This document shows, piece by piece, positions 1 through 64,000 of a stretch of DNA of 64,000 bases (its first letter is position 1; each line of letters begins with the position of its first letter). The notes under the pieces were generated by a model that saw nothing but the letters and a program-made list of their open reading frames with translations, did not search any database and was not told the DNA's origin. Where the stretch lies: the NCBI GenBank assembly GCA_016934825.1, contig JAFGSB010000158.1, positions 1-64,000 on the forward strand, written 5' to 3'. Both the position numbers and the translations under genes were made by a program. The stretch comes from Candidatus Zhuqueibacterota bacterium. GTDB taxonomy: Bacteria; Zhuqueibacterota; Zhuqueibacteria; Residuimicrobiales; Krinioviventaceae.

Positions 1-48
1 ATAATGACCGGTATTTACCGGATATAAAAGATAATTATTGCAATATAT

Positions 49-1617
49 ATGGTAGAAATGAAAAAAATCCGTTCATATAAAATCAAATTATTTATTGTTT
101 TTATAATTGTTTCAATTATTATTGGACTGAAAATACCGCAGCACATTGTTTACGGCGCGCAGAAGGTCTATAACAAGTGGATGATTCTCACCATGATTCT
201 GGATAAAATTGAACGCCACTATATAGATGATACGAATTCCGATGAGTTGTTAATAAATGCGATTAACGGTATGCTGTCCGGTCTTGATCCCTATTCTGTT
301 TATCTGACACCGGAAGAGTATAAAAACAGGGAAAGTAAATATTTAGGTTTTATCGGACTGGGTTTAAAAGTCAAATACCTGAATGACAATTATGTAATTG
401 TAAGCGTAATAGATAAAAGTCCGGCATTTATTGCAGGATTATATGTCAGTGATATCATTTTGGAGATCGATGGGAAAAAAATAAAAAATTTAAAAATAGA
501 TCAGGTCGAGGCATTGCTTCAGGGACCTGAAAATACAAAAGTCAATATATTGGTCAGCAGGGCCGGTCAACCCAATCCGCAAAGCTTTACCGTGAACAGA
601 CGATATATTAATATTAAGAGTATTCCTTGCGCGTTTATGATAGATAATACGACCGGTTATATCAAAATAACACATTTTGTGGAATCAACCCCGCACGAAC
701 TGGATGAAGCTTTTAAATTGTTGCAAACTAAGGGTATGAATAAATTATTGTTGGATTTGCGGGAAAATAGCGGCGGGGCGTTCAAATCGGGTGTCGACGT
801 TGCTGATCGGTTTATTTCGGGCGGGAAACTTATTGTCTTCACCAGAGGAAAAAATTCACAGGCGGCGGTAAAATACGTTGCAACATCCGGGTTTACTTTA
901 CCTGAGATGCCTTTAATTATACTGGTCAATGGTGGAACGGCAAGTGTTGCTGAAATTGTCGCTGCAGCGATTCAGGATTGGGACAGGGGATTGCTGCTTG
1001 GGAGCACCACATATGGTAAAGCGCTTGTACAAACCGAATTTCCATTTCAGGATGGTTCGGCATTATTATTAACAACCGCGATATACTATACTCCTTTGGG
1101 AAGAATGATCCAACGCGATTTGGACACAGTTGTTGATAAACCAGGCAAAGAAACAACCAAAGCGTTATCCAAAACCGGTAAATGGACCGAGTTTAAAACA
1201 CCCGGAGGACGAATCGTATACGAAGGAAACGGCTTACGTCCGGATTTTTTTTTAACGGAAAACAAAAATATAATTTCACAATTTGTTTATAAACTTTATG
1301 CTCGAAATCTTTTTTTCAGTTTTGCCGAAAAATATATAAAGGAACATCCCGATGTAGAAGCCGCGGAGGATTATTTTTCCGATTTTTTTATAACTGATGC
1401 GATATTGAACGAATTTTTGGCTTTTGTTAAAAAATCCGGTTTCGGGTTTTCCGAAGGTGATGTGAATAAGAATAAACTGTCTTTAAAACGGGCGCTTAAA
1501 CAGGAAATTGCTTTTATATTATGGGGCATTGATGGCGCCATTCATGTTGCGGCCCAGGAAGACCCTCAGATAAAGGAATGTATAGTTTATTTTGACAAGG
1601 CAAAAAGTTTATTGTAA
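49..1617 (+). CDS. S41 family C-terminal processing protease (CtpA-like)
   Basis: Serine protease of the tail-specific (CTP/Tsp) family, acting in the periplasm on C-termini of substrate proteins. The 522-residue product has an N-terminal membrane anchor or signal segment (about residues 11-30), a PDZ domain (about 95-180) and the S41 catalytic domain. Ser299 in GGTASVAEI and Lys324 in TYGKALVQ form the expected Ser-Lys dyad, 25 residues apart as in the family. The C-terminal 130 residues are an extension of unclear role. The ATG at 58 (MKKIRSYK) is an equally good start, since neither ATG has a strong ribosome site. The next gene lies 280 bp downstream behind its own candidate promoter, so this gene probably ends its own transcript. 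Family assignment is firm; the substrate is unknown. Confidence 0.93.
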   Translation: MVEMKKIRSYKIKLFIVFIIVSIIIGLKIPQHIVYGAQKVYNKWMILTMILDKIERHYIDDTNSDELLINAINGMLSGLDPYSVYLTPEEYKNRESKYLGFIGLGLKVKYLNDNYVIVSVIDKSPAFIAGLYVSDIILEIDGKKIKNLKIDQVEALLQGPENTKVNILVSRAGQPNPQSFTVNRRYINIKSIPCAFMIDNTTGYIKITHFVESTPHELDEAFKLLQTKGMNKLLLDLRENSGGAFKSGVDVADRFISGGKLIVFTRGKNSQAAVKYVATSGFTLPEMPLIILVNGGTASVAEIVAAAIQDWDRGLLLGSTTYGKALVQTEFPFQDGSALLLTTAIYYTPLGRMIQRDLDTVVDKPGKETTKALSKTGKWTEFKTPGGRIVYEGNGLRPDFFLTENKNIISQFVYKLYARNLFFSFAEKYIKEHPDVEAAEDYFSDFFITDAILNEFLAFVKKSGFGFSEGDVNKNKLSLKRALKQEIAFILWGIDGAIHVAAQEDPQIKECIVYFDKAKSLL

Positions 1618-1822
1618 TAATCACCTGTGTGCAGTAAACGTAATCTCGTTCCCGGTCTGGTTTGCGTGTTCAATAATATGAAACGGTTAATTCCGGGATT
1701 ATAAATTTATAAAGTCAATATCAAATATGTCGGAATTCTGCTGCAAAAAACAGTCAGGTCGAAACACCAAGGGTAAAGCGGACAACATTTGAAAAATCGA
1801 TGAATTTATATAATAAAATTTC

Positions 1823-1851
1823 TTGACTATCAAATCTGTAAATTGTAAGTT
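1823..1851 (+). promoter_or_regulatory. Candidate promoter of gcvPB
   Basis: TTGACT at 1823-1828 and TAAGTT at 1846-1851 are separated by 17 bp, in the gap before gcvPB. The -35 box is good but the -10 box is weak. The rest of the 281-base gap (1618-1898) shows only a weak inverted CCCGG/CCGGG pair near 1650-1700 and no glycine riboswitch. Confidence 0.4.
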
Positions 1852-1898
1852 ATTTGTTAAATAATTTTAAAAAAATTGGGATTTCAGGAGACGGTTTC

Positions 1899-3350
1899 AT
1901 GTCCTCAAAATTAATATTTGAGTCAGGTTCGGAAGGGCAGAGTGGGTGTCATTTACCGGACATTGATGTACCGGAAAAGACAATCAATGATTTAATACCT
2001 CAAAAGTATCTGCGAAATAATGCAGCGCGTTTACCCGAAGTGAGTGAACCGGAAGTTGTTCGTCATTTTGTTAATTTATCCGCTTTAAATCATCATGTCG
2101 ATAAATCTTTTTATCCATTGGGTTCCTGCACAATGAAATATAATCCGAAAATCAATGAGGAGACGCAGGGACTAAAAGGATTCAGCGCCCTGCATCCTCA
2201 TCAACTGGAGGAGACAACCCAGGGTGCCATGCAATTGCTTTATGAAATGGCGGAATACTTGTGTGAGATTTCTGGATTGTCCGCCGTAACATTACAACCA
2301 TCCGCGGGCGCTCATGGAGAATTGACAGGTTTGATGATAATCAGGGCATATCATGATTTCAAAGGAACCCGGCGTAAATTCGTACTGATACCCGATTCCG
2401 CACACGGAACAAATCCCGCAAGTGTTACAATTTCAGGTTATGAACCGGTCAAGATCCGGTCGAACGAAGCCGGTTTGGTAGATTTGGAGGATGTTAAATC
2501 AAAACTTAATGAGGACACGGCGGCGTTTATGTTAACAAATCCCAATACGCTCGGGATATTTGAGACACAGACGGCGGAACTGGCAAAAATGATCCATGAT
2601 GCCGGCGCACTGTTATATATGGACGGCGCTAATCTGAACGCCCTGCTCGGACTTGTACGTCCGGGTGATCTGGGTTTTGATGTGGTTCATTTCAATCTAC
2701 ATAAAACATTTTCCACACCGCATGGCGGCGGTGGTCCCGGGTCCGGCCCCGTGGGAGTTTCTGCATTATTAAAGGATTTCCTGCCGATTCCATGTGTTAA
2801 AAAAGAAAATGATATATATTCCCTGTTATGCGATAACAAAAATACAATCGGTAAAGTCAGTTCTTTTTATGGGAATTTTGGAATTATCGTTCGAGCTTAT
2901 ACCTATATCAGAATGCTGGGGGGAAAAGGATTAAGAGAAGTCAGCAAAGGCGCGTTGATCAATGCCAATTATCTGTTAAGTTTGTTAAAGGAGCATTACG
3001 AATTACCCTATAAAAAAACCCCGATGCACGAATTCGTATTGTCCGGTAACAGGCAAAAGGAATACGGAGTCAAAACGCTGGATATTGCAAAAAGAATGCT
3101 TGATTACGGAGTACATGCGCCAACGGTTTATTTCCCGTTAATTGTGTCCGAAGCTCTAATGATCGAACCAACCGAGACGGAAAGCAAGGCATCGTTGGAG
3201 GATTTTGCCAATATTATGATAAAGATCGCCGGGGAAGCGGAAAAAAATCCGGAGTTGTTAAAAGAAGCTCCCGTTACTACCCCGGTGGCGCGGTTGAATG
3301 AGGCTTTGGCGGCGCGTAATTTGAACGTTCGTTTTAATTTTCAGGATTAA
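1899..3350 (+). CDS. gcvPB: Glycine dehydrogenase (decarboxylating) subunit 2
   Basis: PLP-containing half of the two-subunit P-protein of the glycine cleavage system. It decarboxylates glycine and passes the aminomethyl group to the lipoyl arm of GcvH. The PLP lysine is K269 in NLHKTFS, followed by the glycine-rich [11 protein letters not shown]. At 483 residues the length is normal for GcvPB. The start at 1899 is chosen because CAGGAG lies 8 bp upstream; an upstream in-frame TTG at 1854 would add 15 residues unlike the family. The partner subunit gcvPA and the carrier gcvH lie about 21 kb downstream (23918-25664), and no gcvT or lpd is in the window. A receiver-GGDEF gene follows after about 45 bp. 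Confidence 0.95.
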
Positions 3351-3395
3351 TATCCATAACAAGTTTTAATTATGAATACTATCAAGAGGTAAATT

Positions 3396-4352
3396 ATTTT
3401 AGATAAAACCGAAACAGGCAAGCGGGCGCATATATTAATTGTTGACGACCTGCCCGCGAACATAAAATTACTTCATTCGTTTTTATCCTTGAACTATGAT
3501 ATCACTGTCGCAAGTTCCGGGCAACAAACTATTTCAATAGTCGAAAAATCCAAACCCGATTTGATATTACTTGATGTCATGATGCCTGATTTGAATGGTT
3601 TTGATACATGCCGGTTAATAAAGAATAATGATAAAAATTTTTATATACCGATAATTCTGGTTACCGCCTTAAATGAAGTCGAAGATAAAATTAAAGGAAT
3701 TGAGGCCGGTGCGGATGATTTTATTACCAAACCGGTTAATAAGCATGAACTGTTATCGCGGGTAAAATCATTATTGCGAATTAAATCGCTGCATGACGAA
3801 CTTCAGGAAAAAGTGATCCTGCTGGAAGATGCGAAAGAGACGTTACGGCAACTGGCAATAAAGGACGGTCTGACTAACCTGTACAATCACCGTTACTTTA
3901 AGGATGCCATTAATAATGAAATTGAACGCGCCAAACGAAATCATACTCAATTTTCTCTGATTATGTTTGATATCGATTATTTTAAAAATTATAATGATAC
4001 GAACGGTCATTTAGCCGGTGACGATGTTTTACGTATTATTGCAGAACTAGTACAAAGAAATATACGCAGTATTGATGTTGCCGCCCGGTATGGGGGCGAA
4101 GAATTTGCGCTTATTTTCCCGGAAACGAACAAAACAGCGGCTAAGTTCATAGCAAATAAAATAAAAAATCTGATTGATGGTTACAAGTTTTATAATGAAG
4201 CATCTCAGCCTAACGGAAAAATATCCATTAGTGTGGGTGTTGCTACCTACCCGATTAACGGAACTTCAATCGAAGAATTAATTGACTGCGCCGATAGAAG
4301 ACTATATATAGCAAAAGCAAAAGGAAAAAATCAGGTCATTGATGAAGGTTAA
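3396..4352 (+). CDS. Receiver-GGDEF response regulator (diguanylate cyclase)
   Basis: Two-domain PleD/WspR-like protein making cyclic di-GMP. The receiver has the acidic pair (ILIVDD), phospho-acceptor Asp in LLDVMMPD and Lys in ITKP; a short linker leads to a GGDEF domain with an intact GGEEF active site. RSID lies five residues before it and matches the RxxD product-inhibition site. The start is a problem. The first usual start (TTG 3489) would remove the first strand and acidic pair of the receiver, yet coding clearly continues upstream to about 3402 with no ATG/GTG/TTG before the in-frame stop TAA at 3390. AAGAGG at 3384-3389 positions an ATT (3396) as a possible start, giving 318 residues. 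A histidine kinase follows after 8 bp and is the likely partner. Confidence 0.85.
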   Translation: MLDKTETGKRAHILIVDDLPANIKLLHSFLSLNYDITVASSGQQTISIVEKSKPDLILLDVMMPDLNGFDTCRLIKNNDKNFYIPIILVTALNEVEDKIKGIEAGADDFITKPVNKHELLSRVKSLLRIKSLHDELQEKVILLEDAKETLRQLAIKDGLTNLYNHRYFKDAINNEIERAKRNHTQFSLIMFDIDYFKNYNDTNGHLAGDDVLRIIAELVQRNIRSIDVAARYGGEEFALIFPETNKTAAKFIANKIKNLIDGYKFYNEASQPNGKISISVGVATYPINGTSIEELIDCADRRLYIAKAKGKNQVIDEG

Positions 4353-4360
4353 ATAAATAT

Positions 4361-5827
4361 ATGACGAATTGGATCAATCAGCAAATAAAGAGTAAGTTGT
4401 TTCGTAAATTGTTACTGGCAATTATGATTGCATCCATGATTCCGGTTATCACTTTGATATTGTTTACCCTTTTTGGTAATTATTTTATAACCGGAAATGG
4501 TATGCTTTCTGTTTTTATGATTATACTTGGTATTATATTATTTGCATTATTACTTGCCGGTGTTGTTGCGTTTTATATTTCCCGTTATATCACAACCCCG
4601 ATTGCCGAATTCACACAAAGTGCTACGGAAATCGCCAGGGGTAATTTTTCTCAAAAAATAAATGTGATTTCGGATAATGAAATCGGTAAACTGGCCAAAC
4701 TGTTCAATTATATGACCACCGAAATCCGTCGATTGAATGAAATGAATTTGGCGCAAATAATCGCCGAACGCAACAAAACACAAACCATTATTAAACACAT
4801 TGCCGATGGCGTTATTGTAACCGATCCGAATTTAAAAATACTCATTCTGAATTCTACTGCTGAAAGATGGTTTGATCTGCAGGAAGGGCAGGCGCTGGAA
4901 AAACCCATTAATCAATCTATTGAAGAACCGAAACTATTGCATTTGATCCATGAAGCAACTGAAAATAATTTTTCCGAGTTGCCCTCCGTAGAAATTGAAG
5001 TCAAGGGAAAAAACAGCTGGAAACCGAGAATATTACAGGCAAACGCCGCACGTGTTATGCATGCGACCGAAGGACTGATCGGCATCGCAACTATTTTGCG
5101 TGATATCACCGAGCAAAAAGAGATAGATCGTATGAAAACCGAACTCGTTTCCATGGTTGCCCATGAATTGAGATCTCCCTTGACCAGTATTTCCGGTTTC
5201 AGTGAACTGGCGCTCGATCCTGAAATCGATAAAGAACAATCCATTGAATATGCGAATATTATACACAAAGAAGCCATCCGGCTGGGCGATTTGATAAATA
5301 AGTTCCTGGATATTTCCCGAATCGAATCGGGCCGGATACAACCACAGAAATCCAGGGTGGACCTTGTCGAAACAGTTCAAATGGTTCTTGGTAACAATTC
5401 TTATCTGGCAGATCAAAAGAATATTGTCGTTGATTTTCATGAACCCGATTCGCCGACTTTTATCGATGCGGATAGCGGAATGATGGAACAGATCATTTTA
5501 AACCTGTTTTCCAACGCGGTAAAATATAGCCCCGATAACAGTAAGGTAGATATTCTACTCAAAAGTAATGATACTTTTGTAATCCTGCAGGTTAAAGATC
5601 AGGGATTCGGTATTCCGGAAAAGGACCTGCAAAATATTTTTGATAAATTCTACCGGGTTACCGATAATGAAAAGGTACGGGCTGTAAACGGTTCCGGATT
5701 GGGATTGTCACTCGTGAAACAACTGGTGGAAATACATAACGGCAAGATAAAAGTGGAAAGTCAGCTTGGATTCGGTTCAATATTTTCTATTTTTTTACCG
5801 GCTTTGGAAAAAGATATGATAATTTAA
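4361..5827 (+). CDS. Membrane sensor histidine kinase (HAMP-PAS-HisKA-HATPase)
   Basis: 488-residue inner-membrane kinase. Two transmembrane segments (about 18-38 and 48-72) have almost no periplasmic loop between them, so the signal is probably sensed in the membrane or cytoplasm. They are followed by HAMP (about 73-125), a PAS domain (about 140-250), a HisKA dimerisation domain with phospho-acceptor His268 in VAHELRSP, and a HATPase domain with the N box (NLFSNAVKYS), G1 (DQGFGIPE) and G2 (GSGLGLSL). All catalytic motifs are intact. It sits between two receiver genes (8 bp and 46 bp away), so one or both are likely substrates. Hybrid PhoR/WalK-like architecture; the stimulus cannot be read from sequence. 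Confidence 0.93.
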   Translation: MTNWINQQIKSKLFRKLLLAIMIASMIPVITLILFTLFGNYFITGNGMLSVFMIILGIILFALLLAGVVAFYISRYITTPIAEFTQSATEIARGNFSQKINVISDNEIGKLAKLFNYMTTEIRRLNEMNLAQIIAERNKTQTIIKHIADGVIVTDPNLKILILNSTAERWFDLQEGQALEKPINQSIEEPKLLHLIHEATENNFSELPSVEIEVKGKNSWKPRILQANAARVMHATEGLIGIATILRDITEQKEIDRMKTELVSMVAHELRSPLTSISGFSELALDPEIDKEQSIEYANIIHKEAIRLGDLINKFLDISRIESGRIQPQKSRVDLVETVQMVLGNNSYLADQKNIVVDFHEPDSPTFIDADSGMMEQIILNLFSNAVKYSPDNSKVDILLKSNDTFVILQVKDQGFGIPEKDLQNIFDKFYRVTDNEKVRAVNGSGLGLSLVKQLVEIHNGKIKVESQLGFGSIFSIFLPALEKDMII

Positions 5828-5873
5828 TTGTTGTATCTGTATTTTTATGTATTATATTTAATGATAAGAACAA

Positions 5874-6563
5874 ATGTTGTATATTTCGGGTTTAAAAATG
5901 AAAAAATACAAGTTGTTGTTAATTGATGATAATGTGGATATGCTGCTCATTGGTAAACGAATTTTTGGGCGGGCAAATTATGATTTTTACACCGCCAGAA
6001 ACGGACAGGAGGGACTGGAAACAGCAAAATTTCACAAACCGGATATCATCATTTTGGATTTTATTCTCCCGGATATAAACGGTATGCAGTTTATAAAAAT
6101 ATTATCTACATCACAGCAGTACTCGTCTATCAGGAATATCCCGATCATTATTTTAACGGCCAAGGCTGAAGAAATTGAAAATTTTGAAGAATGTTATAAA
6201 ATGGGTTTACGCGCTTTTTTGAACAAACCATTCGGACACCGCGAATTGGTGAATGTGGTAGATAATATCGTGCGATTGTCAAAATTGGAACATCAATCAC
6301 CTCAAAATGGTACACCCGCACCCAAGCTGAATCACTTTGGTGAGAGACTGGCGGAATCGGAATGGGTGGAAGATTTAAAGATCGCAAACTCTACAATTGT
6401 AAGTTTGTGTAAACAATTGTACGATAACGAAATGTCCAATTTAACGGAACAGCAAAAAATGGACGTTCATGCCATATATAACAGCAGCAAACGGATGACA
6501 AAACTGATTAATGAAAGAAAAATTAGCGCCGGCCCGATTGTAGACAACTCTTTTTCAATCTAA
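5874..6563 (+). CDS. Receiver-domain protein without a recognised output domain
   Basis: 229 residues. An N-terminal CheY-like receiver (about 10-135) has the LLLIDDN acidic pair, phospho-acceptor Asp in IILDFILPD and Lys in FLNKPFG. The remaining 90 residues are mostly helical with no DNA-binding or enzymatic domain I recognise, so it may act by protein contact or as a phosphate sink for the kinase just upstream. ATG 5898 (MKKYKLLLIDD) is an alternative start. The stop codon overlaps the stop of the convergent aminopeptidase gene by 4 bp, and a terminator hairpin for this operon lies inside that gene. Confidence 0.85.
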   Translation: MLYISGLKMKKYKLLLIDDNVDMLLIGKRIFGRANYDFYTARNGQEGLETAKFHKPDIIILDFILPDINGMQFIKILSTSQQYSSIRNIPIIILTAKAEEIENFEECYKMGLRAFLNKPFGHRELVNVVDNIVRLSKLEHQSPQNGTPAPKLNHFGERLAESEWVEDLKIANSTIVSLCKQLYDNEMSNLTEQQKMDVHAIYNSSKRMTKLINERKISAGPIVDNSFSI

Positions 6564-7513
6564 TCCAGCAATAATCGACCTTTTTCGATTATTCTTTTTC
6601 CCTTCACCTCCACTGTGGCCTTATAAACAATCCCATGTAACGACATATCCATATCCGAAATTTCATCATTGATTGAATTGTGACCCAGCCTGATATAGAC
6701 GTTGCCGAGAACCTTTTCATCTTCCGTGGGATTTCCACATATTTTCGCCACATCATTTGTACCAATTCCGAATTCAATTACATAGCGGCTCTTTGATCCG
6801 AGCTGCGCAAGTTTTTGTCTCAGATGTTTCGCGGAATGACCGCCCTTGATGCGAGCCGCCCGGCCTTCCCTGATGTATAAAATCAGTTTTTCGGGGTCCT
6901 CTCTGTCGTATTTCATTCCGCTGTCGACAACCAATTCTCCTTCGGTTTTTCCCGCTTCGGGAGTGATACAGGCCACCCCGGCCGGTAAATGGGAAAATGT
7001 TCCCGGTATATTGATTAATCCGGTTTCGGCATAGCCATGATGGTTTTCTATTGGAATCTGCAGCCTTGTCCCGTTTGCTGAAATGACATTTACAATTTTG
7101 GCAATTGATAATATATCGCTCAATTTTTTGCTTAACCGGTTTATTTTTTTAAAATCCGTATTTGCAAATCTTATGAATGTCGGTTTCGTGATATTGGGCA
7201 AACTAACAATGCGAGTGCCGGTCTGATTTGCTTTGATACGAGCTTCCATTGGAGAAATGGACGGAGTTGTTACGGCAATGATAATGTCCATATCCTGTAT
7301 AAAATTTGTGACCGAAGCATGAATCCCGATTCGGTGAAAATTTTTTGGCAAGAAAAATATATAAGTATATTTTGTTTTTTTTAAGCATTCTTTATAAAGC
7401 AGTTGGGCAATATCCAGATATGGTTCGGTGACCAGGATGAGGACCGATTCACCTTTTTTTACCTCAAGACATCTATTGATTACGGATTGTGCGGACTTTT
7501 CGGGTTTAGTCAT
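6560..7513 (-). CDS. M29-like (aminopeptidase T / COG2309) family protein
   Basis: 317-residue cytosolic protein resembling the C-terminal metal-binding part of aminopeptidase T. Recognisable blocks are PAGVACITPEAGKTEGEL, EFGIGTN, YIRLGHN and the terminal block ending YKATVEVKG. Bona fide M29 enzymes have an H-x-D pair shortly before KPTV; here the same place reads SLHGIVYKATV, so metal binding may be altered and aminopeptidase activity is not certain. It is the last gene of a minus-strand set (OPT transporter, PqqD-like protein, this gene), which suggests peptide metabolism. The 3' end overlaps the convergent receiver gene by 4 bp. Confidence 0.75.
   Translation of the reverse strand: MTKPEKSAQSVINRCLEVKKGESVLILVTEPYLDIAQLLYKECLKKTKYTYIFFLPKNFHRIGIHASVTNFIQDMDIIIAVTTPSISPMEARIKANQTGTRIVSLPNITKPTFIRFANTDFKKINRLSKKLSDILSIAKIVNVISANGTRLQIPIENHHGYAETGLINIPGTFSHLPAGVACITPEAGKTEGELVVDSGMKYDREDPEKLILYIREGRAARIKGGHSAKHLRQKLAQLGSKSRYVIEFGIGTNDVAKICGNPTEDEKVLGNVYIRLGHNSINDEISDMDMSLHGIVYKATVEVKGKRIIEKGRLLLD
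6570..6599 (+). terminator. Intrinsic terminator nested in the convergent gene
   Basis: AATAATCGA (6570-6578) and TCGATTATT (6585-6593) form a 9-bp stem with a 6-base loop, followed by CTTTTTC. It directly follows the stop of the receiver gene and lies within the last codons of the minus-strand aminopeptidase. No T-tract follows on the opposite strand, so it should stop plus-strand transcription only. Confidence 0.6.
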
Positions 7514-7577
7514 AATTTGTACACACTAAAATAATACTGCTGCTGACACTAATTTTAATCGTATTTAGGAAAAGGCT

Positions 7578-7979
7578 TTATTTTATAAGACTTTTATTTA
7601 ATGTATTGTTCAGAGTGTCTTGTCCGGGCGTAACCGAACACTCATGATCCAATATTATAAATTTGTTTTGTGCCAATGAATTCACAAACAGACTCAATCT
7701 TTGAAACACGGGTTCTATTTTCTGTCCGTATTTATCAGTCAAAGCGTCGCCGATTTTTTGTACGTTGTTTGAACCATCAATCTGGTTCCATACAAAACTG
7801 CCGAATTCATCTAATTTAACCTGATAGTCCGGCCGTTTCGTTACCGGGCCAAATAATTTTGCCCAAAAAGGGCTTTTAAACTTTGGCGATAACAAAATGA
7901 CCAGACCATCATCATTTAGTTTCCACTTTACGTTATGTTTTGGATATAACTCTAATAAATTTAGACTTTTATTTTTCAT
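7578..7979 (-). CDS. PqqD-like protein
   Basis: 133 residues. The central part (VKLDEFGSFVWNQIDGSNN, then a helical segment ending in a hydrophobic LFVNSLAQNKFIIL) has the layout of the PqqD/RRE winged-helix fold that binds precursor peptides in RiPP maturation. No radical-SAM enzyme or obvious precursor peptide lies nearby. The start overlaps the end of the OPT transporter gene by 11 bp, so the two are translationally coupled; the aminopeptidase-like gene follows after 64 bp. The function in this setting is unknown; peptide binding linked to transport is a guess. Confidence 0.72.
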   Translation of the reverse strand: MKNKSLNLLELYPKHNVKWKLNDDGLVILLSPKFKSPFWAKLFGPVTKRPDYQVKLDEFGSFVWNQIDGSNNVQKIGDALTDKYGQKIEPVFQRLSLFVNSLAQNKFIILDHECSVTPGQDTLNNTLNKSLIK

Positions 7980-10020
7980 TAGTCAAACTTGATTGATTCG
8001 CCAAAAGCCTTTTAACCGGAAAATTGATCAAAACATATCCGATGATAATAAAAACCAGAACACCGAGCCACCAAAAACCGTCAAAGGTTTCCGGTAAGCC
8101 GATCAGGGTTTTTAAATTGATATCCGCCACGACCAGGGCGGCAAGAATGATCCCTGTTAACGCTTCCCCGGCAACCAATCCCGATGCCAGTAAAAGACCT
8201 GTATTTTCTACTGTGTTTTTATCGTCTTCGTTTTTAATTTTTTTCTCGGTGACCTTTTCAACAATATATTTTATCACACCGCCGATAAAAATTGCAGATG
8301 TTGTATTAAAAGGCAAATACATACCGACCGAAATAAGCATGGGAGAAGGCGAACCGATAAGTATAAGGGCAACACCGAAAAACATACCTGCAATAACCAG
8401 CGGCCAGGCCATTTCGCCGCCGACGATTCCCCTGCTCATCATGGCCATTAAACCCGCCTGGGGCGCCGGTAATGCGTCACTGCCAAGTCCATAGGCGTTG
8501 TGCAGCAGCATAATGGGAATGACCAGAACCAGCGAAGCGGCAACAACACCCATAATAACGCCGATCTGCATTTTCCAGGGTGTACCGCCCAGGAAATAAC
8601 CTACTTTCAAATCCTGCATCATATCACCAGCCACACCGGCAACACAGCATACCACGGAGGCCACTGCAAGAACGGCCGCAACGCCGGGATCGCCTTTCAT
8701 GCCGACCAGAACCATTAATAATGCTGCAATCAGTAATGTTGATAAAGTCAGACCCGATATCGGATTCGATGAACTGCCAATGATACCGACAAGATAACCG
8801 GCTACGGCGGCAAAGATGAATCCGGCAATGGTCATGATAACCGCTGCCAAAACAGCGGAACCCCAGTTGATTGAAAATGTCTTATAAACCAATATTATGG
8901 CTAATACCAGAACGCCTATTGCGATTATCGTCGCGCCAAAAGGAACATCTTTATCCGTTCGGACAGTCTCCGAACCTTCGGCTCCGGCTTTACGTATATC
9001 CTGAATGCCATGTGAAATACCACTAATCAGGCTATTTCTCATTTTAAATAATGTGTAAAAGGCGCCCACCAGCATTCCGCCCACTGCAATGGGTTTCACT
9101 GTTGAACTGTAGGCCGCTTTGGCTATGTTTATCCAGCCTTCGGAAGCCGCAAAAGGCTCGAGTTGCCCGCTAAGTAAAAGGAGAACAATCGGCATTAGAA
9201 ATACCCATCCGAATACGCCGCCGGAAAATGTTATAGCGGACAGCTTGAAACCGATTATGTATCCGACACCGACAAAAGCCGGTGACGATGACGGGCTCTG
9301 TACAAACATGCCGCCTATGTATGAAAATTGTGCTTTTATCTTATCTCCGGTGCTGGAGATGATTTCGACAATTTTACTATCGCTGTTTAATAACAAGACT
9401 TTGGATGCTTTAAAATGAAAAAATCCGGAAACGGTGTCTTTAATGAACCTGAATCCGTTTTCATTTTTAAATAATTCGATCAATGCGGCTAAACCCATTG
9501 ACCAGAAAACATATTTACCGCCCGATTGCCCGCTCTGACCGGCCTTGACAATTTCAGCGCATGCTTTACTTTCCGGATAGGGCAGGGTTTGATCTTCAAT
9601 CAGTGTCCGCCGTAACAAAATGATAAAGAGAACACCAAGAATACCACCTACTAACATGAGTATCGTACTTTTGAAATAATCAAAATCCTGCCATACTCCC
9701 GCAAGGATAAACGCGGGAATAGTAAAAATGGCCCCTGCGGCCAATGCCTCACCCACCGCGCCTGTCGTTCGGGCAATATTTTCTTCCAGTATGGTCCCCT
9801 TGAACGGTTTCAATATCGCCATGGCTATTACTGCAGCCGGGAATGTTGCAGCAACGGTCATCCCCGCTTTTAAGCCAAGATATGCATTCGCCGCTCCAAG
9901 TATGATGGATAATACAAGTCCGAGAAAAACCGCCTTAAATGTAAATTCCCGCATTTGTGTGGATACCGGTACAAATGGAACATGTTTCGAATTTTTTTCA
10001 TTACTGTTTTGGGTGTTCAT
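7969..10020 (-). CDS. OPT family oligopeptide transporter
   Basis: Inner-membrane secondary transporter of the OPT/YSL superfamily, expected to import small peptides or metal-chelate complexes using the proton gradient. It has about 14-16 hydrophobic segments. Typical OPT blocks include LGLKAGMTVAATFPAAV near the N-terminus, DQTLPYPESKACAEIVKAG, and GDMMQDLKVGYFLGGTPWKMQ. The start at 10020 gives 683 residues and has GGAGGT 7 bp upstream on the minus strand; an upstream in-frame start at 10083 would add 21 residues unlike a transporter N-terminus. It is the first gene of the set with the PqqD-like and aminopeptidase-like genes and is divergent from ecfT. The substrate is not predictable. Confidence 0.93.
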   Translation of the reverse strand: MNTQNSNEKNSKHVPFVPVSTQMREFTFKAVFLGLVLSIILGAANAYLGLKAGMTVAATFPAAVIAMAILKPFKGTILEENIARTTGAVGEALAAGAIFTIPAFILAGVWQDFDYFKSTILMLVGGILGVLFIILLRRTLIEDQTLPYPESKACAEIVKAGQSGQSGGKYVFWSMGLAALIELFKNENGFRFIKDTVSGFFHFKASKVLLLNSDSKIVEIISSTGDKIKAQFSYIGGMFVQSPSSSPAFVGVGYIIGFKLSAITFSGGVFGWVFLMPIVLLLLSGQLEPFAASEGWINIAKAAYSSTVKPIAVGGMLVGAFYTLFKMRNSLISGISHGIQDIRKAGAEGSETVRTDKDVPFGATIIAIGVLVLAIILVYKTFSINWGSAVLAAVIMTIAGFIFAAVAGYLVGIIGSSSNPISGLTLSTLLIAALLMVLVGMKGDPGVAAVLAVASVVCCVAGVAGDMMQDLKVGYFLGGTPWKMQIGVIMGVVAASLVLVIPIMLLHNAYGLGSDALPAPQAGLMAMMSRGIVGGEMAWPLVIAGMFFGVALILIGSPSPMLISVGMYLPFNTTSAIFIGGVIKYIVEKVTEKKIKNEDDKNTVENTGLLLASGLVAGEALTGIILAALVVADINLKTLIGLPETFDGFWWLGVLVFIIIGYVLINFPVKRLLANQSSLTNEK

Positions 10021-10278
10021 AAATTGACCTCCGCATCCTGATATTAAATCTATGCCTTGACATTTTTTAATGTGAAAGGACAAAACCTGTTGATAATGAG
10101 GGCTAAAAATATTTGACTTAATATTGAAAAATATTCACAAAATATCAAGTAAAACAATAAAAATTTTCAGTAATTATGTAAAATGTGAATTTAGATTAAA
10201 TGCGCCCATAGTTATATGTATTAGTTTTTGTTTGATTTTTCACTTTTTTTCCCTATATTTTTTTATTTAGAGATAAGC

Positions 10279-11091
10279 ATGAAATTAATTAATGATATAA
10301 CACTCGGTCAATATTATTCCGGTGATTCTTTTATTCACCATTTGGACCCCAGAACAAAATTATATTCAATCATCATGTTAATGACCGGATTACTGGTGTC
10401 TGATAAACCTTTGATGATAAGCAGTTTTTTATTAATTTTTATATTTATTATTGTTTTATCTAAAATTCCGGCAAATCTTATTTTTAAAAATTTGCGTCCG
10501 TTTATCTGGCTTTTTGTTTTAACAATGATTATACATTTGTTCTGGACGTCCGGTAAAATTTTTACAAAAATACCATTGCTCGGTATTGGAATAACATATG
10601 AAGGTATAGCTCTCGGGTTAAAATATACATTTCGTCTGGCCCTGTTGATCGTATTGGCGGCGATTTTAACGTTATCTACATCTCCTATTGAATTAACGGA
10701 TGCTCTGGAAAAAATACTTAAACCGTTAAAAAGACTCCGAATACCTACCCATGAAATTGTCATGATGTTGACATTGTCGTTGCGATTTATACCGACATTG
10801 ATCGAAGAGGCACAAAAGATTAAAAATGCGCAGATTTCCCGCGGTGCGACTTTTAACGGTAACCTTATGAATCGCGTTAAAAGTACGATACCGCTCATTC
10901 TGCCTTTATTTATATCCGCATTCCGACGGGCTGACGACCTTGCCCTGGCAATGGATTCAAGATGTTATGACGGGGGGAACGGACGTACAAGTTATAAAGA
11001 ATTAAAATACAGGTTTACGGATTATTCAGTGATTATAGTATGTTTGCTGCTAATGACCGTAAGTATAATTGTAAATTATTTTAATATTTAA
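10279..11091 (+). CDS. ecfT: ECF transporter transmembrane subunit EcfT
   Basis: Membrane scaffold of an energy-coupling-factor vitamin or metal transporter, linking the ATPases EcfA/A' to a substrate-binding S component. It has 270 residues with five or so membrane helices. The two coupling-helix signatures are present as AQISRGATF and AMDSRCYDGG (the usual A-R-G motifs; the second has Cys where Gly is usual). The start at 10279 (MKLINDITLGQYY) fits the family, and the 17 extra residues from ATG 10228 are AT-rich leader. No EcfA ATPase or S component is in the window, so this T subunit is encoded alone. truA follows after 10 bp. Confidence 0.9.
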   Translation: MKLINDITLGQYYSGDSFIHHLDPRTKLYSIIMLMTGLLVSDKPLMISSFLLIFIFIIVLSKIPANLIFKNLRPFIWLFVLTMIIHLFWTSGKIFTKIPLLGIGITYEGIALGLKYTFRLALLIVLAAILTLSTSPIELTDALEKILKPLKRLRIPTHEIVMMLTLSLRFIPTLIEEAQKIKNAQISRGATFNGNLMNRVKSTIPLILPLFISAFRRADDLALAMDSRCYDGGNGRTSYKELKYRFTDYSVIIVCLLLMTVSIIVNYFNI

Positions 11092-11101
11092 TAAACCGCT
11101 A

Positions 11102-11833
11102 ATGCGGAATATAAAGTTAGAAATCGAATACGACGGAACAAATTTTTGCGGGTGGCAAATTCAAACGAATGTCAGGACAGTTCAGGAAGAATTGGAAAAG
11201 GCATTAACTCAACTCACCCGGGAAAAAATTAGAGTTTACTGCGCCGGACGAACGGATTCCGGTGTTCATGCTTTAGGGCAGATCGTTAATTTTAAAACGG
11301 AGAGTCGTCTTCCGGAATATGTTTTTCAGGTCGGTTTGAATGGTATTTTATCAAAAGATATACGTGTCATCAACGCCGAAGAAGCGGAAGACGATTTTAA
11401 TTCCCGTTTCAGCGCCAAATCAAGAACGTACCGGTATGATATAATTACCAGGCCGGTTGCCGTAGGACGAGAGTATGCCTGGTATTTTAAAAAAAAGCTG
11501 AATATGGCAAAAATGCAGGATGCCAGTTCTTTGATAATCGGGAGTCATGACTTTAAATCATTTTGTCAGGCGGGCGCCGACGTTAATCATTACTTGTGTG
11601 ATGTTTTTGAGGCGGCCTGGCTTGAAATAGATGACAAGTTGATTTTTAATATTACTGCCAATCGTTTTTTACATAATATGGTCAGGATACTGGTCGGCAC
11701 GTTTGTAAAAATCGGGACCGGTTCAATCAATGTTGATGATATGAAGCATATTTTAAAAGCCAAGAACCGTATTAAAGCCGGTCCAACAGCGCCGCCGCAT
11801 GGCTTGTTCCTCGTCAAAGTATTTTATGAATAA
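11102..11833 (+). CDS. truA: tRNA pseudouridine synthase A
   Basis: Converts uridines 38-40 in the anticodon arm of many tRNAs to pseudouridine. The catalytic Asp52 lies in [13 protein letters not shown], the N-terminal [15 protein letters not shown] and the C-terminal [11 protein letters not shown] are typical, and 243 residues is a normal length. It is in a same-strand run with ecfT and the transaldolase gene. The assignment is firm. Confidence 0.97.
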
Positions 11834-11868
11834 AATTTAATGATGTAAATCATTTAGATGGAGAAAAT

Positions 11869-12516
11869 ATGAAATTTTTTATCGATTCTGCTGATGTAAA
11901 AGAAATTGAAACAGCTGCTGCCCTGGGTATAGCCGACGGCGTCACCACTAATCCGACCCTGCTGGCAAAAGTGCCCGGAACACCGGAAGAAATTTACAGG
12001 TCTATATGTAATATCATTGACGGGCCCGTTTGCGCCGAAGCCGTTAGTCTGGACGCCGATGACATCGTTGCCGAAGGGATGAATCTGGCCAAAATTCATG
12101 ATAATATTGTCATTAAAATCCCGGCCACCAAAGATGGATTAATGGCTGTCAATACCCTGGAAAAAGAGGGCATTAAAACGAATGTTACGTTGATTTTTAG
12201 TCCCATGCAGGCCCTGTTGGCCGCAAAAGCAGGCGCTTCTTTCGTATGTCCGTTTGTGGGCAGACTGGATGACGCCGGTCATGTCGGCATGGAATTGATT
12301 GAACAGATTTTACAAATTTATGAAAATTATGGTTTTACCACGGAAATCATAGTGGCCAGTATTCGAAGTATTCTTCATGTACAAAATGCGGCTTTAATCG
12401 GCGCGCACATTGCCACGATTCCGTTAAGTGTTGTTGAAAAACTTGTCAAGCATCCGTTAACCGATGCCGGTATTCAAAGTTTTTTGAAAGATTGGGATAA
12501 GGTACAGGATCGTTAA
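11869..12516 (+). CDS. tal: Transaldolase / fructose-6-phosphate aldolase type (short TalC-like)
   Basis: Schiff-base aldolase of the pentose phosphate pathway. The Schiff-base lysine is K83 in [11 protein letters not shown]. The opening [14 protein letters not shown] and [12 protein letters not shown] are diagnostic, as are NVTLIFSP and [12 protein letters not shown]. At 215 residues it belongs to the short TalC/FSA group, whose members are mostly transaldolases but include fructose-6-phosphate aldolases; sequence reading alone does not separate the two. TGGAGA lies a few bases before the start. It is in a same-strand run with truA and the Deg protease gene. Confidence 0.95.
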
Positions 12517-12545
12517 AGAAAAAGTTTACATTTGCGGTTATAGAT

Positions 12546-13775
12546 ATGAATATTTTATATAAAAAAGAGTTCGGTTTTATTTTTGTTTTTATCACGGGAG
12601 CGTTATTATTTTTTCAAGTATCTTTGGTAAACGCCGATGTACGGCAAACCGAAACCATTGCTGTTGACGATAATATAACAATCTCGCCGGTGCTTTACCC
12701 TTCTCAGAAAGATAATTACGTAAATGTAGAAAATTCCCGGCGAAACGCGATCACTCAGGCCGTTGAAATTGTAAGCCCGGCCGTAGTCGGAATTAATGTT
12801 ACCCAGGTGCAAAGATATTATGCAAACAATCCCTTTTTCGATGATCCTTTTTTCCGGCATTTTTTCAAAGAGTGGCCCACCATTAATAAACAGGTGCAAA
12901 GTATGGGGTCCGGATTTATATTTTCTTCAAAAGGATATATCCTGACCAACCAGCATGTTATTGAAAATGCCAAAGAAATAATTGTGACCCGCGTAGGCGG
13001 AAAGCAATATAAAGCCGAAATAGTCGGAGAAGATTATGAAACGGATATTGCTATATTAAAAATTGATGGGCAGGATTTTCCTTTTGCACCGTTGGGCGAT
13101 TCCGATGATGTTTTGATTGGTGAATGGGCTATTGCGCTTGGAAACCCTTTCGGTTTATTTGAAACAACCAGTAAACCAACGGTAACAGTAGGTGTGATCA
13201 GCGCGACCGACCAGGATTTTGGCAAACATGATAATCGTTTGTTTGAGGATATGCTGCAAACGGATGCCGCCATTAACGGAGGAAACAGCGGCGGTCCGCT
13301 CGTGAATTGTAACGGTGATGTTATCGGAATCAATACCTGGATTATCTCCGGCAGTGAAACACGTTCATCAAGTATCGGATTGGGTTTTGCGGTTCCGATT
13401 AACCGTGTGAAGAAAATATTAAATGATTTAATAAAGAACGGTTATGTGGACCGGACTTTTTGGACCGGTATTCAATATGATGTTGTTTCGCCGGCCGTGG
13501 CGCAATATTTGGGTTTGAAACAGACTCAGGGTGCTATTATAACGAATATTGAAAAAAATAGTCCCGCCGAAAAAGCTGGACTGAAAATAGGCGATGTGAT
13601 TCTGGCGATCAATGATAGCCCGGTAAACAATGCGGATGAGATCAGTAACATTATAGATAATCTGGATTTAAAAGCCGGAGACCATTTAACGTTAAAAATA
13701 TACAGGGATAACAGGTATTATAATGTTATGGTGAAACTGGAAACATATCCCAATAAAAATAAGAGGTATTACTAA
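12546..13775 (+). CDS. Periplasmic Deg/HtrA-type serine protease with one PDZ domain
   Basis: Envelope quality-control protease. A signal segment (about 5-30) is followed by the trypsin-like domain with the triad His137 (NQHVIE), Asp167 (TDIAIL) and Ser248 (GGNSGGPL), then one PDZ domain (about 305-395) containing QGAIITNIEKNSPAEKAGL. At 409 residues with a single PDZ it is nearer to DegS/HhoA than to two-PDZ DegP. The stop overlaps the start of purB by one base (TAATG), so the genes are translationally coupled although their roles are unrelated. Confidence 0.93.
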   Translation: MNILYKKEFGFIFVFITGALLFFQVSLVNADVRQTETIAVDDNITISPVLYPSQKDNYVNVENSRRNAITQAVEIVSPAVVGINVTQVQRYYANNPFFDDPFFRHFFKEWPTINKQVQSMGSGFIFSSKGYILTNQHVIENAKEIIVTRVGGKQYKAEIVGEDYETDIAILKIDGQDFPFAPLGDSDDVLIGEWAIALGNPFGLFETTSKPTVTVGVISATDQDFGKHDNRLFEDMLQTDAAINGGNSGGPLVNCNGDVIGINTWIISGSETRSSSIGLGFAVPINRVKKILNDLIKNGYVDRTFWTGIQYDVVSPAVAQYLGLKQTQGAIITNIEKNSPAEKAGLKIGDVILAINDSPVNNADEISNIIDNLDLKAGDHLTLKIYRDNRYYNVMVKLETYPNKNKRYY

Positions 13776-15067
13776 TGATCCCAAGATATACCCGTCCGGT
13801 TATGGGTTCCGTATGGAGCGATGAAAACCGTTACCGGACCTGGTTAAAAGTCGAAATAGCCGCTTGTGAGGCGCAGGAAAAACTTGGAAGGATCCCTTCG
13901 AATGTGGTGAATGATATCAAAAGCAAGGCCAATTTTTCCGCAGAGCGGATTTTGGAAATTGAAGCGGAAGTAAAGCACGATGTCATCGCATTTTTAACGA
14001 ACGTATCCGAATATGTCGGGCCTAATGCCCGTTTTATTCATCTTGGTATGACCTCTTCAGATCTTCTTGATACATCATTGGCTCTTTTGGTAAAAGAGGC
14101 ATCGGCGATAATTGAAAAAGATATTTTGAATTTGCTGAATGTTCTCAAAAAACAGGCTGTCGCTTATAAAAACACGGTATGCATAGGAAGAAGTCATGGT
14201 ATACACGCCGAACCGACCGCTTTCGGACTAAAATTCGCCTTGTGGTATGATGAAATGAACAGAAATCTTGTCCGGTTACGCAGAGCGACAGATGCCATGT
14301 CTGTGGGGATGATTTCAGGGGCTGTGGGTACTTTTGCTTTCATCGATCCGCGAGTTGAGGAACATGTCTGTCAGCAACTGGGTTTAAAACCGGCGTCAAT
14401 ATCGACCCAGGTCATACAGCGGGACCTGCACGCAGAATTTATTAACACTCTGGCTTTTATCGGTTGTTCGATTGAAAAAATGGCGACGGAGATTCGTCAT
14501 TTACAAAGAACGGAGGTACTGGAAGCTGAGGAACCTTTTACAAAAGGCCAAAAAGGATCTTCAGCCATGCCTCATAAAAGAAATCCCATTGGTTCCGAGA
14601 ACCTGTCCGGGCTTGCCAGGTTATTAAGAGCCAACGCCCTTGCCGCTTTTGAAAATATCACCTTATGGCATGAACGGGATATCAGCCATTCTTCCGTTGA
14701 GCGGGTTATATTCCCGGACAGTTGTATTTTAGTCGATTATGCCCTGGCAAGGCTTACCAAAATTATGGAAAATTTGGTTATCTATCCCGAGAGAATGCTT
14801 TATAATTTACAATTGACAAAAGGATTGATTTTTTCTCAACCTTTATTATTGGCATTAACGGAAAACGGGATGTCACGGGAAGACGCTTATAAAATAGTTC
14901 AGGAAGTTGCCATGAAATGTTGGCAGGAGGGACTCGATTTTAAAGAAAAAATAAGTCAGGATGCTCGTGTATCAAAAATTTTGTCACCGGATATTATTGA
15001 ATCATGTTTTGATGAAAAAAAGGCCTTAAAACATGTCGATGTAATTTATAACCGGGTGGGATTATAA
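13775..15067 (+). CDS. purB: Adenylosuccinate lyase
   Basis: Catalyses two fumarate-releasing steps of purine synthesis (SAICAR to AICAR, and adenylosuccinate to AMP). The fumarase/aspartase superfamily signature is SSAMPHKRNPIGSENL. FIHLGMTSSDLLDT and GRSHGIHAEPTAFGLK are also typical of PurB. At 430 residues it is full length. It is followed after 30 bp by purC, whose product is its substrate, so the two consecutive steps are encoded together. Confidence 0.97.
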   Translation: MIPRYTRPVMGSVWSDENRYRTWLKVEIAACEAQEKLGRIPSNVVNDIKSKANFSAERILEIEAEVKHDVIAFLTNVSEYVGPNARFIHLGMTSSDLLDTSLALLVKEASAIIEKDILNLLNVLKKQAVAYKNTVCIGRSHGIHAEPTAFGLKFALWYDEMNRNLVRLRRATDAMSVGMISGAVGTFAFIDPRVEEHVCQQLGLKPASISTQVIQRDLHAEFINTLAFIGCSIEKMATEIRHLQRTEVLEAEEPFTKGQKGSSAMPHKRNPIGSENLSGLARLLRANALAAFENITLWHERDISHSSVERVIFPDSCILVDYALARLTKIMENLVIYPERMLYNLQLTKGLIFSQPLLLALTENGMSREDAYKIVQEVAMKCWQEGLDFKEKISQDARVSKILSPDIIESCFDEKKALKHVDVIYNRVGL

Positions 15068-15097
15068 ATTTCTTAATTATTTAAGAGGAGATTTGAG

Positions 15098-15796
15098 TTG
15101 AAAGGTATAATTCTGGAAAACAGGACAAAAATAATTTATCAGGCGGAAAAAGAAAATGAGTTAATTCAGGAGTTTAAGGATGATTTTCAAATTGACAATG
15201 CCGCCAAAGGCATGAAAATTAAAGACCGGGGTGAATTTAATAACCAGTTTTCTTCCCATATTTTTAAATTATTGTCAAGTTATCATATACCTACGCATTT
15301 TGTAAAAATCCATTCGGAAAATTCGATGGTGGTAAAAAAAATCGAAATGATTCCCATTGTTGTTTGTATGAGAAATATCGCTGCCGGAACATTAGTGAAG
15401 AATTTTGGTCTGAAAAAAGGGAAGGAATTAGAGTGTCCCCTGATCGAATATTACATGAAAAATGAAAAAGATGAGGACCAGATTATTAATGAGGCCCATA
15501 TCATCTCGTTCGGTTACGCGACCGGTGAGGAATTAAAAGAAATGCACCGAATCACTTCGAAAGTAAACGTAATTATTAAAGATTATTTACGCCGTCGTTT
15601 TTTTAAACTGGTGGATTTTCGTCTCGAATTTGGACGGTACAAAGAAGACCATATCATGGTCGGCAGTGAAATCAATCTCGATACCTGCCATATATTGAAT
15701 GTAGAGACAAATGAAATTATATTTGAAGAAAAACACTACGAAGATAAAAAAGAAATGGTAAATATCTATAATGATTTATCCGCCAGGTTGTTATAA
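15098..15796 (+). CDS. purC: Phosphoribosylaminoimidazole-succinocarboxamide synthase
   Basis: SAICAR synthase joins CAIR and aspartate using ATP, the step before PurB. Family motifs are AAKGMKIKDRGEFN, VVCMRNIAAGTLVK, and LVDFRLEFGRY with DEINLDT here as SEINLDT. It starts with TTG at 15098, with GAGGAG 8 bp upstream. 232 residues is the usual bacterial length. The Ser for the usual Asp in SEINLDT is a small oddity in a region that normally reads DE(I/L)(T/S)PD. Confidence 0.95.
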   Translation: MKGIILENRTKIIYQAEKENELIQEFKDDFQIDNAAKGMKIKDRGEFNNQFSSHIFKLLSSYHIPTHFVKIHSENSMVVKKIEMIPIVVCMRNIAAGTLVKNFGLKKGKELECPLIEYYMKNEKDEDQIINEAHIISFGYATGEELKEMHRITSKVNVIIKDYLRRRFFKLVDFRLEFGRYKEDHIMVGSEINLDTCHILNVETNEIIFEEKHYEDKKEMVNIYNDLSARLL

Positions 15797-15814
15797 ATAA
15801 ATTTTTGGTGAGTT

Positions 15815-16465
15815 TTGAATAAAGAAGGCTTTACAACGATCCTGGGATTGTTATTTTTTGCGTTTTTTTTGGGATTGGTGGGATATATATACAGTAATAC
15901 TTTAATCTTGATAATATGTGCTGTTAATATTATTCTGGTGGGCGTAGCCGTTTATTTTTTCAGGGATCCGCTCAGAGTTACACCGGAAAATCCTAATGCT
16001 GTTATATCACCCGCCGACGGCAGGGTAATTGATATTTCAGAGGTTATGGATTCGGTTTTTTTTGAGAACCGGGTCACCAGAATGACTATATATATGTCGT
16101 TAATTGATGTGCATGTGAATTATATCCCGTATGACGGTATTGTTGAATATTTAAAATACAGCAGGGGGGAGTATCACCGGGCGAATTTATCTACCGCCTC
16201 GCAGAAAAATGTGCATTCGTATATCGGTCTTGAAACAAAATACGGCAAAATAGCTTTTAAACAAATAACGGGCGCTGTTGCACGTCGGATTGTATGTAAC
16301 CTGAAACTTGGTCAAAAAGTTAAAGCGGGGCAAAAATTCGGTATGATAAAATTTGGTTCAAGAATGGAAATATTTTTGCCGCCTCAGGCAAAAATAATAG
16401 TCAAGCTTGGAGAAAGATTACGTGCAGGAGAAAGCGTAATCGCTGTTTTTAATGGAACAAGATAA
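15815..16465 (+). CDS. psd: Phosphatidylserine decarboxylase, short (archaeal-type) form
   Basis: Pyruvoyl enzyme making phosphatidylethanolamine. The proenzyme cleaves itself between Gly181 and Ser182 in IKFGSRMEIF; the serine becomes the pyruvoyl group, leaving a large beta chain and a small alpha chain of about 35 residues. Two N-terminal membrane helices anchor it. RDPLRVTP and SPADGRV are typical. It starts with TTG at 15815 after GGTGAG. The last 14 bp overlap pssA, which makes its substrate. Confidence 0.93.
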   Translation: MNKEGFTTILGLLFFAFFLGLVGYIYSNTLILIICAVNIILVGVAVYFFRDPLRVTPENPNAVISPADGRVIDISEVMDSVFFENRVTRMTIYMSLIDVHVNYIPYDGIVEYLKYSRGEYHRANLSTASQKNVHSYIGLETKYGKIAFKQITGAVARRIVCNLKLGQKVKAGQKFGMIKFGSRMEIFLPPQAKIIVKLGERLRAGESVIAVFNGTR

Positions 16466-17189
16466 ATATATAACGGTCCCGAATCTTTTTACGACCTTAA
16501 ACCTGTTTTGTGGATTTTTGGCCGTCATTCTTGCAATGTCCGGTCATTATACCAATTCAGCCTGGCTGATATTTATTTCAACGATATTTGATGCTTTGGA
16601 TGGAAAAATCGCCCGCGCGACCGGTATTAACAGCCAGTTCGGCCTGCAAATCGATTCCTTGTGTGATGTGATTTCGTCCGGTATTGCCCCGGCTGTTTTA
16701 TTATACCAGGTGCATTTAAAATCACTCGGTCTCATCGGATTGTTTCTGGCATTTATGCCTTTACTGTTTGCGACTTTTCGTCTGGCCCGGTTTAATGTGC
16801 TGGTGCTGAACAACGGCAGGAAAAATGCCTATGTCGGATTGCCGGCGCCAATGGCCGCTGTTTGTATTGCCAGTATTGTTGTGCTTTATATGAAAACCAA
16901 CTGGACTTTTCTGTTACGATTATTGGTCATTATTGTACCAATAGTCAGTCTGCTCATGGCAAGTACGATCAGGTTTGAAGGATATCCCAGGTTTACATTA
17001 AGAGAAAAAGGAGCAAACCGGCGCAAATTATTGTTTTTTATATTATCTTTAGTGATGTTAGTTATTTTCCCCGAGTATTATTTGCCGCTTTTTATGTTAA
17101 TTTATTTGCTTTACGGCCCTGTTCTTTACTTAAAATCAATCCTGGTCAATCATAATAACAAGGTAGAGGCCGTATCGCCGGGTAAGTAA
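16452..17189 (+). CDS. pssA: CDP-diacylglycerol-serine O-phosphatidyltransferase
   Basis: Inner-membrane enzyme making phosphatidylserine from CDP-diacylglycerol and serine. The CDP-alcohol phosphotransferase motif is complete: DALDGKIAR, then G, then DSLCD. About eight hydrophobic segments and 245 residues are usual for the Bacillus-type (PssA) family. It overlaps psd by 14 bp, forming the two-step phosphatidylethanolamine pathway in one operon. Confidence 0.95.
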   Translation: MEQDKYITVPNLFTTLNLFCGFLAVILAMSGHYTNSAWLIFISTIFDALDGKIARATGINSQFGLQIDSLCDVISSGIAPAVLLYQVHLKSLGLIGLFLAFMPLLFATFRLARFNVLVLNNGRKNAYVGLPAPMAAVCIASIVVLYMKTNWTFLLRLLVIIVPIVSLLMASTIRFEGYPRFTLREKGANRRKLLFFILSLVMLVIFPEYYLPLFMLIYLLYGPVLYLKSILVNHNNKVEAVSPGK

Positions 17190-17426
17190 GATAATTTTAT
17201 ACAAAATAGTCAAGCTGTAATTAATTTCTTCAATTACGCAAAGTTCCGATATCCGTTTAACCGGCACCTCTTTTCGACCCGACATGCTCATTATTTAAGT
17301 GTGATTGTATAACCGGAAAAAAGTCGGGAAATGATATATATTACCAAGGAATTATTCAGTAAAAGAGAAAAGTCGTCACCGGATTTAACCGGAATTGGGG
17401 GGTTATGAGGAGAAAGGAAATAAAAA

Positions 17427-17693
17427 ATGAGGCGTTCACGTACAGTCGGCTGGTTTATTATCGCCGTAATTTTAGGTGCATTGATAGGCGGTGTACTGGG
17501 CGAAGTCATTGCATTGCTGCTGCCATCCGGCATCGTTAAAGATTTTTTTCTGCGCTCAATCAGTTTCGGTTTTAGCCCGACAAGCATAAATCTTATTTTA
17601 ATCAACCTAACTTTAGGTTTCACCTTTAAACTTAATATAATCAGCGTAATTGGTATTTTCCTGGCCACATATATTTTGCGCTGGTATTCATAA
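17427..17693 (+). CDS. Small membrane protein, DUF4321 family
   Basis: 88-residue protein with two or three hydrophobic segments (about 8-32, 52-66, 68-84). The opening RRSRTVGWFIIAVILGALI and the GG(V)LGE turn match DUF4321, a small family of unknown function found near housekeeping genes. GAGGAGAAAGGAAA lies just before the ATG. The gap to pssA (17190-17426) holds two loosely palindromic blocks, TCCGTTTAACCGGCACC near 17250 and CACCGGATTTAACCGGA near 17381, related to the repeat described elsewhere. Confidence 0.8.
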   Translation: MRRSRTVGWFIIAVILGALIGGVLGEVIALLLPSGIVKDFFLRSISFGFSPTSINLILINLTLGFTFKLNIISVIGIFLATYILRWYS

Positions 17694-17755
17694 TTAAGTT
17701 TAAAATCCGGCGGTTTTAGTATTATTTGTCAGGGAATCGAACTAAAACATAATAC

Positions 17756-17784
17756 TTGCAATTGACGAAAAACTACAATATATT
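17756..17784 (+). promoter_or_regulatory. Candidate promoter of the tatA pair
   Basis: TTGCAA at 17756-17761 and TATATT at 17779-17784 with exactly 17 bp between them, 60 bp before the first TatA start. Both boxes are close to the sigma-70 consensus. Confidence 0.55.
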
Positions 17785-17843
17785 TTGCCTTGATTTTGGA
17801 TATTAAAATCAAAATGTTTTAAATATTGTATGGAGGTATAAAA

Positions 17844-18020
17844 ATGTTTCCCGCAATGGGTATGCAAGAAATGTTGATAATTATGGTTGTTGTCTTGCTT
17901 TTATTTGGATCAAAACGGTTACCGGAACTGGCCCGCGGAATCGGAAAAAGTATGCGTGAGTTTAGAAAAGCCGCAGAAGATGTCAAAAAAGAAATTGATA
18001 TATCGGATGATATTAAATAA
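17844..18020 (+). CDS. tatA: Sec-independent translocase subunit TatA/B/E type (first copy)
   Basis: 58-residue pore-forming subunit of the twin-arginine translocase, with one short N-terminal membrane helix ([13 protein letters not shown]), the hinge [16 protein letters not shown] and an amphipathic helix. The start at 17844 has TGGAGG 7 bp upstream; an earlier ATG at 17826 would put that ribosome site inside the gene. A second paralogue follows 32 bp downstream. tatC is not in the window. Confidence 0.93.
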
Positions 18021-18052
18021 TTATTAATAATCATTTTATTTTTGGAGGAAAT

Positions 18053-18259
18053 ATGGGTGCACCAGGACCACAAGAGCTGATCATTGTTCTTTTTATAGTT
18101 ATTCTTTTATTCGGCGCTAAAAAATTACCTGAACTGGCTAAAGGTTTGGGCAAAGGAATCAGAGAATTTAAAAGCGCTTCCAGCGGTGAATATGATGACG
18201 AGGATGAGGATAATAAAGTAAAAAAGGTGAAAAAAGTAAAAAAACAAGATGACGAATAA
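18053..18259 (+). CDS. tatA: Sec-independent translocase subunit TatA/B/E type (second copy)
   Basis: 68-residue paralogue of the preceding gene: one membrane helix ([14 protein letters not shown]), then [19 protein letters not shown]. The tail is highly charged, an acidic block (DDEDEDN) followed by a Lys-rich repeat (KKVKKVKK). TGGAGGAAAT precedes the start. The two copies may have TatA-like and TatB-like roles, but neither is long enough to be a classical TatB. Confidence 0.92.
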
Positions 18260-18281
18260 TATTTATTATTTATATAAACTT

Positions 18282-18450
18282 ATGTCCGGTTATATCCGGA
18301 CATGAGACACTATATATTATTGATTTTTTAAAGTATTATATCGTTTCTAAATCGCCTCGGAAGAACAAAATCTTTTTATTAAATTGTTTAATTATATTAA
18401 ATATGAAATTCAACCCAGGTTTAGATGTCCGTTAACCGGACACCGTTGAT
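18282..18450. repeat. Double-palindrome intergenic repeat, copy 1
   Basis: The left palindrome ATGTCCGG-TTATAT-CCGGACAT (18282-18303) and right palindrome TGTCCG-TTAAC-CGGACA (18426-18442), the latter followed by CC-GT-TGATTTA, are 144 bp apart with AT-rich sequence between. The same pair in the same order and spacing occurs at 57304-57485, and in degenerate form at 48136-48305. The right palindrome overlaps the ATG at 18425 that would otherwise be taken as the gatA start. Confidence 0.7.
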
Positions 18451-18499
18451 TTATATAAATAACGTTTATTTCGGAAAGGAAGTTGAAAAGGAAAAAGTA

Positions 18500-19933
18500 T
18501 TGAATATTTCAGACCTGGATTATACCAGTATTAAGAAAAAATTAACGGACCGGGATATCAGTTGTCGGGAATTAACTGAATATTATATTAAAAATATTGA
18601 GAGAAAAAAGGATTTAAATGCTTTTATTTCCGTTTTTTCTGATACGGCATTAGAACAGGCCCAAAAAATCGATCGGAAAATTGAGCAGGGCACCGCCGGC
18701 AGCCTGGCCGGTTTGGTGCTTGGCGTTAAAGATCTGCTCGTTATCCAGGGTAGAAAAACGACGTGCGGCTCAAAAATTCTGTCAAATTTTGTTTCTCCCT
18801 ATAGTGCGACCGTTATTAAAAAGCTGGAAGCTGAAGATGTAATTTTCATCGGGAAAACCAATATGGATGAATTTGCCATGGGTTCTTCCAATGAAAACTC
18901 TTTTTTTAAACCCGTAAAAAATCCACATGATGCAACCCGCGTTCCCGGTGGTTCATCGGGTGGTTCGGCAACAGCGGTGGGGGGGGATTTATGTATGGCG
19001 GCTTTAGGGACGGATACGGGAGGATCAATTCGTCAACCCGCCTCGTTTTGTGGCGTAGTTGGTCTCAAACCAACTTATGGCCGCGTCTCGCGGTTTGGTC
19101 TGGTTGCATACGCGTCGTCCCTCGATCAGATTGGACCGGTAACAAAATCTGTTTCCGATACGGCATTATTGTTACAGGTAATATCCGGCCACGATGAACG
19201 GGATTCTACTTCCGCCAATAAAGGTGTTCCGGATTTTAACGGGTCTATCAATCAAAACATAAAAGGACTGCGAATCGGGTTGCCGAAGGAATATTTTTCA
19301 GAAGGTTTGGAACCCGATGTTGCAGAGGCAATTTCTCTGGCTGTCGATTTTTTTAAGAGGAACGGAGCGGAAATTAAACAGGTTTCACTGCCGCATACGG
19401 AATATGCCATAGCCGCCTATTATATCATTGCAACAGCGGAGGCTTCGGCCAACCTTGCCCGTTATGACGGTGTTCGTTACGGTTTCCGGGATGAAAGTGC
19501 CGTAAATCTTGAAGACATGTATGTGAAAAGCCGCACAAAAGGTTTTGGCAGTGAGGTGAAACGGCGAATTATGCTGGGCACTTTTGTTTTGTCTTCAGGT
19601 TATTACGATGCATATTATCTTAAAGCACAAAAAGTTCGGTCCCTGATCAGGAATGATTTTGAAAGCGTATTTAAATCAGTTGATTGTTTGGTTACACCGA
19701 CTTCCCCGACAACGGCATTTAGACTGAACGAAAAAGTCGACGATCCGTTGACGATGTATTTGTCTGATGTATTCACGGTTTCGCTAAATCTGGCCGGCCT
19801 TCCCGGTATATCCATACCCTGCGGATCCGATTCAAATGGCCTGCCGGTCGGGCTGCAATTAATTGGCAAACCATTCGACGAAGCCACAATTCTTACTGTT
19901 GCCGATTTTTTTGAGAAACATTTTGTAGAATAA
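18500..19933 (+). CDS. gatA: Aspartyl/glutamyl-tRNA amidotransferase subunit A
   Basis: Glutaminase/amidase subunit of GatCAB, which converts Glu-tRNA(Gln) and Asp-tRNA(Asn) to the correct amide forms. The amidase-signature catalytic elements are present: the Lys in LGVKDLL, the Ser in PGGSSGGSATAV and the Ser in GTDTGGSIRQPAS. I choose TTG 18500 (start NISDLDYTSI, 477 residues, AAGGA 7 bp upstream) because the earlier ATG at 18425 lies inside an intergenic palindrome and would add 25 residues outside the family; that ATG cannot be excluded. gatB follows after 28 bp. gatC is not seen next to it. Confidence 0.95.
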   Translation: MNISDLDYTSIKKKLTDRDISCRELTEYYIKNIERKKDLNAFISVFSDTALEQAQKIDRKIEQGTAGSLAGLVLGVKDLLVIQGRKTTCGSKILSNFVSPYSATVIKKLEAEDVIFIGKTNMDEFAMGSSNENSFFKPVKNPHDATRVPGGSSGGSATAVGGDLCMAALGTDTGGSIRQPASFCGVVGLKPTYGRVSRFGLVAYASSLDQIGPVTKSVSDTALLLQVISGHDERDSTSANKGVPDFNGSINQNIKGLRIGLPKEYFSEGLEPDVAEAISLAVDFFKRNGAEIKQVSLPHTEYAIAAYYIIATAEASANLARYDGVRYGFRDESAVNLEDMYVKSRTKGFGSEVKRRIMLGTFVLSSGYYDAYYLKAQKVRSLIRNDFESVFKSVDCLVTPTSPTTAFRLNEKVDDPLTMYLSDVFTVSLNLAGLPGISIPCGSDSNGLPVGLQLIGKPFDEATILTVADFFEKHFVE

Positions 19934-19961
19934 ATAATATGATTTTTAAACAGGTAAGCTC

Positions 19962-21413
19962 ATGATTTATGAACCGGTAATCGGACTGGAAGTACATATA
20001 CAACTTTTAACGGAATCCAAAATATTTTGTTCATGCAGTACCAGATTCGGGGCCGAACCGAATTCGCAGGTCTGTCCGGTATGTCTGGGTATGCCCGGTG
20101 TTTTACCTGTTTTGAATAAAAAAGTGGTTGAATATGCATTAAAATTAGCCATCGCGACGAATAGTAAAATCAATCACCGTTCGATCATCGCCAGGAAAAA
20201 TTATTTTTATCCCGATCTGCCCAAAGGATATCAAATTTCGCAATACGAGGAGCCGTTTTGCGAATTCGGCAGTATTGAAATCCAGGTCGACGGCCGGGAA
20301 AGCAGAAAAATAGGTCTGACCCGGATCCATATGGAAGAAGACGCCGGCAAATCCATGCATTCCGAATCTTATGTTTCCGAAAATGAATCACTGGTGGATG
20401 TTAATCGATGTGGTGTCCCTTTATTGGAGATTGTGAGCGAGCCGGATTTTCGTTCTTCAAAAGAGGTCAGCGCTTATTTAACCCGTCTGCGCCAGATTGT
20501 CCGCTATCTGGGAATATGCGACGGCAATATGGAAGAAGGCAGCCTGCGCTGCGATGCTAATATTTCAATTCGACCGCAGGGGCAAAAAGAATTGGGCGTA
20601 AAGACCGAATTAAAAAATATGAATTCAATCAGTGCGGTTGAAAAAGCCCTGGATTATGAAATAAAACGTCAAATCGCCGTTCTTGATGACGGGGGAATAA
20701 TACAGCAGCAAACCCTGTTGTGGAATGCAAATAAAAATATTGTCGAACCCATGCGCAGTAAGGAATACGCGCATGATTACCGTTATTTCCCGGAACCGGA
20801 CCTGTTACCAATCGTTATAACTGAAGAGTGGATTGAGCAGATCAGGGCAAAAATGCCGGAACTGCCGTTAGTTAAAAAACAGCGGTTTATGAGTGAGTAC
20901 CAAATTCCCGAATATGACGCGATTGTGCTGACCGATGATCCTTCAGTGGCCGATTATTTTGAAAGTGTGGCAAAAAAAGTAAAGGATAAAAAAGCGGCCA
21001 GTAACTGGGTTATGGGTGAAGTTTTACGCGCGCTCAAAGAGATTAATTGTGACATCAAAGAATTCAGTCTGACTCCCGATTCACTTGCGGAAATAATTCA
21101 ATTGGTTGAAGAAGATAAAATAAACCTCAAAATCGGCAAGAAAGTATTTGAGGAGTGTTTGTCTACCGGCGCTTCTCCCTCAAAAATTATTAAAGAAAAA
21201 GGTCTGGTACAGATATCTGATAAAAGTGAAATTTATGCGATAGTCGATGATATTTTGACAAAAAATCCGGAGGAAGTGAATTTATATCTTCAGGGTAAGG
21301 AAAAATTACTAGGATTTTTTGTCGGGCAAATAATGAGAGAGACACAGGGAAAAGCAAACCCAAAAACCGTTAATGAAGTGTTGAAACAAAAGTTAAACGA
21401 TAGAAAAAATTAA
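19962..21413 (+). CDS. gatB: Aspartyl/glutamyl-tRNA amidotransferase subunit B
   Basis: tRNA-binding and kinase-like subunit of GatCAB; it phosphorylates the glutamate or aspartate on the tRNA and receives ammonia from GatA. GLEVHIQL at the N-terminus, the zinc-binding cysteines in FCSCSTRFG and QVCPVC, and the PDLPKGYQISQYE block are diagnostic. The C-terminal YqeY-like domain is complete at 483 residues. It follows gatA directly and is followed by efp after 31 bp. Confidence 0.97.
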   Translation: MIYEPVIGLEVHIQLLTESKIFCSCSTRFGAEPNSQVCPVCLGMPGVLPVLNKKVVEYALKLAIATNSKINHRSIIARKNYFYPDLPKGYQISQYEEPFCEFGSIEIQVDGRESRKIGLTRIHMEEDAGKSMHSESYVSENESLVDVNRCGVPLLEIVSEPDFRSSKEVSAYLTRLRQIVRYLGICDGNMEEGSLRCDANISIRPQGQKELGVKTELKNMNSISAVEKALDYEIKRQIAVLDDGGIIQQQTLLWNANKNIVEPMRSKEYAHDYRYFPEPDLLPIVITEEWIEQIRAKMPELPLVKKQRFMSEYQIPEYDAIVLTDDPSVADYFESVAKKVKDKKAASNWVMGEVLRALKEINCDIKEFSLTPDSLAEIIQLVEEDKINLKIGKKVFEECLSTGASPSKIIKEKGLVQISDKSEIYAIVDDILTKNPEEVNLYLQGKEKLLGFFVGQIMRETQGKANPKTVNEVLKQKLNDRKN

Positions 21414-21444
21414 TAAATTGATTTAAAGCGAGGATTATTTATTT

Positions 21445-22005
21445 ATGGCATCAACTTCAGATTTTCGATCAGGTCTTATTATTAAATTAGATGGAGAGCT
21501 GTATACAATTGTTGAATTTCAACATGTGAAAATAGGACGCGGCGGTGCGTTTATGCGTACCAAAATAAAAAATCTGCAAACCGGTAAGGTGTTGGAAAAA
21601 ACATTTCGATCGGGTGAAAAAGTCGAGGATGTCAGGGTGGAACGCCGTGCCATGCAGTATCTTTACAGTGAAGGTGATATTTTGATCTGTATGGATAATT
21701 CTACCTATGAACAATTGAATGTGAATGTAGATTTATTACAAACCGGAAGTGAATTTCTAAAAGAAGGCGATAAAATCAGTATACTCATGGACGGTGATAC
21801 GCCAATAGGCGCGGAAATGCCGACATTCGTCACACTTAAAGTTGTCAATACCGATCCGGGATTAAGGGGAGATACAGTTTCCGGGGCAACAAAACGGGCC
21901 GGTTTGGAAACCGGGGGACAAGTACAGGTCCCGCTTTTTATTGAAGAAGGGGATTTGTTAAAAATTGATACCCGAACAGGTGAATACATTGAACGAGTAA
22001 AGTAA
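21445..22005 (+). CDS. efp: Elongation factor P
   Basis: Three-domain ribosome factor that relieves stalling at proline runs. At 186 residues it is full length. The loop that reaches the peptidyl-transferase centre reads VKIGRGGAF, with Arg32 at the tip instead of the more common Lys, and Ile where Pro is usual. Arg at position 32 is what the rhamnosyltransferase EarP modifies in other bacteria, but no earP is in the window, so the modification state is unknown. The next gene is accB. Confidence 0.96.
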   Translation: MASTSDFRSGLIIKLDGELYTIVEFQHVKIGRGGAFMRTKIKNLQTGKVLEKTFRSGEKVEDVRVERRAMQYLYSEGDILICMDNSTYEQLNVNVDLLQTGSEFLKEGDKISILMDGDTPIGAEMPTFVTLKVVNTDPGLRGDTVSGATKRAGLETGGQVQVPLFIEEGDLLKIDTRTGEYIERVK

Positions 22006-22038
22006 CTCACCTGTTAATTATAAATAAAAGGAGAAGGA

Positions 22039-22521
22039 ATGCGGGCTAAACAAATTCGGGAATTCGTTAAAATTGTTGAAGAAAGCAATGTTGGCGAGTT
22101 AGAGATAACAAGATGGTGGTGGGGGAAAATTCGTATCAGTAAATCTTCATCACATGTTACGACTAAAATAAGCCCGGCTGATGTCCAGGAGAACGTTTCT
22201 ATTTCTCACTCCACCAAGACTGTATCTGGTGAACCAACAGTAACGGAGCCGTTAACGGTTGAAAAGGTCAGTGAATCCAATTTGGTAGAGATCAAAGCCC
22301 CGATGGTGGGCACGTTTTATCGGGCTCCTGCACCGGATGCGGATCCTTATGTTAAGGAAGGAGACAATATTTCAACTGGCAAGGTTCTTTGTATTATTGA
22401 AGCTATGAAACTGATGAATGAAATAGAGTCCGAGATAAACGGCAAAATTGTCAAAGTACTTGCAGACAACGCACAACCGGTTGAATATAATCAACCTTTG
22501 TTTCTGGTAGAACCATCTTGA
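22039..22521 (+). CDS. accB: Biotin carboxyl carrier protein of acetyl-CoA carboxylase
   Basis: Carries CO2 on biotin from AccC to the carboxyltransferase for malonyl-CoA synthesis. The biotinyl lysine is K124 in EAMKLMN. The N-terminal helix (REFVKIVEESNVGELEI) and the Thr/Ser/Pro-rich linker (about 38-85) are usual; 160 residues is a normal length. AAAGGAGAAGG precedes the start. accC follows after 32 bp. Confidence 0.97.
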   Translation: MRAKQIREFVKIVEESNVGELEITRWWWGKIRISKSSSHVTTKISPADVQENVSISHSTKTVSGEPTVTEPLTVEKVSESNLVEIKAPMVGTFYRAPAPDADPYVKEGDNISTGKVLCIIEAMKLMNEIESEINGKIVKVLADNAQPVEYNQPLFLVEPS

Positions 22522-22553
22522 TAAGCTTATAATTATTAATTACGATTAAAAGG

Positions 22554-23918
22554 ATGGACTTGTTTAAAAAAATATTAATTGCCAATAGAGGTGAGATCGC
22601 ACTTCGGATTATTCGTGCCTGTAAAGAATTAAATATCGAAACGGTAGCTGTTTACAGCGAGCCGGATACAGACAGCCTGCATGTTCATTTCGCGGATGAA
22701 GCCGTTTGTATCGGTCCCGCTCCCAGTCATCTCAGTTATTTGAATATTCCTCATCTGATCAGTGCGGCGGAAATAACGAACTCGGAAGCAATTCACCCCG
22801 GATATGGATTTTTGGCGGAAAGCTCTCATTTTGCGGAGATATGCGAATCATGCGGCATTAAATTCATTGGTCCTGATCCGCTGGTTATCACCAAAATGGG
22901 GGATAAATCTTTTGCTAAAGATTCGATGAAGAGTGCGGGTGTGCCGGTAATTCCGGGTTCGGAAGGGGTCGTCAAAGACATTGAAACCGCTTTAAAGATT
23001 GCACATGACATTGGATTTCCTGTAATTATAAAAGCATCCGCCGGAGGCGGGGGCAGAGGTATGCGCGTTGTTCGAAATGCCGGTGAACTCAGCAATGCCT
23101 TTAACGCCGCCGGATCCGAAGCCGAATCGGCCTTTAAAAATTCAAATCTTTATATTGAAAGATTTTTTGAAAATCCCCGCCATATTGAAATTCAGTTATT
23201 GGGTGATAATTTTGGAAATGTTATTTCCCTCGGTGAAAGGGAATGTTCCATCCAGCGCAAACACCAAAAATTAATTGAGGAATCGCCTTCGCCTGCCGTT
23301 ACACAGGAGATCAGAAATGCAATGAACGCGGCGGCAATTAAAGGCGCAATGGGTGTAAATTATAACAGTGCGGGTACGATTGAATTCTTAATGGATGATA
23401 CGGGTCATTTTTATTTTATGGAAATGAACACCAGAATTCAGGTTGAGCATCCGGTTTCTGAATTTGTATTTGGCGTCGATTTGATCAAAGAACAAATTAA
23501 AATTGCCGCAGGCGAAAAGCTGGATATCAGGATGAAAAATTATAAATTACGCGGCCATGCCATTGAATGTCGTATCAATGCCGAGGACCCCGGTAAAGAT
23601 TTCAGACCATCGCCGGGTAAAATAACCAGCTTTCATGTTCCGGGGGGACTGGGTGTGCGCGTCGATACACATGCCTATGATCAGTACGTGATCCCGCCTT
23701 ATTATGATTCTCTTGTCGCTAAAGTGATAACCCACGGAAAAGACCGGGAAGAAGCGATAGTTCGTATGATTCGGGCATTGGATGAATTCATTATCGAAGG
23801 CGTGTCCACTACTATTCCTTTACATAAGAAAATTTTAAATGATAAAGCTTTTCGTAAAGCTGAGTTCAATACAAAATTTTTAGAAAATTTTGATTTCAAT
23901 TTTGAAGGAGGAAAATAA
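22554..23918 (+). CDS. accC: Biotin carboxylase subunit of acetyl-CoA carboxylase
   Basis: ATP-grasp enzyme carboxylating the biotin on AccB. The N-terminal [17 protein letters not shown], the glycine-rich [23 protein letters not shown] and [14 protein letters not shown] with the catalytic region are all present; 454 residues is full length. Its stop shares one base with the start of gcvH (TAATG), so fatty-acid synthesis and glycine cleavage genes are translationally coupled here. The carboxyltransferase genes accA/accD are not in the window. Confidence 0.97.
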
Positions 23919-24295
23919 TGCAGGTCCCTGAAAATTACAAGTATACTGAGGAGCATGAATGGGTTTCCGTTGAGAACAATATTGCCACCGTAGGAATAAC
24001 CGATTATGCCCAGGGTGAGCTCGGTGATGTGGTATTTGTGGAATTACCCCAGGTAAACACAACTTTAACCCAAATGGACGCTTTCGGTACCATAGAAGCT
24101 GTAAAGGCCGTATCTGATTTGTTTGCTCCCGTATCCGGAACGGTGATAGAAATTAATGAAATTTTAGTAGACTCCCCTGAAACGGTTAACAGGGATCCAT
24201 ACGGAGAAGGATGGATGATCAAAATTCAGATGAGCGATGCATCAGAACTGAATAACCTTTTGGGCGCTGAGGATTATAAATCAAAAATAAATTGA
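23918..24295 (+). CDS. gcvH: Glycine cleavage system H protein
   Basis: Lipoyl carrier shuttling the aminomethyl group between P-, T- and L-proteins. The lipoylated lysine is K63 in IEAVKAVSD; KYTEEHEW at the N-terminus and GEGWMIKI near the C-terminus are typical. 125 residues is a normal length. GGAGGA lies just upstream, inside the end of accC. It is followed by gcvPA, but gcvPB is 21 kb upstream. Confidence 0.97.
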   Translation: MQVPENYKYTEEHEWVSVENNIATVGITDYAQGELGDVVFVELPQVNTTLTQMDAFGTIEAVKAVSDLFAPVSGTVIEINEILVDSPETVNRDPYGEGWMIKIQMSDASELNNLLGAEDYKSKIN

Positions 24296-24317
24296 TTTTT
24301 ACCTTTTGAGGTATCTT

Positions 24318-25664
24318 ATGAGTTTTTTTCCGAATACGAATGCTGATCAGCAGAAGATGCTCAACAAAATCGGTGTAAATTCTTTTACTGATTTAATTAA
24401 AAATATTCCGGCGGAATTGCTGTTCAAGGGCGAATTGAAACTACCAGCGCCGTTGTCAGAACTGGAAGTGATGCAGCACCTCACCAGTTTGGCTTCGAAA
24501 AATGAAAATTGTCAGGATAATATCTGCTTTCTTGGCGGCGGCGCTTATGATCATTTTATTCCTGCTGTTGTAAAACATATTATTTCCAGGTCGGAATTCT
24601 ATACCGCCTATACGCCTTACCAGCCGGAAGTCAGCCAGGGAACACTGCAGGCGATTTATGAATTCCAAACAATGATTTGCGAGCTTACCGGTATGGATGT
24701 TGCAAACGCATCCGTTTATGATGGCGGTTCTGCGCTGGCGGAAGCGGCTTTGCTGGCCTGCGGATATAATAATCGGAAACAGGTTCTCGTTTCTTCCACG
24801 GTCAATCCCAATTATACAAGTATTATTAAAACCTATTGTCACGGTCGGGGAATCGACATTAATATTTTGGACTGGGAAAACGGAATTACCGACCTGAACA
24901 AGCTGGAGGAACAAATTTCCGAAAAAACCGCCGCGGTTATCATCCAGCACCCTAATTTTTTCGGATGTCTGGAGGAAATGGAATCAATTTCACAGATAAC
25001 CCATAATAACGGAGCATTATTGATAACCTCAAATGATCCGATATCACTGGCGATTCTGCGGCCGCCGGGTGAATATAACGCAGATATCGTCACCGGCGAG
25101 GGTCAATCTTTTGGCAATCCGATAAGTTTTGGCGGTCCGTTCCTGGGGCTGTTTGCCGCCAGGAAAGAATTGATAAGATATATGCCCGGACGAATAGTTG
25201 GTCAAACCGAAGACAAAAATGGTAAAACCGGTTATGTGCTGACATTGCAGACAAGAGAACAGCATATTCGCAGAGAAAAAGCAACCTCCAATATTTGTAC
25301 AAATCAGGCTCTCAATGCACTGGCTGCGACTGTATATCTTTCATTAATGGGTAAATCCGGCTTACCTAAAGTTGCGCAGTTGTGTCTGCAAAAAAGCCAC
25401 TATTTGAGTGATAAAATCAAGGAAATTAATGGTTTAAATTTGAAATTTGACCGGCCTTTTTTCAAGGAATTTGTTGTAAAAGTCAGTTCAAACCGTTCGG
25501 CGGATGATTTAATAAAACAATTATTGAAGAAAAAGATATTTGCCGGCATCTCGCTGAATCCTTTATCGGATGAACTGAAAGACTGTTTTTTATGCGCCGT
25601 TACTGAAAAAAGAACAAAGAATGAACTGGATTATTTTTTGACCGCTCTGCGGGAACTTAAATGA
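24318..25664 (+). CDS. gcvPA: Glycine dehydrogenase (decarboxylating) subunit 1
   Basis: The non-PLP-lysine half of the two-subunit P-protein, working as a heterotetramer with GcvPB. FLGGGAYDHFIPAVV, TAYTPYQPEVSQGTLQ and QTREQHIRREKATSNICTN (19 residues) are characteristic. The start at 24318 has TGAGGT 7 bp upstream; an in-frame TTG at 24306 would place the ribosome site inside the gene. 448 residues is normal. It is the last gene of the run starting at gatA. Confidence 0.96.
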   Translation: MSFFPNTNADQQKMLNKIGVNSFTDLIKNIPAELLFKGELKLPAPLSELEVMQHLTSLASKNENCQDNICFLGGGAYDHFIPAVVKHIISRSEFYTAYTPYQPEVSQGTLQAIYEFQTMICELTGMDVANASVYDGGSALAEAALLACGYNNRKQVLVSSTVNPNYTSIIKTYCHGRGIDINILDWENGITDLNKLEEQISEKTAAVIIQHPNFFGCLEEMESISQITHNNGALLITSNDPISLAILRPPGEYNADIVTGEGQSFGNPISFGGPFLGLFAARKELIRYMPGRIVGQTEDKNGKTGYVLTLQTREQHIRREKATSNICTNQALNALAATVYLSLMGKSGLPKVAQLCLQKSHYLSDKIKEINGLNLKFDRPFFKEFVVKVSSNRSADDLIKQLLKKKIFAGISLNPLSDELKDCFLCAVTEKRTKNELDYFLTALRELK

Positions 25665-25736
25665 TCATAAATTCGTATAATAGACAAAGTTTTTAGTGAT
25701 TTTACGGTTGTAAATTATTGTATATTAAAAAAATAC

Positions 25737-25765
25737 TTGACACTTTTTTTTAAATTTTGTAATTT
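25737..25765 (+). promoter_or_regulatory. Candidate promoter of the PorV-like gene and its leader
   Basis: TTGACA at 25737-25742, 17 bp spacer, TAATTT at 25760-25765. The -35 box is perfect. The -10 area reads TAATTTTG and also fits the TAnnTTTG box of Bacteroidota promoters. Transcription from here would start near 25772, giving a leader of about 257 nt. Confidence 0.55.
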
Positions 25766-25793
25766 TGATTTTATAAAATTAGATTGATATAAA

Positions 25794-25994
25794 GGAGTAA
25801 GCCTATAAAAGTTCGTTAAAGGTTTTATTAGTTTTGTGATTTAAATTAAATTGTAATTGTTACGGTTACGTAAATTAATGAAAAATTTTAGAACTTTTAA
25901 CGACCAAATAATTGGCTTACCTAATGATATGTCCGGATGTCTGAGGGTAAGTTCCTTATTTCAGGAGCATTGCTGAAACATTCGGATTTTTTTT
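25794..25994 (+). ncRNA. Structured 5' leader ending in a terminator-like hairpin (possible attenuator)
   Basis: Several complementary segments are nested in the leader. GTAAGCC (25797-25803) pairs with GGCTTAC (25914-25920). Inside it GTTCGTTAAAGG (25811-25822) pairs with CTTTTAACGACC (25894-25905) at 11 of 12 positions, and inside that TTACG/CGTAA forms a small hairpin near 25860. A second module follows: TCCGGATGT (25932-25940) pairs with ACATTCGGA (25978-25986), enclosing a hairpin CTGAGG(G)TAAG-TTC-CTTATTTCAG, and is followed directly by eight T (25987-25994). This is the layout of a riboswitch-like or attenuator leader, but I recognise no known class. Confidence 0.5.
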
Positions 25995-26028
25995 GTGACA
26001 AATATTTTTAACACAGGAGGCGATTGTA

Positions 26029-27126
26029 ATGAAAAAGCTGTTTGTAACGTTAATTTGTATATTTATGCTTTTGTTTTCTTTTTCACAGGTTTATGCCGTC
26101 AGTGAGGCGGCGGTACTGTTTTTAATGATTTCACCCGGCGCACGTGCATCGGGGATGGGTGAAGCTTTTGTCGCATTGGCGGATGACGCCACCGCGGTAT
26201 TTTGGAATCCGGCGGGTCTGGCTTTCCAGAAGGGGCAGGAACTTACCCTGATGCACGCAAACTGGCTGCCGCAGTTCGGGTCGGATTTGTTTTATGAGTT
26301 TGGCGCCTACCGGCAATCTTTTGAAGGAATAGGAACCGTTGGGTTAAATATTACTTATTTGAACCTGGGAAAACAGATCATTACCGGTGAAGACAGTCCC
26401 GAACCGTTGGGCGAATTTTCAAGTTATGAATTTGCGGTTTCCGGTACTTATGGAACAAAAATAAATGAAAATTGGGCCGTTGGTTTGGGATTACGGTACA
26501 TTCGCTCCGCTCTTTCCTCGGTAGGAGCAGGTGCGGAAAAAGGTGACGGTAAGGCTAATGCTTTTTCCTTTGATGTGTCCACATTATACAAGCTTCCATT
26601 TTTACCCCGGTTAAGTTTTGGTATGAATCTATCCAATATGGGCCCAAAAGTCACTTATATCGATGCCGCTCAGGCAGATCCGTTACCAACCAATTTGAAG
26701 GTTGGTCTTGCCTATAAAATCGTTGACGATCAATACAATAAACTGACCATTACCGGTGATATGAATCATCTTTTGGTTAAAAGAAATACCGACGGCACAT
26801 CCGATCCATGGTACAAGGCTATCATTACATCCCCATGGACAATTGTCGAAAAAGAAAAAGAAAATATTGGCAGTGATGATGAAAAAGAAATTGGTCAAAG
26901 TACAATATTTAACGGGATTTTAAGCGCGGGTGTTGAATACTGGTACAGTAATCTGATCGCTCTCCGCGCCGGTTATTACTGGGATGAACCCGGCAAAGTC
27001 AAGTTTGTTTCGTTTGGTGCCGGAATTCAATATAATTTGTACCGTTTTGATTTTGGGTATGTTTCCGCCGCTGAGGGACACCCGCTTGCGAATACCATGC
27101 GTTTTTCTTTAACGATGGGATTTTAA
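26029..27126 (+). CDS. Outer-membrane PorV/UPF0164-like protein
   Basis: 365 residues with a signal peptide (MKKLFVTLICIFMLLFSFSQVYA). It then has the UPF0164/PorV hallmark opening SPGARASGMGEAFVALADD followed by AVFWNPAGLA, and amphipathic beta strands to a C-terminal aromatic-ended strand (MRFSLTMGF). PorV is the outer-membrane shuttle that carries type IX cargo to the attachment complex, and family members pair with proteins bearing C-terminal sorting domains, as the next gene does. ACAGGAGGCGATTGTA gives a strong ribosome site. The gene stands behind the structured leader and is followed by a terminator, so it is likely transcribed on its own. Confidence 0.88.
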   Translation: MKKLFVTLICIFMLLFSFSQVYAVSEAAVLFLMISPGARASGMGEAFVALADDATAVFWNPAGLAFQKGQELTLMHANWLPQFGSDLFYEFGAYRQSFEGIGTVGLNITYLNLGKQIITGEDSPEPLGEFSSYEFAVSGTYGTKINENWAVGLGLRYIRSALSSVGAGAEKGDGKANAFSFDVSTLYKLPFLPRLSFGMNLSNMGPKVTYIDAAQADPLPTNLKVGLAYKIVDDQYNKLTITGDMNHLLVKRNTDGTSDPWYKAIITSPWTIVEKEKENIGSDDEKEIGQSTIFNGILSAGVEYWYSNLIALRAGYYWDEPGKVKFVSFGAGIQYNLYRFDFGYVSAAEGHPLANTMRFSLTMGF

Positions 27127-27138
27127 TTTCATGAAATT

Positions 27139-27185
27139 GAAAGGTAAAGGATGTCCAGATATGATTCCCTTTACCTTTCGTTTTT
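27139..27185 (+). terminator. Intrinsic terminator after the PorV-like gene
   Basis: GAAAGGTAAAGG (27139-27150) and CCTTTACCTTTC (27168-27179) form a perfect 12-bp stem with a 17-base loop, followed by GTTTTT. Because it covers the first codons of the long open frame starting at 27131, it argues that the next gene starts further downstream. Confidence 0.75.
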
Positions 27186-27262
27186 CGCGACGTGGTACCA
27201 GCAACCAGCATAATAGATATTTTTTAAAATTTTTATTAATCGGCTTATTTAGTGAAAATTGT

Positions 27263-30200
27263 ATGGAAAAGTATAAATTGATTTATGATGATAATAGAGT
27301 GTACATAAAAAAGTTTTCCCCGGTTTTATTCCTCCTCTCTCTTATTTTAATTGTATATCAGGCACATTCGGCAACACCCTTACATGTCTCCTTTGCAGGT
27401 TTTACAGATCCGTTAGGAGTCATTCAAAATTTTTCTTCAGAAAGTATGAGCGGTGCTTCTCAGCAGCCGGACACTTTACATTTTCTTGCCCTGCGCGCGG
27501 AATTTGTTAAGGATGAACTGGCGACCACAACCGGTAACGGACAATTCGACATGTCCGTTGAAAATAATTACCTGGTCGATAAACCACCACATAACCGGAC
27601 ATATTTTCAGCATCAGTTATTGGCCTTGAGTAATTATTTTAATAAAGTATCAAACAATAAATTGATTTTACAATCAATGGTCCTTCCCCTGGATGAAAAC
27701 AACGTATACCGGCTCAATGAGAACATGGTCTATTACAGCGGGCAGGAAAGTGAGGAGTTAAAAAAACAGCGCTGGGCCGAATTATTGCGGGATGTGGTCC
27801 TGCTGGCAAAAAAGCAGGATAAACCTGATTTTTCCCAATATGATGCGGTTATTATATTCCACGCCGGGGTGGGAAGCGATTTTGCCTTTGACTTTGATCC
27901 GACGCCCTACGATATTCAATCCGTCTTTTTGGATTTTGAATCATTAAAAGAAACTTTGGGAAAAGATGTTCCGGATTACCGAGGAATAGAAGCGGGTGAA
28001 AATATATTCATCAGGGAAGGGATAATCCTCCCCGAAATGCAGAACCAGGAAGAACAGATTCTCGGATTGCTCGGAACGATGACATTACTGGTGGGAAGCC
28101 AGCTTGGCATGCCGAGTCTGTTCGATACCGAAACCGGCCGGGCCGGTATCGGGCGCTGGGGTCTGATGGACCAGGGTTCTTATAATTTTCAGGGCCTGAT
28201 ACCCGCCGAACCCTGCGCCTGGACGAAAGTCTATATGGGATGGGAACAACCGGTTATCGTGACAGAAGGGAAAGACCTGAAAATCGGGACCTCACAAACC
28301 AAATCCGCTCCGCATATTTATAAAATTCCCATAACGGCAAAAGAGTATTTTTTAATTGAAAACCGGCAAAGGGACAGAAACCGCGACGGCGTTACGTTCG
28401 GTCGCAATATCAGCGGGGCGCGGGCACAATTTGATACACTCGGCAGTGTAGTGATGACCGAAAAAGATTTTGGCGTTATTACCAGTATTGATGAATATGA
28501 TTTCGGTTTGCCCGGATCGGGACTTTTGATCTGGCATATCGACGAAAATGTTATCGATGCCAATCTTGTATCCAATACGATCAATAACAATAGAGAACAT
28601 CGCGGTGTTGACCTGGTTGAGTGCGACGGCGCACAGGATATAGGTTATTATTACGGCCTGTTTGAACCCGGCTCCGGCACCGAATCGGGAAGCTTTTTCG
28701 ATCCGTACTGGGCGGGGAATATTTCGCATAAAATTGTGAATGAAGATGCGGATACCGTGGCCTTTTCTCCCCGGACCGTCCCCAAAAGTAATGCCAATGA
28801 CGGCTCTGTAACTCATATCAATATATACGATATCGGCGTGCGTGATTCCGTGATGACGTTTTCCGTCAAAATCGGGATGATGCAGCCCGGCTTTCCACAA
28901 TACGCCGGATTGGATTTTCATACCGCCAGTTTAAAGACTATACGTTACAATGGCGGTAATGAAACGGGACTTGTTGCGCTTGCCGGCAACGGCCAACTTT
29001 TCGGGTGGAACAGTAAAGGGGAGGCGCTTTTAGCGGAACAGGCTCCGGATAGCAATACCTCTAAAAAATTATTTGATAGTATCGAAGACGGGTTTATGTT
29101 ACCCCCGGCAACGGCTGATCTGACCGGCGACGGGACAGATGAGATCATTTTTGCCGGGCAGAGCGGAAAGCTGTATGTATTACAACTATCCGATAATAAT
29201 TCGGACGGTCAGGCCGATGTTCTGGATTCGACAGATATCGGCGAAATACCAACAGCCGGGCCCTTGCTATTCGCACAGGACAACTCGATTTTTATAATTG
29301 TCGGTACAGAGGCGGGACATGTAAAAATATTCGGTTATGATACAGCAGGCCTTCTCGATGTAAATCAGGTTGCTGTACAAAACGGTCAAATAACCGGACT
29401 TGCGGGCGGAACAGAGGAATTTCCCGGTATTTACGCCGTCACAAGTAACGGGTATTACGTTTACCTGAATTCAGCTTTCGGGATCGAAAACTCCGCCGCA
29501 CTTGAAGGATTTGATACCCCGGATGTGAAAATATTCGCCGCGCTGGCGGATTTCGACGGTTCGGCCGGCCCCGAACCCGTGTTTTATACGGAGGCGGGGA
29601 GATTATTCGGCAAAACATTGACCGATCAATATATTAGCGCTTCGGAGGATGATGTAACGGACATACCATACAGCGCTCCGGCAATCGGCAATGTGGATAG
29701 CGACGGATTGCCGGATATCATTTTCCATTTTAATGAATTTTTGTATGGATTTACATATAGGGGAATCAATACGCTCAATTTTCCGGTTAAAGTGTCCGAT
29801 ATGGGCGGTCTGGATTTGGAAAGACCGGCGCCTGTATTTTTTAATGATGATGGGGAAGGTGCTGTCATTATCAGCGCCACTCCGGACGGTCAACTGTTGG
29901 CTTTAAACGGCAAAGGACGCTTGCTGTCCGGATTTCCACTAACCGCCGGCGGGGGTATTTCCGTCACTCCGGCGCTGGCGGACCTGGACAATGACGGCGA
30001 TGTCGAATGCGCCGCGATCTCACAGGACGGTTACCTTTTTGTATGGGATTTGCCATATTCGGCGGATTTGACCGAAAGCTGGTCGCAATACGGTGCGGAT
30101 CAGCATAACAGTTTCCTGTTACCCGGTGATAACACTATAAAGATAACCGAAAAGGAACTGATGCCCGGTAAAAGCGTATTTTGTTACCCCAATCCTGCTG

Positions 30201-30442
30201 AAAACGGATTTACCCATATCCGGTATAAACTGACAAAAAATGTCAACCGGGTAGCGGTGCGAATTTATGATATTGCGGGAGACCTTGTTGAAGAGATAAA
30301 TGGGACCGGAACATCAATCGGTGAAAATGAAATAAACTGGGATATTTCAAATATTCAAAGCGGGGCATATATTGCCCGCGTTGAAGCGCAAAGTGGAGAT
30401 GAAACGGCTGTAGAATTTATAAAAATTGCGGTGGTTAAGTAA
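27263..30442 (+). CDS. Secreted M6-protease-like protein with degenerate active site, VCBS-like repeats and a type IX-like sorting domain
   Basis: About 1059 residues. After a hydrophobic export segment (FLLSLILIVYQAHSA) comes a region (about 50-400) resembling M6 immune-inhibitor-A proteases, but the zinc motif is lost. Where M6 has HEFGHxLGLPDLYD this reads LLVGSQLGMPSLFD (residues 275-288), followed by the conserved-like IGRWGLMDQGSYN. A beta-propeller-like stretch with FG-GAP/VCBS-type repeats follows (about 550-930, for example ADLDNDGDVECA). The last 80 residues look like a type A sorting domain: YPNPA near the start, IYDIAGDLV, then GAYIARV. ATG 27263 is preferred over 27131, which lies under the terminator; GTG 27299 would also give a clean signal peptide. 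The function is unknown; protease activity is unlikely. Confidence 0.8.
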   Translation: MEKYKLIYDDNRVYIKKFSPVLFLLSLILIVYQAHSATPLHVSFAGFTDPLGVIQNFSSESMSGASQQPDTLHFLALRAEFVKDELATTTGNGQFDMSVENNYLVDKPPHNRTYFQHQLLALSNYFNKVSNNKLILQSMVLPLDENNVYRLNENMVYYSGQESEELKKQRWAELLRDVVLLAKKQDKPDFSQYDAVIIFHAGVGSDFAFDFDPTPYDIQSVFLDFESLKETLGKDVPDYRGIEAGENIFIREGIILPEMQNQEEQILGLLGTMTLLVGSQLGMPSLFDTETGRAGIGRWGLMDQGSYNFQGLIPAEPCAWTKVYMGWEQPVIVTEGKDLKIGTSQTKSAPHIYKIPITAKEYFLIENRQRDRNRDGVTFGRNISGARAQFDTLGSVVMTEKDFGVITSIDEYDFGLPGSGLLIWHIDENVIDANLVSNTINNNREHRGVDLVECDGAQDIGYYYGLFEPGSGTESGSFFDPYWAGNISHKIVNEDADTVAFSPRTVPKSNANDGSVTHINIYDIGVRDSVMTFSVKIGMMQPGFPQYAGLDFHTASLKTIRYNGGNETGLVALAGNGQLFGWNSKGEALLAEQAPDSNTSKKLFDSIEDGFMLPPATADLTGDGTDEIIFAGQSGKLYVLQLSDNNSDGQADVLDSTDIGEIPTAGPLLFAQDNSIFIIVGTEAGHVKIFGYDTAGLLDVNQVAVQNGQITGLAGGTEEFPGIYAVTSNGYYVYLNSAFGIENSAALEGFDTPDVKIFAALADFDGSAGPEPVFYTEAGRLFGKTLTDQYISASEDDVTDIPYSAPAIGNVDSDGLPDIIFHFNEFLYGFTYRGINTLNFPVKVSDMGGLDLERPAPVFFNDDGEGAVIISATPDGQLLALNGKGRLLSGFPLTAGGGISVTPALADLDNDGDVECAAISQDGYLFVWDLPYSADLTESWSQYGADQHNSFLLPGDNTIKITEKELMPGKSVFCYPNPAENGFTHIRYKLTKNVNRVAVRIYDIAGDLVEEINGTGTSIGENEINWDISNIQSGAYIARVEAQSGDETAVEFIKIAVVK

Positions 30443-30449
30443 ATTGGTC

Positions 30450-33400
30450 ATGAAAAAAAGTCAATTTTTAGTCTATCATATATTATTTGTTCTGATGTTT
30501 TGTTCAATAATACCAAATGTATTTACCCAGATACAGGAGTATACACATCCGGAACTGGAATGGTACACGATAGAAACCGGGCATTTCGAAGTGCATTTTC
30601 ACAAAGGCGCGGAAAGGACGGCAAAAGTTGTTGCCAGAATTGGGGAGGATATTTACAAACCGATAACCGATCTGTACGACTACCGGCCGGACGGTAAAAT
30701 ACATTTCATCATTAAAGATTTTGATGACAATTCCAACGGGGCCGCGTACTATTATGATAATAAAGTCGAGATCTGGGCGCCGCAAATGACGTTTATTTTG
30801 AGGGGAACACATAACTGGCTGCGAAATGTCGTGACCCATGAATTCAGCCACATGATCTCGCTTGGCGCGTCGCGTAAAATAACCCGCAAAATTCCGTCAT
30901 TTTATTTGCAGTTAATCAACTATGAAAAAGAAAAACGGCCGGATGTGCTGTACGGATACCCGAATCAGATCGTTTCATATCCTTTACCCATGACCGTTAT
31001 ACCGATGTGGCTGGCGGAAGGAATGGCCCAGTACCAGATATCTGGACTGGATTATGACCGCTGGGACACGCACCGGGATATGCTGATCCGTACGGCCGTT
31101 GTTAATAATAAAATGCACAGTTTTGATGAAATGGGCGTATTCGGTAAGAACAGTCTCGGCAACGAAAGAACCTATAACGCCGGTTATGCCCTGACCCGTT
31201 ATATTACATATAACTGGGGCGAAGGATCATTGGCTAAAATTGCCCGGGAACTTAAAAAGCCCTTCCAGGTTTCGGTGAACGGCGCGATAAAAAACGTGAC
31301 CGGTCAGGATGCCAAAGATCTTTATGATAACTGGCGAAATAACCTGAAAGAATATTATGATACAAGATTGGTTACCATTAATGCGCATTCCGTAGAAGGC
31401 AGAATTATAACCCAAAAAGGACTGGGCAATATATCTCCGGAATGGTCACCGGACGGGAGTAAAATAGCATACTGCGGCAGTGAAACCGCCGATTATCTGA
31501 CTTTGACCTCATTAAAAGTTATTGATATGAAAACCGGCAGGGAAAAAACAATAAAGGGCGGCGTGAACGGTAAAGTGGCCTGGTCCCCGGACGGGAAAAA
31601 ATTACTATACCCGCGCATGAGACGTGTTCAACATCATTCCCATTATTTCGACTTACATGTTTGCGACCTGGACCTGAAAAAAGAACAACGTTTGACAAAC
31701 GGTAAACGAACAGTTGATCCGGCATGGTCGCCCGACGGGAAATTTATTGTCTGTGTCATCCAGCATGACGGCACGGATAATCTTATCCTGCTGGATGATC
31801 AGGGAAAGCAAGTCAGGGAACTGACCCGTTTCAGACAGGGGGAAGGTTTATATTCGCCCAATTTTTCCCCGGATGGCAAATCAGTCGTTTTTACACAGGC
31901 CCGTAATCATGGCCGCGATTTGAGGGTCATGGATCTGAAAACGGGACAGGTCAATTCTTTGGTCAGCGATACCGGAGACGCCCGGGACGCGGTCTACAGT
32001 CCGGATGGACAATTTATTTATTTTTCCTGGGACAAAACCGGGATCTTTAATATTTACCGCATGAAACCGGACGGTTCAGAAGTTGAACAAATTACCAACG
32101 TGATCGGCGGCGCTTTTATGCCATCCGTTGATGCGAATGGTAAACTGTGTTTTTCGAATTTTAATTACGATGGGTATAAAATCGCGGTCATCGACGGACC
32201 GCAAAAATTAAACCCGGAAAATACCGTCTATTTAGCCGCGGAAGACAAAGCCCCGGAACTGCAAAATAATATAAATCCGGATAAATTAAAAAATGCACGT
32301 GCTTATGATGACAGAAACCTGCCGGACGTGGACGTTGATTCGTACAGTATGAACTATGGCCAGATGGCTTTTTTGCCGCGGATCATGCTGGATTCCAATA
32401 AAGTCAAGCTCGGCACCTATTTTTATGCCAGCGATATACTTGACAGGTATTCCGTACTCGGCGGCGCCGCAATGAATGCACGAACCGATCTTGACGCGTT
32501 TGCGATTTTCGAATTCAGAAAATTCGGGCCGACCCTGTTTCTCGAATTATACGGATTCACCCGGAACGTGACCCGAAATATTGAGGTGATAGAGGATTAT
32601 CCGAAAAAAGTTCCGGTCGATATTCATTTTAACATTCTGGAAGCCGATATCGGTTATCAAAATAATATAACGGATAACATACAGGTCAGATTGTCCTACA
32701 GTCATCAACGCTATACATCCAAAATAAAGGATTTTACATTTCAGGGACTAAAGTGGGTTTCCCCTAATAATACATATTTTATCGGTAATGCTTTTATGGC
32801 GCAATGGAACGTGGATCAGGTCGCGCCGGGAGTCAACTCGAACATCAATCCGAACCTGGGCCGGAGAGTGGAATTACGGTATAGTTATGAATTGAACAAA
32901 TTCTTTGAGGATTTTGCCACAGATAATGATTACGGAACGCCGCAGGAAGTATATAGTCTTTATAAATATCATCGGGTGGAGATGGATTGGCGCGAATATC
33001 TTCCCATGCCGTGGTCGCGTAAGCATGCGCTGGCTTTGAATTTTCACGGCGGTTTTATCGACAGGCCGGTTGACAGTTTTTTTAATTTTTTCGCCGGCGG
33101 ACTGCCGGGATTACGCGGTTATCCGTTCTACAGTATCGAAGGCCGGAAACTGCTGATCGGGCGATTTGCTTATCGTTTTCCGGTATTCAGTCATATTCAA
33201 AAGCGGTTTCTTAATTTTACAACCGATAAATTTTACGCCGGCGCTTTTTTCGATTACGGCAACGCATTTGATGAAGACAGGATCAACTTTTCAGAATTTA
33301 AAAAGAATGTGGGCTTCGATCTCAGGTTCACCGGTTTTTCATTTTACGGCTTCCCGACGGCGTTATCGATATCTTCGGCATACTCGCTGGACCGGTTTGA

Positions 33401-33470
33401 AAAAGAAGGTTTTACATACGGCAGGGAATGGCGCTATTATATCAGTTTATTATTTGAATTTATGGATTAA
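30450..33470 (+). CDS. Gluzincin-like peptidase / PD40 propeller / outer-membrane barrel fusion
   Basis: About 1006 residues with a signal peptide ending near VFTQ. The N-terminal part (about 25-290) resembles peptidase-MA-like metallopeptidases with an intact HEFSH at residues 130-134, and a downstream candidate metal-ligand Glu in WLAEGMAQY. The middle (about 320-600) has at least five TolB/PD40 WD-like repeats of the type SPEWSPDGSKIAY. The C-terminal 350 residues form a BamA/Omp85-like surface-antigen barrel ending YISLLFEFMD. The ATG lies 7 bp after the stop of the preceding gene. The fusion would place a protease domain and propeller at the periplasmic side of an outer-membrane barrel. 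Its substrate is unknown. Confidence 0.85.
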   Translation: MKKSQFLVYHILFVLMFCSIIPNVFTQIQEYTHPELEWYTIETGHFEVHFHKGAERTAKVVARIGEDIYKPITDLYDYRPDGKIHFIIKDFDDNSNGAAYYYDNKVEIWAPQMTFILRGTHNWLRNVVTHEFSHMISLGASRKITRKIPSFYLQLINYEKEKRPDVLYGYPNQIVSYPLPMTVIPMWLAEGMAQYQISGLDYDRWDTHRDMLIRTAVVNNKMHSFDEMGVFGKNSLGNERTYNAGYALTRYITYNWGEGSLAKIARELKKPFQVSVNGAIKNVTGQDAKDLYDNWRNNLKEYYDTRLVTINAHSVEGRIITQKGLGNISPEWSPDGSKIAYCGSETADYLTLTSLKVIDMKTGREKTIKGGVNGKVAWSPDGKKLLYPRMRRVQHHSHYFDLHVCDLDLKKEQRLTNGKRTVDPAWSPDGKFIVCVIQHDGTDNLILLDDQGKQVRELTRFRQGEGLYSPNFSPDGKSVVFTQARNHGRDLRVMDLKTGQVNSLVSDTGDARDAVYSPDGQFIYFSWDKTGIFNIYRMKPDGSEVEQITNVIGGAFMPSVDANGKLCFSNFNYDGYKIAVIDGPQKLNPENTVYLAAEDKAPELQNNINPDKLKNARAYDDRNLPDVDVDSYSMNYGQMAFLPRIMLDSNKVKLGTYFYASDILDRYSVLGGAAMNARTDLDAFAIFEFRKFGPTLFLELYGFTRNVTRNIEVIEDYPKKVPVDIHFNILEADIGYQNNITDNIQVRLSYSHQRYTSKIKDFTFQGLKWVSPNNTYFIGNAFMAQWNVDQVAPGVNSNINPNLGRRVELRYSYELNKFFEDFATDNDYGTPQEVYSLYKYHRVEMDWREYLPMPWSRKHALALNFHGGFIDRPVDSFFNFFAGGLPGLRGYPFYSIEGRKLLIGRFAYRFPVFSHIQKRFLNFTTDKFYAGAFFDYGNAFDEDRINFSEFKKNVGFDLRFTGFSFYGFPTALSISSAYSLDRFEKEGFTYGREWRYYISLLFEFMD

Positions 33471-33501
33471 TTGTTTTGGGATTTTATAAGGAGATTATTC
33501 C

Positions 33502-34311
33502 GTGAAAAAATTACTTGTTTTGATGTCGATTTTATTCTGGTCGAGCGGCAGTTTTGCCGGGGATATCGACTGGCAACAGTACATGCTTGAAACAACCGCG
33601 CCCGTTTTTGCTTTACAGGATATCGATTCCGATAATATGGATAAAATAAACAGCCCCGTAAAACAAAAATCGCCTAAAAAAGCGCTGCTTTTTTCCGCAG
33701 TCGTTCCGGGCGCCGGGCAGGCTTACAGCGGCTCTTACTGGAAAGCGGCCGGATTTTTTACCCTGGAAGCTGCGGCCTGGACAATTTATGCGGTTTATAC
33801 AAATAAAGGCAATCAAATCGAGGATGACTTTCAGACCTTTGCCGATGAACACTGGATCGAAAGCGATTACTGGGACTGGATAGCGCAGCATTCGGGCGTT
33901 GATCGGAACGACATGGACGCCCTGCGCGAATGGGAGCATAAAAATTTCAGCCACGGACTGCATGTCATTAAGGACCAGCAGTATTATGAAATGATCGGTA
34001 AATACGATCAGTTCAATTACGGCTGGGATGATTCGGATATCGGTTTGCTTGACGATACCTGGAACAAGCAAAATCCGCAGCGGTCTAAAAGACGATTGAA
34101 TTATGAAGATCAGCGGGATGACAGCAACAGGGCGTTCAAAAAGGCAACAACCGGTACCACAATTGTTATGTTTAATCATATCCTCAGCGCCATTGAAGCG
34201 GCATGGGGAACATCCCGGCAGAATAAAAGAATACAAACCTCACTACGGTTTGAACCTTTGTATATGAATAATCAACAGTACTCGGCATTAACATTACGAT
34301 TAAACTGGTGA
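33502..34311 (+). CDS. DUF5683-like envelope protein (first copy)
   Basis: 269 residues with a signal peptide (MKKLLVLMSILFWSSGSFA). SAVVPGAGQAYSGSYWKAA followed by a hydrophobic helix is the P-GxGQ-Y motif of DUF5683. A later hydrophobic segment (TTIVMFNHILSAIEAAWG) precedes a short beta-rich tail. AAGGAGATTA precedes the ATG. Its stop overlaps the start of a paralogous gene (GTGA). Function unknown; these proteins often lie near envelope biogenesis genes. Confidence 0.75.
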   Translation: MKKLLVLMSILFWSSGSFAGDIDWQQYMLETTAPVFALQDIDSDNMDKINSPVKQKSPKKALLFSAVVPGAGQAYSGSYWKAAGFFTLEAAAWTIYAVYTNKGNQIEDDFQTFADEHWIESDYWDWIAQHSGVDRNDMDALREWEHKNFSHGLHVIKDQQYYEMIGKYDQFNYGWDDSDIGLLDDTWNKQNPQRSKRRLNYEDQRDDSNRAFKKATTGTTIVMFNHILSAIEAAWGTSRQNKRIQTSLRFEPLYMNNQQYSALTLRLNW

Positions 34312-35081
34312 AACAAATGATCCGTAATTTGTATATCTATTTTATTACTTTTGTCGCTTTTACTGCGGTTGTTTTCGCGGGGGAACAGGATTTACAAAAC
34401 AGATTGTTTTTGCAAAACAAGTCGCTGCTCACTGCGAAAAGTGCGGATAACAATCATTTTGCTCAGAACGACCGTATATTCGTACCACAGAGTAAATCAT
34501 CTTTCGAAAAATCAAGGGGTAAGGCCTTTTTATATTCATTGATTTTACCGGGGCTTGGTGAAAAGTATGCCGGCGCAGACAAAAAAGCGCAGTTCTTTTT
34601 TGCATCCGAAATTACTTTGTGGATGGGATATGCCGGGTTTATAACCTACCGTGATTGGCGCAAAGAAGACTATAAAACCTATGCCGCGTCCTATGCCGGG
34701 GTCGATCTTGAGGGCAAGTCCGATTCCTATTTTGTGGATATCGGCAATTACGACAGCATTTATGAATACAACGCAGCAAAGTTGCGGCAGCGTAATCTGC
34801 CGGATTATTATCGTGATGTGGAGCAATATTACTGGAACTGGGACAACGATACGCACCGGCAAAAATTCGACCAGTTGCGGATTTCCGCGGACAAGGCGAA
34901 CAACCGCGCGATTTTTGTGGTCGGCGCTATTCTTGCCAATCATGTTATCAGCGCGATTGACGCGGTCTGGTCCGTGTATAAATACGAGAATACGCGTGAA
35001 GCAACGATGGACTGGAATATACAATTAGGCGACGGCGTAATGAATCCAAATATTAATGTTAGTTTGACCGCCCGTTTTTAG
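34308..35081 (+). CDS. DUF5683-like envelope protein (second copy)
   Basis: 257 residues and clearly related to the preceding gene in layout: signal segment, SLILPGLGEKYAGADKKAQ followed by a hydrophobic helix, a charged aromatic-rich middle (YYWNWDNDTH), and AILANHVISAIDAVWSVY near the end. It starts with GTG overlapping the previous stop by 4 bp; ATG 34317 is an alternative. The two proteins are diverged enough to suggest distinct roles or a hetero-complex. Function unknown. Confidence 0.72.
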   Translation: MKQMIRNLYIYFITFVAFTAVVFAGEQDLQNRLFLQNKSLLTAKSADNNHFAQNDRIFVPQSKSSFEKSRGKAFLYSLILPGLGEKYAGADKKAQFFFASEITLWMGYAGFITYRDWRKEDYKTYAASYAGVDLEGKSDSYFVDIGNYDSIYEYNAAKLRQRNLPDYYRDVEQYYWNWDNDTHRQKFDQLRISADKANNRAIFVVGAILANHVISAIDAVWSVYKYENTREATMDWNIQLGDGVMNPNINVSLTARF

Positions 35082-35113
35082 TTTCAACCTGCCTGTTTTA
35101 GAATTATGTGAAT

Positions 35114-35917
35114 ATGACGACCCAGGTCATAATTGTTATCGTTTTTACTTTTATCATTCATTTGATAAACACGTTATCGTATTCCGTACGGCTTGTGGGG
35201 ATCAAAACCGGCAGACTTGCCGTTTCTTTCGCTCTCTTTAATATTCTGGTCCTGATTTCCAGGACTTCCAATTCACTGCAGGCCCCTTTACTGGCAAAAA
35301 AGATCGAACAGGACCTGTTATCGGGTGGTGTTTATAATACCGCGACGGTTTTTCACTGGATTATACTGGCCGCGAGCGCCGGGACTCTTGTCGGGGCTTT
35401 TTTGATCCCGTCTTTTCAGGGAATATTTGAAAAAATGGTGTTGCGTTTCAATGTTGAGCGGTCCGTATCGAAACTGATATTGCACGGCTTTACCAAAAGC
35501 GGGGTGAAGCAGATCAGGGATCAGTTCAAGATCCCTTCCAGACAGAATATTAAACATTTGAAAAATCTGACTACAATTCCTAAAAAACTGGTACTGTTAA
35601 ATGTTTTGGTGGTATCCATATTAACTGTCGGTTCCCTGGCGTCATTATATGCGGGATATCTGAATCCGGAGCTGCGGGGTACCGCGATCAGTTTATCGGC
35701 GGTGATTACCGGAACCGCGACAGTATTAATGGTCATCTTTATCGATCCGTTTTTTTCATTACTGACCGATGATGTTCTTGAGGGGAAACAAACCCAGATC
35801 TATTTCACCCGCTGTGTCGTTTTAATGGTAACCAGCCGGTTTGTCGGTACGCTGCTGGCGCAGTTATTATTGTATCCGGCGGCCGCGGCTATCGTATTCG
35901 TTGCCGGGGTTCTTTGA
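35114..35917 (+). CDS. amj: Amj-family lipid II flippase
   Basis: 267-residue inner-membrane protein with about six membrane helices, matching the Amj (YdaH) family that moves lipid II across the membrane as an alternative to MurJ. Typical features are the N-terminal HLINTLSYSVRLVGIKTGR, the SFALFNILVLISRTSN helix, and a C-terminal LMVTSRFVGTLLAQLLLYP. ATG 35114 is chosen; a GTG at 35108 would add two residues. No MurJ is in the window. The gene ends the plus-strand envelope block and faces the convergent tonB operon across a hairpin cluster. Confidence 0.88.
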   Translation: MTTQVIIVIVFTFIIHLINTLSYSVRLVGIKTGRLAVSFALFNILVLISRTSNSLQAPLLAKKIEQDLLSGGVYNTATVFHWIILAASAGTLVGAFLIPSFQGIFEKMVLRFNVERSVSKLILHGFTKSGVKQIRDQFKIPSRQNIKHLKNLTTIPKKLVLLNVLVVSILTVGSLASLYAGYLNPELRGTAISLSAVITGTATVLMVIFIDPFFSLLTDDVLEGKQTQIYFTRCVVLMVTSRFVGTLLAQLLLYPAAAAIVFVAGVL

Positions 35918-35967
35918 GTTTTACCGTCACCGTTATATTTAATATCGTTAATATTTATGCTATGATA

Positions 35968-36105
35968 GCACGGGATTTCCTAATCCCGTGCGCAAAGGTC
36001 AGGCCGGGATTCAATCCCGGAAAAAATTATGAATAAAAATGGTATTGAAAATCCCTGTCAATTCCCGGTCCAGGGATATGCATCCCTGAACGAGCCGGGA
36101 TTTTT
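35968..36105. repeat. Cluster of three hairpins between convergent operons
   Basis: Three inverted repeats share an AATCCCG-type core. GCACGGGATT-TCCT-AATCCCGTGC spans 35968-35991. CCGGGAT-TCA-ATCCCGG spans 36004-36020 and is followed by A6. CAGGGAT-ATGC-ATCCCTG (36071-36088) sits inside an outer TCCCGG/CCGGGA stem (36063-36100) followed by T6. The last can terminate plus-strand transcription, and the A-run beside the second can terminate minus-strand transcription. This fills the 230-bp gap between the amj and tonB stop codons; no gene is seen there. Confidence 0.7.
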
Positions 36106-36148
36106 GTTTTAAAGGAGATAATCCGGAAAGACCAAAGAAGGCTTTTAT

Positions 36149-36943
36149 TTATCGTAATTCGTATCTGAAAGTGACAATTCCCTGGACATTTTTTTGCCGG
36201 ACGGTCGGAGACAGGGGATTGAACCGCCATTGCCGCAGCGCTTTCATGGTGATTTCCTCGAGAACCGGGTCGCCCTTTTGAACCGGCACCATGGGTCCCA
36301 TACTCCCGTCCGGTAAAACCGTAATACGAATTTTAACAACGGCTTCTTTTTGCATATCGGGCGGGTATGGCGGTATGATCTGTTTGAGGATTTTTCGTTC
36401 CGCGGCTTCGCCTTCTATAGTAAAGGTTTGGTCCTGGTTACCCGGGATCTCTCCGTTTTGTACGAAAGGTGAAGGCTTATCCTCTGTTGTGGTCTGCCCG
36501 GGCGTGACAAAAGTTTTTTTATCGCTTTCGGCGTTCGCTTCATCCAGCGGGATTTTTCTGTTATACAGATCGCTGCCGGCGTCAATCTTTTGGGTTGTTT
36601 GTCCTGCTTCGATTTTGTTCAGGTCGCGGTTCATTATTTCGGTCTCTTCGTCGTCCAGCGAACGCATTTTCGGCAGGTTTAGCGGTTCCGGGGGTTGTGT
36701 TGAGCTTATCACGTTGTTGTTTTGGTATTGATCCGTTTCATCCTGTTGTTGTTCCGACGGTTCCGCTATCGTCATGGGCATATCATTTGAGGAAGAGGCC
36801 ACAAATGACATTTCAGCAAATTCCACGGACGGAATGTCAAGTTCGGTATGAATAAAATAAAAAATGAGTATGATAAATAAATGCAGCACAACTGAAGATG
36901 CCACGGCTATTTTCATATTTATGGATTGTAACGGATTTTCCAT
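36149..36943 (-). CDS. tonB: TonB-type energy transducer
   Basis: 264 residues. An N-terminal membrane helix (VASSVVLHLFIILIFYFIH) is followed by a long low-complexity, Gln/Pro/Asp-rich periplasmic span (about 45-175) and the C-terminal TonB domain with KIRITVLPDGSMG and ALRQWRFNPL. It transmits inner-membrane proton-motive energy from ExbB/ExbD to an outer-membrane transporter. It is the last gene of the minus-strand operon TPR protein, barrel, exbB, exbD, tonB. Confidence 0.9.
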   Translation of the reverse strand: MENPLQSINMKIAVASSVVLHLFIILIFYFIHTELDIPSVEFAEMSFVASSSNDMPMTIAEPSEQQQDETDQYQNNNVISSTQPPEPLNLPKMRSLDDEETEIMNRDLNKIEAGQTTQKIDAGSDLYNRKIPLDEANAESDKKTFVTPGQTTTEDKPSPFVQNGEIPGNQDQTFTIEGEAAERKILKQIIPPYPPDMQKEAVVKIRITVLPDGSMGPMVPVQKGDPVLEEITMKALRQWRFNPLSPTVRQKNVQGIVTFRYELR

Positions 36944-36953
36944 GATATAACCT

Positions 36954-37355
36954 TTATAATCCGGGTTCTGTCGCGATCATAAACCGTTCGGCGCCGGCAA
37001 GTTTGGCCGTATCCACAATTCGTATGGTTTTTTCCAGTGACAGGTCTTTGTCCGCCTGAATGACGACCAGTTTGGACGGATCATCTTTTAACAACTGCTG
37101 GAGGAGAGTTCCCAATTGTGAGTGCGAGGTTTTTTTCTGGTTGATAAATATTTGATCTTCCAGGGTCACGGTGATGTAGATTTTATTTGTGTCGTCCTGC
37201 TGACCGCTCGCCGCTTTCGGTAATTTGACCTTAATGCCGGGTTGAACGACAAATGAAGACGTCAATAAAAAGAATATTAACAATAGTAATACAATATCGG
37301 TAAGAGATATGGTCGAAAACAGGACCATTCTTTTACGCGTCGTTTCAATTTTCAT
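36954..37355 (-). CDS. exbD: ExbD/TolR-type biopolymer transport protein
   Basis: 133 residues with one N-terminal membrane helix carrying the essential Asp (SLTDIVLLLLIFFLLTSSF) and a periplasmic domain (KVKLPKA, VVIQADKDLS). Together with ExbB it forms the proton-driven motor for TonB. The start at 37355 (MKIETTRKR) has GGGAGA upstream and overlaps the end of exbB by 11 bp; the in-frame start at 37382 would add nine residues deeper in exbB. Confidence 0.93.
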   Translation of the reverse strand: MKIETTRKRMVLFSTISLTDIVLLLLIFFLLTSSFVVQPGIKVKLPKAASGQQDDTNKIYITVTLEDQIFINQKKTSHSQLGTLLQQLLKDDPSKLVVIQADKDLSLEKTIRIVDTAKLAGAERFMIATEPGL

Positions 37356-37974
37356 TGTCTGTCTCCCTGTCCAGGAATACATCCATCAGTTCGTTGGAAC
37401 TTTCCTGCATCTCAAAGACGTGACGCTCTACTTTCGAGAGCAGCCAGTTGTAAAAGATCAGCGCCGGAATACCCACGCTTAAACCCGCGGCCGTTGTGAT
37501 CAGGGCCTCCCAGATTCCGCCCGCCAGTACGCTGGCATCGACATTCCCTTCAAGCGCCTGGACCTTCATAAAAGCTTTGATCATACCGGTTACTGTTCCC
37601 AGAAATCCGATCAGCGGGGCGATGGCGGCAATCGTCCCCAGCACGCCGAGGTAACGTTCCAAATGGTAAACTTCGGTTTTTGCCGCTCCCTCTATGGCGT
37701 CTTTAACTTCTTCCCGGGGCCGGTCATGTTTCATCAAACCCGCCCGGGTTATTCCTGATATAGGCCCGGGTGTTTCTTTGCATAACGTTAACGCCTCTCT
37801 TATCCTCTTCCTGAGTAATAAATTTTTTACCTGTAATATAAACGTCCGGGCATTGATCCTGATTTTACGCAGGGATATCAGGCGTTCGATTAAAATGGCC
37901 AATGCGATGATTGAACAGAGTGCCAGGGGGATCATCATAACACCGCCTTTGACTATGATTTGGATCATGGACAT
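37345..37974 (-). CDS. exbB: ExbB/TolQ/MotA-type proton channel protein
   Basis: 209 residues with three membrane helices: the first near residues 5-28, the second and third around LGTIAAIAPLIGFLGTVTGM and GIWEALITTAAGLSVGIPAL. A large cytoplasmic loop lies between helices 1 and 2. ATG 37968 is an alternative start two codons in. It overlaps exbD by 11 bp. Within this operon it should energise TonB rather than a Tol-Pal system, since the downstream transducer is TonB-like and no Pal is present. Confidence 0.95.
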   Translation of the reverse strand: MSMIQIIVKGGVMMIPLALCSIIALAILIERLISLRKIRINARTFILQVKNLLLRKRIREALTLCKETPGPISGITRAGLMKHDRPREEVKDAIEGAAKTEVYHLERYLGVLGTIAAIAPLIGFLGTVTGMIKAFMKVQALEGNVDASVLAGGIWEALITTAAGLSVGIPALIFYNWLLSKVERHVFEMQESSNELMDVFLDRETDNEN

Positions 37975-38011
37975 GCGAAATCTCCTGTTATAATAAAAGT
38001 AATCTCCGGTT

Positions 38012-39715
38012 TTAGAATTTAGCGCTTATGCCAACAATAATATGAATACCCATCCCGGGAAAGTATTTCCACAGGGTATATTCGGAATCAAATATATTAC
38101 GCACGCTTACAAGCGCGTTTATTTTGCCGAAATTTTGTTTCAGCCCCGCGTTAACCAGGGTAAAAGCCGGCAAGTCTTCTCCGGAATCGAGCCGGCTCAT
38201 TCTCGGGCCGTAGAAATCCGCGTCTATCAATAGAAAAGTACCCTTGAGTAATTCAATTGTAGCGTTTACCGGTATACGATATTCGGGCCTGTAAGGTATT
38301 TTGTCATAGTTTGTTAATGTTTTGTTTTTATCTATTTTATCAATCAAATGAATATAATTTACCTGAACTTGTGTCTGTTCGGATACTCTTAAATGTATAC
38401 CAAAACTTATATCCGTCAATTCGGGATTTTGCATAAAGTTCAATCGCACGAGTTGAGTAGTACTGTCGCTTTCCCAAAAAGTCAGATTGTCCATAATCCT
38501 GTGTTTAATCCCGGCGTTTATTTTCAATTTTGATACGGGTTCAAAATCAATATTGAACAGTACGGCATGTTTTTCCTTTTCAACTGTCAAGGGAACGGAA
38601 TAAAAAAGAAACGGATTTTCTACCAGCCGTTCGGAAAAAGTTTTGTACGTTAACCCGGATTGGTATCTCAAACTCAAACCCAAACGACGGTCCGGCATAA
38701 AATTGAGCTTCATGTAGGGCGACAGTAATGATTCATTGGTAACCGAACCGGTCGTATTGACCTGGTAACCGGCCCCGGCCGCGACAATCATTTTTGAGTA
38801 GATTTGCGACTGGATTTCCAGACCGGCTTCGCCGAAAGAATCTTTAATATCCGCGCTGTCCGCCCCGAATGAAGATGTCTCACGGATATAACGTCCCGAA
38901 GCGGTCACTTTGACAACCGGGAAGGTTTTGCTGTAATTAAAATAGAGATTATACCAAAAGTTGTCCCTTTTTTCAAATTGTGAGGTAGTATCGCTTTTCA
39001 GACCTGTTTTATTGACATCAAAGCCAAGCAGTGCATTCGAAGATCCGGGTAAATCGTAAATCAATTCCGAGCCGAAACAAATCGTATTTATTTTACGCTC
39101 AAAATTGTTACTGTTCAGCGCGTTAAATAATCCTTTCTGATTCAAATTATATTCCGCCTTCAGCGAGGCCGTGATATGGGGCGCCGGCGCAATACTTGTT
39201 TCCCCCGCGATTGCCCCGATAAGATACCGGCTGTTTTCATACTGGCCGCTGCTTCTGTTTATCCAGCCGTGCAGACCCCAGTCGCCGCCGGAATATTTTT
39301 GCCAGTGCCCGGCGTTAGCCGACAGCGTCGTATAACCGCCGCCGGACAATTGTCCCCAGCTCAGCCGGTTATTGATTTGTGATTTTTTTTCGATTTCAGG
39401 TTTTACCGCTTCGCGGGTAAACCAGATCGAAACCGGCTCATAAGTTTTTTCCACTTTCAACAGGGAAGGGGGAGCCTGGGTCGCATCCTGTTTATCTGTA
39501 ATGGTCCTTTTGGATTTATCCTGACCCAGAATGAGCACATCCGGCAGATCAAGTTGGGAATCTTTGATGTCGACCTTTTGGGATTGTCCTCTGCCCGCTT
39601 GTACGCTGTCCGACGGCAGGGGAATAGGAGTCGGGGGTGCAACGGCTTTTTTCTGCGCGTATACCATACTGAAGGATAACGCAAGGATGATAAATATTTT
39701 CAGGGATTTTTTCAT
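38012..39715 (-). CDS. TonB-receptor-like outer-membrane barrel lacking a plug domain
   Basis: About 567 residues with a signal peptide (MKKSLKIFIILALSFSMVYA-Q). A Pro-rich N-terminal region (APPTPIPLP) and a short segment QLDLPDVLILG are followed by alternating amphipathic strands to the end. The last part, VRNIFDSEYTLWKYFPG followed by a strand ending in SAKF, looks like the C-terminus of a TonB-dependent receptor. The length is only enough for a barrel; no plug domain (about 150 residues) is recognisable. The start is set at 39715, after the upstream stop. It lies between the TPR gene and exbB. Confidence 0.75.
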   Translation of the reverse strand: MKKSLKIFIILALSFSMVYAQKKAVAPPTPIPLPSDSVQAGRGQSQKVDIKDSQLDLPDVLILGQDKSKRTITDKQDATQAPPSLLKVEKTYEPVSIWFTREAVKPEIEKKSQINNRLSWGQLSGGGYTTLSANAGHWQKYSGGDWGLHGWINRSSGQYENSRYLIGAIAGETSIAPAPHITASLKAEYNLNQKGLFNALNSNNFERKINTICFGSELIYDLPGSSNALLGFDVNKTGLKSDTTSQFEKRDNFWYNLYFNYSKTFPVVKVTASGRYIRETSSFGADSADIKDSFGEAGLEIQSQIYSKMIVAAGAGYQVNTTGSVTNESLLSPYMKLNFMPDRRLGLSLRYQSGLTYKTFSERLVENPFLFYSVPLTVEKEKHAVLFNIDFEPVSKLKINAGIKHRIMDNLTFWESDSTTQLVRLNFMQNPELTDISFGIHLRVSEQTQVQVNYIHLIDKIDKNKTLTNYDKIPYRPEYRIPVNATIELLKGTFLLIDADFYGPRMSRLDSGEDLPAFTLVNAGLKQNFGKINALVSVRNIFDSEYTLWKYFPGMGIHIIVGISAKF

Positions 39716-39725
39716 TTTATTCTTT

Positions 39726-42700
39726 TTATTTCGAAACAAGTAATTTTAATCGTTGTTTTGCTTTATCTGTGTACTCTATATCCGCCGGATAATCCTGAAT
39801 AATGGAATAGTACATACGGCGCGCGTCGGCTACTTTGTCCAGGGCCTCATTGCACAGGGCGGCATGGTAAATACCCTTGATAATCCATTGTACTTCATTG
39901 CCGTACAAATATTTTATCTTTAAATAGGCTATAACCGCATCCTGGAAATTATTTTGCGCCCTGTACGTTTCACCGATCAAAAATTGGGCTTCTGCAGCCA
40001 GATCGCTTTCTGCTATGTCGATCACGGCGTCTAATTGTTTTATTGCTTCTGAAAAATTTTGCTGTTTTATATAAATACGCGTCAGACCAATTCGGGCAAG
40101 TTGGCCGGTTCTTGTTTTATTGTTTATTTTTATCGCGTTATTGAAACTATCCTCGGATTGTCCGTCATTCCCCAAATCAAATTGCGCCAGGCCGATTTGA
40201 TAATATGCCGCCGCCGCATTTTCGTTGCCGGGATAATCTGAAATTATTTTTTTATAGTATTCTATACAGCCGGAATAATTTTTTTGTTCATAAAGTATGT
40301 TCCCCGCCAGGAGCAGCGCGTCAGCGGAGCCCGGATTTTTCGGGAAAGCAGTCCATTGTTTTTGCAGCGCGTCGAGCGCGGAAGTCCGGTCATCCAGTTT
40401 GTAATAATCCGAACCGATCAGATAATGCGCACTCTTGGCCGAATTTGTTTCCGGGTAATTCCTGAGTATTAAATTATATTGCGATATGGCGCGGTCGTAT
40501 TGCTGCATGTTTTCCGCGAATTCCGCTTTCCTGAGCAGGATCTCGGCCGCTTTTTCCGGATTTTTTATTTTTTCGACCAGCTCGTCAATCATGTTCAACG
40601 ATTCCTGGGACTCCCCCTTCTGGATCATAGACCATTGAATACCGTTGACCGCATCATCCACGAAATCGCTGTCCGGGAATTTATTGACCACCGATTTATA
40701 TTGTTCGATGGCTTTGTCATATTCGCCTAAATTATAGTAGCAATCGCCTATGGCATAGGTTGCGTCATCGACAAACTGACTGTTCGGGTATATTTTCAGA
40801 ATGTCCCGGAAATCGGCGATGGCCGTTTCAAAACTGTTTGAACGAAAAGAACATCTTCCCGACATATATAACGCCTCCGGCGCAAGCGGAGAATCATTAT
40901 AATCGGTTGTAACGGAATAAAACGCTCTTTTAGCCACGTGGAAATTACCATTTCGATAATAGCAGTTGCCGATCTGGAACTGGGCTTCCGCTTTTAACTT
41001 GTTATCCGTACCCAGATCAAGGATCAGTTGATAGGCTTTAATGGCGGTCAAATACTCTTTGATGTTGAACAAGGCGTCGCCCTGGCGTAACAGCGCGTCG
41101 AATTTCAGGTTCAGATTATTCGTCAGCTCGGCCGCTTTTTCCAGTTTTTTTACAGCCACGGTTTCATTGTTGATTTTTAACGCCGAGTAACCGGATCCGT
41201 AATAGGCTTCGGCTATTTGGGGGGAATTCGGATATTTATTAATATACTCGTTATACGACGCAAAGGCGTTATCGTATTGTTCCAGTTTGAAATATGATTC
41301 AGCCTTCCAGAAAAGCGCTTCCCGGGTTATATTTTCTTCCGGGAACCGGTCGAGAACCGTTTCAAAATAATTCAGGGCTTTGTCATACTCACGCAAATTA
41401 AAGTGTATCTTACCGATGTAAAAACCGGCATTTGCTTTTATATAGGGATCGGAAAAACTTTTATCGGTCAATTGAAATGCCTTCATGGCATCGGTATAAT
41501 TGTTTTCCCCCATAAAACATTGAGCCAGCATGAGAGAAGCTTTTCCGGCGATGTCGGAATCGGAATAACTGTCAATGATTTTCATAAAGTACTGCCGCGC
41601 CCCGCTGTAGTTTTTACTGTCGAAATCGAGGGACGCCAGTTCGTACATGGCGTTTGGAGCGTCGTCGCTATTGGCATAATAAACGATCACCTGTTTAAAA
41701 GCTTCGGTCGCTTTATCCCGGTCACCGATGAGCAAAAAATTCCTGCCGGCCTGAAAATAAGATGAAGAAGAAATGTCATCCGTTTTGCCGAGTTGCGCCG
41801 CCCGCATAAATGTCTCCGCCGCCTGTTTATAATTGTTTTTGGCGAAATTGGCCCAGCCGGTACTGTACAGAGCTTTGTCCGCAAATTCGCTACCCTCAAC
41901 GGATGAGACAATTGAAAAAGCTTCAATCGCCCTGTCATAATCTTTTTGTTTATAATAACATTCCCCGACAAAGTACTGTGCTTCGAATCGTAATTCGTTT
42001 TGCGGATAGGCATTCAGGGCGTTTTGCAGCACTTTTAACGCCATATTGTAATCCCCTTTTCCGTAAGCGGAAAAACCCAGCCGGTAGTTCGCCTGGGAGA
42101 CCAGGGAGCTTGAGGGATGCGTTTCCAGCAGTTTTTTATACACCAGTATGGCGTTATCCCATTTTTTCATTTCCTCATAGATGTAGGCGGCAGAGTAAAA
42201 TGAATAGTCTGCCAGCGGACCGTGGGGATCCATGCTGTATACCCTCGCATAGTATTCCAGAGCTTTTGCCTGGTTCCCGGATTTATAAAGGGCTTCCGCG
42301 TACCAATAGAAGGCGTTTGGATTCATGGGACTGTCCGGGTATTCGGAAAAAAATATTTTAAACGTTTTGAGGGCTTCATCGGATTTTCCGGCGCTGACAA
42401 GCGTCTCCCCGATTCGGTATAACGCCTTGTCCCGCAGGCCGATTGCCGGGTAATCCGATAATAACTCCTTATAAGCCGTTACCGCCCTGGAATAATCCCG
42501 GGTATAGTAATAACATTCCGCCAGCAAAAATTGCGCTTCCTCTGCAAGCGGGCCGGATTTGTTTTTCGCGAGAAATCCCCTGAACTGGTTGGCCGCAAGA
42601 TCATACAATTTGTCATTATACATGCCTTTGGCAACATAAAAATCGTTATCCGCGTTTGTTTCGTTAATTTGACCCATTACGGCGCCGCAGATAAAAGATA

Positions 42701-42743
42701 ACAATAAAACGGGATAAACTAAGGATGAAATAAATTTATTCAT
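39726..42743 (-). CDS. Large periplasmic TPR-repeat protein
   Basis: About 1005 residues with a signal peptide (MNKFISSLVYPVLLLSFICGAVMG-Q). The whole mature protein is TPR-like repeats of 34-38 residues, in the order of 25 units, many of the YbgF/BamD kind (for example YDRAIEAFSIV, FPDSDFVDDA). Such solenoids act as protein-protein scaffolds. It is the promoter-proximal gene of the exbBD-tonB operon and precedes the barrel gene with 10 bp between stop and start. It probably scaffolds the outer-membrane partner of the TonB motor. The start at 42743 (MNKFISS) is preferred to 42773. Confidence 0.85.
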   Translation of the reverse strand: MNKFISSLVYPVLLLSFICGAVMGQINETNADNDFYVAKGMYNDKLYDLAANQFRGFLAKNKSGPLAEEAQFLLAECYYYTRDYSRAVTAYKELLSDYPAIGLRDKALYRIGETLVSAGKSDEALKTFKIFFSEYPDSPMNPNAFYWYAEALYKSGNQAKALEYYARVYSMDPHGPLADYSFYSAAYIYEEMKKWDNAILVYKKLLETHPSSSLVSQANYRLGFSAYGKGDYNMALKVLQNALNAYPQNELRFEAQYFVGECYYKQKDYDRAIEAFSIVSSVEGSEFADKALYSTGWANFAKNNYKQAAETFMRAAQLGKTDDISSSSYFQAGRNFLLIGDRDKATEAFKQVIVYYANSDDAPNAMYELASLDFDSKNYSGARQYFMKIIDSYSDSDIAGKASLMLAQCFMGENNYTDAMKAFQLTDKSFSDPYIKANAGFYIGKIHFNLREYDKALNYFETVLDRFPEENITREALFWKAESYFKLEQYDNAFASYNEYINKYPNSPQIAEAYYGSGYSALKINNETVAVKKLEKAAELTNNLNLKFDALLRQGDALFNIKEYLTAIKAYQLILDLGTDNKLKAEAQFQIGNCYYRNGNFHVAKRAFYSVTTDYNDSPLAPEALYMSGRCSFRSNSFETAIADFRDILKIYPNSQFVDDATYAIGDCYYNLGEYDKAIEQYKSVVNKFPDSDFVDDAVNGIQWSMIQKGESQESLNMIDELVEKIKNPEKAAEILLRKAEFAENMQQYDRAISQYNLILRNYPETNSAKSAHYLIGSDYYKLDDRTSALDALQKQWTAFPKNPGSADALLLAGNILYEQKNYSGCIEYYKKIISDYPGNENAAAAYYQIGLAQFDLGNDGQSEDSFNNAIKINNKTRTGQLARIGLTRIYIKQQNFSEAIKQLDAVIDIAESDLAAEAQFLIGETYRAQNNFQDAVIAYLKIKYLYGNEVQWIIKGIYHAALCNEALDKVADARRMYYSIIQDYPADIEYTDKAKQRLKLLVSK

Positions 42744-43056
42744 TTTCGTTTTTCTATAAATAGAATTTGACAAATATCATTTTTTTAGACGTATTTTAGT
42801 AGATACAAGTTCCTTTTTAACATCCGATTTTTACTTAAATTTACATTTGATTTATCTGTTTCTGCTGAAAAAACCAATAACATACTATACAATATTAATG
42901 GCAAAATTGCAAAAGGAATTTCAATACATTAAATAAATCCGGGGCAAGGGGACAATTATTTGTCTTTATTTTTTATCGGAATAAATGAGTATCAACCACT
43001 GTTGTATTTTTCTTATGAAAAAAGGATAATTAAATTTAATATATATGGAGGAAAAA

Positions 43057-43683
43057 ATGTCTTACGAATGGAAAACCGGAAAAAGACCTTACAGCGATGA
43101 AGAAGCCAAAACATTATTGAAAAACGTGATCAGCCCCGAAACATCGGACTGGCATTATAATAAACATCATAAAGGGTACGTTGCGGCCCTGAATACGATC
43201 GAAAAAGGACTGGAAACGGCCGACCGTTCCAAAGCGAACGGCAATTACAGCGAACTGGGAGAACTGAAAAGGCGGTTTACCTGGAACCACTCGGGCGCCC
43301 TCCTGCATGATGTGTACTGGAATGTTCTGGGAGGAGACGGCGACCCGCGTAAAGGGCCGCAGGTCCTGGCCGCAATTGAAAAGGAATTCGGTTCATTTGA
43401 AAAATGGAAAGAGGATTTCAAGGCCACGGCATTTTCCGCCAAGCTGAGCGGCTGGGGACTGCTGGTATATGATTCGCTGTATTCGCAAAGGCCGTTAAAC
43501 GTTCTTGTGGACGAACACCAGTACGGCGCGATATGGGGCGGTATTCCGCTTATTGCCCTGGATGTATTCGAACACGCCTATTATCATAAAGACGGCCCCG
43601 GGCGTGCGGTGTATATCGATAATTTTATAAACTCCCTGCATTGGGGAAGGATCAATGAAAAATTTATAAAGTACGTCAAATAA
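43057..43683 (+). CDS. sod: Superoxide dismutase, Fe/Mn family
   Basis: Converts superoxide to hydrogen peroxide and oxygen. 208 residues. Metal ligands can be placed: His in WHYNKHHKGY, His in ALLHDVYW, and Asp and His in LDVFEHAYYH. The block SGALLHDVYW has Ala where many archaeal-like enzymes have a second His (GH), so metal preference cannot be read. The start at 43057 has GGAGG 5 bp upstream, inside the alternative frame start at 43045. No signal peptide, so cytoplasmic. The 313-bp gap upstream (42744-43056) is AT-rich; TTGCAA-17-TAAATA near 42907 is a weak promoter candidate. A strong terminator follows. Confidence 0.93.
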   Translation: MSYEWKTGKRPYSDEEAKTLLKNVISPETSDWHYNKHHKGYVAALNTIEKGLETADRSKANGNYSELGELKRRFTWNHSGALLHDVYWNVLGGDGDPRKGPQVLAAIEKEFGSFEKWKEDFKATAFSAKLSGWGLLVYDSLYSQRPLNVLVDEHQYGAIWGGIPLIALDVFEHAYYHKDGPGRAVYIDNFINSLHWGRINEKFIKYVK

Positions 43684-43710
43684 TGCTCATTCATACTCCT
43701 CAAACGAACC

Positions 43711-43747
43711 AAAAAGCCCGGCTGTTGAAAAACAGTCGGGCTTTTTT
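43711..43747 (+). terminator. Intrinsic terminator after sod
   Basis: AAAAAGCCCG(G)CTGTT, loop GAAA, then AACAG(T)CGGGCTTTTTT: a GC-rich stem of about 15 pairs with flanking A and T runs, 28 bp after the sod stop. The symmetric A/T runs allow function in both directions, so it may also serve the convergent flavoprotein gene. Confidence 0.92.
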
Positions 43748-43937
43748 AATCTTATATAATACTCTCGCTCGTATTTCCCCCAAGAAATATATTATGAAAA
43801 CGGCGGAACGCGGGTCAATGGCCGGAGTTTCAATTTAAAAAACGGTGCCGGACATAAGATCATTATTTGACTTTAATGTATAATTTGTCCCCCGGACCAG
43901 TCAGCGGTGTTTGGTGGCCGAAATCCGACCATAAATA

Positions 43938-45557
43938 TCATTGGAAATTCCTGACAACCGCCTCGGCGGTTTTCATACCGTCTATCGCTGAACTGACAAT
44001 ACCGCCCGCGTATCCCGAACCTTCTCCCGCAGGATATAACCCTTTCACCCCGGTGGATTGGCCGTCTTCGGCGTTTCTGGTCATCCGCACCGGACAGGAA
44101 CTTCTTGTTTCGGCGGCGTAAAGCAGCACATCGTCCTCTCTGGCGCTGTTTAATTCTTTCAGCATTTTCGGGATGGCTTCGACCAGCGTGTCGTTGACAA
44201 ATTTGGGCAGGAGGGAGTGGATGTCGGCGGGTACCGCATGCCGCCATGATCTTTGTCCCGGCAGAGGGGACGGCTTTCGTGCGGATAAAAAATCACCAAG
44301 CCGCTCGGCCGGTATGGAATAGTTACTACCGCCCGCCCGGAAAACTTTTTGTTCAATATCGGACTGAAATAAATATCCGGCTTTTGCCGGATTTTCTGTA
44401 TCGTATACTTTGATAAAATCCCCGGGTAAAACAGGAACAAGAAAACCGGCATTGGCGAACAAACCGGCACGGCCGGACAAACTCATGCCGTTGGTGGTGA
44501 ACTCTCCCGGGGACGAAGCGCAGGAAATGACCGTTCCGCCGGGACACATACAGAAACTATAACAGGCCCTGTATTTACCCCCGCCGCGCCGGGTCAGCCG
44601 GAAGCTTGCTGCGCCGAGGCGGGGATGGTCCGCGAATTTTCCCCATTGCGACCTGTTTACCTGTTCCTGGGGCAGTTCCAGTCTCACACCGACGGCAAAT
44701 GGTTTTGGTTCCAGCGGAATATGATATGTAAAAAACAGTTCATATACATCGCGGGCGCTGTGTCCGGTGGCCAGGATGCATGCGCCGGTATCTATATATT
44801 CATTGTCGTTAATCAAAAGACCGTGGATTTTATCATTTTCGATCCTGAATCCGCTGAGCCTGCTGTTAAAGCGGAACGTACCGCCGTATGATTCGATTTT
44901 ACGGCGGAGTTGCGGAACGATTTTTACCAGAATATCCGTGCCCAGATGCGGGGCGCTGTCGATCAGAATGTGGGACGGGGCGCCGCATTCAACCAGCGTC
45001 TCGAAAAAGTAACGGATCCGCGGTTTGTCTTTACTGCGTGCGGTCAGCTTGCCGTCGGAAAACAAACCGGCCCCGCCTTCACCGTAAAGGACATTGCTCT
45101 CCGGGTCGAGTATACCCCGGCCCCAGAATTTTTCCACGTGGTCTGTTCTTTCCCCGACCGCCGTACCCCGTTCGATTATCACAGGCTTTAAACCGGATTT
45201 CGCCAGCACCAATGCCGCCATCAGACCCGCGGGACCTGCGCCGACGATAACCGGTTTTTTGAAATCTTTAGTGATTTTTATTAAAGGATATATTTCCGGT
45301 TCTTTTGTTATGTCCGGTATTATCTGTACATCGTTTGGCTGTACCTGTTTGGGCAGTTTTTCACCGTTAAAATTAACTTCAACCGTAAAAGAGAACATGG
45401 GCGCGGGATTTCGGGGCCTGGCGTCGATTGATCTTTTGATGATCTTTAAATGATCGAGCAGCTTGATATCACATTTTAATTTTTTCGCGACCGCGGGTAA
45501 GATATCACTGAATTTATAATTTAACGGGAGACTGATTTGATGAATTTGTAATCTCAT
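43938..45557 (-). CDS. FAD-dependent oxidoreductase, COG2509 family
   Basis: 539 residues. An N-terminal domain (about 1-95) with the family's RSIDARPRN block precedes the Rossmann FAD-binding motif VIVGAGPAGLMAALVLAKSG, then a FAD-contact segment YGEGGAGLFSDGKLT, and a C-terminal LYPAGEGSGYAGGIVSSAIDG. CMCPGGTV is a family signature. The reaction is not established for this family. It faces the sod gene; the gap 43748-43937 holds TGTCCCCCGGACCAGTCAGCG, faintly like the intergenic repeat. The gene upstream on the same strand is an SGNH hydrolase, 24 bp away. Confidence 0.88.
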   Translation of the reverse strand: MRLQIHQISLPLNYKFSDILPAVAKKLKCDIKLLDHLKIIKRSIDARPRNPAPMFSFTVEVNFNGEKLPKQVQPNDVQIIPDITKEPEIYPLIKITKDFKKPVIVGAGPAGLMAALVLAKSGLKPVIIERGTAVGERTDHVEKFWGRGILDPESNVLYGEGGAGLFSDGKLTARSKDKPRIRYFFETLVECGAPSHILIDSAPHLGTDILVKIVPQLRRKIESYGGTFRFNSRLSGFRIENDKIHGLLINDNEYIDTGACILATGHSARDVYELFFTYHIPLEPKPFAVGVRLELPQEQVNRSQWGKFADHPRLGAASFRLTRRGGGKYRACYSFCMCPGGTVISCASSPGEFTTNGMSLSGRAGLFANAGFLVPVLPGDFIKVYDTENPAKAGYLFQSDIEQKVFRAGGSNYSIPAERLGDFLSARKPSPLPGQRSWRHAVPADIHSLLPKFVNDTLVEAIPKMLKELNSAREDDVLLYAAETRSSCPVRMTRNAEDGQSTGVKGLYPAGEGSGYAGGIVSSAIDGMKTAEAVVRNFQ

Positions 45558-45581
45558 AATATGATAAAGAGATATGAAAAA

Positions 45582-46628
45582 CTAAAAATCCTGTTTAAAT
45601 AAACCGGCGCAATAGCGGGCAAGGTCGGTGGTAAATTTTTTTGTACCCGCCGGACTCATGTGATAATAATCGGAAAAGAGATCATCCTGTTGATAAATTG
45701 CCGGATCGCCGTTTGTAAGATCGATAAATTCAACATTTAATTCGCCGGCTAAATTCCGCAATAAGCTGATATAGTTCCGGTACCGCTCCAAACCATCGGG
45801 TGCTTTTAGAAACCTGTCCCCGTGTTCCGATATATTTACCAGAATATATTTAATTCCCGACTGACGACATAACGCGGATGATTTTTTTAATGCGTCCAGG
45901 TTTAATTTCAACAAACTATCCGGAATATCTTCATAATATGTAAAATCGCCGGTTAGTAAACCCAATTTTTTTGCCTCAGCCATGCCGATATTCATGAAAC
46001 TGTGACCGCGGCTGTCAATCGGGTGTAGCAGCGGCCTGTTAACCGGGAAACGGGGGTATCTTAAAAATTCCGTCAAAGCCCCGCTGTAATAATATAACCG
46101 GACATGATCCAGCAGGTATAACCTGATTTGACTATTCAGGTTGTTTTTCAACCATAATGGTTCATATATACTTGTCTTAAACACCGGGTAATTTTCTGCG
46201 GTAAAAGTACTTTTTAATTCTTCATAACGAACCGCCTGAAGTATAATTTGGGGTTTGCATGATTTTAACCAGAATTTTTCCAGGTAAAAGCTGACTGGTC
46301 CGGGATCAAGATCGGAAAGGCCGCCATTAAAGCTGGTCATTTTGTGGGATGTTATGTATTGATAAACACTGTCGAACAATAACGGCGAGATATTGGTGCG
46401 GACAACCGAACTGCCGATAAAGAGCACATCCGGTTGGCCCTGTTCTTTTATCAGGGATTTTAACGCTCTTGTTCGTAATTCAACCGCCGGATTGTAATAT
46501 GGATTCGCCTGCGGCAGGTTGTCCCGAAGGGGCTCCAGACGTAATGAAAAATCTGTAAGAATCAGCAGCCCTATAACTGCAATTATGGGTTGATAAATAA
46601 AACGTATTTTAAATTGTTTCGTTTTCAT
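45582..46628 (-). CDS. SGNH-hydrolase-type protein (DltD/AlgX-like partner of MBOAT)
   Basis: 348 residues with an N-terminal membrane anchor (about 12-30). The catalytic elements of the SGNH fold are visible: VLFIGSSVVR with the nucleophile Ser, and DYYHMSPAGT with the Asp/His pair. It follows the MBOAT acyltransferase gene with 12 bp between, a common pairing for O-acetylation of extracellular polysaccharide: MBOAT moves the acyl group across the membrane and the SGNH protein transfers or removes it. The target polymer is unknown. Confidence 0.85.
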   Translation of the reverse strand: MKTKQFKIRFIYQPIIAVIGLLILTDFSLRLEPLRDNLPQANPYYNPAVELRTRALKSLIKEQGQPDVLFIGSSVVRTNISPLLFDSVYQYITSHKMTSFNGGLSDLDPGPVSFYLEKFWLKSCKPQIILQAVRYEELKSTFTAENYPVFKTSIYEPLWLKNNLNSQIRLYLLDHVRLYYYSGALTEFLRYPRFPVNRPLLHPIDSRGHSFMNIGMAEAKKLGLLTGDFTYYEDIPDSLLKLNLDALKKSSALCRQSGIKYILVNISEHGDRFLKAPDGLERYRNYISLLRNLAGELNVEFIDLTNGDPAIYQQDDLFSDYYHMSPAGTKKFTTDLARYCAGLFKQDF

Positions 46629-46640
46629 AATGTTATTATT

Positions 46641-48065
46641 TTAGAATTGAAAATAAATAAACGGAGCGTTCCCGCCCCCGCCGCTGAAAAATAACAACAA
46701 GAGGGCGGCGCAGGCAAAAATTATTTTCCAGAAAACCGGAAATCTAAGGAAAGTGAACTCGTTATCATTGATTGTTTGCGGAATGTCAATCAACAGGACC
46801 AGTAAAGTTAAAAATAATAAAGTAAATATCGAGCCAGTTGGTTCAATTCTGAAATGAGTCAGACCGGCGAGATATTTTTGTGTTGTTTGTATATCTGTGG
46901 ATCTAAAGAACAGCCAGGTGAAATTTGCCAGACAGAGGGTAAATCCAAGGCTGAGGATCTGTGTGCTGTAATAAAAGAATCCTTTTTGAACATTATCTTT
47001 ATATGGGAACACCTGACGATAGAATTTATGTACAACAAGATATAACCCGTGCAGAAATCCCCAAAAGACAAAGTTCCAGTTTGCGCCGTGCCAGAGGCCG
47101 CCCAGCAGCATTGTGGTCATTAAATTGATATAGGTTCGCACGCGGCCTTTCCTGTTCCCGCCCAGTGATATATAGAGATAATCCCTTAACCAGCCTGATA
47201 ATGATATATGCCATCTGTGCCAGAATTCGGTCATATTCTTTGAGAAATACGGATGTTTAAAATTACGCATCAACTCAAACCCGAGCAGGTAGGCCGAACC
47301 CCTTGCAATATTGCTGTAACCGGCAAAATCGCCGTAAATTTGCAGTCCGTATAATAATAAGCCGATAGTCAGTTGAAAACCCGTAAAGTTACCGGGATTG
47401 GCAAAGTAGGTATCGACTATGGCGCCTGCCGTATCGGCGATAACCACTTTACGAACCAGCCCGGTGATGATCAGGTACACACCCTTGTAAAAGCAATCCT
47501 GGGAAACGACGCGCGGTTTCTGAATCTGCGGCAGGAGGTTCGCGGCCCGTTCGATCGGTCCGGCAACAAGCTGCGGGAAAAATCCCACAAACAGGGCAAA
47601 GTCTACCAGGTTTTTTGTGGGTTCCAGTTTACCCCGGTAAATATCCAGGGTATAGGATAGAGTCTGGAATGTGTAAAAAGATATTCCGACAGGTAAAATA
47701 ATATTTAAAACAGGCAATGATGTCGATAAACCGAACGTGGAAAGCAGGGAATCGGCGCTTTGAACAAAAAAGTCAAAATATTTAAAGAATCCCAGAATTC
47801 CCAGGTTTGTTGTCAGGCTTATAATAACCCCGAGTTTTTTAAAATGCTTTCGGTCTGTTTGATCGCAGTGAAAAAGCCATAATCCGACGCCGTAATCTAC
47901 AATTGTGGAGATAAAAATAAGGGAAAGAAAGCGCACGTCCCAGAATCCGTAGAACACATAACTTGCCAGCAATAATAAAAGATTCTGTTGCCTGAACTGT
48001 AATCTATAGTAAAGAAAGAGAACGATCGGCAGAAATATCGCGTAATCTAATGAATTAAAAAGCAT
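46641..48065 (-). CDS. MBOAT family O-acyltransferase (AlgI-like)
   Basis: 474-residue inner-membrane protein with about 10-12 membrane helices. The MBOAT core reads MTEFWHRWHISLSGWLRDY with the conserved catalytic His in LGGLWHGANWNF. It carries acyl groups from the cytoplasm to a cell-surface polymer. It is the first gene of a minus-strand set with the SGNH protein. The gap to the next gene on the plus strand (48066-48475, 410 bp) holds a degenerate copy of the double-palindrome repeat and a good promoter facing right. Confidence 0.92.
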   Translation of the reverse strand: MLFNSLDYAIFLPIVLFLYYRLQFRQQNLLLLLASYVFYGFWDVRFLSLIFISTIVDYGVGLWLFHCDQTDRKHFKKLGVIISLTTNLGILGFFKYFDFFVQSADSLLSTFGLSTSLPVLNIILPVGISFYTFQTLSYTLDIYRGKLEPTKNLVDFALFVGFFPQLVAGPIERAANLLPQIQKPRVVSQDCFYKGVYLIITGLVRKVVIADTAGAIVDTYFANPGNFTGFQLTIGLLLYGLQIYGDFAGYSNIARGSAYLLGFELMRNFKHPYFSKNMTEFWHRWHISLSGWLRDYLYISLGGNRKGRVRTYINLMTTMLLGGLWHGANWNFVFWGFLHGLYLVVHKFYRQVFPYKDNVQKGFFYYSTQILSLGFTLCLANFTWLFFRSTDIQTTQKYLAGLTHFRIEPTGSIFTLLFLTLLVLLIDIPQTINDNEFTFLRFPVFWKIIFACAALLLLFFSGGGGNAPFIYFQF

Positions 48066-48135
48066 TCCTGGTATCCGTATGCGGAGAGTTTAATCTCCAA
48101 GATTTTTCGGTTTTACTGATTTAAAATTATTTTCA

Positions 48136-48305
48136 CCATTGTCCTTGTTATAACCCGACATACCGCCTGTTATCCTCAATATTATGTTCTGTACGTTATT
48201 ATATCGTAAAGGACATACGAGAATAAAAACCTCCCGATAGAACCATAGTATAATATCGAACTTACAGTCAGGTCAGAAGCGTCCTTTATCTAAACACCGG
48301 TGATT
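48136..48305. repeat. Double-palindrome intergenic repeat, copy 3 (degenerate)
   Basis: TTGTCCTTGTTATAACCCGACATA at the left keeps the TGTCC...CCCGACA frame of the left palindrome with decayed arms. About 142 bp further, GCGTCCTTTATCTAAACACC followed by GG-TGATTTG keeps the tail CACC-NN-TGAT of the right palindrome. Between them TATTATATCGT is shared with copy 1 at a similar offset. The order and spacing match the two better copies. Confidence 0.5.
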
Positions 48306-48387
48306 TGGAATTATAATAAAAATTACGAAAATGTCCAAGTCTTTTGATAGTAATATATTACTTTTATTTCAGGTCACTATATTTCCC

Positions 48388-48416
48388 TTGCTTATTTTAC
48401 TATCGTTTTATATAAT
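48388..48416 (+). promoter_or_regulatory. Candidate promoter of the FAH-family gene
   Basis: TTGCTT at 48388-48393, 17 bp, then a perfect TATAAT at 48411-48416, 60 bp before the start codon. Confidence 0.65.
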
Positions 48417-48475
48417 ACCAGAAATTTTAATATATGCAGATTTAATTTTCAAAATAACCAAAAAGGAGCGGAATT

Positions 48476-49375
48476 ATGCGGGCATTTTCTTATTTTACTT
48501 CTAAAGGAGAACCACGTATCGGCATGGAGTTTGAAAACAAAAGATATAATTTTACTTATATCTGGCAAATTTTCAAAGAGTTGAAAAATTCTCCCCAAAC
48601 GCCTGATTACTATTTCCTGCAGATCATGATTGAAATGGGAAATTTTTCGCGGAAAGTAATAGAAGATGTTTTGACCGAAATAAAACAATTCCGTTCGCTT
48701 GATGATCTGATAATTAAGGAAACGATAAGATATGATGTGCCGATATCCAGACCAAGCAAAATAATATGCCTGGGACGTAATTACACGGCGCACGCCGAGG
48801 AATGGAAATCAAAAGTGCCCGAACAACCCATGTTTTTTAGTAAATTGCCGTCTTCATTGCTGCCCCATGAGGGGTATATCCGGATACCGAAAAATATCGG
48901 CCGCGTGGATCATGAAATTGAACTGGCGGTTGTGATCGGCCAAAAAGCGAGAAAAGTTCTGGAAAAAGATGCTATGGATTATATTGCCGGCTATACCATT
49001 GCGAATGATGTAACCGCGCGGGCGCAGCAGGGCGTAGCGATTAAAAAAGGTCATCCGTGGACTTTGTCCAAGGGCATGGATACATTTTGTCCGATGGGAC
49101 CATATTTGATTCCGGTCGACACGGTAGAAAATCCTCATAATTTACCATTAGAATTAACCGTGAACGGCGGGGTCAAACAAAAGGCCAACACAAAGGATAT
49201 GGTGTTCAAAATTCCGGAATTGATCGCATATATTTCAAACCATATAACACTGGAAGTCGGGGACATTATTTGTACGGGTACACCCGAAGGTACGCTGCCA
49301 ATCGAACCCGGCGATGTGATTGAAGCAAAAATTGCGGACTTTGGCGTTTTACGTAATAACGTCATTGAGGATTAA
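48476..49375 (+). CDS. Fumarylacetoacetate hydrolase family protein
   Basis: 299 residues. The N-terminal part (about 1-95) is divergent, followed by the FAH catalytic domain: ICLGRNYTAHAEEW, the metal-binding E-x-E in VDHEIELAVVIG, the Asp in TIANDVTARAQQ, and the closing GDIICTGTPEGT with PGDV. Members hydrolyse C-C bonds or decarboxylate small oxo-acids in aromatic catabolism, or act as oxaloacetate decarboxylases; the substrate here is unknown. AAAAGGAGCGG precedes the ATG. Confidence 0.92.
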   Translation: MRAFSYFTSKGEPRIGMEFENKRYNFTYIWQIFKELKNSPQTPDYYFLQIMIEMGNFSRKVIEDVLTEIKQFRSLDDLIIKETIRYDVPISRPSKIICLGRNYTAHAEEWKSKVPEQPMFFSKLPSSLLPHEGYIRIPKNIGRVDHEIELAVVIGQKARKVLEKDAMDYIAGYTIANDVTARAQQGVAIKKGHPWTLSKGMDTFCPMGPYLIPVDTVENPHNLPLELTVNGGVKQKANTKDMVFKIPELIAYISNHITLEVGDIICTGTPEGTLPIEPGDVIEAKIADFGVLRNNVIED

Positions 49376-49557
49376 AGAAAAAAACAGAGTCGACAGGTAT
49401 TTAATTCATAGCATTTAAAATTATTAATTCTTAATTTGTTACGGTTTTATTTTCGGTGTTTATCTGCTGATACCATAAATCGTATTATAATTTAATTTCA
49501 AGTGACCGGATGAAATCCGGCCTCCAATATATATTATACCAAAGATTCAGAGGATTT

Positions 49558-50346
49558 ATGCGTGTCGCATTTGTTCAGATGAATTGTGAATTCGGAGCAA
49601 TAAATAAAAATATCAATCGTGCCCGGGAACTCATCCAATTGTATAATGCCGATTTGTTTGTATTGCCGGAATTATTCAATACCGGATACCTGTTCCGGAA
49701 CCGGAAAGAAACAGCTTCCTTTGCCGAACAGATACCGGAAGGCAATACGAGTCAAATTCTGAAACAAACAGCCGTACAGAAAAAATGTTTTATTGCGGCG
49801 GGAATAGCTGAAAAAGCCGGGAAAAAGATTTATAACTCAAGTCTGATTACCGGTCCGGAGGGATTTATAGCCGTTTATCGAAAGATCCACCTGTTTGATG
49901 AAGAGAAACAGTGGTTTGATCCTGGTGATAAGCCTTTTTTTGTCGTAAATGTCGGCGCTGTTAAAGTTGGTTTGATGATCTGTTTTGACTGGATTTTTCC
50001 GGAATCCATGCGTTCGTTGGCGATGCTGGGTGCCGATGTGATCTGTCATTCCGCGAACCTGGTGTTACCTTATTGCCAGCAGGCCATGACAACGCGATGC
50101 CTCGAAAACGGCGTTTTTGCTATTACCGCGAACCGTATTGGTTTTGATGATCGCGGTGAGAAAAATATACATTTTACCGGACAAAGCCAGATCACCGGGC
50201 CCCGCGGGGAAATTATTGCCAGGGCAGGTGAGTCCACAGAGGAAGTCAAGGTTGTCAGGATCAATCCTTTCAGCGCCCGAAACAAGTTTATCAACCCTCA
50301 GAATGATTTACTGGCGGATAGACGGCCCGAATTGTATAATTTATAA
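49558..50346 (+). CDS. Carbon-nitrogen hydrolase (nitrilase superfamily)
   Basis: 262-residue amidohydrolase. The catalytic Glu38 (LPELFNTGY), Lys109 (RKIHLF) and Cys142 (MICFDWIFPE) triad is complete, in the spacing of the family. Start 49558 has AGAGGA upstream; the earlier ATG at 49510 lies inside a CCGGA-TGAAA-TCCGG palindrome and would add 16 unlikely residues. Members deaminate omega-amides, N-carbamoyl compounds or similar; the closing block with RRPELYNL resembles plant-type omega-amidase and carbamoylputrescine groups, but the substrate is uncertain. Confidence 0.92.
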   Translation: MRVAFVQMNCEFGAINKNINRARELIQLYNADLFVLPELFNTGYLFRNRKETASFAEQIPEGNTSQILKQTAVQKKCFIAAGIAEKAGKKIYNSSLITGPEGFIAVYRKIHLFDEEKQWFDPGDKPFFVVNVGAVKVGLMICFDWIFPESMRSLAMLGADVICHSANLVLPYCQQAMTTRCLENGVFAITANRIGFDDRGEKNIHFTGQSQITGPRGEIIARAGESTEEVKVVRINPFSARNKFINPQNDLLADRRPELYNL

Positions 50347-50397
50347 ATATGAACCAGAGTAACATTTCGCGATTAGAAGAGGAATCACCAGTATTAT

Positions 50398-51903
50398 ATG
50401 TCAATCTTTATTAGTGTTAAACGATTATTCAAACATTCCGCTATTTATGGAATGGGGCACATTTTTAACCGCCTGATTGTCTTTCTTTTATTACCGCTGC
50501 ATACCAATATTTTCCGCGAAGGGGAGATGGGTGTCGTCGGCGTTGTGTTTGCCTACCTTGCCATATTTACAATTATATATACCTACGGCCTGGATACGGC
50601 TTTTTTTCGTTTTTATATCCTGGAAGACAGCCAGGAAGGGAAAAAACGGATTCTCTCAACGGCTTTTCTGACAATTCTCGCCACATCATTTTTTTTTACG
50701 GCGGTTTTATATTTTGCCGCCGAACCCGTATCCCACATAATATTTGATCCGGAAACGCGGGCCCTGCCCATCAATTTACCCTATCTTATACGACTGGTAT
50801 GCGTAATATTGTTTTTTGACGCGCTGACTTTTATGCCTTTCCTGGCGCTGCGGGCGGAAGAGAAATCCGTACTGTTTATATTTTACAAGTTTCTTAATGT
50901 AATTATAAATGTCGCGTTCAACGCCGTCTATATTCTCGGCTTAAAAAGCGGCATAGAAGGGATTTTCCTGGCCAATTTGTGGGCCTCAATGTTGACATTT
51001 TTACTGCAACTGCCGCTGATCGTCAAACGGTTTTCCTTTATATATTCCAAAGTAACCCTTAAGGAACTTTTGGCGTTTGGACTCCCTTACCTGCCGTCCA
51101 CTTTATCCGTTTCTTTAATGGATACAATTGACCGTGTTTTTTTGGAACGTTTATCGGGTGTTGAAGCCGTAGGTATTTACAGCCAGGGTGCTAAATTAGG
51201 TATGTTTATGGCCCTTTTTGTGACTGCGTTCCGGTTTGCCTGGCATCCCTATTTTCTTGCGACATCCAAACAGGAAAATGCCAAAGATATTTTTCAAAAA
51301 ATTTTCACTTATGTTTTACTGGCCTGTTTCACGGTTTATATTGTTTTAACTCTTTTTATCGACGACATAATAAAAATCAATATCGGCGGGTTTACCATAC
51401 TGGGTAAAAATTTCTGGGATGCCACTGTCGTTGTGCCGGTTATTTTCCTGGCTTATATTTTTTATGCCGCGTATGTGAATTTTATAATCGGCATTTATCT
51501 TTATAAAAAGACAAAGTATCTGCCCTTTATAACAATATCGGGAATGCTGGTAAACCTGTTAACCAATTATACCCTGATACCTGTCTGGGGTATCATGGGC
51601 GCCGCCTGGGCGCGGGTTTTCGCCTATATCGTAATGGCTTCCATTCTATATATCATATCCCAAAAGCTGTACCCGGTAAAATACGAATGGATCCGGTTAT
51701 TAAAATTAGTCGTGATCGTTGCTCTGATATATTTTGCGGGTACGCAGGAATTCGTACGTGATCATATCCCATTAAAATTTGTATTATGCTTGATTTTCCC
51801 ATTTATGCTTTATTTAAGCGGATTTTTTGAAAAACAGGAATTATCGAAAATGCACCAGATTGTGAAAAGGTTGCCGTTTATCGGCAGGTTGAACCATGAA
51901 TGA
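50398..51903 (+). CDS. Polysaccharide/oligosaccharide flippase (Wzx-like, MOP superfamily)
   Basis: 501-residue inner-membrane protein with about 12-14 helices. The N-terminal block FKHSAIYGMGHIFNRLIVFLLLP is typical of MVF/Wzx translocases that move undecaprenyl-linked oligosaccharides to the periplasm. It overlaps the methyltransferase gene by 8 bp. With the methyltransferase here and the glycosyltransferase at 57.5 kb it suggests a small scattered surface-glycan set. Confidence 0.88.
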   Translation: MSIFISVKRLFKHSAIYGMGHIFNRLIVFLLLPLHTNIFREGEMGVVGVVFAYLAIFTIIYTYGLDTAFFRFYILEDSQEGKKRILSTAFLTILATSFFFTAVLYFAAEPVSHIIFDPETRALPINLPYLIRLVCVILFFDALTFMPFLALRAEEKSVLFIFYKFLNVIINVAFNAVYILGLKSGIEGIFLANLWASMLTFLLQLPLIVKRFSFIYSKVTLKELLAFGLPYLPSTLSVSLMDTIDRVFLERLSGVEAVGIYSQGAKLGMFMALFVTAFRFAWHPYFLATSKQENAKDIFQKIFTYVLLACFTVYIVLTLFIDDIIKINIGGFTILGKNFWDATVVVPVIFLAYIFYAAYVNFIIGIYLYKKTKYLPFITISGMLVNLLTNYTLIPVWGIMGAAWARVFAYIVMASILYIISQKLYPVKYEWIRLLKLVVIVALIYFAGTQEFVRDHIPLKFVLCLIFPFMLYLSGFFEKQELSKMHQIVKRLPFIGRLNHE

Positions 51904-52705
51904 AAAGGCCGCGCTAAAAGACTTTTATGAACAATGCGGGGAAAAGTACCCGGAAGAGGAACTCGTTTACAAAACACTGCGCGGAAAACTGCGCAAGAAA
52001 TTTATATTACAGCGTCTCGGCGAATTTCATGGTTCGCTTCTGGAAATCGGTTGCAACCGCGGCATGTATTTACAGGAATATAAGGGGGGAGACAGTTTTG
52101 GGGTTGATTTGAGTTTTAGTGTGTTGCGGCAGGCCCACAGGGAAAAAGTGATCCATCTTGCGGTCGCCGATGCGGAACAGTTATGTTTCAAAAATGCCTG
52201 TTTTGATCACGTGCTTTGCAGTGAGGTGCTTGAACATTGTTTACATCCCCAGGACATATTCAACGGTATTGCGGCGGTATTAAAACCAAACGGCCGCGCT
52301 TTATTAACCACGCCAAATTATTCAAAAAAAAAGCATGAATATATTGAATTGGGTTCTTTAAAGAGTTTTAATATTGATTGTGATTGCGGGAATTTTTATT
52401 TTCATACGGCGTACAAACCGGGCGAACTGGAGATTATGGCCCAAAAAGCGGGTTTAAAAGTTGTTGAATCCGGTACTCTGGAAAAACAGGTCAAATACGC
52501 CGCCAAAATTCCTGCCGCAGTATTGTTATTCGGAAGAGTGGTCAATAAGGTCTTTCGTTCAAAAAGGTTTGAACAGATGAATGATTCCTTTTTTCAGGTA
52601 TTCACGAACCGGATTTATGATATCTGTCATATAACGGGATTGGAGAAATATCTGTTAAAATTAGTGCCTGAAGGGGTTAGATCTTTTATTATAATGGAAA
52701 AATGA
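51896..52705 (+). CDS. Class I SAM-dependent methyltransferase
   Basis: 269 residues. The Rossmann-type SAM site reads LLEIGCNRGMYLQ, with the acidic end of strand 2 in FGVDLSFSVL and motif II region VADAEQLCFKN, FDHVLCSEVLEHC (post-I and motif II). ALLTTPNYS follows. The C-terminal 90 residues are a cap of unclear role. The start lies in the end of the flippase gene (8-bp overlap). It could methylate a sugar or a small molecule; the target is unknown. Confidence 0.88.
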   Translation: MNEKAALKDFYEQCGEKYPEEELVYKTLRGKLRKKFILQRLGEFHGSLLEIGCNRGMYLQEYKGGDSFGVDLSFSVLRQAHREKVIHLAVADAEQLCFKNACFDHVLCSEVLEHCLHPQDIFNGIAAVLKPNGRALLTTPNYSKKKHEYIELGSLKSFNIDCDCGNFYFHTAYKPGELEIMAQKAGLKVVESGTLEKQVKYAAKIPAAVLLFGRVVNKVFRSKRFEQMNDSFFQVFTNRIYDICHITGLEKYLLKLVPEGVRSFIIMEK

Positions 52706-52720
52706 ACGGGAGAAGTGATT

Positions 52721-53140
52721 TTGAATATATATTTTTGCTGCTCAATTACGGGCGGAAGAAAATATTTATCAACCAATAAAAAGATTGTTACTTTTCTCAA
52801 AAATCTTGATTATAATGTATTAACTGAACATATTGTAACCACGGATATTTTTAATATTGAGAAACAGTACACGGCAGAGTATATTTTTGAAAGGGATATA
52901 AAATGGATTGACGAGTGCCATGCCGTGATCGCCGAGGTTTCAAATCCGTCGCTCGGCGTCGGGTATGAGATTTGCCACGCATTAAATAAAGGTAAACCGG
53001 TATTGTGTTTGTATGATAAAGACATTTTCCTTTCCAGAATGATCAGCGGCAATACAAAACCGGGAATAATTGTCAAAGCATATTCAGATTCTGAATGGCA
53101 GGAACATATAGAGAATTTTCTTAAAAAAATAAACACGTAA
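52721..53140 (+). CDS. Nucleotide 2'-deoxyribonucleoside hydrolase, Rcl/DNPH1-like
   Basis: 139-residue protein resembling the 2'-deoxynucleoside 5'-phosphate N-hydrolase family (Rcl/DNPH1), related to nucleoside 2-deoxyribosyltransferases. The opening IYFCCSITGGRKY, the DIKWIDECHAVIAEVSNPS block and SLGVGYEICHAL with the catalytic-type Glu are diagnostic. TTG 52721 is the start with best spacing to GGGAGA; GTG 52715 is too close to it. Its stop shares one base with the start of dinB. DNPH1 removes abnormal nucleotides from the pool. Confidence 0.85.
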   Translation: MNIYFCCSITGGRKYLSTNKKIVTFLKNLDYNVLTEHIVTTDIFNIEKQYTAEYIFERDIKWIDECHAVIAEVSNPSLGVGYEICHALNKGKPVLCLYDKDIFLSRMISGNTKPGIIVKAYSDSEWQEHIENFLKKINT

Positions 53141-54333
53141 TGTCCCGTATTATTTTACATCTTGATATGGACGCTTTTTTTGCCGCGATTGAGCAGCTTG
53201 ATTTTCCCGAATACAGGGGAAAGCCGTTGATCGTCGGCGCCGATCCCAAAGGGGGAAAAGGGCGTGGAGTCGTCTCTACTTGTAGTTATGAGGCCCGTAA
53301 ATATGGGATACATTCCGCTATGCCCATCTCACAGGCTTATAAAAGATGCCCTGAAGGAATATATGTCTATCCACGGGGTAAACGATATAGTGAAATATCA
53401 AAAAGGATAATCAGACTGCTTGACGAGTTTTCACCTGACATTGAACAGATCAGCATCGATGAAGCGTTTCTTGATATCAGCTCAACATACAAATTTTTCG
53501 GAACGCCCCGTGAAACGGGAAAAGTCATCAAGGACAGGATCAGGCAGGAAACAGGATTAACGGCTTCTATCGGTATTGCACCGAGTAAATTTATCGCGAA
53601 AATCGCTTCCGATTTGGAAAAGCCGGACGGACTGGTCATCGTCGAAGAGGAAAATGTGAAAAGCTTTTTGGCGCCGCTTGATATATCCAGAATGTGGGGC
53701 GTAGGGGAAAAAACGTTAACTCATCTGCACGCAATGGGTATACGAACCATAGGCGACCTGGCAAAAAAAACGGAAAAAGAAATAACGGATAAATTTGGCA
53801 AGTCGGGTCTGCATTTCTGGCAGCTTGCCCGGGGAATTGATCACAGAGCTGTAAGCGGCGGTATTTTAGCCAAATCAATTAGTAAAGAAATCACCTTTGA
53901 CGTCGATAAAAATAATGAATTTGAATTGTTAAATACTTTATTATATTTGAGTAATGAATTAAGCCGGGAAATGAGAAAAAAAGGTTACCGGGGGAAATGT
54001 ATAACTTTAAAAATCAGATTGGATGATTTTTCAACATTTTCGAGATCGAGAACATATTCAAGCGCGATAGACTCTTCCAATCTCATTTATACACAGATAA
54101 AAGATTTATATACTACATTTGACAGGAAGGAGAAAAAAGTAAGATTATTGGGAGTAGGGCTTTCTCACCTGGAAATGGGAGAAAACCAGCTTGACCTGTT
54201 CGAAAAAGCAACACAAAGAAATGATAAAATTGATAATGTGCTGGATCAGGTTCGTGAAAAGTTTGGCGAAAAATCGATTACAAGGGCCAGCTTGTTAAAA
54301 GCTGACTATGATTCTCAATGGATCAGAGATTAG
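53140..54333 (+). CDS. dinB: DNA polymerase IV (Y-family)
   Basis: 397-residue translesion polymerase. The catalytic acidic residues are in LHLDMDAFFAAIEQ and SIDEAFLDIS. The helix-hairpin-helix WGVGEKTLTHLHAMGI and the little-finger domain (about 235-345) are present, and QLDLFEK near the C-terminus is a probable beta-clamp-binding motif. The start overlaps the stop of the Rcl-like gene by one base, so the pair is co-translated. Confidence 0.96.
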   Translation: MSRIILHLDMDAFFAAIEQLDFPEYRGKPLIVGADPKGGKGRGVVSTCSYEARKYGIHSAMPISQAYKRCPEGIYVYPRGKRYSEISKRIIRLLDEFSPDIEQISIDEAFLDISSTYKFFGTPRETGKVIKDRIRQETGLTASIGIAPSKFIAKIASDLEKPDGLVIVEEENVKSFLAPLDISRMWGVGEKTLTHLHAMGIRTIGDLAKKTEKEITDKFGKSGLHFWQLARGIDHRAVSGGILAKSISKEITFDVDKNNEFELLNTLLYLSNELSREMRKKGYRGKCITLKIRLDDFSTFSRSRTYSSAIDSSNLIYTQIKDLYTTFDRKEKKVRLLGVGLSHLEMGENQLDLFEKATQRNDKIDNVLDQVREKFGEKSITRASLLKADYDSQWIRD

Positions 54334-54394
54334 TATATGTATTTTTTATTAAATAAATTTTATGTATGAAAGCCGTAATATAAAGGAGTGAATG

Positions 54395-56455
54395 ATGCGC
54401 TATGGAATAATATTTTTAATTTTATTAATGGTAGTTCCTGCTTTCAGTCAACCGGCAAATATAAATATTTTATTAATCAAAGAATGGGACAAAGATATTG
54501 TCGACCCGGTTTATGATAATATCTATGATGCTCTGTCAAAAAGAGTTCTTGAAAATAAATTTCTCAATACGATTCGGAAAATTGATTTCGAATATCAAAC
54601 GGGACTGGTTTTAAATTCAATTTTTGCCGATATAAATGATCCTTTCAAATTGTATGAGTTGAATCAAAGGTTGGATTTAGACGTGGTGGTTTTATTATCT
54701 GTCAGTCAGGGAGATTTTATGATTCAAGTTTTGGAATTTCCATCCGGCTTATCGATTGACAGGTTAATAATAGGGAAAGATGAACTGGTTAATAACGGGA
54801 TAGACAAAACACTTCAAAGCAAGGTCGATCCGTTATTCAATAAACTGGTCAATAATAATTCGGCGAACGGCTATCCCTTCAGTTCAATTGATTATGGAAT
54901 TGTGGTTTTTGCCGATGATATTAAAGATGAACAGTTTACTCAAGAAATTAACCAGATGAGGAAATACTATAATAACAAAATTGCCCAGAATAATAAAAGA
55001 TTATTTCGTATTAAGATTATTAATCAAAAAACAGATTGTACCGGGACAAGTGCTTTATGTGTGGAAATCGGCGCCGAATTTGCACTGCTAAACGATATTG
55101 TGGATACACGGGTGAATACCAGTGGCAATATGATCGTGTTTCCAAGTCTGGCGTTTGATAAACCTCTGATTGATGTAGAGTTGCCTTGTCTGCCAAATGA
55201 AGAACAATTTGCCTGTTTCAACTGGAATGGGTCCGGTTTTAATACGGATCAGTTATGTGACAATATCTTTAATGAAGCAATTAATTTCAATGAGATAAAA
55301 GATACTCCTGTTGTTTTGCATAAACTTTTGAAAATGCATAAATACTGGGTGAATAAAATCGAGAATACGACTATAGACCCTGACCATATAAACGATTACT
55401 ATTTATTACTTTATAACCATCTTCCGGTTAATTCAATCGAAAAAGCGTGGGTTGGATTAAATTATGCCGGTTATTACTATGAGACGGGTCAGTATATTCT
55501 AGCAAACTCTATGTTGACTGAGACATATACCAATTTTCGGGAAAACACATGTGTAGACGGGATGCTGCTCAGTCTGCTGGCAAAAGCCAGGGTGGCCGTA
55601 TTGTTAAAACAATGGCCCAATGCCATCACTTGGTATGAAAGCGTGTTAAAAATTAAAGAAATTAACAGAGATAATTTAACTGTGGCCGGAATTCAATATA
55701 ATTTGGGTCTCATAAATGAAATAACCGGAAATCTGGATAAGGCAATATACCATTATGAGAGCAGCGCTTTATTGTTCAATAACTCGACTAATGTATTCGA
55801 GAGCATACAGATTTATAATAAAATTTGCAGATTATTAAGAGAAACCGGACAATACGATAAAGCTCTTGATTATTCAAATATATATTTAACCCGTGCCAAT
55901 GAACTGCACAGCGAGCCGGATATTGCCAATGCACGTTATGAAATGGGTATGGTCAAATTCGAAAAAAAGGATTATAAACAGGCCTTTAATGATTTAACAA
56001 TTGCCCAAAGTTTTTATGATTTATTGGATGAAAACAGTAATAATCTTGCTCTCATTCATCTGAAACTGGGTATTATCAATTTTAAAGGGAAAAAATATCC
56101 GGATGCAAATAAAAATTTTAAAGCTTCTCTTAACCTGGCAACTGAAATTGAAAACAGTGAGGATGTTATCGATTGTTATCGATATATGGGCGATATCGAA
56201 GTCATTAATAAAAAATGGCTCGTCGCGCAAAACTATTATGACCAGGGTTTGAAAGTGGCCATGCAAATTAATATGAATCCCGCAATTGCTGAATTAATAT
56301 ATAAAAAGGGGCTTGCTCATTTGTATGAAGGACACGTGGCTGTCGGTTATGAGGAGGTTAAAAAGGGTATTGAATTGTCAAACGGTGAAGTTCATGGCGG
56401 ACAAAAAAATGCGGATGCATTTTTAAACAAACTGGAAAAAGCGATAAAAGATTAG
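54395..56455 (+). CDS. Secreted TPR-repeat protein
   Basis: About 686 residues with a signal peptide (MRYGIIFLILLMVVPAFS-Q). The N-terminal half (to about 320) has no domain I recognise but looks like a folded alpha/beta region with an INILLIKEWDKD start. The C-terminal half (about 350-670) has at least eight TPR-type repeats (for example AIYHYESSALLFNN and ALDYSNIYLTRA). AAAGGAG precedes the ATG pair; 54395 has the better spacing (54392 is one codon earlier). Function unknown. Confidence 0.8.
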   Translation: MRYGIIFLILLMVVPAFSQPANINILLIKEWDKDIVDPVYDNIYDALSKRVLENKFLNTIRKIDFEYQTGLVLNSIFADINDPFKLYELNQRLDLDVVVLLSVSQGDFMIQVLEFPSGLSIDRLIIGKDELVNNGIDKTLQSKVDPLFNKLVNNNSANGYPFSSIDYGIVVFADDIKDEQFTQEINQMRKYYNNKIAQNNKRLFRIKIINQKTDCTGTSALCVEIGAEFALLNDIVDTRVNTSGNMIVFPSLAFDKPLIDVELPCLPNEEQFACFNWNGSGFNTDQLCDNIFNEAINFNEIKDTPVVLHKLLKMHKYWVNKIENTTIDPDHINDYYLLLYNHLPVNSIEKAWVGLNYAGYYYETGQYILANSMLTETYTNFRENTCVDGMLLSLLAKARVAVLLKQWPNAITWYESVLKIKEINRDNLTVAGIQYNLGLINEITGNLDKAIYHYESSALLFNNSTNVFESIQIYNKICRLLRETGQYDKALDYSNIYLTRANELHSEPDIANARYEMGMVKFEKKDYKQAFNDLTIAQSFYDLLDENSNNLALIHLKLGIINFKGKKYPDANKNFKASLNLATEIENSEDVIDCYRYMGDIEVINKKWLVAQNYYDQGLKVAMQINMNPAIAELIYKKGLAHLYEGHVAVGYEEVKKGIELSNGEVHGGQKNADAFLNKLEKAIKD

Positions 56456-56497
56456 CCTTTTTTACAGGGAATAATTTTAATGTAATGAGGAATAAGA

Positions 56498-57241
56498 ATA
56501 GGTAAAGTTTCACCACACAATCTTGAAAAAAAAATAACTGCCCGCATTGATAAAGCTGTCTGGGAATATAAAATGTTCGCCGCCGGCGACCGGTTACTTT
56601 TATGCGTTTCAGGCGGTGCCGATTCCATGAGTCTGTTATACCTGTTGAGTAAACGCTATACAATTTATGCCGCGGATTTACAGTTAACCGTTTTATATGT
56701 TGATATGGGTTTTGGAAATCATGCGGACAAACGATGTGAGATCATGCAGCAATACCTGGACAGGCTTGCTGTCAGGGGAAAAATAATCAAATCTTCCATA
56801 GGTCCCTATGCCCATAGTGAGGAAAACAGGGAAAACCCCTGTTTTTTATGCACACGTATCCGTCGAAAAAAAATATTAGAAACCGCGGAAGAACTGGGAT
56901 GTAATAAAATTGTTTTTGGTCACCATAAAGATGATGTTGTTGAAACATTACTCATAAACATGATCTTCGGCCGGGAAATCAGTACAATGATCCCCTATTT
57001 GCCGATACATTCCGGTAAATTTGTGATCGTCCGGCCTCTTGTATTTACCGAAGAAATACTTTTGAAACAATTCCGGAATCAGTTTGATATTCCCGTTTTT
57101 GAACAGGAATGCCCGTCGGAGGGCAACTCAAAACGCCGGTATGTCAAGGAACTGCTGACCCGGATTGAATCGGATTACCGGGGATCACGGGATAATATTT
57201 TTAATAGTATGAAAAAGGTCAAATCCGATTATCTGCTCTAA
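56498..57241 (+). CDS. TtcA-like tRNA thiolase / PP-loop ATPase (start uncertain)
   Basis: PP-loop enzyme of the tRNA 2-thiocytidine (TtcA/TtuA) group. The PP-loop is CVSGGADSMSLL, and CFLCTRIRRKKIL carries the CxxC of the iron-sulfur site, followed by FGHHKDDVVETLL. The first usual start is ATG 56573 (222 residues), but the frame upstream reads LEKKITARIDKAVWEYKMF, matching the N-terminal helix of the family, so the gene starts further up. No ATG/GTG/TTG exists back to the in-frame stop TGA at 56486. ATA 56498, 7 bases after TGAGG, is one possible start and is used here; other near-cognate codons are possible. Confidence 0.8.
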   Translation: MGKVSPHNLEKKITARIDKAVWEYKMFAAGDRLLLCVSGGADSMSLLYLLSKRYTIYAADLQLTVLYVDMGFGNHADKRCEIMQQYLDRLAVRGKIIKSSIGPYAHSEENRENPCFLCTRIRRKKILETAEELGCNKIVFGHHKDDVVETLLINMIFGREISTMIPYLPIHSGKFVIVRPLVFTEEILLKQFRNQFDIPVFEQECPSEGNSKRRYVKELLTRIESDYRGSRDNIFNSMKKVKSDYLL

Positions 57242-57303
57242 AATCGACTCTCCCGAACCTGCTTTCTTGCTTTCCTGTTTTTTTTTTATTACCTTAAAAC
57301 AAC

Positions 57304-57485
57304 AGTGTCCGGTTAAACCCGGACGCGACACTCGTGACATATTATTTTATTAACGTTTTCGCATATGAATTCATTAATTGATTTGTTTGAAGAAATTAAA
57401 TTTTTACAATTATATAACTTTATTCTAAGGAACTTGTGAACCGGATCAGGCAGCGGTGTCCGTTAACCGGACACCAGTGATCTTA
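57304..57485. repeat. Double-palindrome intergenic repeat, copy 2
   Basis: Left palindrome GTCCGG-TTAAAC-CCGGAC (57307-57324), then AT-rich sequence, then right palindrome GGTGTCCG-TTAAC-CGGACACC (57455-57475) followed by AG-TGATCTT. The distance between the palindrome starts is about 149 bp (144 in copy 1). It fills most of the 325-bp gap between the TtcA-like gene and the glycosyltransferase; no gene is seen in the gap. Confidence 0.7.
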
Positions 57486-57566
57486 AAAAGACTTTTTGAT
57501 GTGAAAGTTTTTATTATTTGGAAATATAATATTTTGAGATTCGGTTAAAATAAAAAGCGTTCAATA

Positions 57567-58844
57567 GTGAAAAAACTGTTAATCCTTTCATATTATTTTC
57601 CGCCGTTAGGGCTGGGTGGAACGCAGCGGGCCGCCAAATTCGCGAAATATCTTCCCGAATTCGGATGGACGCCAACCGTTTTAACGGTCAAACCCATTGC
57701 TTATTGGGCCCGTGACGAGTCGTTACTGAAAGATTTGGAAGGATTACATATCATCAGAACCGAATCATCTGATCCGCAGCGTCTGTTAAAAAAATTTAGG
57801 GAAACAAAAAAAACAAAAACCGGAAATGTTAATGTTTCCCCCAATAACGGACTTTTGCAGAAATTGAATCAAAATATATTTTCCTTTTTCCTGGTACCGG
57901 ACAGTAAATTATTATGGAACAGGCATGTCTTTAAAACCGTTGAACGTTTGTTAAAGCAGGAACATTATGACGCGTTATTTACCACATCGCCGCCGCATTC
58001 GACTCATCTGGTCGGCAAAAGAATTGCCGGGTCGTTCGGTTTGAAATGGGTTGCGGATTTCAGGGATGACTGGGCCGCCGGTCATGTTGTATACGAGCCG
58101 ACTCCCGTGCAAAAATGGCTTAACAGACGAATGCAGAAATCGGTTATAGAAACGGCGAATGCTGTAATTTGCGCTTCAAGCGGAATTAAATCCGGCTTTG
58201 AAAAGGATACGAATTCGTTCGAAAAATTGACTGTGATTACAAACGGATTTGATGCGGGTGACTTTACCATTCCGATAAATAAAAGCAATAACGGCAAATT
58301 AGTCTTTTGTTATTGCGGCGTTATCTCAAAATTCAGTGATCCCGCAGCTTTATTTAGGGCATTGAGAATTTTAAAGGAAAAAGATCCGGCGACATTCGGC
58401 AAAGTAAAAATTCAGTTTGTCGGTTATGATGCTACGGGGAAATTGCCGGAAATGATAAAATCGCTCGACCTGGAGAGTACTGTTGAATTGATTGGTTTTA
58501 AACCGCATGAGGACGCTGTGCAATATCTTGTTAATGCAGACTTTTTGTTACTTTTGGCAACCGGTAAAAAAAACGATACGTTTATACCGGGCAAGACGTT
58601 CGAATATTTCGGAGCGCAAAAACCTGTTTTTTGTATCAGTAATGTTGCGGATACGAATGAAATACTCGCACATTATAGTTTGGCCAAGGTTATGGAGCCG
58701 GACAACCCAGAAAAGATTGCGGCGAATTTAGACTTTTTTGTCAACAATAAATGGACAATTCAGGAAAAAGATATAGATTTTATTCAGCAATTTAACAGGA
58801 AAAATCAAACAAAACAATTGGCGGAGATTCTGGACAGGTTATGA
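57567..58844 (+). CDS. Glycosyltransferase family 4-like
   Basis: 425 residues with a GT-B fold. The N-terminal LSYYFPPLGLGGTQRAAKFAK opening and TTSPPHSTHLVG are typical of GT4-like transferases; the C-terminal domain has FCYCGVISKFSDPAALFRAL and the donor-site region FIPGKTFEYFGAQKPVF. It starts with GTG. Its 3' end overlaps the M23 peptidase gene by 4 bp (ATGA). It probably adds a sugar to a surface glycan. Confidence 0.9.
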   Translation: MKKLLILSYYFPPLGLGGTQRAAKFAKYLPEFGWTPTVLTVKPIAYWARDESLLKDLEGLHIIRTESSDPQRLLKKFRETKKTKTGNVNVSPNNGLLQKLNQNIFSFFLVPDSKLLWNRHVFKTVERLLKQEHYDALFTTSPPHSTHLVGKRIAGSFGLKWVADFRDDWAAGHVVYEPTPVQKWLNRRMQKSVIETANAVICASSGIKSGFEKDTNSFEKLTVITNGFDAGDFTIPINKSNNGKLVFCYCGVISKFSDPAALFRALRILKEKDPATFGKVKIQFVGYDATGKLPEMIKSLDLESTVELIGFKPHEDAVQYLVNADFLLLLATGKKNDTFIPGKTFEYFGAQKPVFCISNVADTNEILAHYSLAKVMEPDNPEKIAANLDFFVNNKWTIQEKDIDFIQQFNRKNQTKQLAEILDRL

Positions 58845-60955
58845 TTTTTAATTATAAAACAAAAGATACAAGACATAATACAATTTATGGGATTATATTT
58901 TTTTTATTCGTTTTTACTTTATCGGTAAATCTTTTTGCGGATGAGTACCTGTGGCCGACAAATGCGAGCAGGGCAATCACCTCAACATTTGCCGAGTATC
59001 GTCCCGGCCGTTTTCATGCGGGTATTGATATTAAAACCTGGGGCAAAACAGGTTATAATATTTTCGCCGTCCGGGACGGATATATTTCTCGTATCCGCGT
59101 TTCACCATATGGATATGGAAGGGCTTTATATTTAACGCTGGATACCGGAGAAACCGTTGTATATGCCCATTTGCACAGTTTTAACCAGGAAATTGAAGAT
59201 TACGTCTGGTCCGAACAGGAAAAACGCGGCAAGTATGGTATTCAATTATTCCTGAATTCGGAAAAATTCAAATATAAACAGGGTGACTTTTTGGGTAAAA
59301 CCGGTCAAACCGGAGTGGGTTATCCCCATCTTCACTTTGAAATTCGCGATCCGAATGGTGAACCGTTCAATCCTTTCATGAAAGGATATAATGTCGACGA
59401 TTTTCTGGAACCCGTCATTACCAAAGTATCATTCATACCTTTAAACGCCAATTCAATGGTTAACGGCGACTGGAAGCCCGTTGTAACCGGAACCATAAAT
59501 TCGAGAAAAGGCCGTTTTGTTCTTGACAAACCGGTTAAGGTAAACGGACTTGTCGGCTTTGGTATATCCGCTTATGATGTTATGGATAATATCCCCAATA
59601 AATTCGGTACATATAAAAACAGACTTTATATTGATGATAAATTGGTTTTCTCGTCGATTTATAAAAAATTTTCTTATGCCGAGAACAATCTTGCCTTACT
59701 CGACAGGGAATTCCGTTTAAATCAGACGGGATTTGGTAATTTTTACAAATTATATATTGACGACGGGAACACGCTTCCTTTTTATCTGAATAACCAATAT
59801 TTACATGGCGCTGTTTATTTTTATAACGGTCCTGCTCAAAACATACAACAATCGCCGGGAGTTACGGTAATTAACGGTGCGAGCCATAATTTCCGGATGG
59901 TTGTTCAGGATTATTGGGAAAACGAAAGCGAAGTGGCCGGGCAACTGATAGTCGAATCACCGGAATTTATCGATATGGTTTCGGCAGTGAATCCTTTTAA
60001 TTTTCCATCTTTCCTGAATTACACCTTAATATCCGATTCGATCTTTTATCAAATCAATTCGGAATTTTATGATAATTATATACGGCTGGAATTTGAACCT
60101 TTAAATAACATTCAGGACGGGACTTTTATCTCCTATCAATTTGTTAACCGGGAAATACAACCATTGCCGGTTTTCAAAAAGAATAATAATCTTGTCGGAG
60201 CTGTGCCGCTTTCACCCGATATGAACGGTCCATTAAAAATTTTTGTGGAAAAAATAATTGATGGAATCTCAATTAAACAGAATGAACTATTAGAATTTGA
60301 AATAATCGATAAAAAACGTTCGCAAACAGTTTACAGTAAAGACGGGTTGTGCAGAATAGAATTTTCCTTAAATTCGTTATTCAAACCGGTTTTTGTCAGA
60401 ATGAATGCTAACATTCCGGATAGTAACAGTCAATATAAATTCGCCAGCAAAATTTATGATGTTGAACCTAAAGATGTCGCGATGAACAAAGGCGCGATAA
60501 TTAAAATAAAGTATAACAACAAAACGCTGGTCGAAAAAACGGGTATTTATTATAAAAGCAATAACGGTAAATGGGTATTTTTTGGCAATATTCATGAGGA
60601 GGAAAACCGGAATATTGCCGGGTATGTCGGAACCTTCGGCACTCATGCCCTGATCGTCGATGATGAACCGCCGGAAATTTTGTCTTTATATCCCGGGAAT
60701 AACTCGCATCTGCAAACCGTCGTTCCGCTATTAACGGCAGTTTTTAAAGATACGTTATCCGGTCTGATGGGTGAAGATAACATGCAGCTTTTACTGGATG
60801 GGAAAAAAGTGATTGCCGAATATGACCCGGAGAGATTATCGTTGTCTTATAAAGTGAGACAACCCCTTGTTAAGGGTGAACATACCCTGGAATTATTTCT
60901 AAAAGACAGATGTGGTAACATCGCCACGCAAAAGCATAATTTCTGGATTGATTAA
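58841..60955 (+). CDS. M23 family metallopeptidase, large
   Basis: 704 residues with an N-terminal membrane or signal segment (about 13-32). The LytM domain is near the N-terminus (about 40-180). HAGIDI supplies the first His and the Asp, YAHLHSF follows, and PHLHFEIRD gives the HxH pair, so zinc ligands are intact. The remaining 500 residues are beta-rich without repeats I can name; near the C-terminus, DEPPEILSLYPGNNS and LLTAVFKDTLSGL resemble Ig-like or cadherin-like domains. It likely cleaves peptidoglycan peptides during growth or division, perhaps with regulation through the extension. It overlaps the glycosyltransferase gene by 4 bp. Confidence 0.88.
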   Translation: MIFNYKTKDTRHNTIYGIIFFLFVFTLSVNLFADEYLWPTNASRAITSTFAEYRPGRFHAGIDIKTWGKTGYNIFAVRDGYISRIRVSPYGYGRALYLTLDTGETVVYAHLHSFNQEIEDYVWSEQEKRGKYGIQLFLNSEKFKYKQGDFLGKTGQTGVGYPHLHFEIRDPNGEPFNPFMKGYNVDDFLEPVITKVSFIPLNANSMVNGDWKPVVTGTINSRKGRFVLDKPVKVNGLVGFGISAYDVMDNIPNKFGTYKNRLYIDDKLVFSSIYKKFSYAENNLALLDREFRLNQTGFGNFYKLYIDDGNTLPFYLNNQYLHGAVYFYNGPAQNIQQSPGVTVINGASHNFRMVVQDYWENESEVAGQLIVESPEFIDMVSAVNPFNFPSFLNYTLISDSIFYQINSEFYDNYIRLEFEPLNNIQDGTFISYQFVNREIQPLPVFKKNNNLVGAVPLSPDMNGPLKIFVEKIIDGISIKQNELLEFEIIDKKRSQTVYSKDGLCRIEFSLNSLFKPVFVRMNANIPDSNSQYKFASKIYDVEPKDVAMNKGAIIKIKYNNKTLVEKTGIYYKSNNGKWVFFGNIHEEENRNIAGYVGTFGTHALIVDDEPPEILSLYPGNNSHLQTVVPLLTAVFKDTLSGLMGEDNMQLLLDGKKVIAEYDPERLSLSYKVRQPLVKGEHTLELFLKDRCGNIATQKHNFWID

Positions 60956-60998
60956 TTTTTTAAACGGTATATTATATTGAATTTAAAAGGAGTTATAA

Positions 60999-61241
60999 AT
61001 GTCACATTCCAAATTACCGGACTGGCATAAATACTGGTCAAAATTTACGGATATCAACGAGCTTCAACTCAGGTCATCCGATATAGATGAAACATTAAAA
61101 AGTATCGAAAAAGAGTTTGAGTGTAAATTAATGTCCGGGGATCATCTGTTGATTATTGAAGCGCTTGAAAACAGAATTGAAGAAGTAAAAAGCCGATTGT
61201 CGATTCATAAATCCGGCATTCAGGCCGATCTGTTTGAATAA
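60999..61241 (+). CDS. Small protein of unknown function
   Basis: 80 residues, hydrophilic and probably helical with a possible short coiled coil (LENRIEEVKSRL). AAAAGGAG lies 8 bp before the ATG, and the codon pattern resembles the neighbours. I do not recognise a family. It lies 43 bp after the M23 peptidase gene and so may share its transcript. Confidence 0.6.
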   Translation: MSHSKLPDWHKYWSKFTDINELQLRSSDIDETLKSIEKEFECKLMSGDHLLIIEALENRIEEVKSRLSIHKSGIQADLFE

Positions 61242-61323
61242 TATTCCTGATTTTACAAAATATTTTTGTTATTATTATCAATATTTCCAAGTGGATAAGG
61301 CAAATTTTGATTTTATAATTTCA

Positions 61324-61352
61324 TTGACTCTTTTCAGAGGTTTTACTATATT
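61324..61352 (+). promoter_or_regulatory. Candidate promoter of valS
   Basis: TTGACT at 61324-61329, 17 bp, TATATT at 61347-61352, about 65 bp before the valS start. Good match to the sigma-70 consensus with ideal spacing. No T-box is seen in the short leader. Confidence 0.6.
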
Positions 61353-61418
61353 TTTAAATTATAATTTTTTGACGAACATTTTTACAATTTATATTTTCCG
61401 CGAGGAACGAGGAACCGA

Positions 61419-64000
61419 ATGAGTTTAAAAGAACTGGACAAACTTTACGATCCGACCAAAGTTGAGGATAAATGGTACAAGTATTGGGAAGAAAATAAAC
61501 TGTTTTATGCAAATGTGGAAAGCGAACGCCCTCATTATACAATTATGATACCTCCCCCCAACGTAACGGGAATGTTGACGATGGGGCATATTTTGAATAA
61601 TACCATCCAGGATTTGCTGATCCGCTGGAAAAAAATGTGTGGTTACGAAACGCTGTGGATGCCCGGTACCGATCATGCCGGAATCGCGACCCAGAATAAA
61701 GTTGAGGCCGATATTGCCCGGGAGAATCTGGATCGTCATATGCTGGGCCGGGAAAAGTTCCTGGAACGGGTATGGAAATGGCGGGAAAAATTCGGCGGAA
61801 TAATCCTGCAGCAATTGCGCAAACTGGGTGCGGCCTGTGATTGGGACCGTGAAAGCTTTACAATGGATGAAGATCTGAGCAGGGCAGTGCGTGAGGTGTT
61901 TGTATCGCTATATGAAAAAGGATTGATTTACAAGGGACGCCGTCTTATTAACTGGTGTCCCAAATGTTATACGGCCCTGGCCGATGAAGAAGTTAATTCC
62001 GTCGAAGAAGAAGGATTGTTTTGGGATATTGCCTATCCTTTGAAAGACGGCAGCGGAGAAATTGTCGTTTCAACAACCCGGCCGGAAACCATGCTGGGTG
62101 ATACGGCGGTAGCCGTCCATCCTGATGATGAGCGATATAAGGATTTGGTCGGTAAAATATTGATCCTGCCGCTGATGAACCGTGAAATTCCGATTATCGC
62201 TGACCAGCATGCCGATCCGGAAAAGGGACGCGGCGCCGTTAAAATTACCCCCGCGCATGATATGAATGATTTTCAGGTCGGGTTGCGGCACAACCTGGAT
62301 CAAATGTCCGTTATCGGCGCGGACGGGACCATGAATGAAAATGCCGGTAAATATAAATCCCAGGACCGGTTTGTCGCCCGGAAAAATATCCTTGCCGACT
62401 TGAAGGAACTTGGCCTTTTACGCGGTGAACAAAAAAAAATAATCGCGGTGCCCAGATGTTACCGTTCCGATGATGTTATCGAGCCGTACCTGTCCGAGCA
62501 ATGGTTTGTAAAGATGGAACCGCTTGCCCGGCCGGCAATAGAAGCCGTTAGAAAAGGTAAAATCAGATTTTACCCCAAACACTGGGAAGAAACATATTTC
62601 CACTGGATGGAAAACATCCGTGACTGGTGTATCAGCCGGCAAATCTGGTGGGGACATCGAATCCCCGCCTGGACCTGCGAAAAAGGTCATATCACCGTTG
62701 CCCGTGAAGAGCCGGTCAAATGTTCAACCTGCGGCAGCAGTCAGTTGCAGCAGGAAGATGATGTACTGGATACCTGGTTTTCTTCATGGCTCTGGCCCTT
62801 CAGCACGCTTGGTTGGCCCAATCAAACCCCGGATTTGAAAAAGTTTTTCCCGACCGATACACTCGTGACCGGCCCGGATATTATCTTTTTCTGGGTAGCC
62901 AGAATGATCATGGCTGCTCTCGAATTTATGGGCGATATCCCGTTTACGGATGTTTATTTTAACGGCATGATCAGAGACCTGAGCGGCCGTAAAATGTCAA
63001 AGTCGCTTGGGAATTCGCCGGACCCGTTATGGCTGATTGACGGTATTGACAAAGAGCAGATCAGGGATTTTGCCAAACATAATCCGTCTTATACAAATGG
63101 AGTACCCGCCTACGGCGCGGACGCCGTCCGGTTGACTATGGTTTATTTGACGCCGCTTGGCGGCGATATCCGGTTTGACCATACCCTTGTCGAATTGGGA
63201 CAAAAATTCAGCAACAAACTGTGGAACGCCGCCCGGTTTGTGCTGATGAACCTGGATAAAGAGCAGGACGTTTTACAACTGTCCGATATCTCCATAGACG
63301 AACTTGATTTCGCCGATATGTGGATCCTGTCCAGATTGCACCGTGCAATAGACAGTATTGATAAATCCATGACGGATTTCAGATTAAACGACGCCACTCA
63401 TACTTTATACAGTTTTATCTGGACCGAATATTGTGACTGGTATATTGAGTTGGTCAAAAACAGGCTGTACGACAAGGAAAATCCCGGGACTCAGCATATT
63501 GCCCGTTCAGTTGCCGTTTTTATACTGGATAATATTGTTCGACTGCTGCACCCTTTTATGCCGTTCATCACCGAGGAAATATGGCAGAGCTTCCCGGATT
63601 CCATGAATAATTCCGGTCTTAAATCCATTATGCTCCAGCCGTATCCAAAAGTTGACGAACAGTGGATAAATGAAAAAATTGAATCAGAAATGGAACTGTT
63701 GCAGCAGGTTATCGGCGCAATCCGCAATATACGCGGTGAAATGAATGTACCTCCGGCTAAGGAAGCGGAGCTTTTTATACACGGATCGGATAAACAAAAG
63801 CTGAATATTATAAAAAAGAACCAGGTCTCCATCAATAAGCTGGCCCGAATTTCAAAAATTTCCTGGGACGGAGAACGTCCCGAATTAACGGCCAGCGCCG
63901 TTGTTCAGGGTATTGATATATATATGCCCCTGGCCGAACTCATTGATATTGAAGTTGAAAAAAACCGCCTGCAAAAGGAAGTAACACGACTTGAAAACCA
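61419..64000 (+). CDS. valS: Valyl-tRNA synthetase, 3' end outside the window
   Basis: Class I synthetase attaching valine to tRNA(Val). The frame is open from ATG 61419 (GAGGAA 8-12 bp upstream) to the window end, covering about 860 residues of an expected near 880. IPPPNVTGML opens the catalytic domain. The HIGH motif reads TMGH (T54 to H57), with Thr replacing the first His; WMPGTDHAGIATQ follows, the editing domain is in the middle (STTRPETMLGDTAV), and KMSKS is intact at residues 525-529. The end reads into the C-terminal coiled coil (EVEKNRLQKEV). No stop is reached because the window ends. Confidence 0.96.
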   Translation, partial: MSLKELDKLYDPTKVEDKWYKYWEENKLFYANVESERPHYTIMIPPPNVTGMLTMGHILNNTIQDLLIRWKKMCGYETLWMPGTDHAGIATQNKVEADIARENLDRHMLGREKFLERVWKWREKFGGIILQQLRKLGAACDWDRESFTMDEDLSRAVREVFVSLYEKGLIYKGRRLINWCPKCYTALADEEVNSVEEEGLFWDIAYPLKDGSGEIVVSTTRPETMLGDTAVAVHPDDERYKDLVGKILILPLMNREIPIIADQHADPEKGRGAVKITPAHDMNDFQVGLRHNLDQMSVIGADGTMNENAGKYKSQDRFVARKNILADLKELGLLRGEQKKIIAVPRCYRSDDVIEPYLSEQWFVKMEPLARPAIEAVRKGKIRFYPKHWEETYFHWMENIRDWCISRQIWWGHRIPAWTCEKGHITVAREEPVKCSTCGSSQLQQEDDVLDTWFSSWLWPFSTLGWPNQTPDLKKFFPTDTLVTGPDIIFFWVARMIMAALEFMGDIPFTDVYFNGMIRDLSGRKMSKSLGNSPDPLWLIDGIDKEQIRDFAKHNPSYTNGVPAYGADAVRLTMVYLTPLGGDIRFDHTLVELGQKFSNKLWNAARFVLMNLDKEQDVLQLSDISIDELDFADMWILSRLHRAIDSIDKSMTDFRLNDATHTLYSFIWTEYCDWYIELVKNRLYDKENPGTQHIARSVAVFILDNIVRLLHPFMPFITEEIWQSFPDSMNNSGLKSIMLQPYPKVDEQWINEKIESEMELLQQVIGAIRNIRGEMNVPPAKEAELFIHGSDKQKLNIIKKNQVSINKLARISKISWDGERPELTASAVVQGIDIYMPLAELIDIEVEKNRLQKEVTRLEN

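Follow-up and report, generated by a model that had tools for sequence, protein, structure and literature searches.

An undescribed cis-regulatory RNA family associated with type IX secretion genes in the KSB1 phylum

Whether type IX secretion is controlled by RNA, in addition to the control described at promoters for PorXY-SigP (PMC4800418), is a question raised by the interval upstream of one porV gene. This interval separates a glycine-cleavage P-protein gene (24306-25664) from porV (26029-27126) in the 64,000-nucleotide stretch of DNA that was analysed here (the window). The source is a candidate KSB1 bacterium; among named genomes, MAGs of candidate division KSB1 / Calditrichota are closest to it. 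A first-pass annotation had claimed that the interval carries a perfect TTGACA promoter, a nested long-range stem, and a further stem with a U run about 35 nt before the gene, all in the layout of an attenuator. The parts discussed below are the following.

25737..25767, + strand: promoter, with TTGACA at 25737-25742 and a second box, TAATTTTG, at 25760-25767
25794..25806, + strand: P1 5' strand with the conserved motif GGAGUAAGCCUAU (phylum-wide conservation; pairs with 25914-25922)
25811..25827, + strand: P2 5' strand, the conserved GUUCGUUAAAGG followed by UUUUA, paired at 25813-25827 (MFE fold, conservation, block alignment)
25828..25888, + strand: variable, poorly conserved apical part of the rod (MFE fold)
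25889..25903, + strand: P2 3' strand, co-varying with the 5' strand (MFE fold)
25914..25922, + strand: P1 3' strand, GGCUUACCU, shared between P1 (25794-25803) and the predicted antiterminator (25945-25953)
25931..25940, + strand: terminator 5' strand, GUCCGGAUGU, which is CCGAAUG in most relatives (MFE fold, conservation)
25945..25953, + strand: GGGUAAGUU within the terminator, a mimic of the P1 5' strand and predicted antiterminator partner of 25914-25922 (nascent-RNA prediction; co-variation z -5.3)
25978..25994, + strand: terminator 3' strand and U run (sequence, MFE fold; co-variation z -5.9)
26015..26020, + strand: AGGAGG ribosome-binding site of porV (sequence)
26029..27126, + strand: porV, encoding a PorV/PorQ family outer-membrane protein of type IX secretion (PF19572, 4e-31; NF033709, 6e-92; NF033710, 2.5e-68)
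27131..30442, + strand: gene for a T9SS-dependent, M6-like inactivated metalloprotease (NF052323, 1.3e-171; Por_Secre_tail)

The perfect TTGACA box is present as claimed. Because the second box is of the Bacteroidota type, TAnnTTTG, and not TATAAT, a generic sigma-70 scan does not report this promoter. Transcription probably starts near 25773, and the leader occupies approximately 25773-26028, of which the element itself makes up about 220 nt. The porV product scores 231 bits against the NCBIfam equivalog NF033710, slightly below the cut-off of 250, so the exact description is "PorV/PorQ family, most like PorV". The M6-like product, which carries a sorting tail, scores 573 bits against NF052323, just short of the cut-off of 600. 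Its gene (27131-30442) is probably in the same operon as porV. The distance between the two genes is 4 nt.

The RNA from 25770 to 25998 has a predicted minimum free energy of -59.3 kcal/mol, compared with -39.0 +/- 4.1 kcal/mol for dinucleotide shuffles (z = -4.92; 0/200 shuffles). The fold contains the nested long-range stem that had been proposed. Its closing stem, P1, pairs GUAAGCC (25797-25803) with GGCUUAC (25914-25920) and adds two G-C pairs across a bulged A, and the inner stem, P2, is a 15-bp helix (25813-25827 with 25889-25903) in the minimum-free-energy structure. The terminator (25931-25940 with 25978-25987) continues into a U run that reaches 25994, leaving 34 nt up to the porV start codon (ATG, 26029), in agreement with the first-pass annotation. 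A generic terminator scan missed this hairpin because it allows loops of only 3-8 nt. The leader occurs once in its own 5.4-Mb genome, as judged by DNA similarity search. The annotation had also failed to fit the leader to several known riboswitch classes and had proposed an Rfam scan. With Rfam 15, the window and 10 related loci gave no match at the gathering score, the T-box model included, and at loose thresholds the leader gave only meaningless weak matches.

Of 82 genomes from the KSB1 phylum, 77 were found to encode a PorV orthologue, and the same leader, with its parts in the same order, was extracted upstream of 68 porV genes. The shared plan begins with a promoter, followed by GGAG-NNN-GCCUAU, a gap of 3-8 nt, UUCGYUAAAGG, a variable apical part, and the complementary P2 and P1 strands. 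From there the order continues through CCGAAUG, an interior in which small hairpins occur, and CAUUCGG-U(n) to a ribosome-binding site followed by porV. Promoter-like sites with a TTG core were found in 60/65 leaders, at a median of 28 nt before GGAG. The terminator ends at a median of 40 nt before the porV start codon (no more than 60 nt in 59/65 leaders), which leaves little room for another promoter. The leader is almost certainly a real, conserved cis-regulatory RNA family that had gone unrecorded. The porV genes of families f11 (L065, L066 and L069) and f9 (L080 and L108) have no recognisable leader, so the element seems to have been lost or replaced in two families. Upstream of porV in L030 and L183 there is a variant in which the P2 hairpin runs directly into the U run and the separate CCGAAUG terminator is not seen. 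G082, a genome reached through L030, also has a match before porV.

Co-variation was assessed mainly by a strand-swap test, in which the 5' strand of each family is duplexed with the 3' region of its own or of another family. The sample comprised 66 leaders in 21 families, with permutation at the family level, the selection step included in the null, and a composition control in which the target is reversed. Native pairs exceed swapped pairs with z scores of -3.9 for P1, -7.0 for P2, -10.3 for P1 and P2 together, and -5.9 for the terminator; the corresponding reversed-target controls are 0.6, -2.5, -1.3 and 0.3, so that the composition control for P2 is not zero. In a gap-free block alignment, 74.7% of cells are paired, compared with 69.3 +/- 0.8 in shuffled alignments and at most 48.6% when the strands are slid by 1-3 columns. 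Double changes in this alignment number 62, versus 29 +/- 4. The block alignment was made from folded sequences and thus leans towards structure, so the swap test is the stronger evidence. These two methods were used because an alignment of full leaders with MAFFT and RNAalifold recovered the terminator alone, the variable loop being misaligned. P1, P2 and the terminator co-evolve across the 21 families.

The P1 3' strand has two potential partners. In the window, 25914-25922 can pair either with 25794-25803, as P1, or with 25945-25953, as an antiterminator. Comparable antiterminators would be formed by GGCUCACCUUGUGUG with GAUGCGAGGUGAGUU in L061 and by AGGCUUCUUGCUU with CGGCGAGAAGCUA in L063. 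The P1 3' strand falls within the last 30 nt ahead of the terminator, and when this segment was tested against the terminator interior, native pairs again exceeded swapped pairs (z -5.3; reversed control -0.9). In 49/66 leaders, 3 nt or more of the P1 3' strand take part in this alternative helix; in about a quarter of leaders, mostly in distant families, the helix does not use that strand. The AAAGGUUUGG segment and the 9 nt before CCGAA gave a strand-swap z of -3.5, with a reversed control of -2.8.

Predictions on nascent RNA indicate how the two pairings might be exchanged. The expected number of antiterminator pairs was counted with the first 13 nt, corresponding to the P1 5' strand, made unavailable, and it rises from 3.6 to 7.6 on average. 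The gain occurs in most members of the window's order and is strongest there (5.8 to 16.1 in the window, 3.3 to 20.6 in L058, and 1.7 to 16.2 in L052). In the full-length window RNA with the P1 5' strand captured, the terminator is still favoured at equilibrium, so the switch, if real, must be kinetic. It is quite probable that porV has an attenuator in which P1 and the antiterminator exclude each other, and the attenuator layout that had been read from the single sequence gains support from co-variation of all the helices, the predicted antiterminator included. Homologous leaders do co-vary, and none of the loci scanned matches a known Rfam class, which were the two points on which that annotation had said its proposal could fail. 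Two other pairings were tested by strand swap. Pairing between the P1 5' strand and the interior of the terminator was rejected (z -0.3), and so, as a general rule, was a local helix between the terminator 5' arm and the 15 nt that precede it (z 0.1). In f7 (L088, L089, L093, L117 and L118), GGGC of the P1 3' arm could pair with a GCCC that overlaps the terminator 5' arm, which would be a second possible antiterminator route, but local helices of this kind failed the strand-swap test when all leaders were considered.

The element is not confined to porV. A strict pattern (GGAGN{2,4}GCCTATN{3,8}TTCGYTA) has matches in 30/82 KSB1 genomes, nearly all of them porV leaders, and the reversed control pattern has one match. 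In two genomes (G046 and G047) the strict pattern precedes the gene for SprA (TIGR04189, 5e-208). Scored against shuffles with variable spacing, the 5' motif is found in 23/40 sprA upstream regions and in 2/40 of their reverse complements. Variable spacing was allowed because sprA copies often have a shorter gap; an earlier test with fixed spacing was weak (8/40), and the variable-spacing result is a second look at the same regions. Regions upstream of porU in KSB1, which served as the negative control, have the motif in 1/20 cases (mean z -0.19). The sprA copies are degenerate, seldom detected by models, and without a terminator. The sprA AUG lies between the P2 and P1 3' strands in several genomes of family f1 (L144, L151, L153 and L154 among them), and in L135, L142 and L173 the start codon is just past P1. 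With the start codon inside the fold or next to it, translational control is suggested, and the sprA element probably acts on translation. The f1 regions L144, L151, L153 and L154 have AAAGUCUUGAUGGCUC and no Shine-Dalgarno sequence next to the start codon. PorV docks across the lateral opening of SprA (PMC10994853), so the two main targets encode partners, and joint control of porV and sprA appears likely. The RNA family is undescribed, and it is tied to the type IX translocon.

Further targets are rare. Searches of the genomes with model R1 gave few additional sites, and model R2 was no improvement over R1. In G051 (L136), G052 (L179) and G053 (L178), a leader with terminator lies ahead of a conserved operon that encodes an Ig-like-domain lipoprotein, a beta-propeller protein with a FlgD-like tail, and two PorV-family paralogues. 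In G018 (L180:4001-4200), the leader and terminator precede a nucleotide-sugar dehydrogenase and polysaccharide-export operon; no other clear target beyond the type IX genes was found. Among 208 non-KSB1 genomes the strict pattern matched once, in G242, a member of another phylum in which leader and terminator lie ahead of porU-porV and an M6-like protease gene; no relatives of G242 in its phylum scored. The strict-pattern match in G077 (L137) is inside a coding gene and was taken as chance, and the model matches in L181 and L182 lack the leader architecture and were set aside as false positives.

Taken as a whole, the leader seems on balance to be best explained as a cis-acting RNA switch that controls porV by transcription attenuation. 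When P1 is closed, its 3' strand would be occupied, the terminator would form, and porV would be off. Perhaps a trans-acting factor holds the P1 5' strand open, in which case the P1 3' strand could pair inside the nascent terminator, the antiterminator would form, and RNA polymerase would read through into porV and the M6-like gene. Because P1 and P2 are made first and are stable, the default state is probably off and the effector is probably an activator. The likeliest effector would be a protein (or RNA) that reads the conserved 5' strand, GGAG..GCCUAU..UUCGYUAAAGG, and the main alternative would be a small-molecule ligand. Information content is higher on the 5' than on the 3' strand (1.27 versus 0.70 bits per position in P2, and 0.96 versus 0.37 in P1), although the use of the 5' motif as anchor exaggerates the difference. 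In a simple rod, conservation that lies mainly on the 5' strand points to a protein or RNA reader more than to a two-strand pocket. Such a pattern is no less compatible with a trans-acting protein or RNA than with a ligand, and we put the chance that the effector is such a macromolecule at a little under even. With the related sprA element working probably on translation, the net effect may be joint control of carrier (PorV) and pore (SprA). A more tentative proposal is that the RNA is a new class of sensor, spread across KSB1 and scarce elsewhere, which responds to the condition of the cell envelope or of the secretion system and tunes the two docking partners together, PorV through transcription attenuation and SprA through occlusion of its start codon.

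Several known systems resemble the leader, and some suggest other readings of it. Terminating riboswitches likewise have a P1-closed 5' domain, a P1 3' strand that is shared with an antiterminator, and an intrinsic terminator just before the gene. The use of two expression platforms, transcriptional at porV and translational at a second gene, and the rare use at other cell-surface operons are also typical of riboswitches. The leader might therefore be a new metabolite- or ion-sensing riboswitch, whose ligand would stabilise the P1 aptamer and terminate porV transcription as feedback, with a translational version at sprA. However, it matches no Rfam class and is a simple rod without a multi-helix junction, its conservation is biased to the 5' strand while the 3' strand follows by pairing and not by identity, its occurrence is nearly limited to one phylum and two main genes, and its targets share no metabolic pathway, so a riboswitch is rather unlikely. 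Attenuators controlled by proteins and autoregulated leaders, such as trp-type RNA-binding attenuation and ribosomal-protein leaders, share the mutually exclusive antiterminator and terminator and a conserved strand that can be held; in their case the difference is that the porV and sprA products are outer-membrane proteins, which makes direct feedback by the product unlikely. RfaH/ops, LoaP and UpxY also involve leader elements at cell-surface genes and read-through of terminators. The fold could accordingly be a loading site that recruits a NusG-type (RfaH/LoaP/UpxY-like) or other elongation-complex factor, which would take RNA polymerase past the terminator, given that the targets are long cell-surface genes or operons, including the polysaccharide operon in G018, and that the 5' strand is conserved like an element read during transcription. 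This is improbable, because a co-varying antiterminator helix would then be superfluous, the gap between the two conserved halves of the co-varying rod varies, and the sprA copies have no terminator.

Two further readings fare worse. With its own promoter, a strong terminator, a length of about 220 nt and a stable rod-like fold, the leader resembles a small RNA gene that is upstream of porV by conserved synteny. Yet its terminator is so near porV (34 nt away in the window) that a second promoter has no room, the motif recurs ahead of other operons and of sprA, where no terminator accompanies it, and the co-varying antiterminator would have no role in a free RNA, which together make this very unlikely. 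The resemblance of GGAG to a Shine-Dalgarno sequence raises the idea that a ribosome on a short leader ORF controls the terminator, but a start codon at a usable distance past GGAG is found in 1/66 leaders, and an internal Shine-Dalgarno sequence with AUG or GUG also in 1/66, so leader-peptide attenuation is scarcely credible. The cis-acting switch on porV remains the preferred reading.

In the literature found, the PorXY-SigP control of type IX genes in Bacteroidota consists of a two-component system and a sigma factor acting at promoters, with no RNA element reported (PMC4800418). The leader is closer in its type of evidence to the orphan candidate RNAs of comparative genomics, which are also conserved structured RNAs (PMC2864571), but no Rfam-deposited family matches it, and PorV is not mentioned in that paper. 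Our search, which reached only a minority of subscription papers, found no riboswitch of type IX genes by title or abstract and no mention of type IX secretion together with KSB1. Within the literature searched and Rfam, a phylum-wide RNA switch ahead of carrier and pore would be the first known case of type IX secretion being controlled at the RNA level, and one regulatory RNA with two outputs on partner proteins is suggested. The leader of about 220 nt is a defined target for ligand or protein pull-down, and KSB1, an uncultured lineage, gains an RNA family of its own. In G242 (L184), as in the window, porV is trailed by an M6-like gene, so porV-M6 looks like an old operon.
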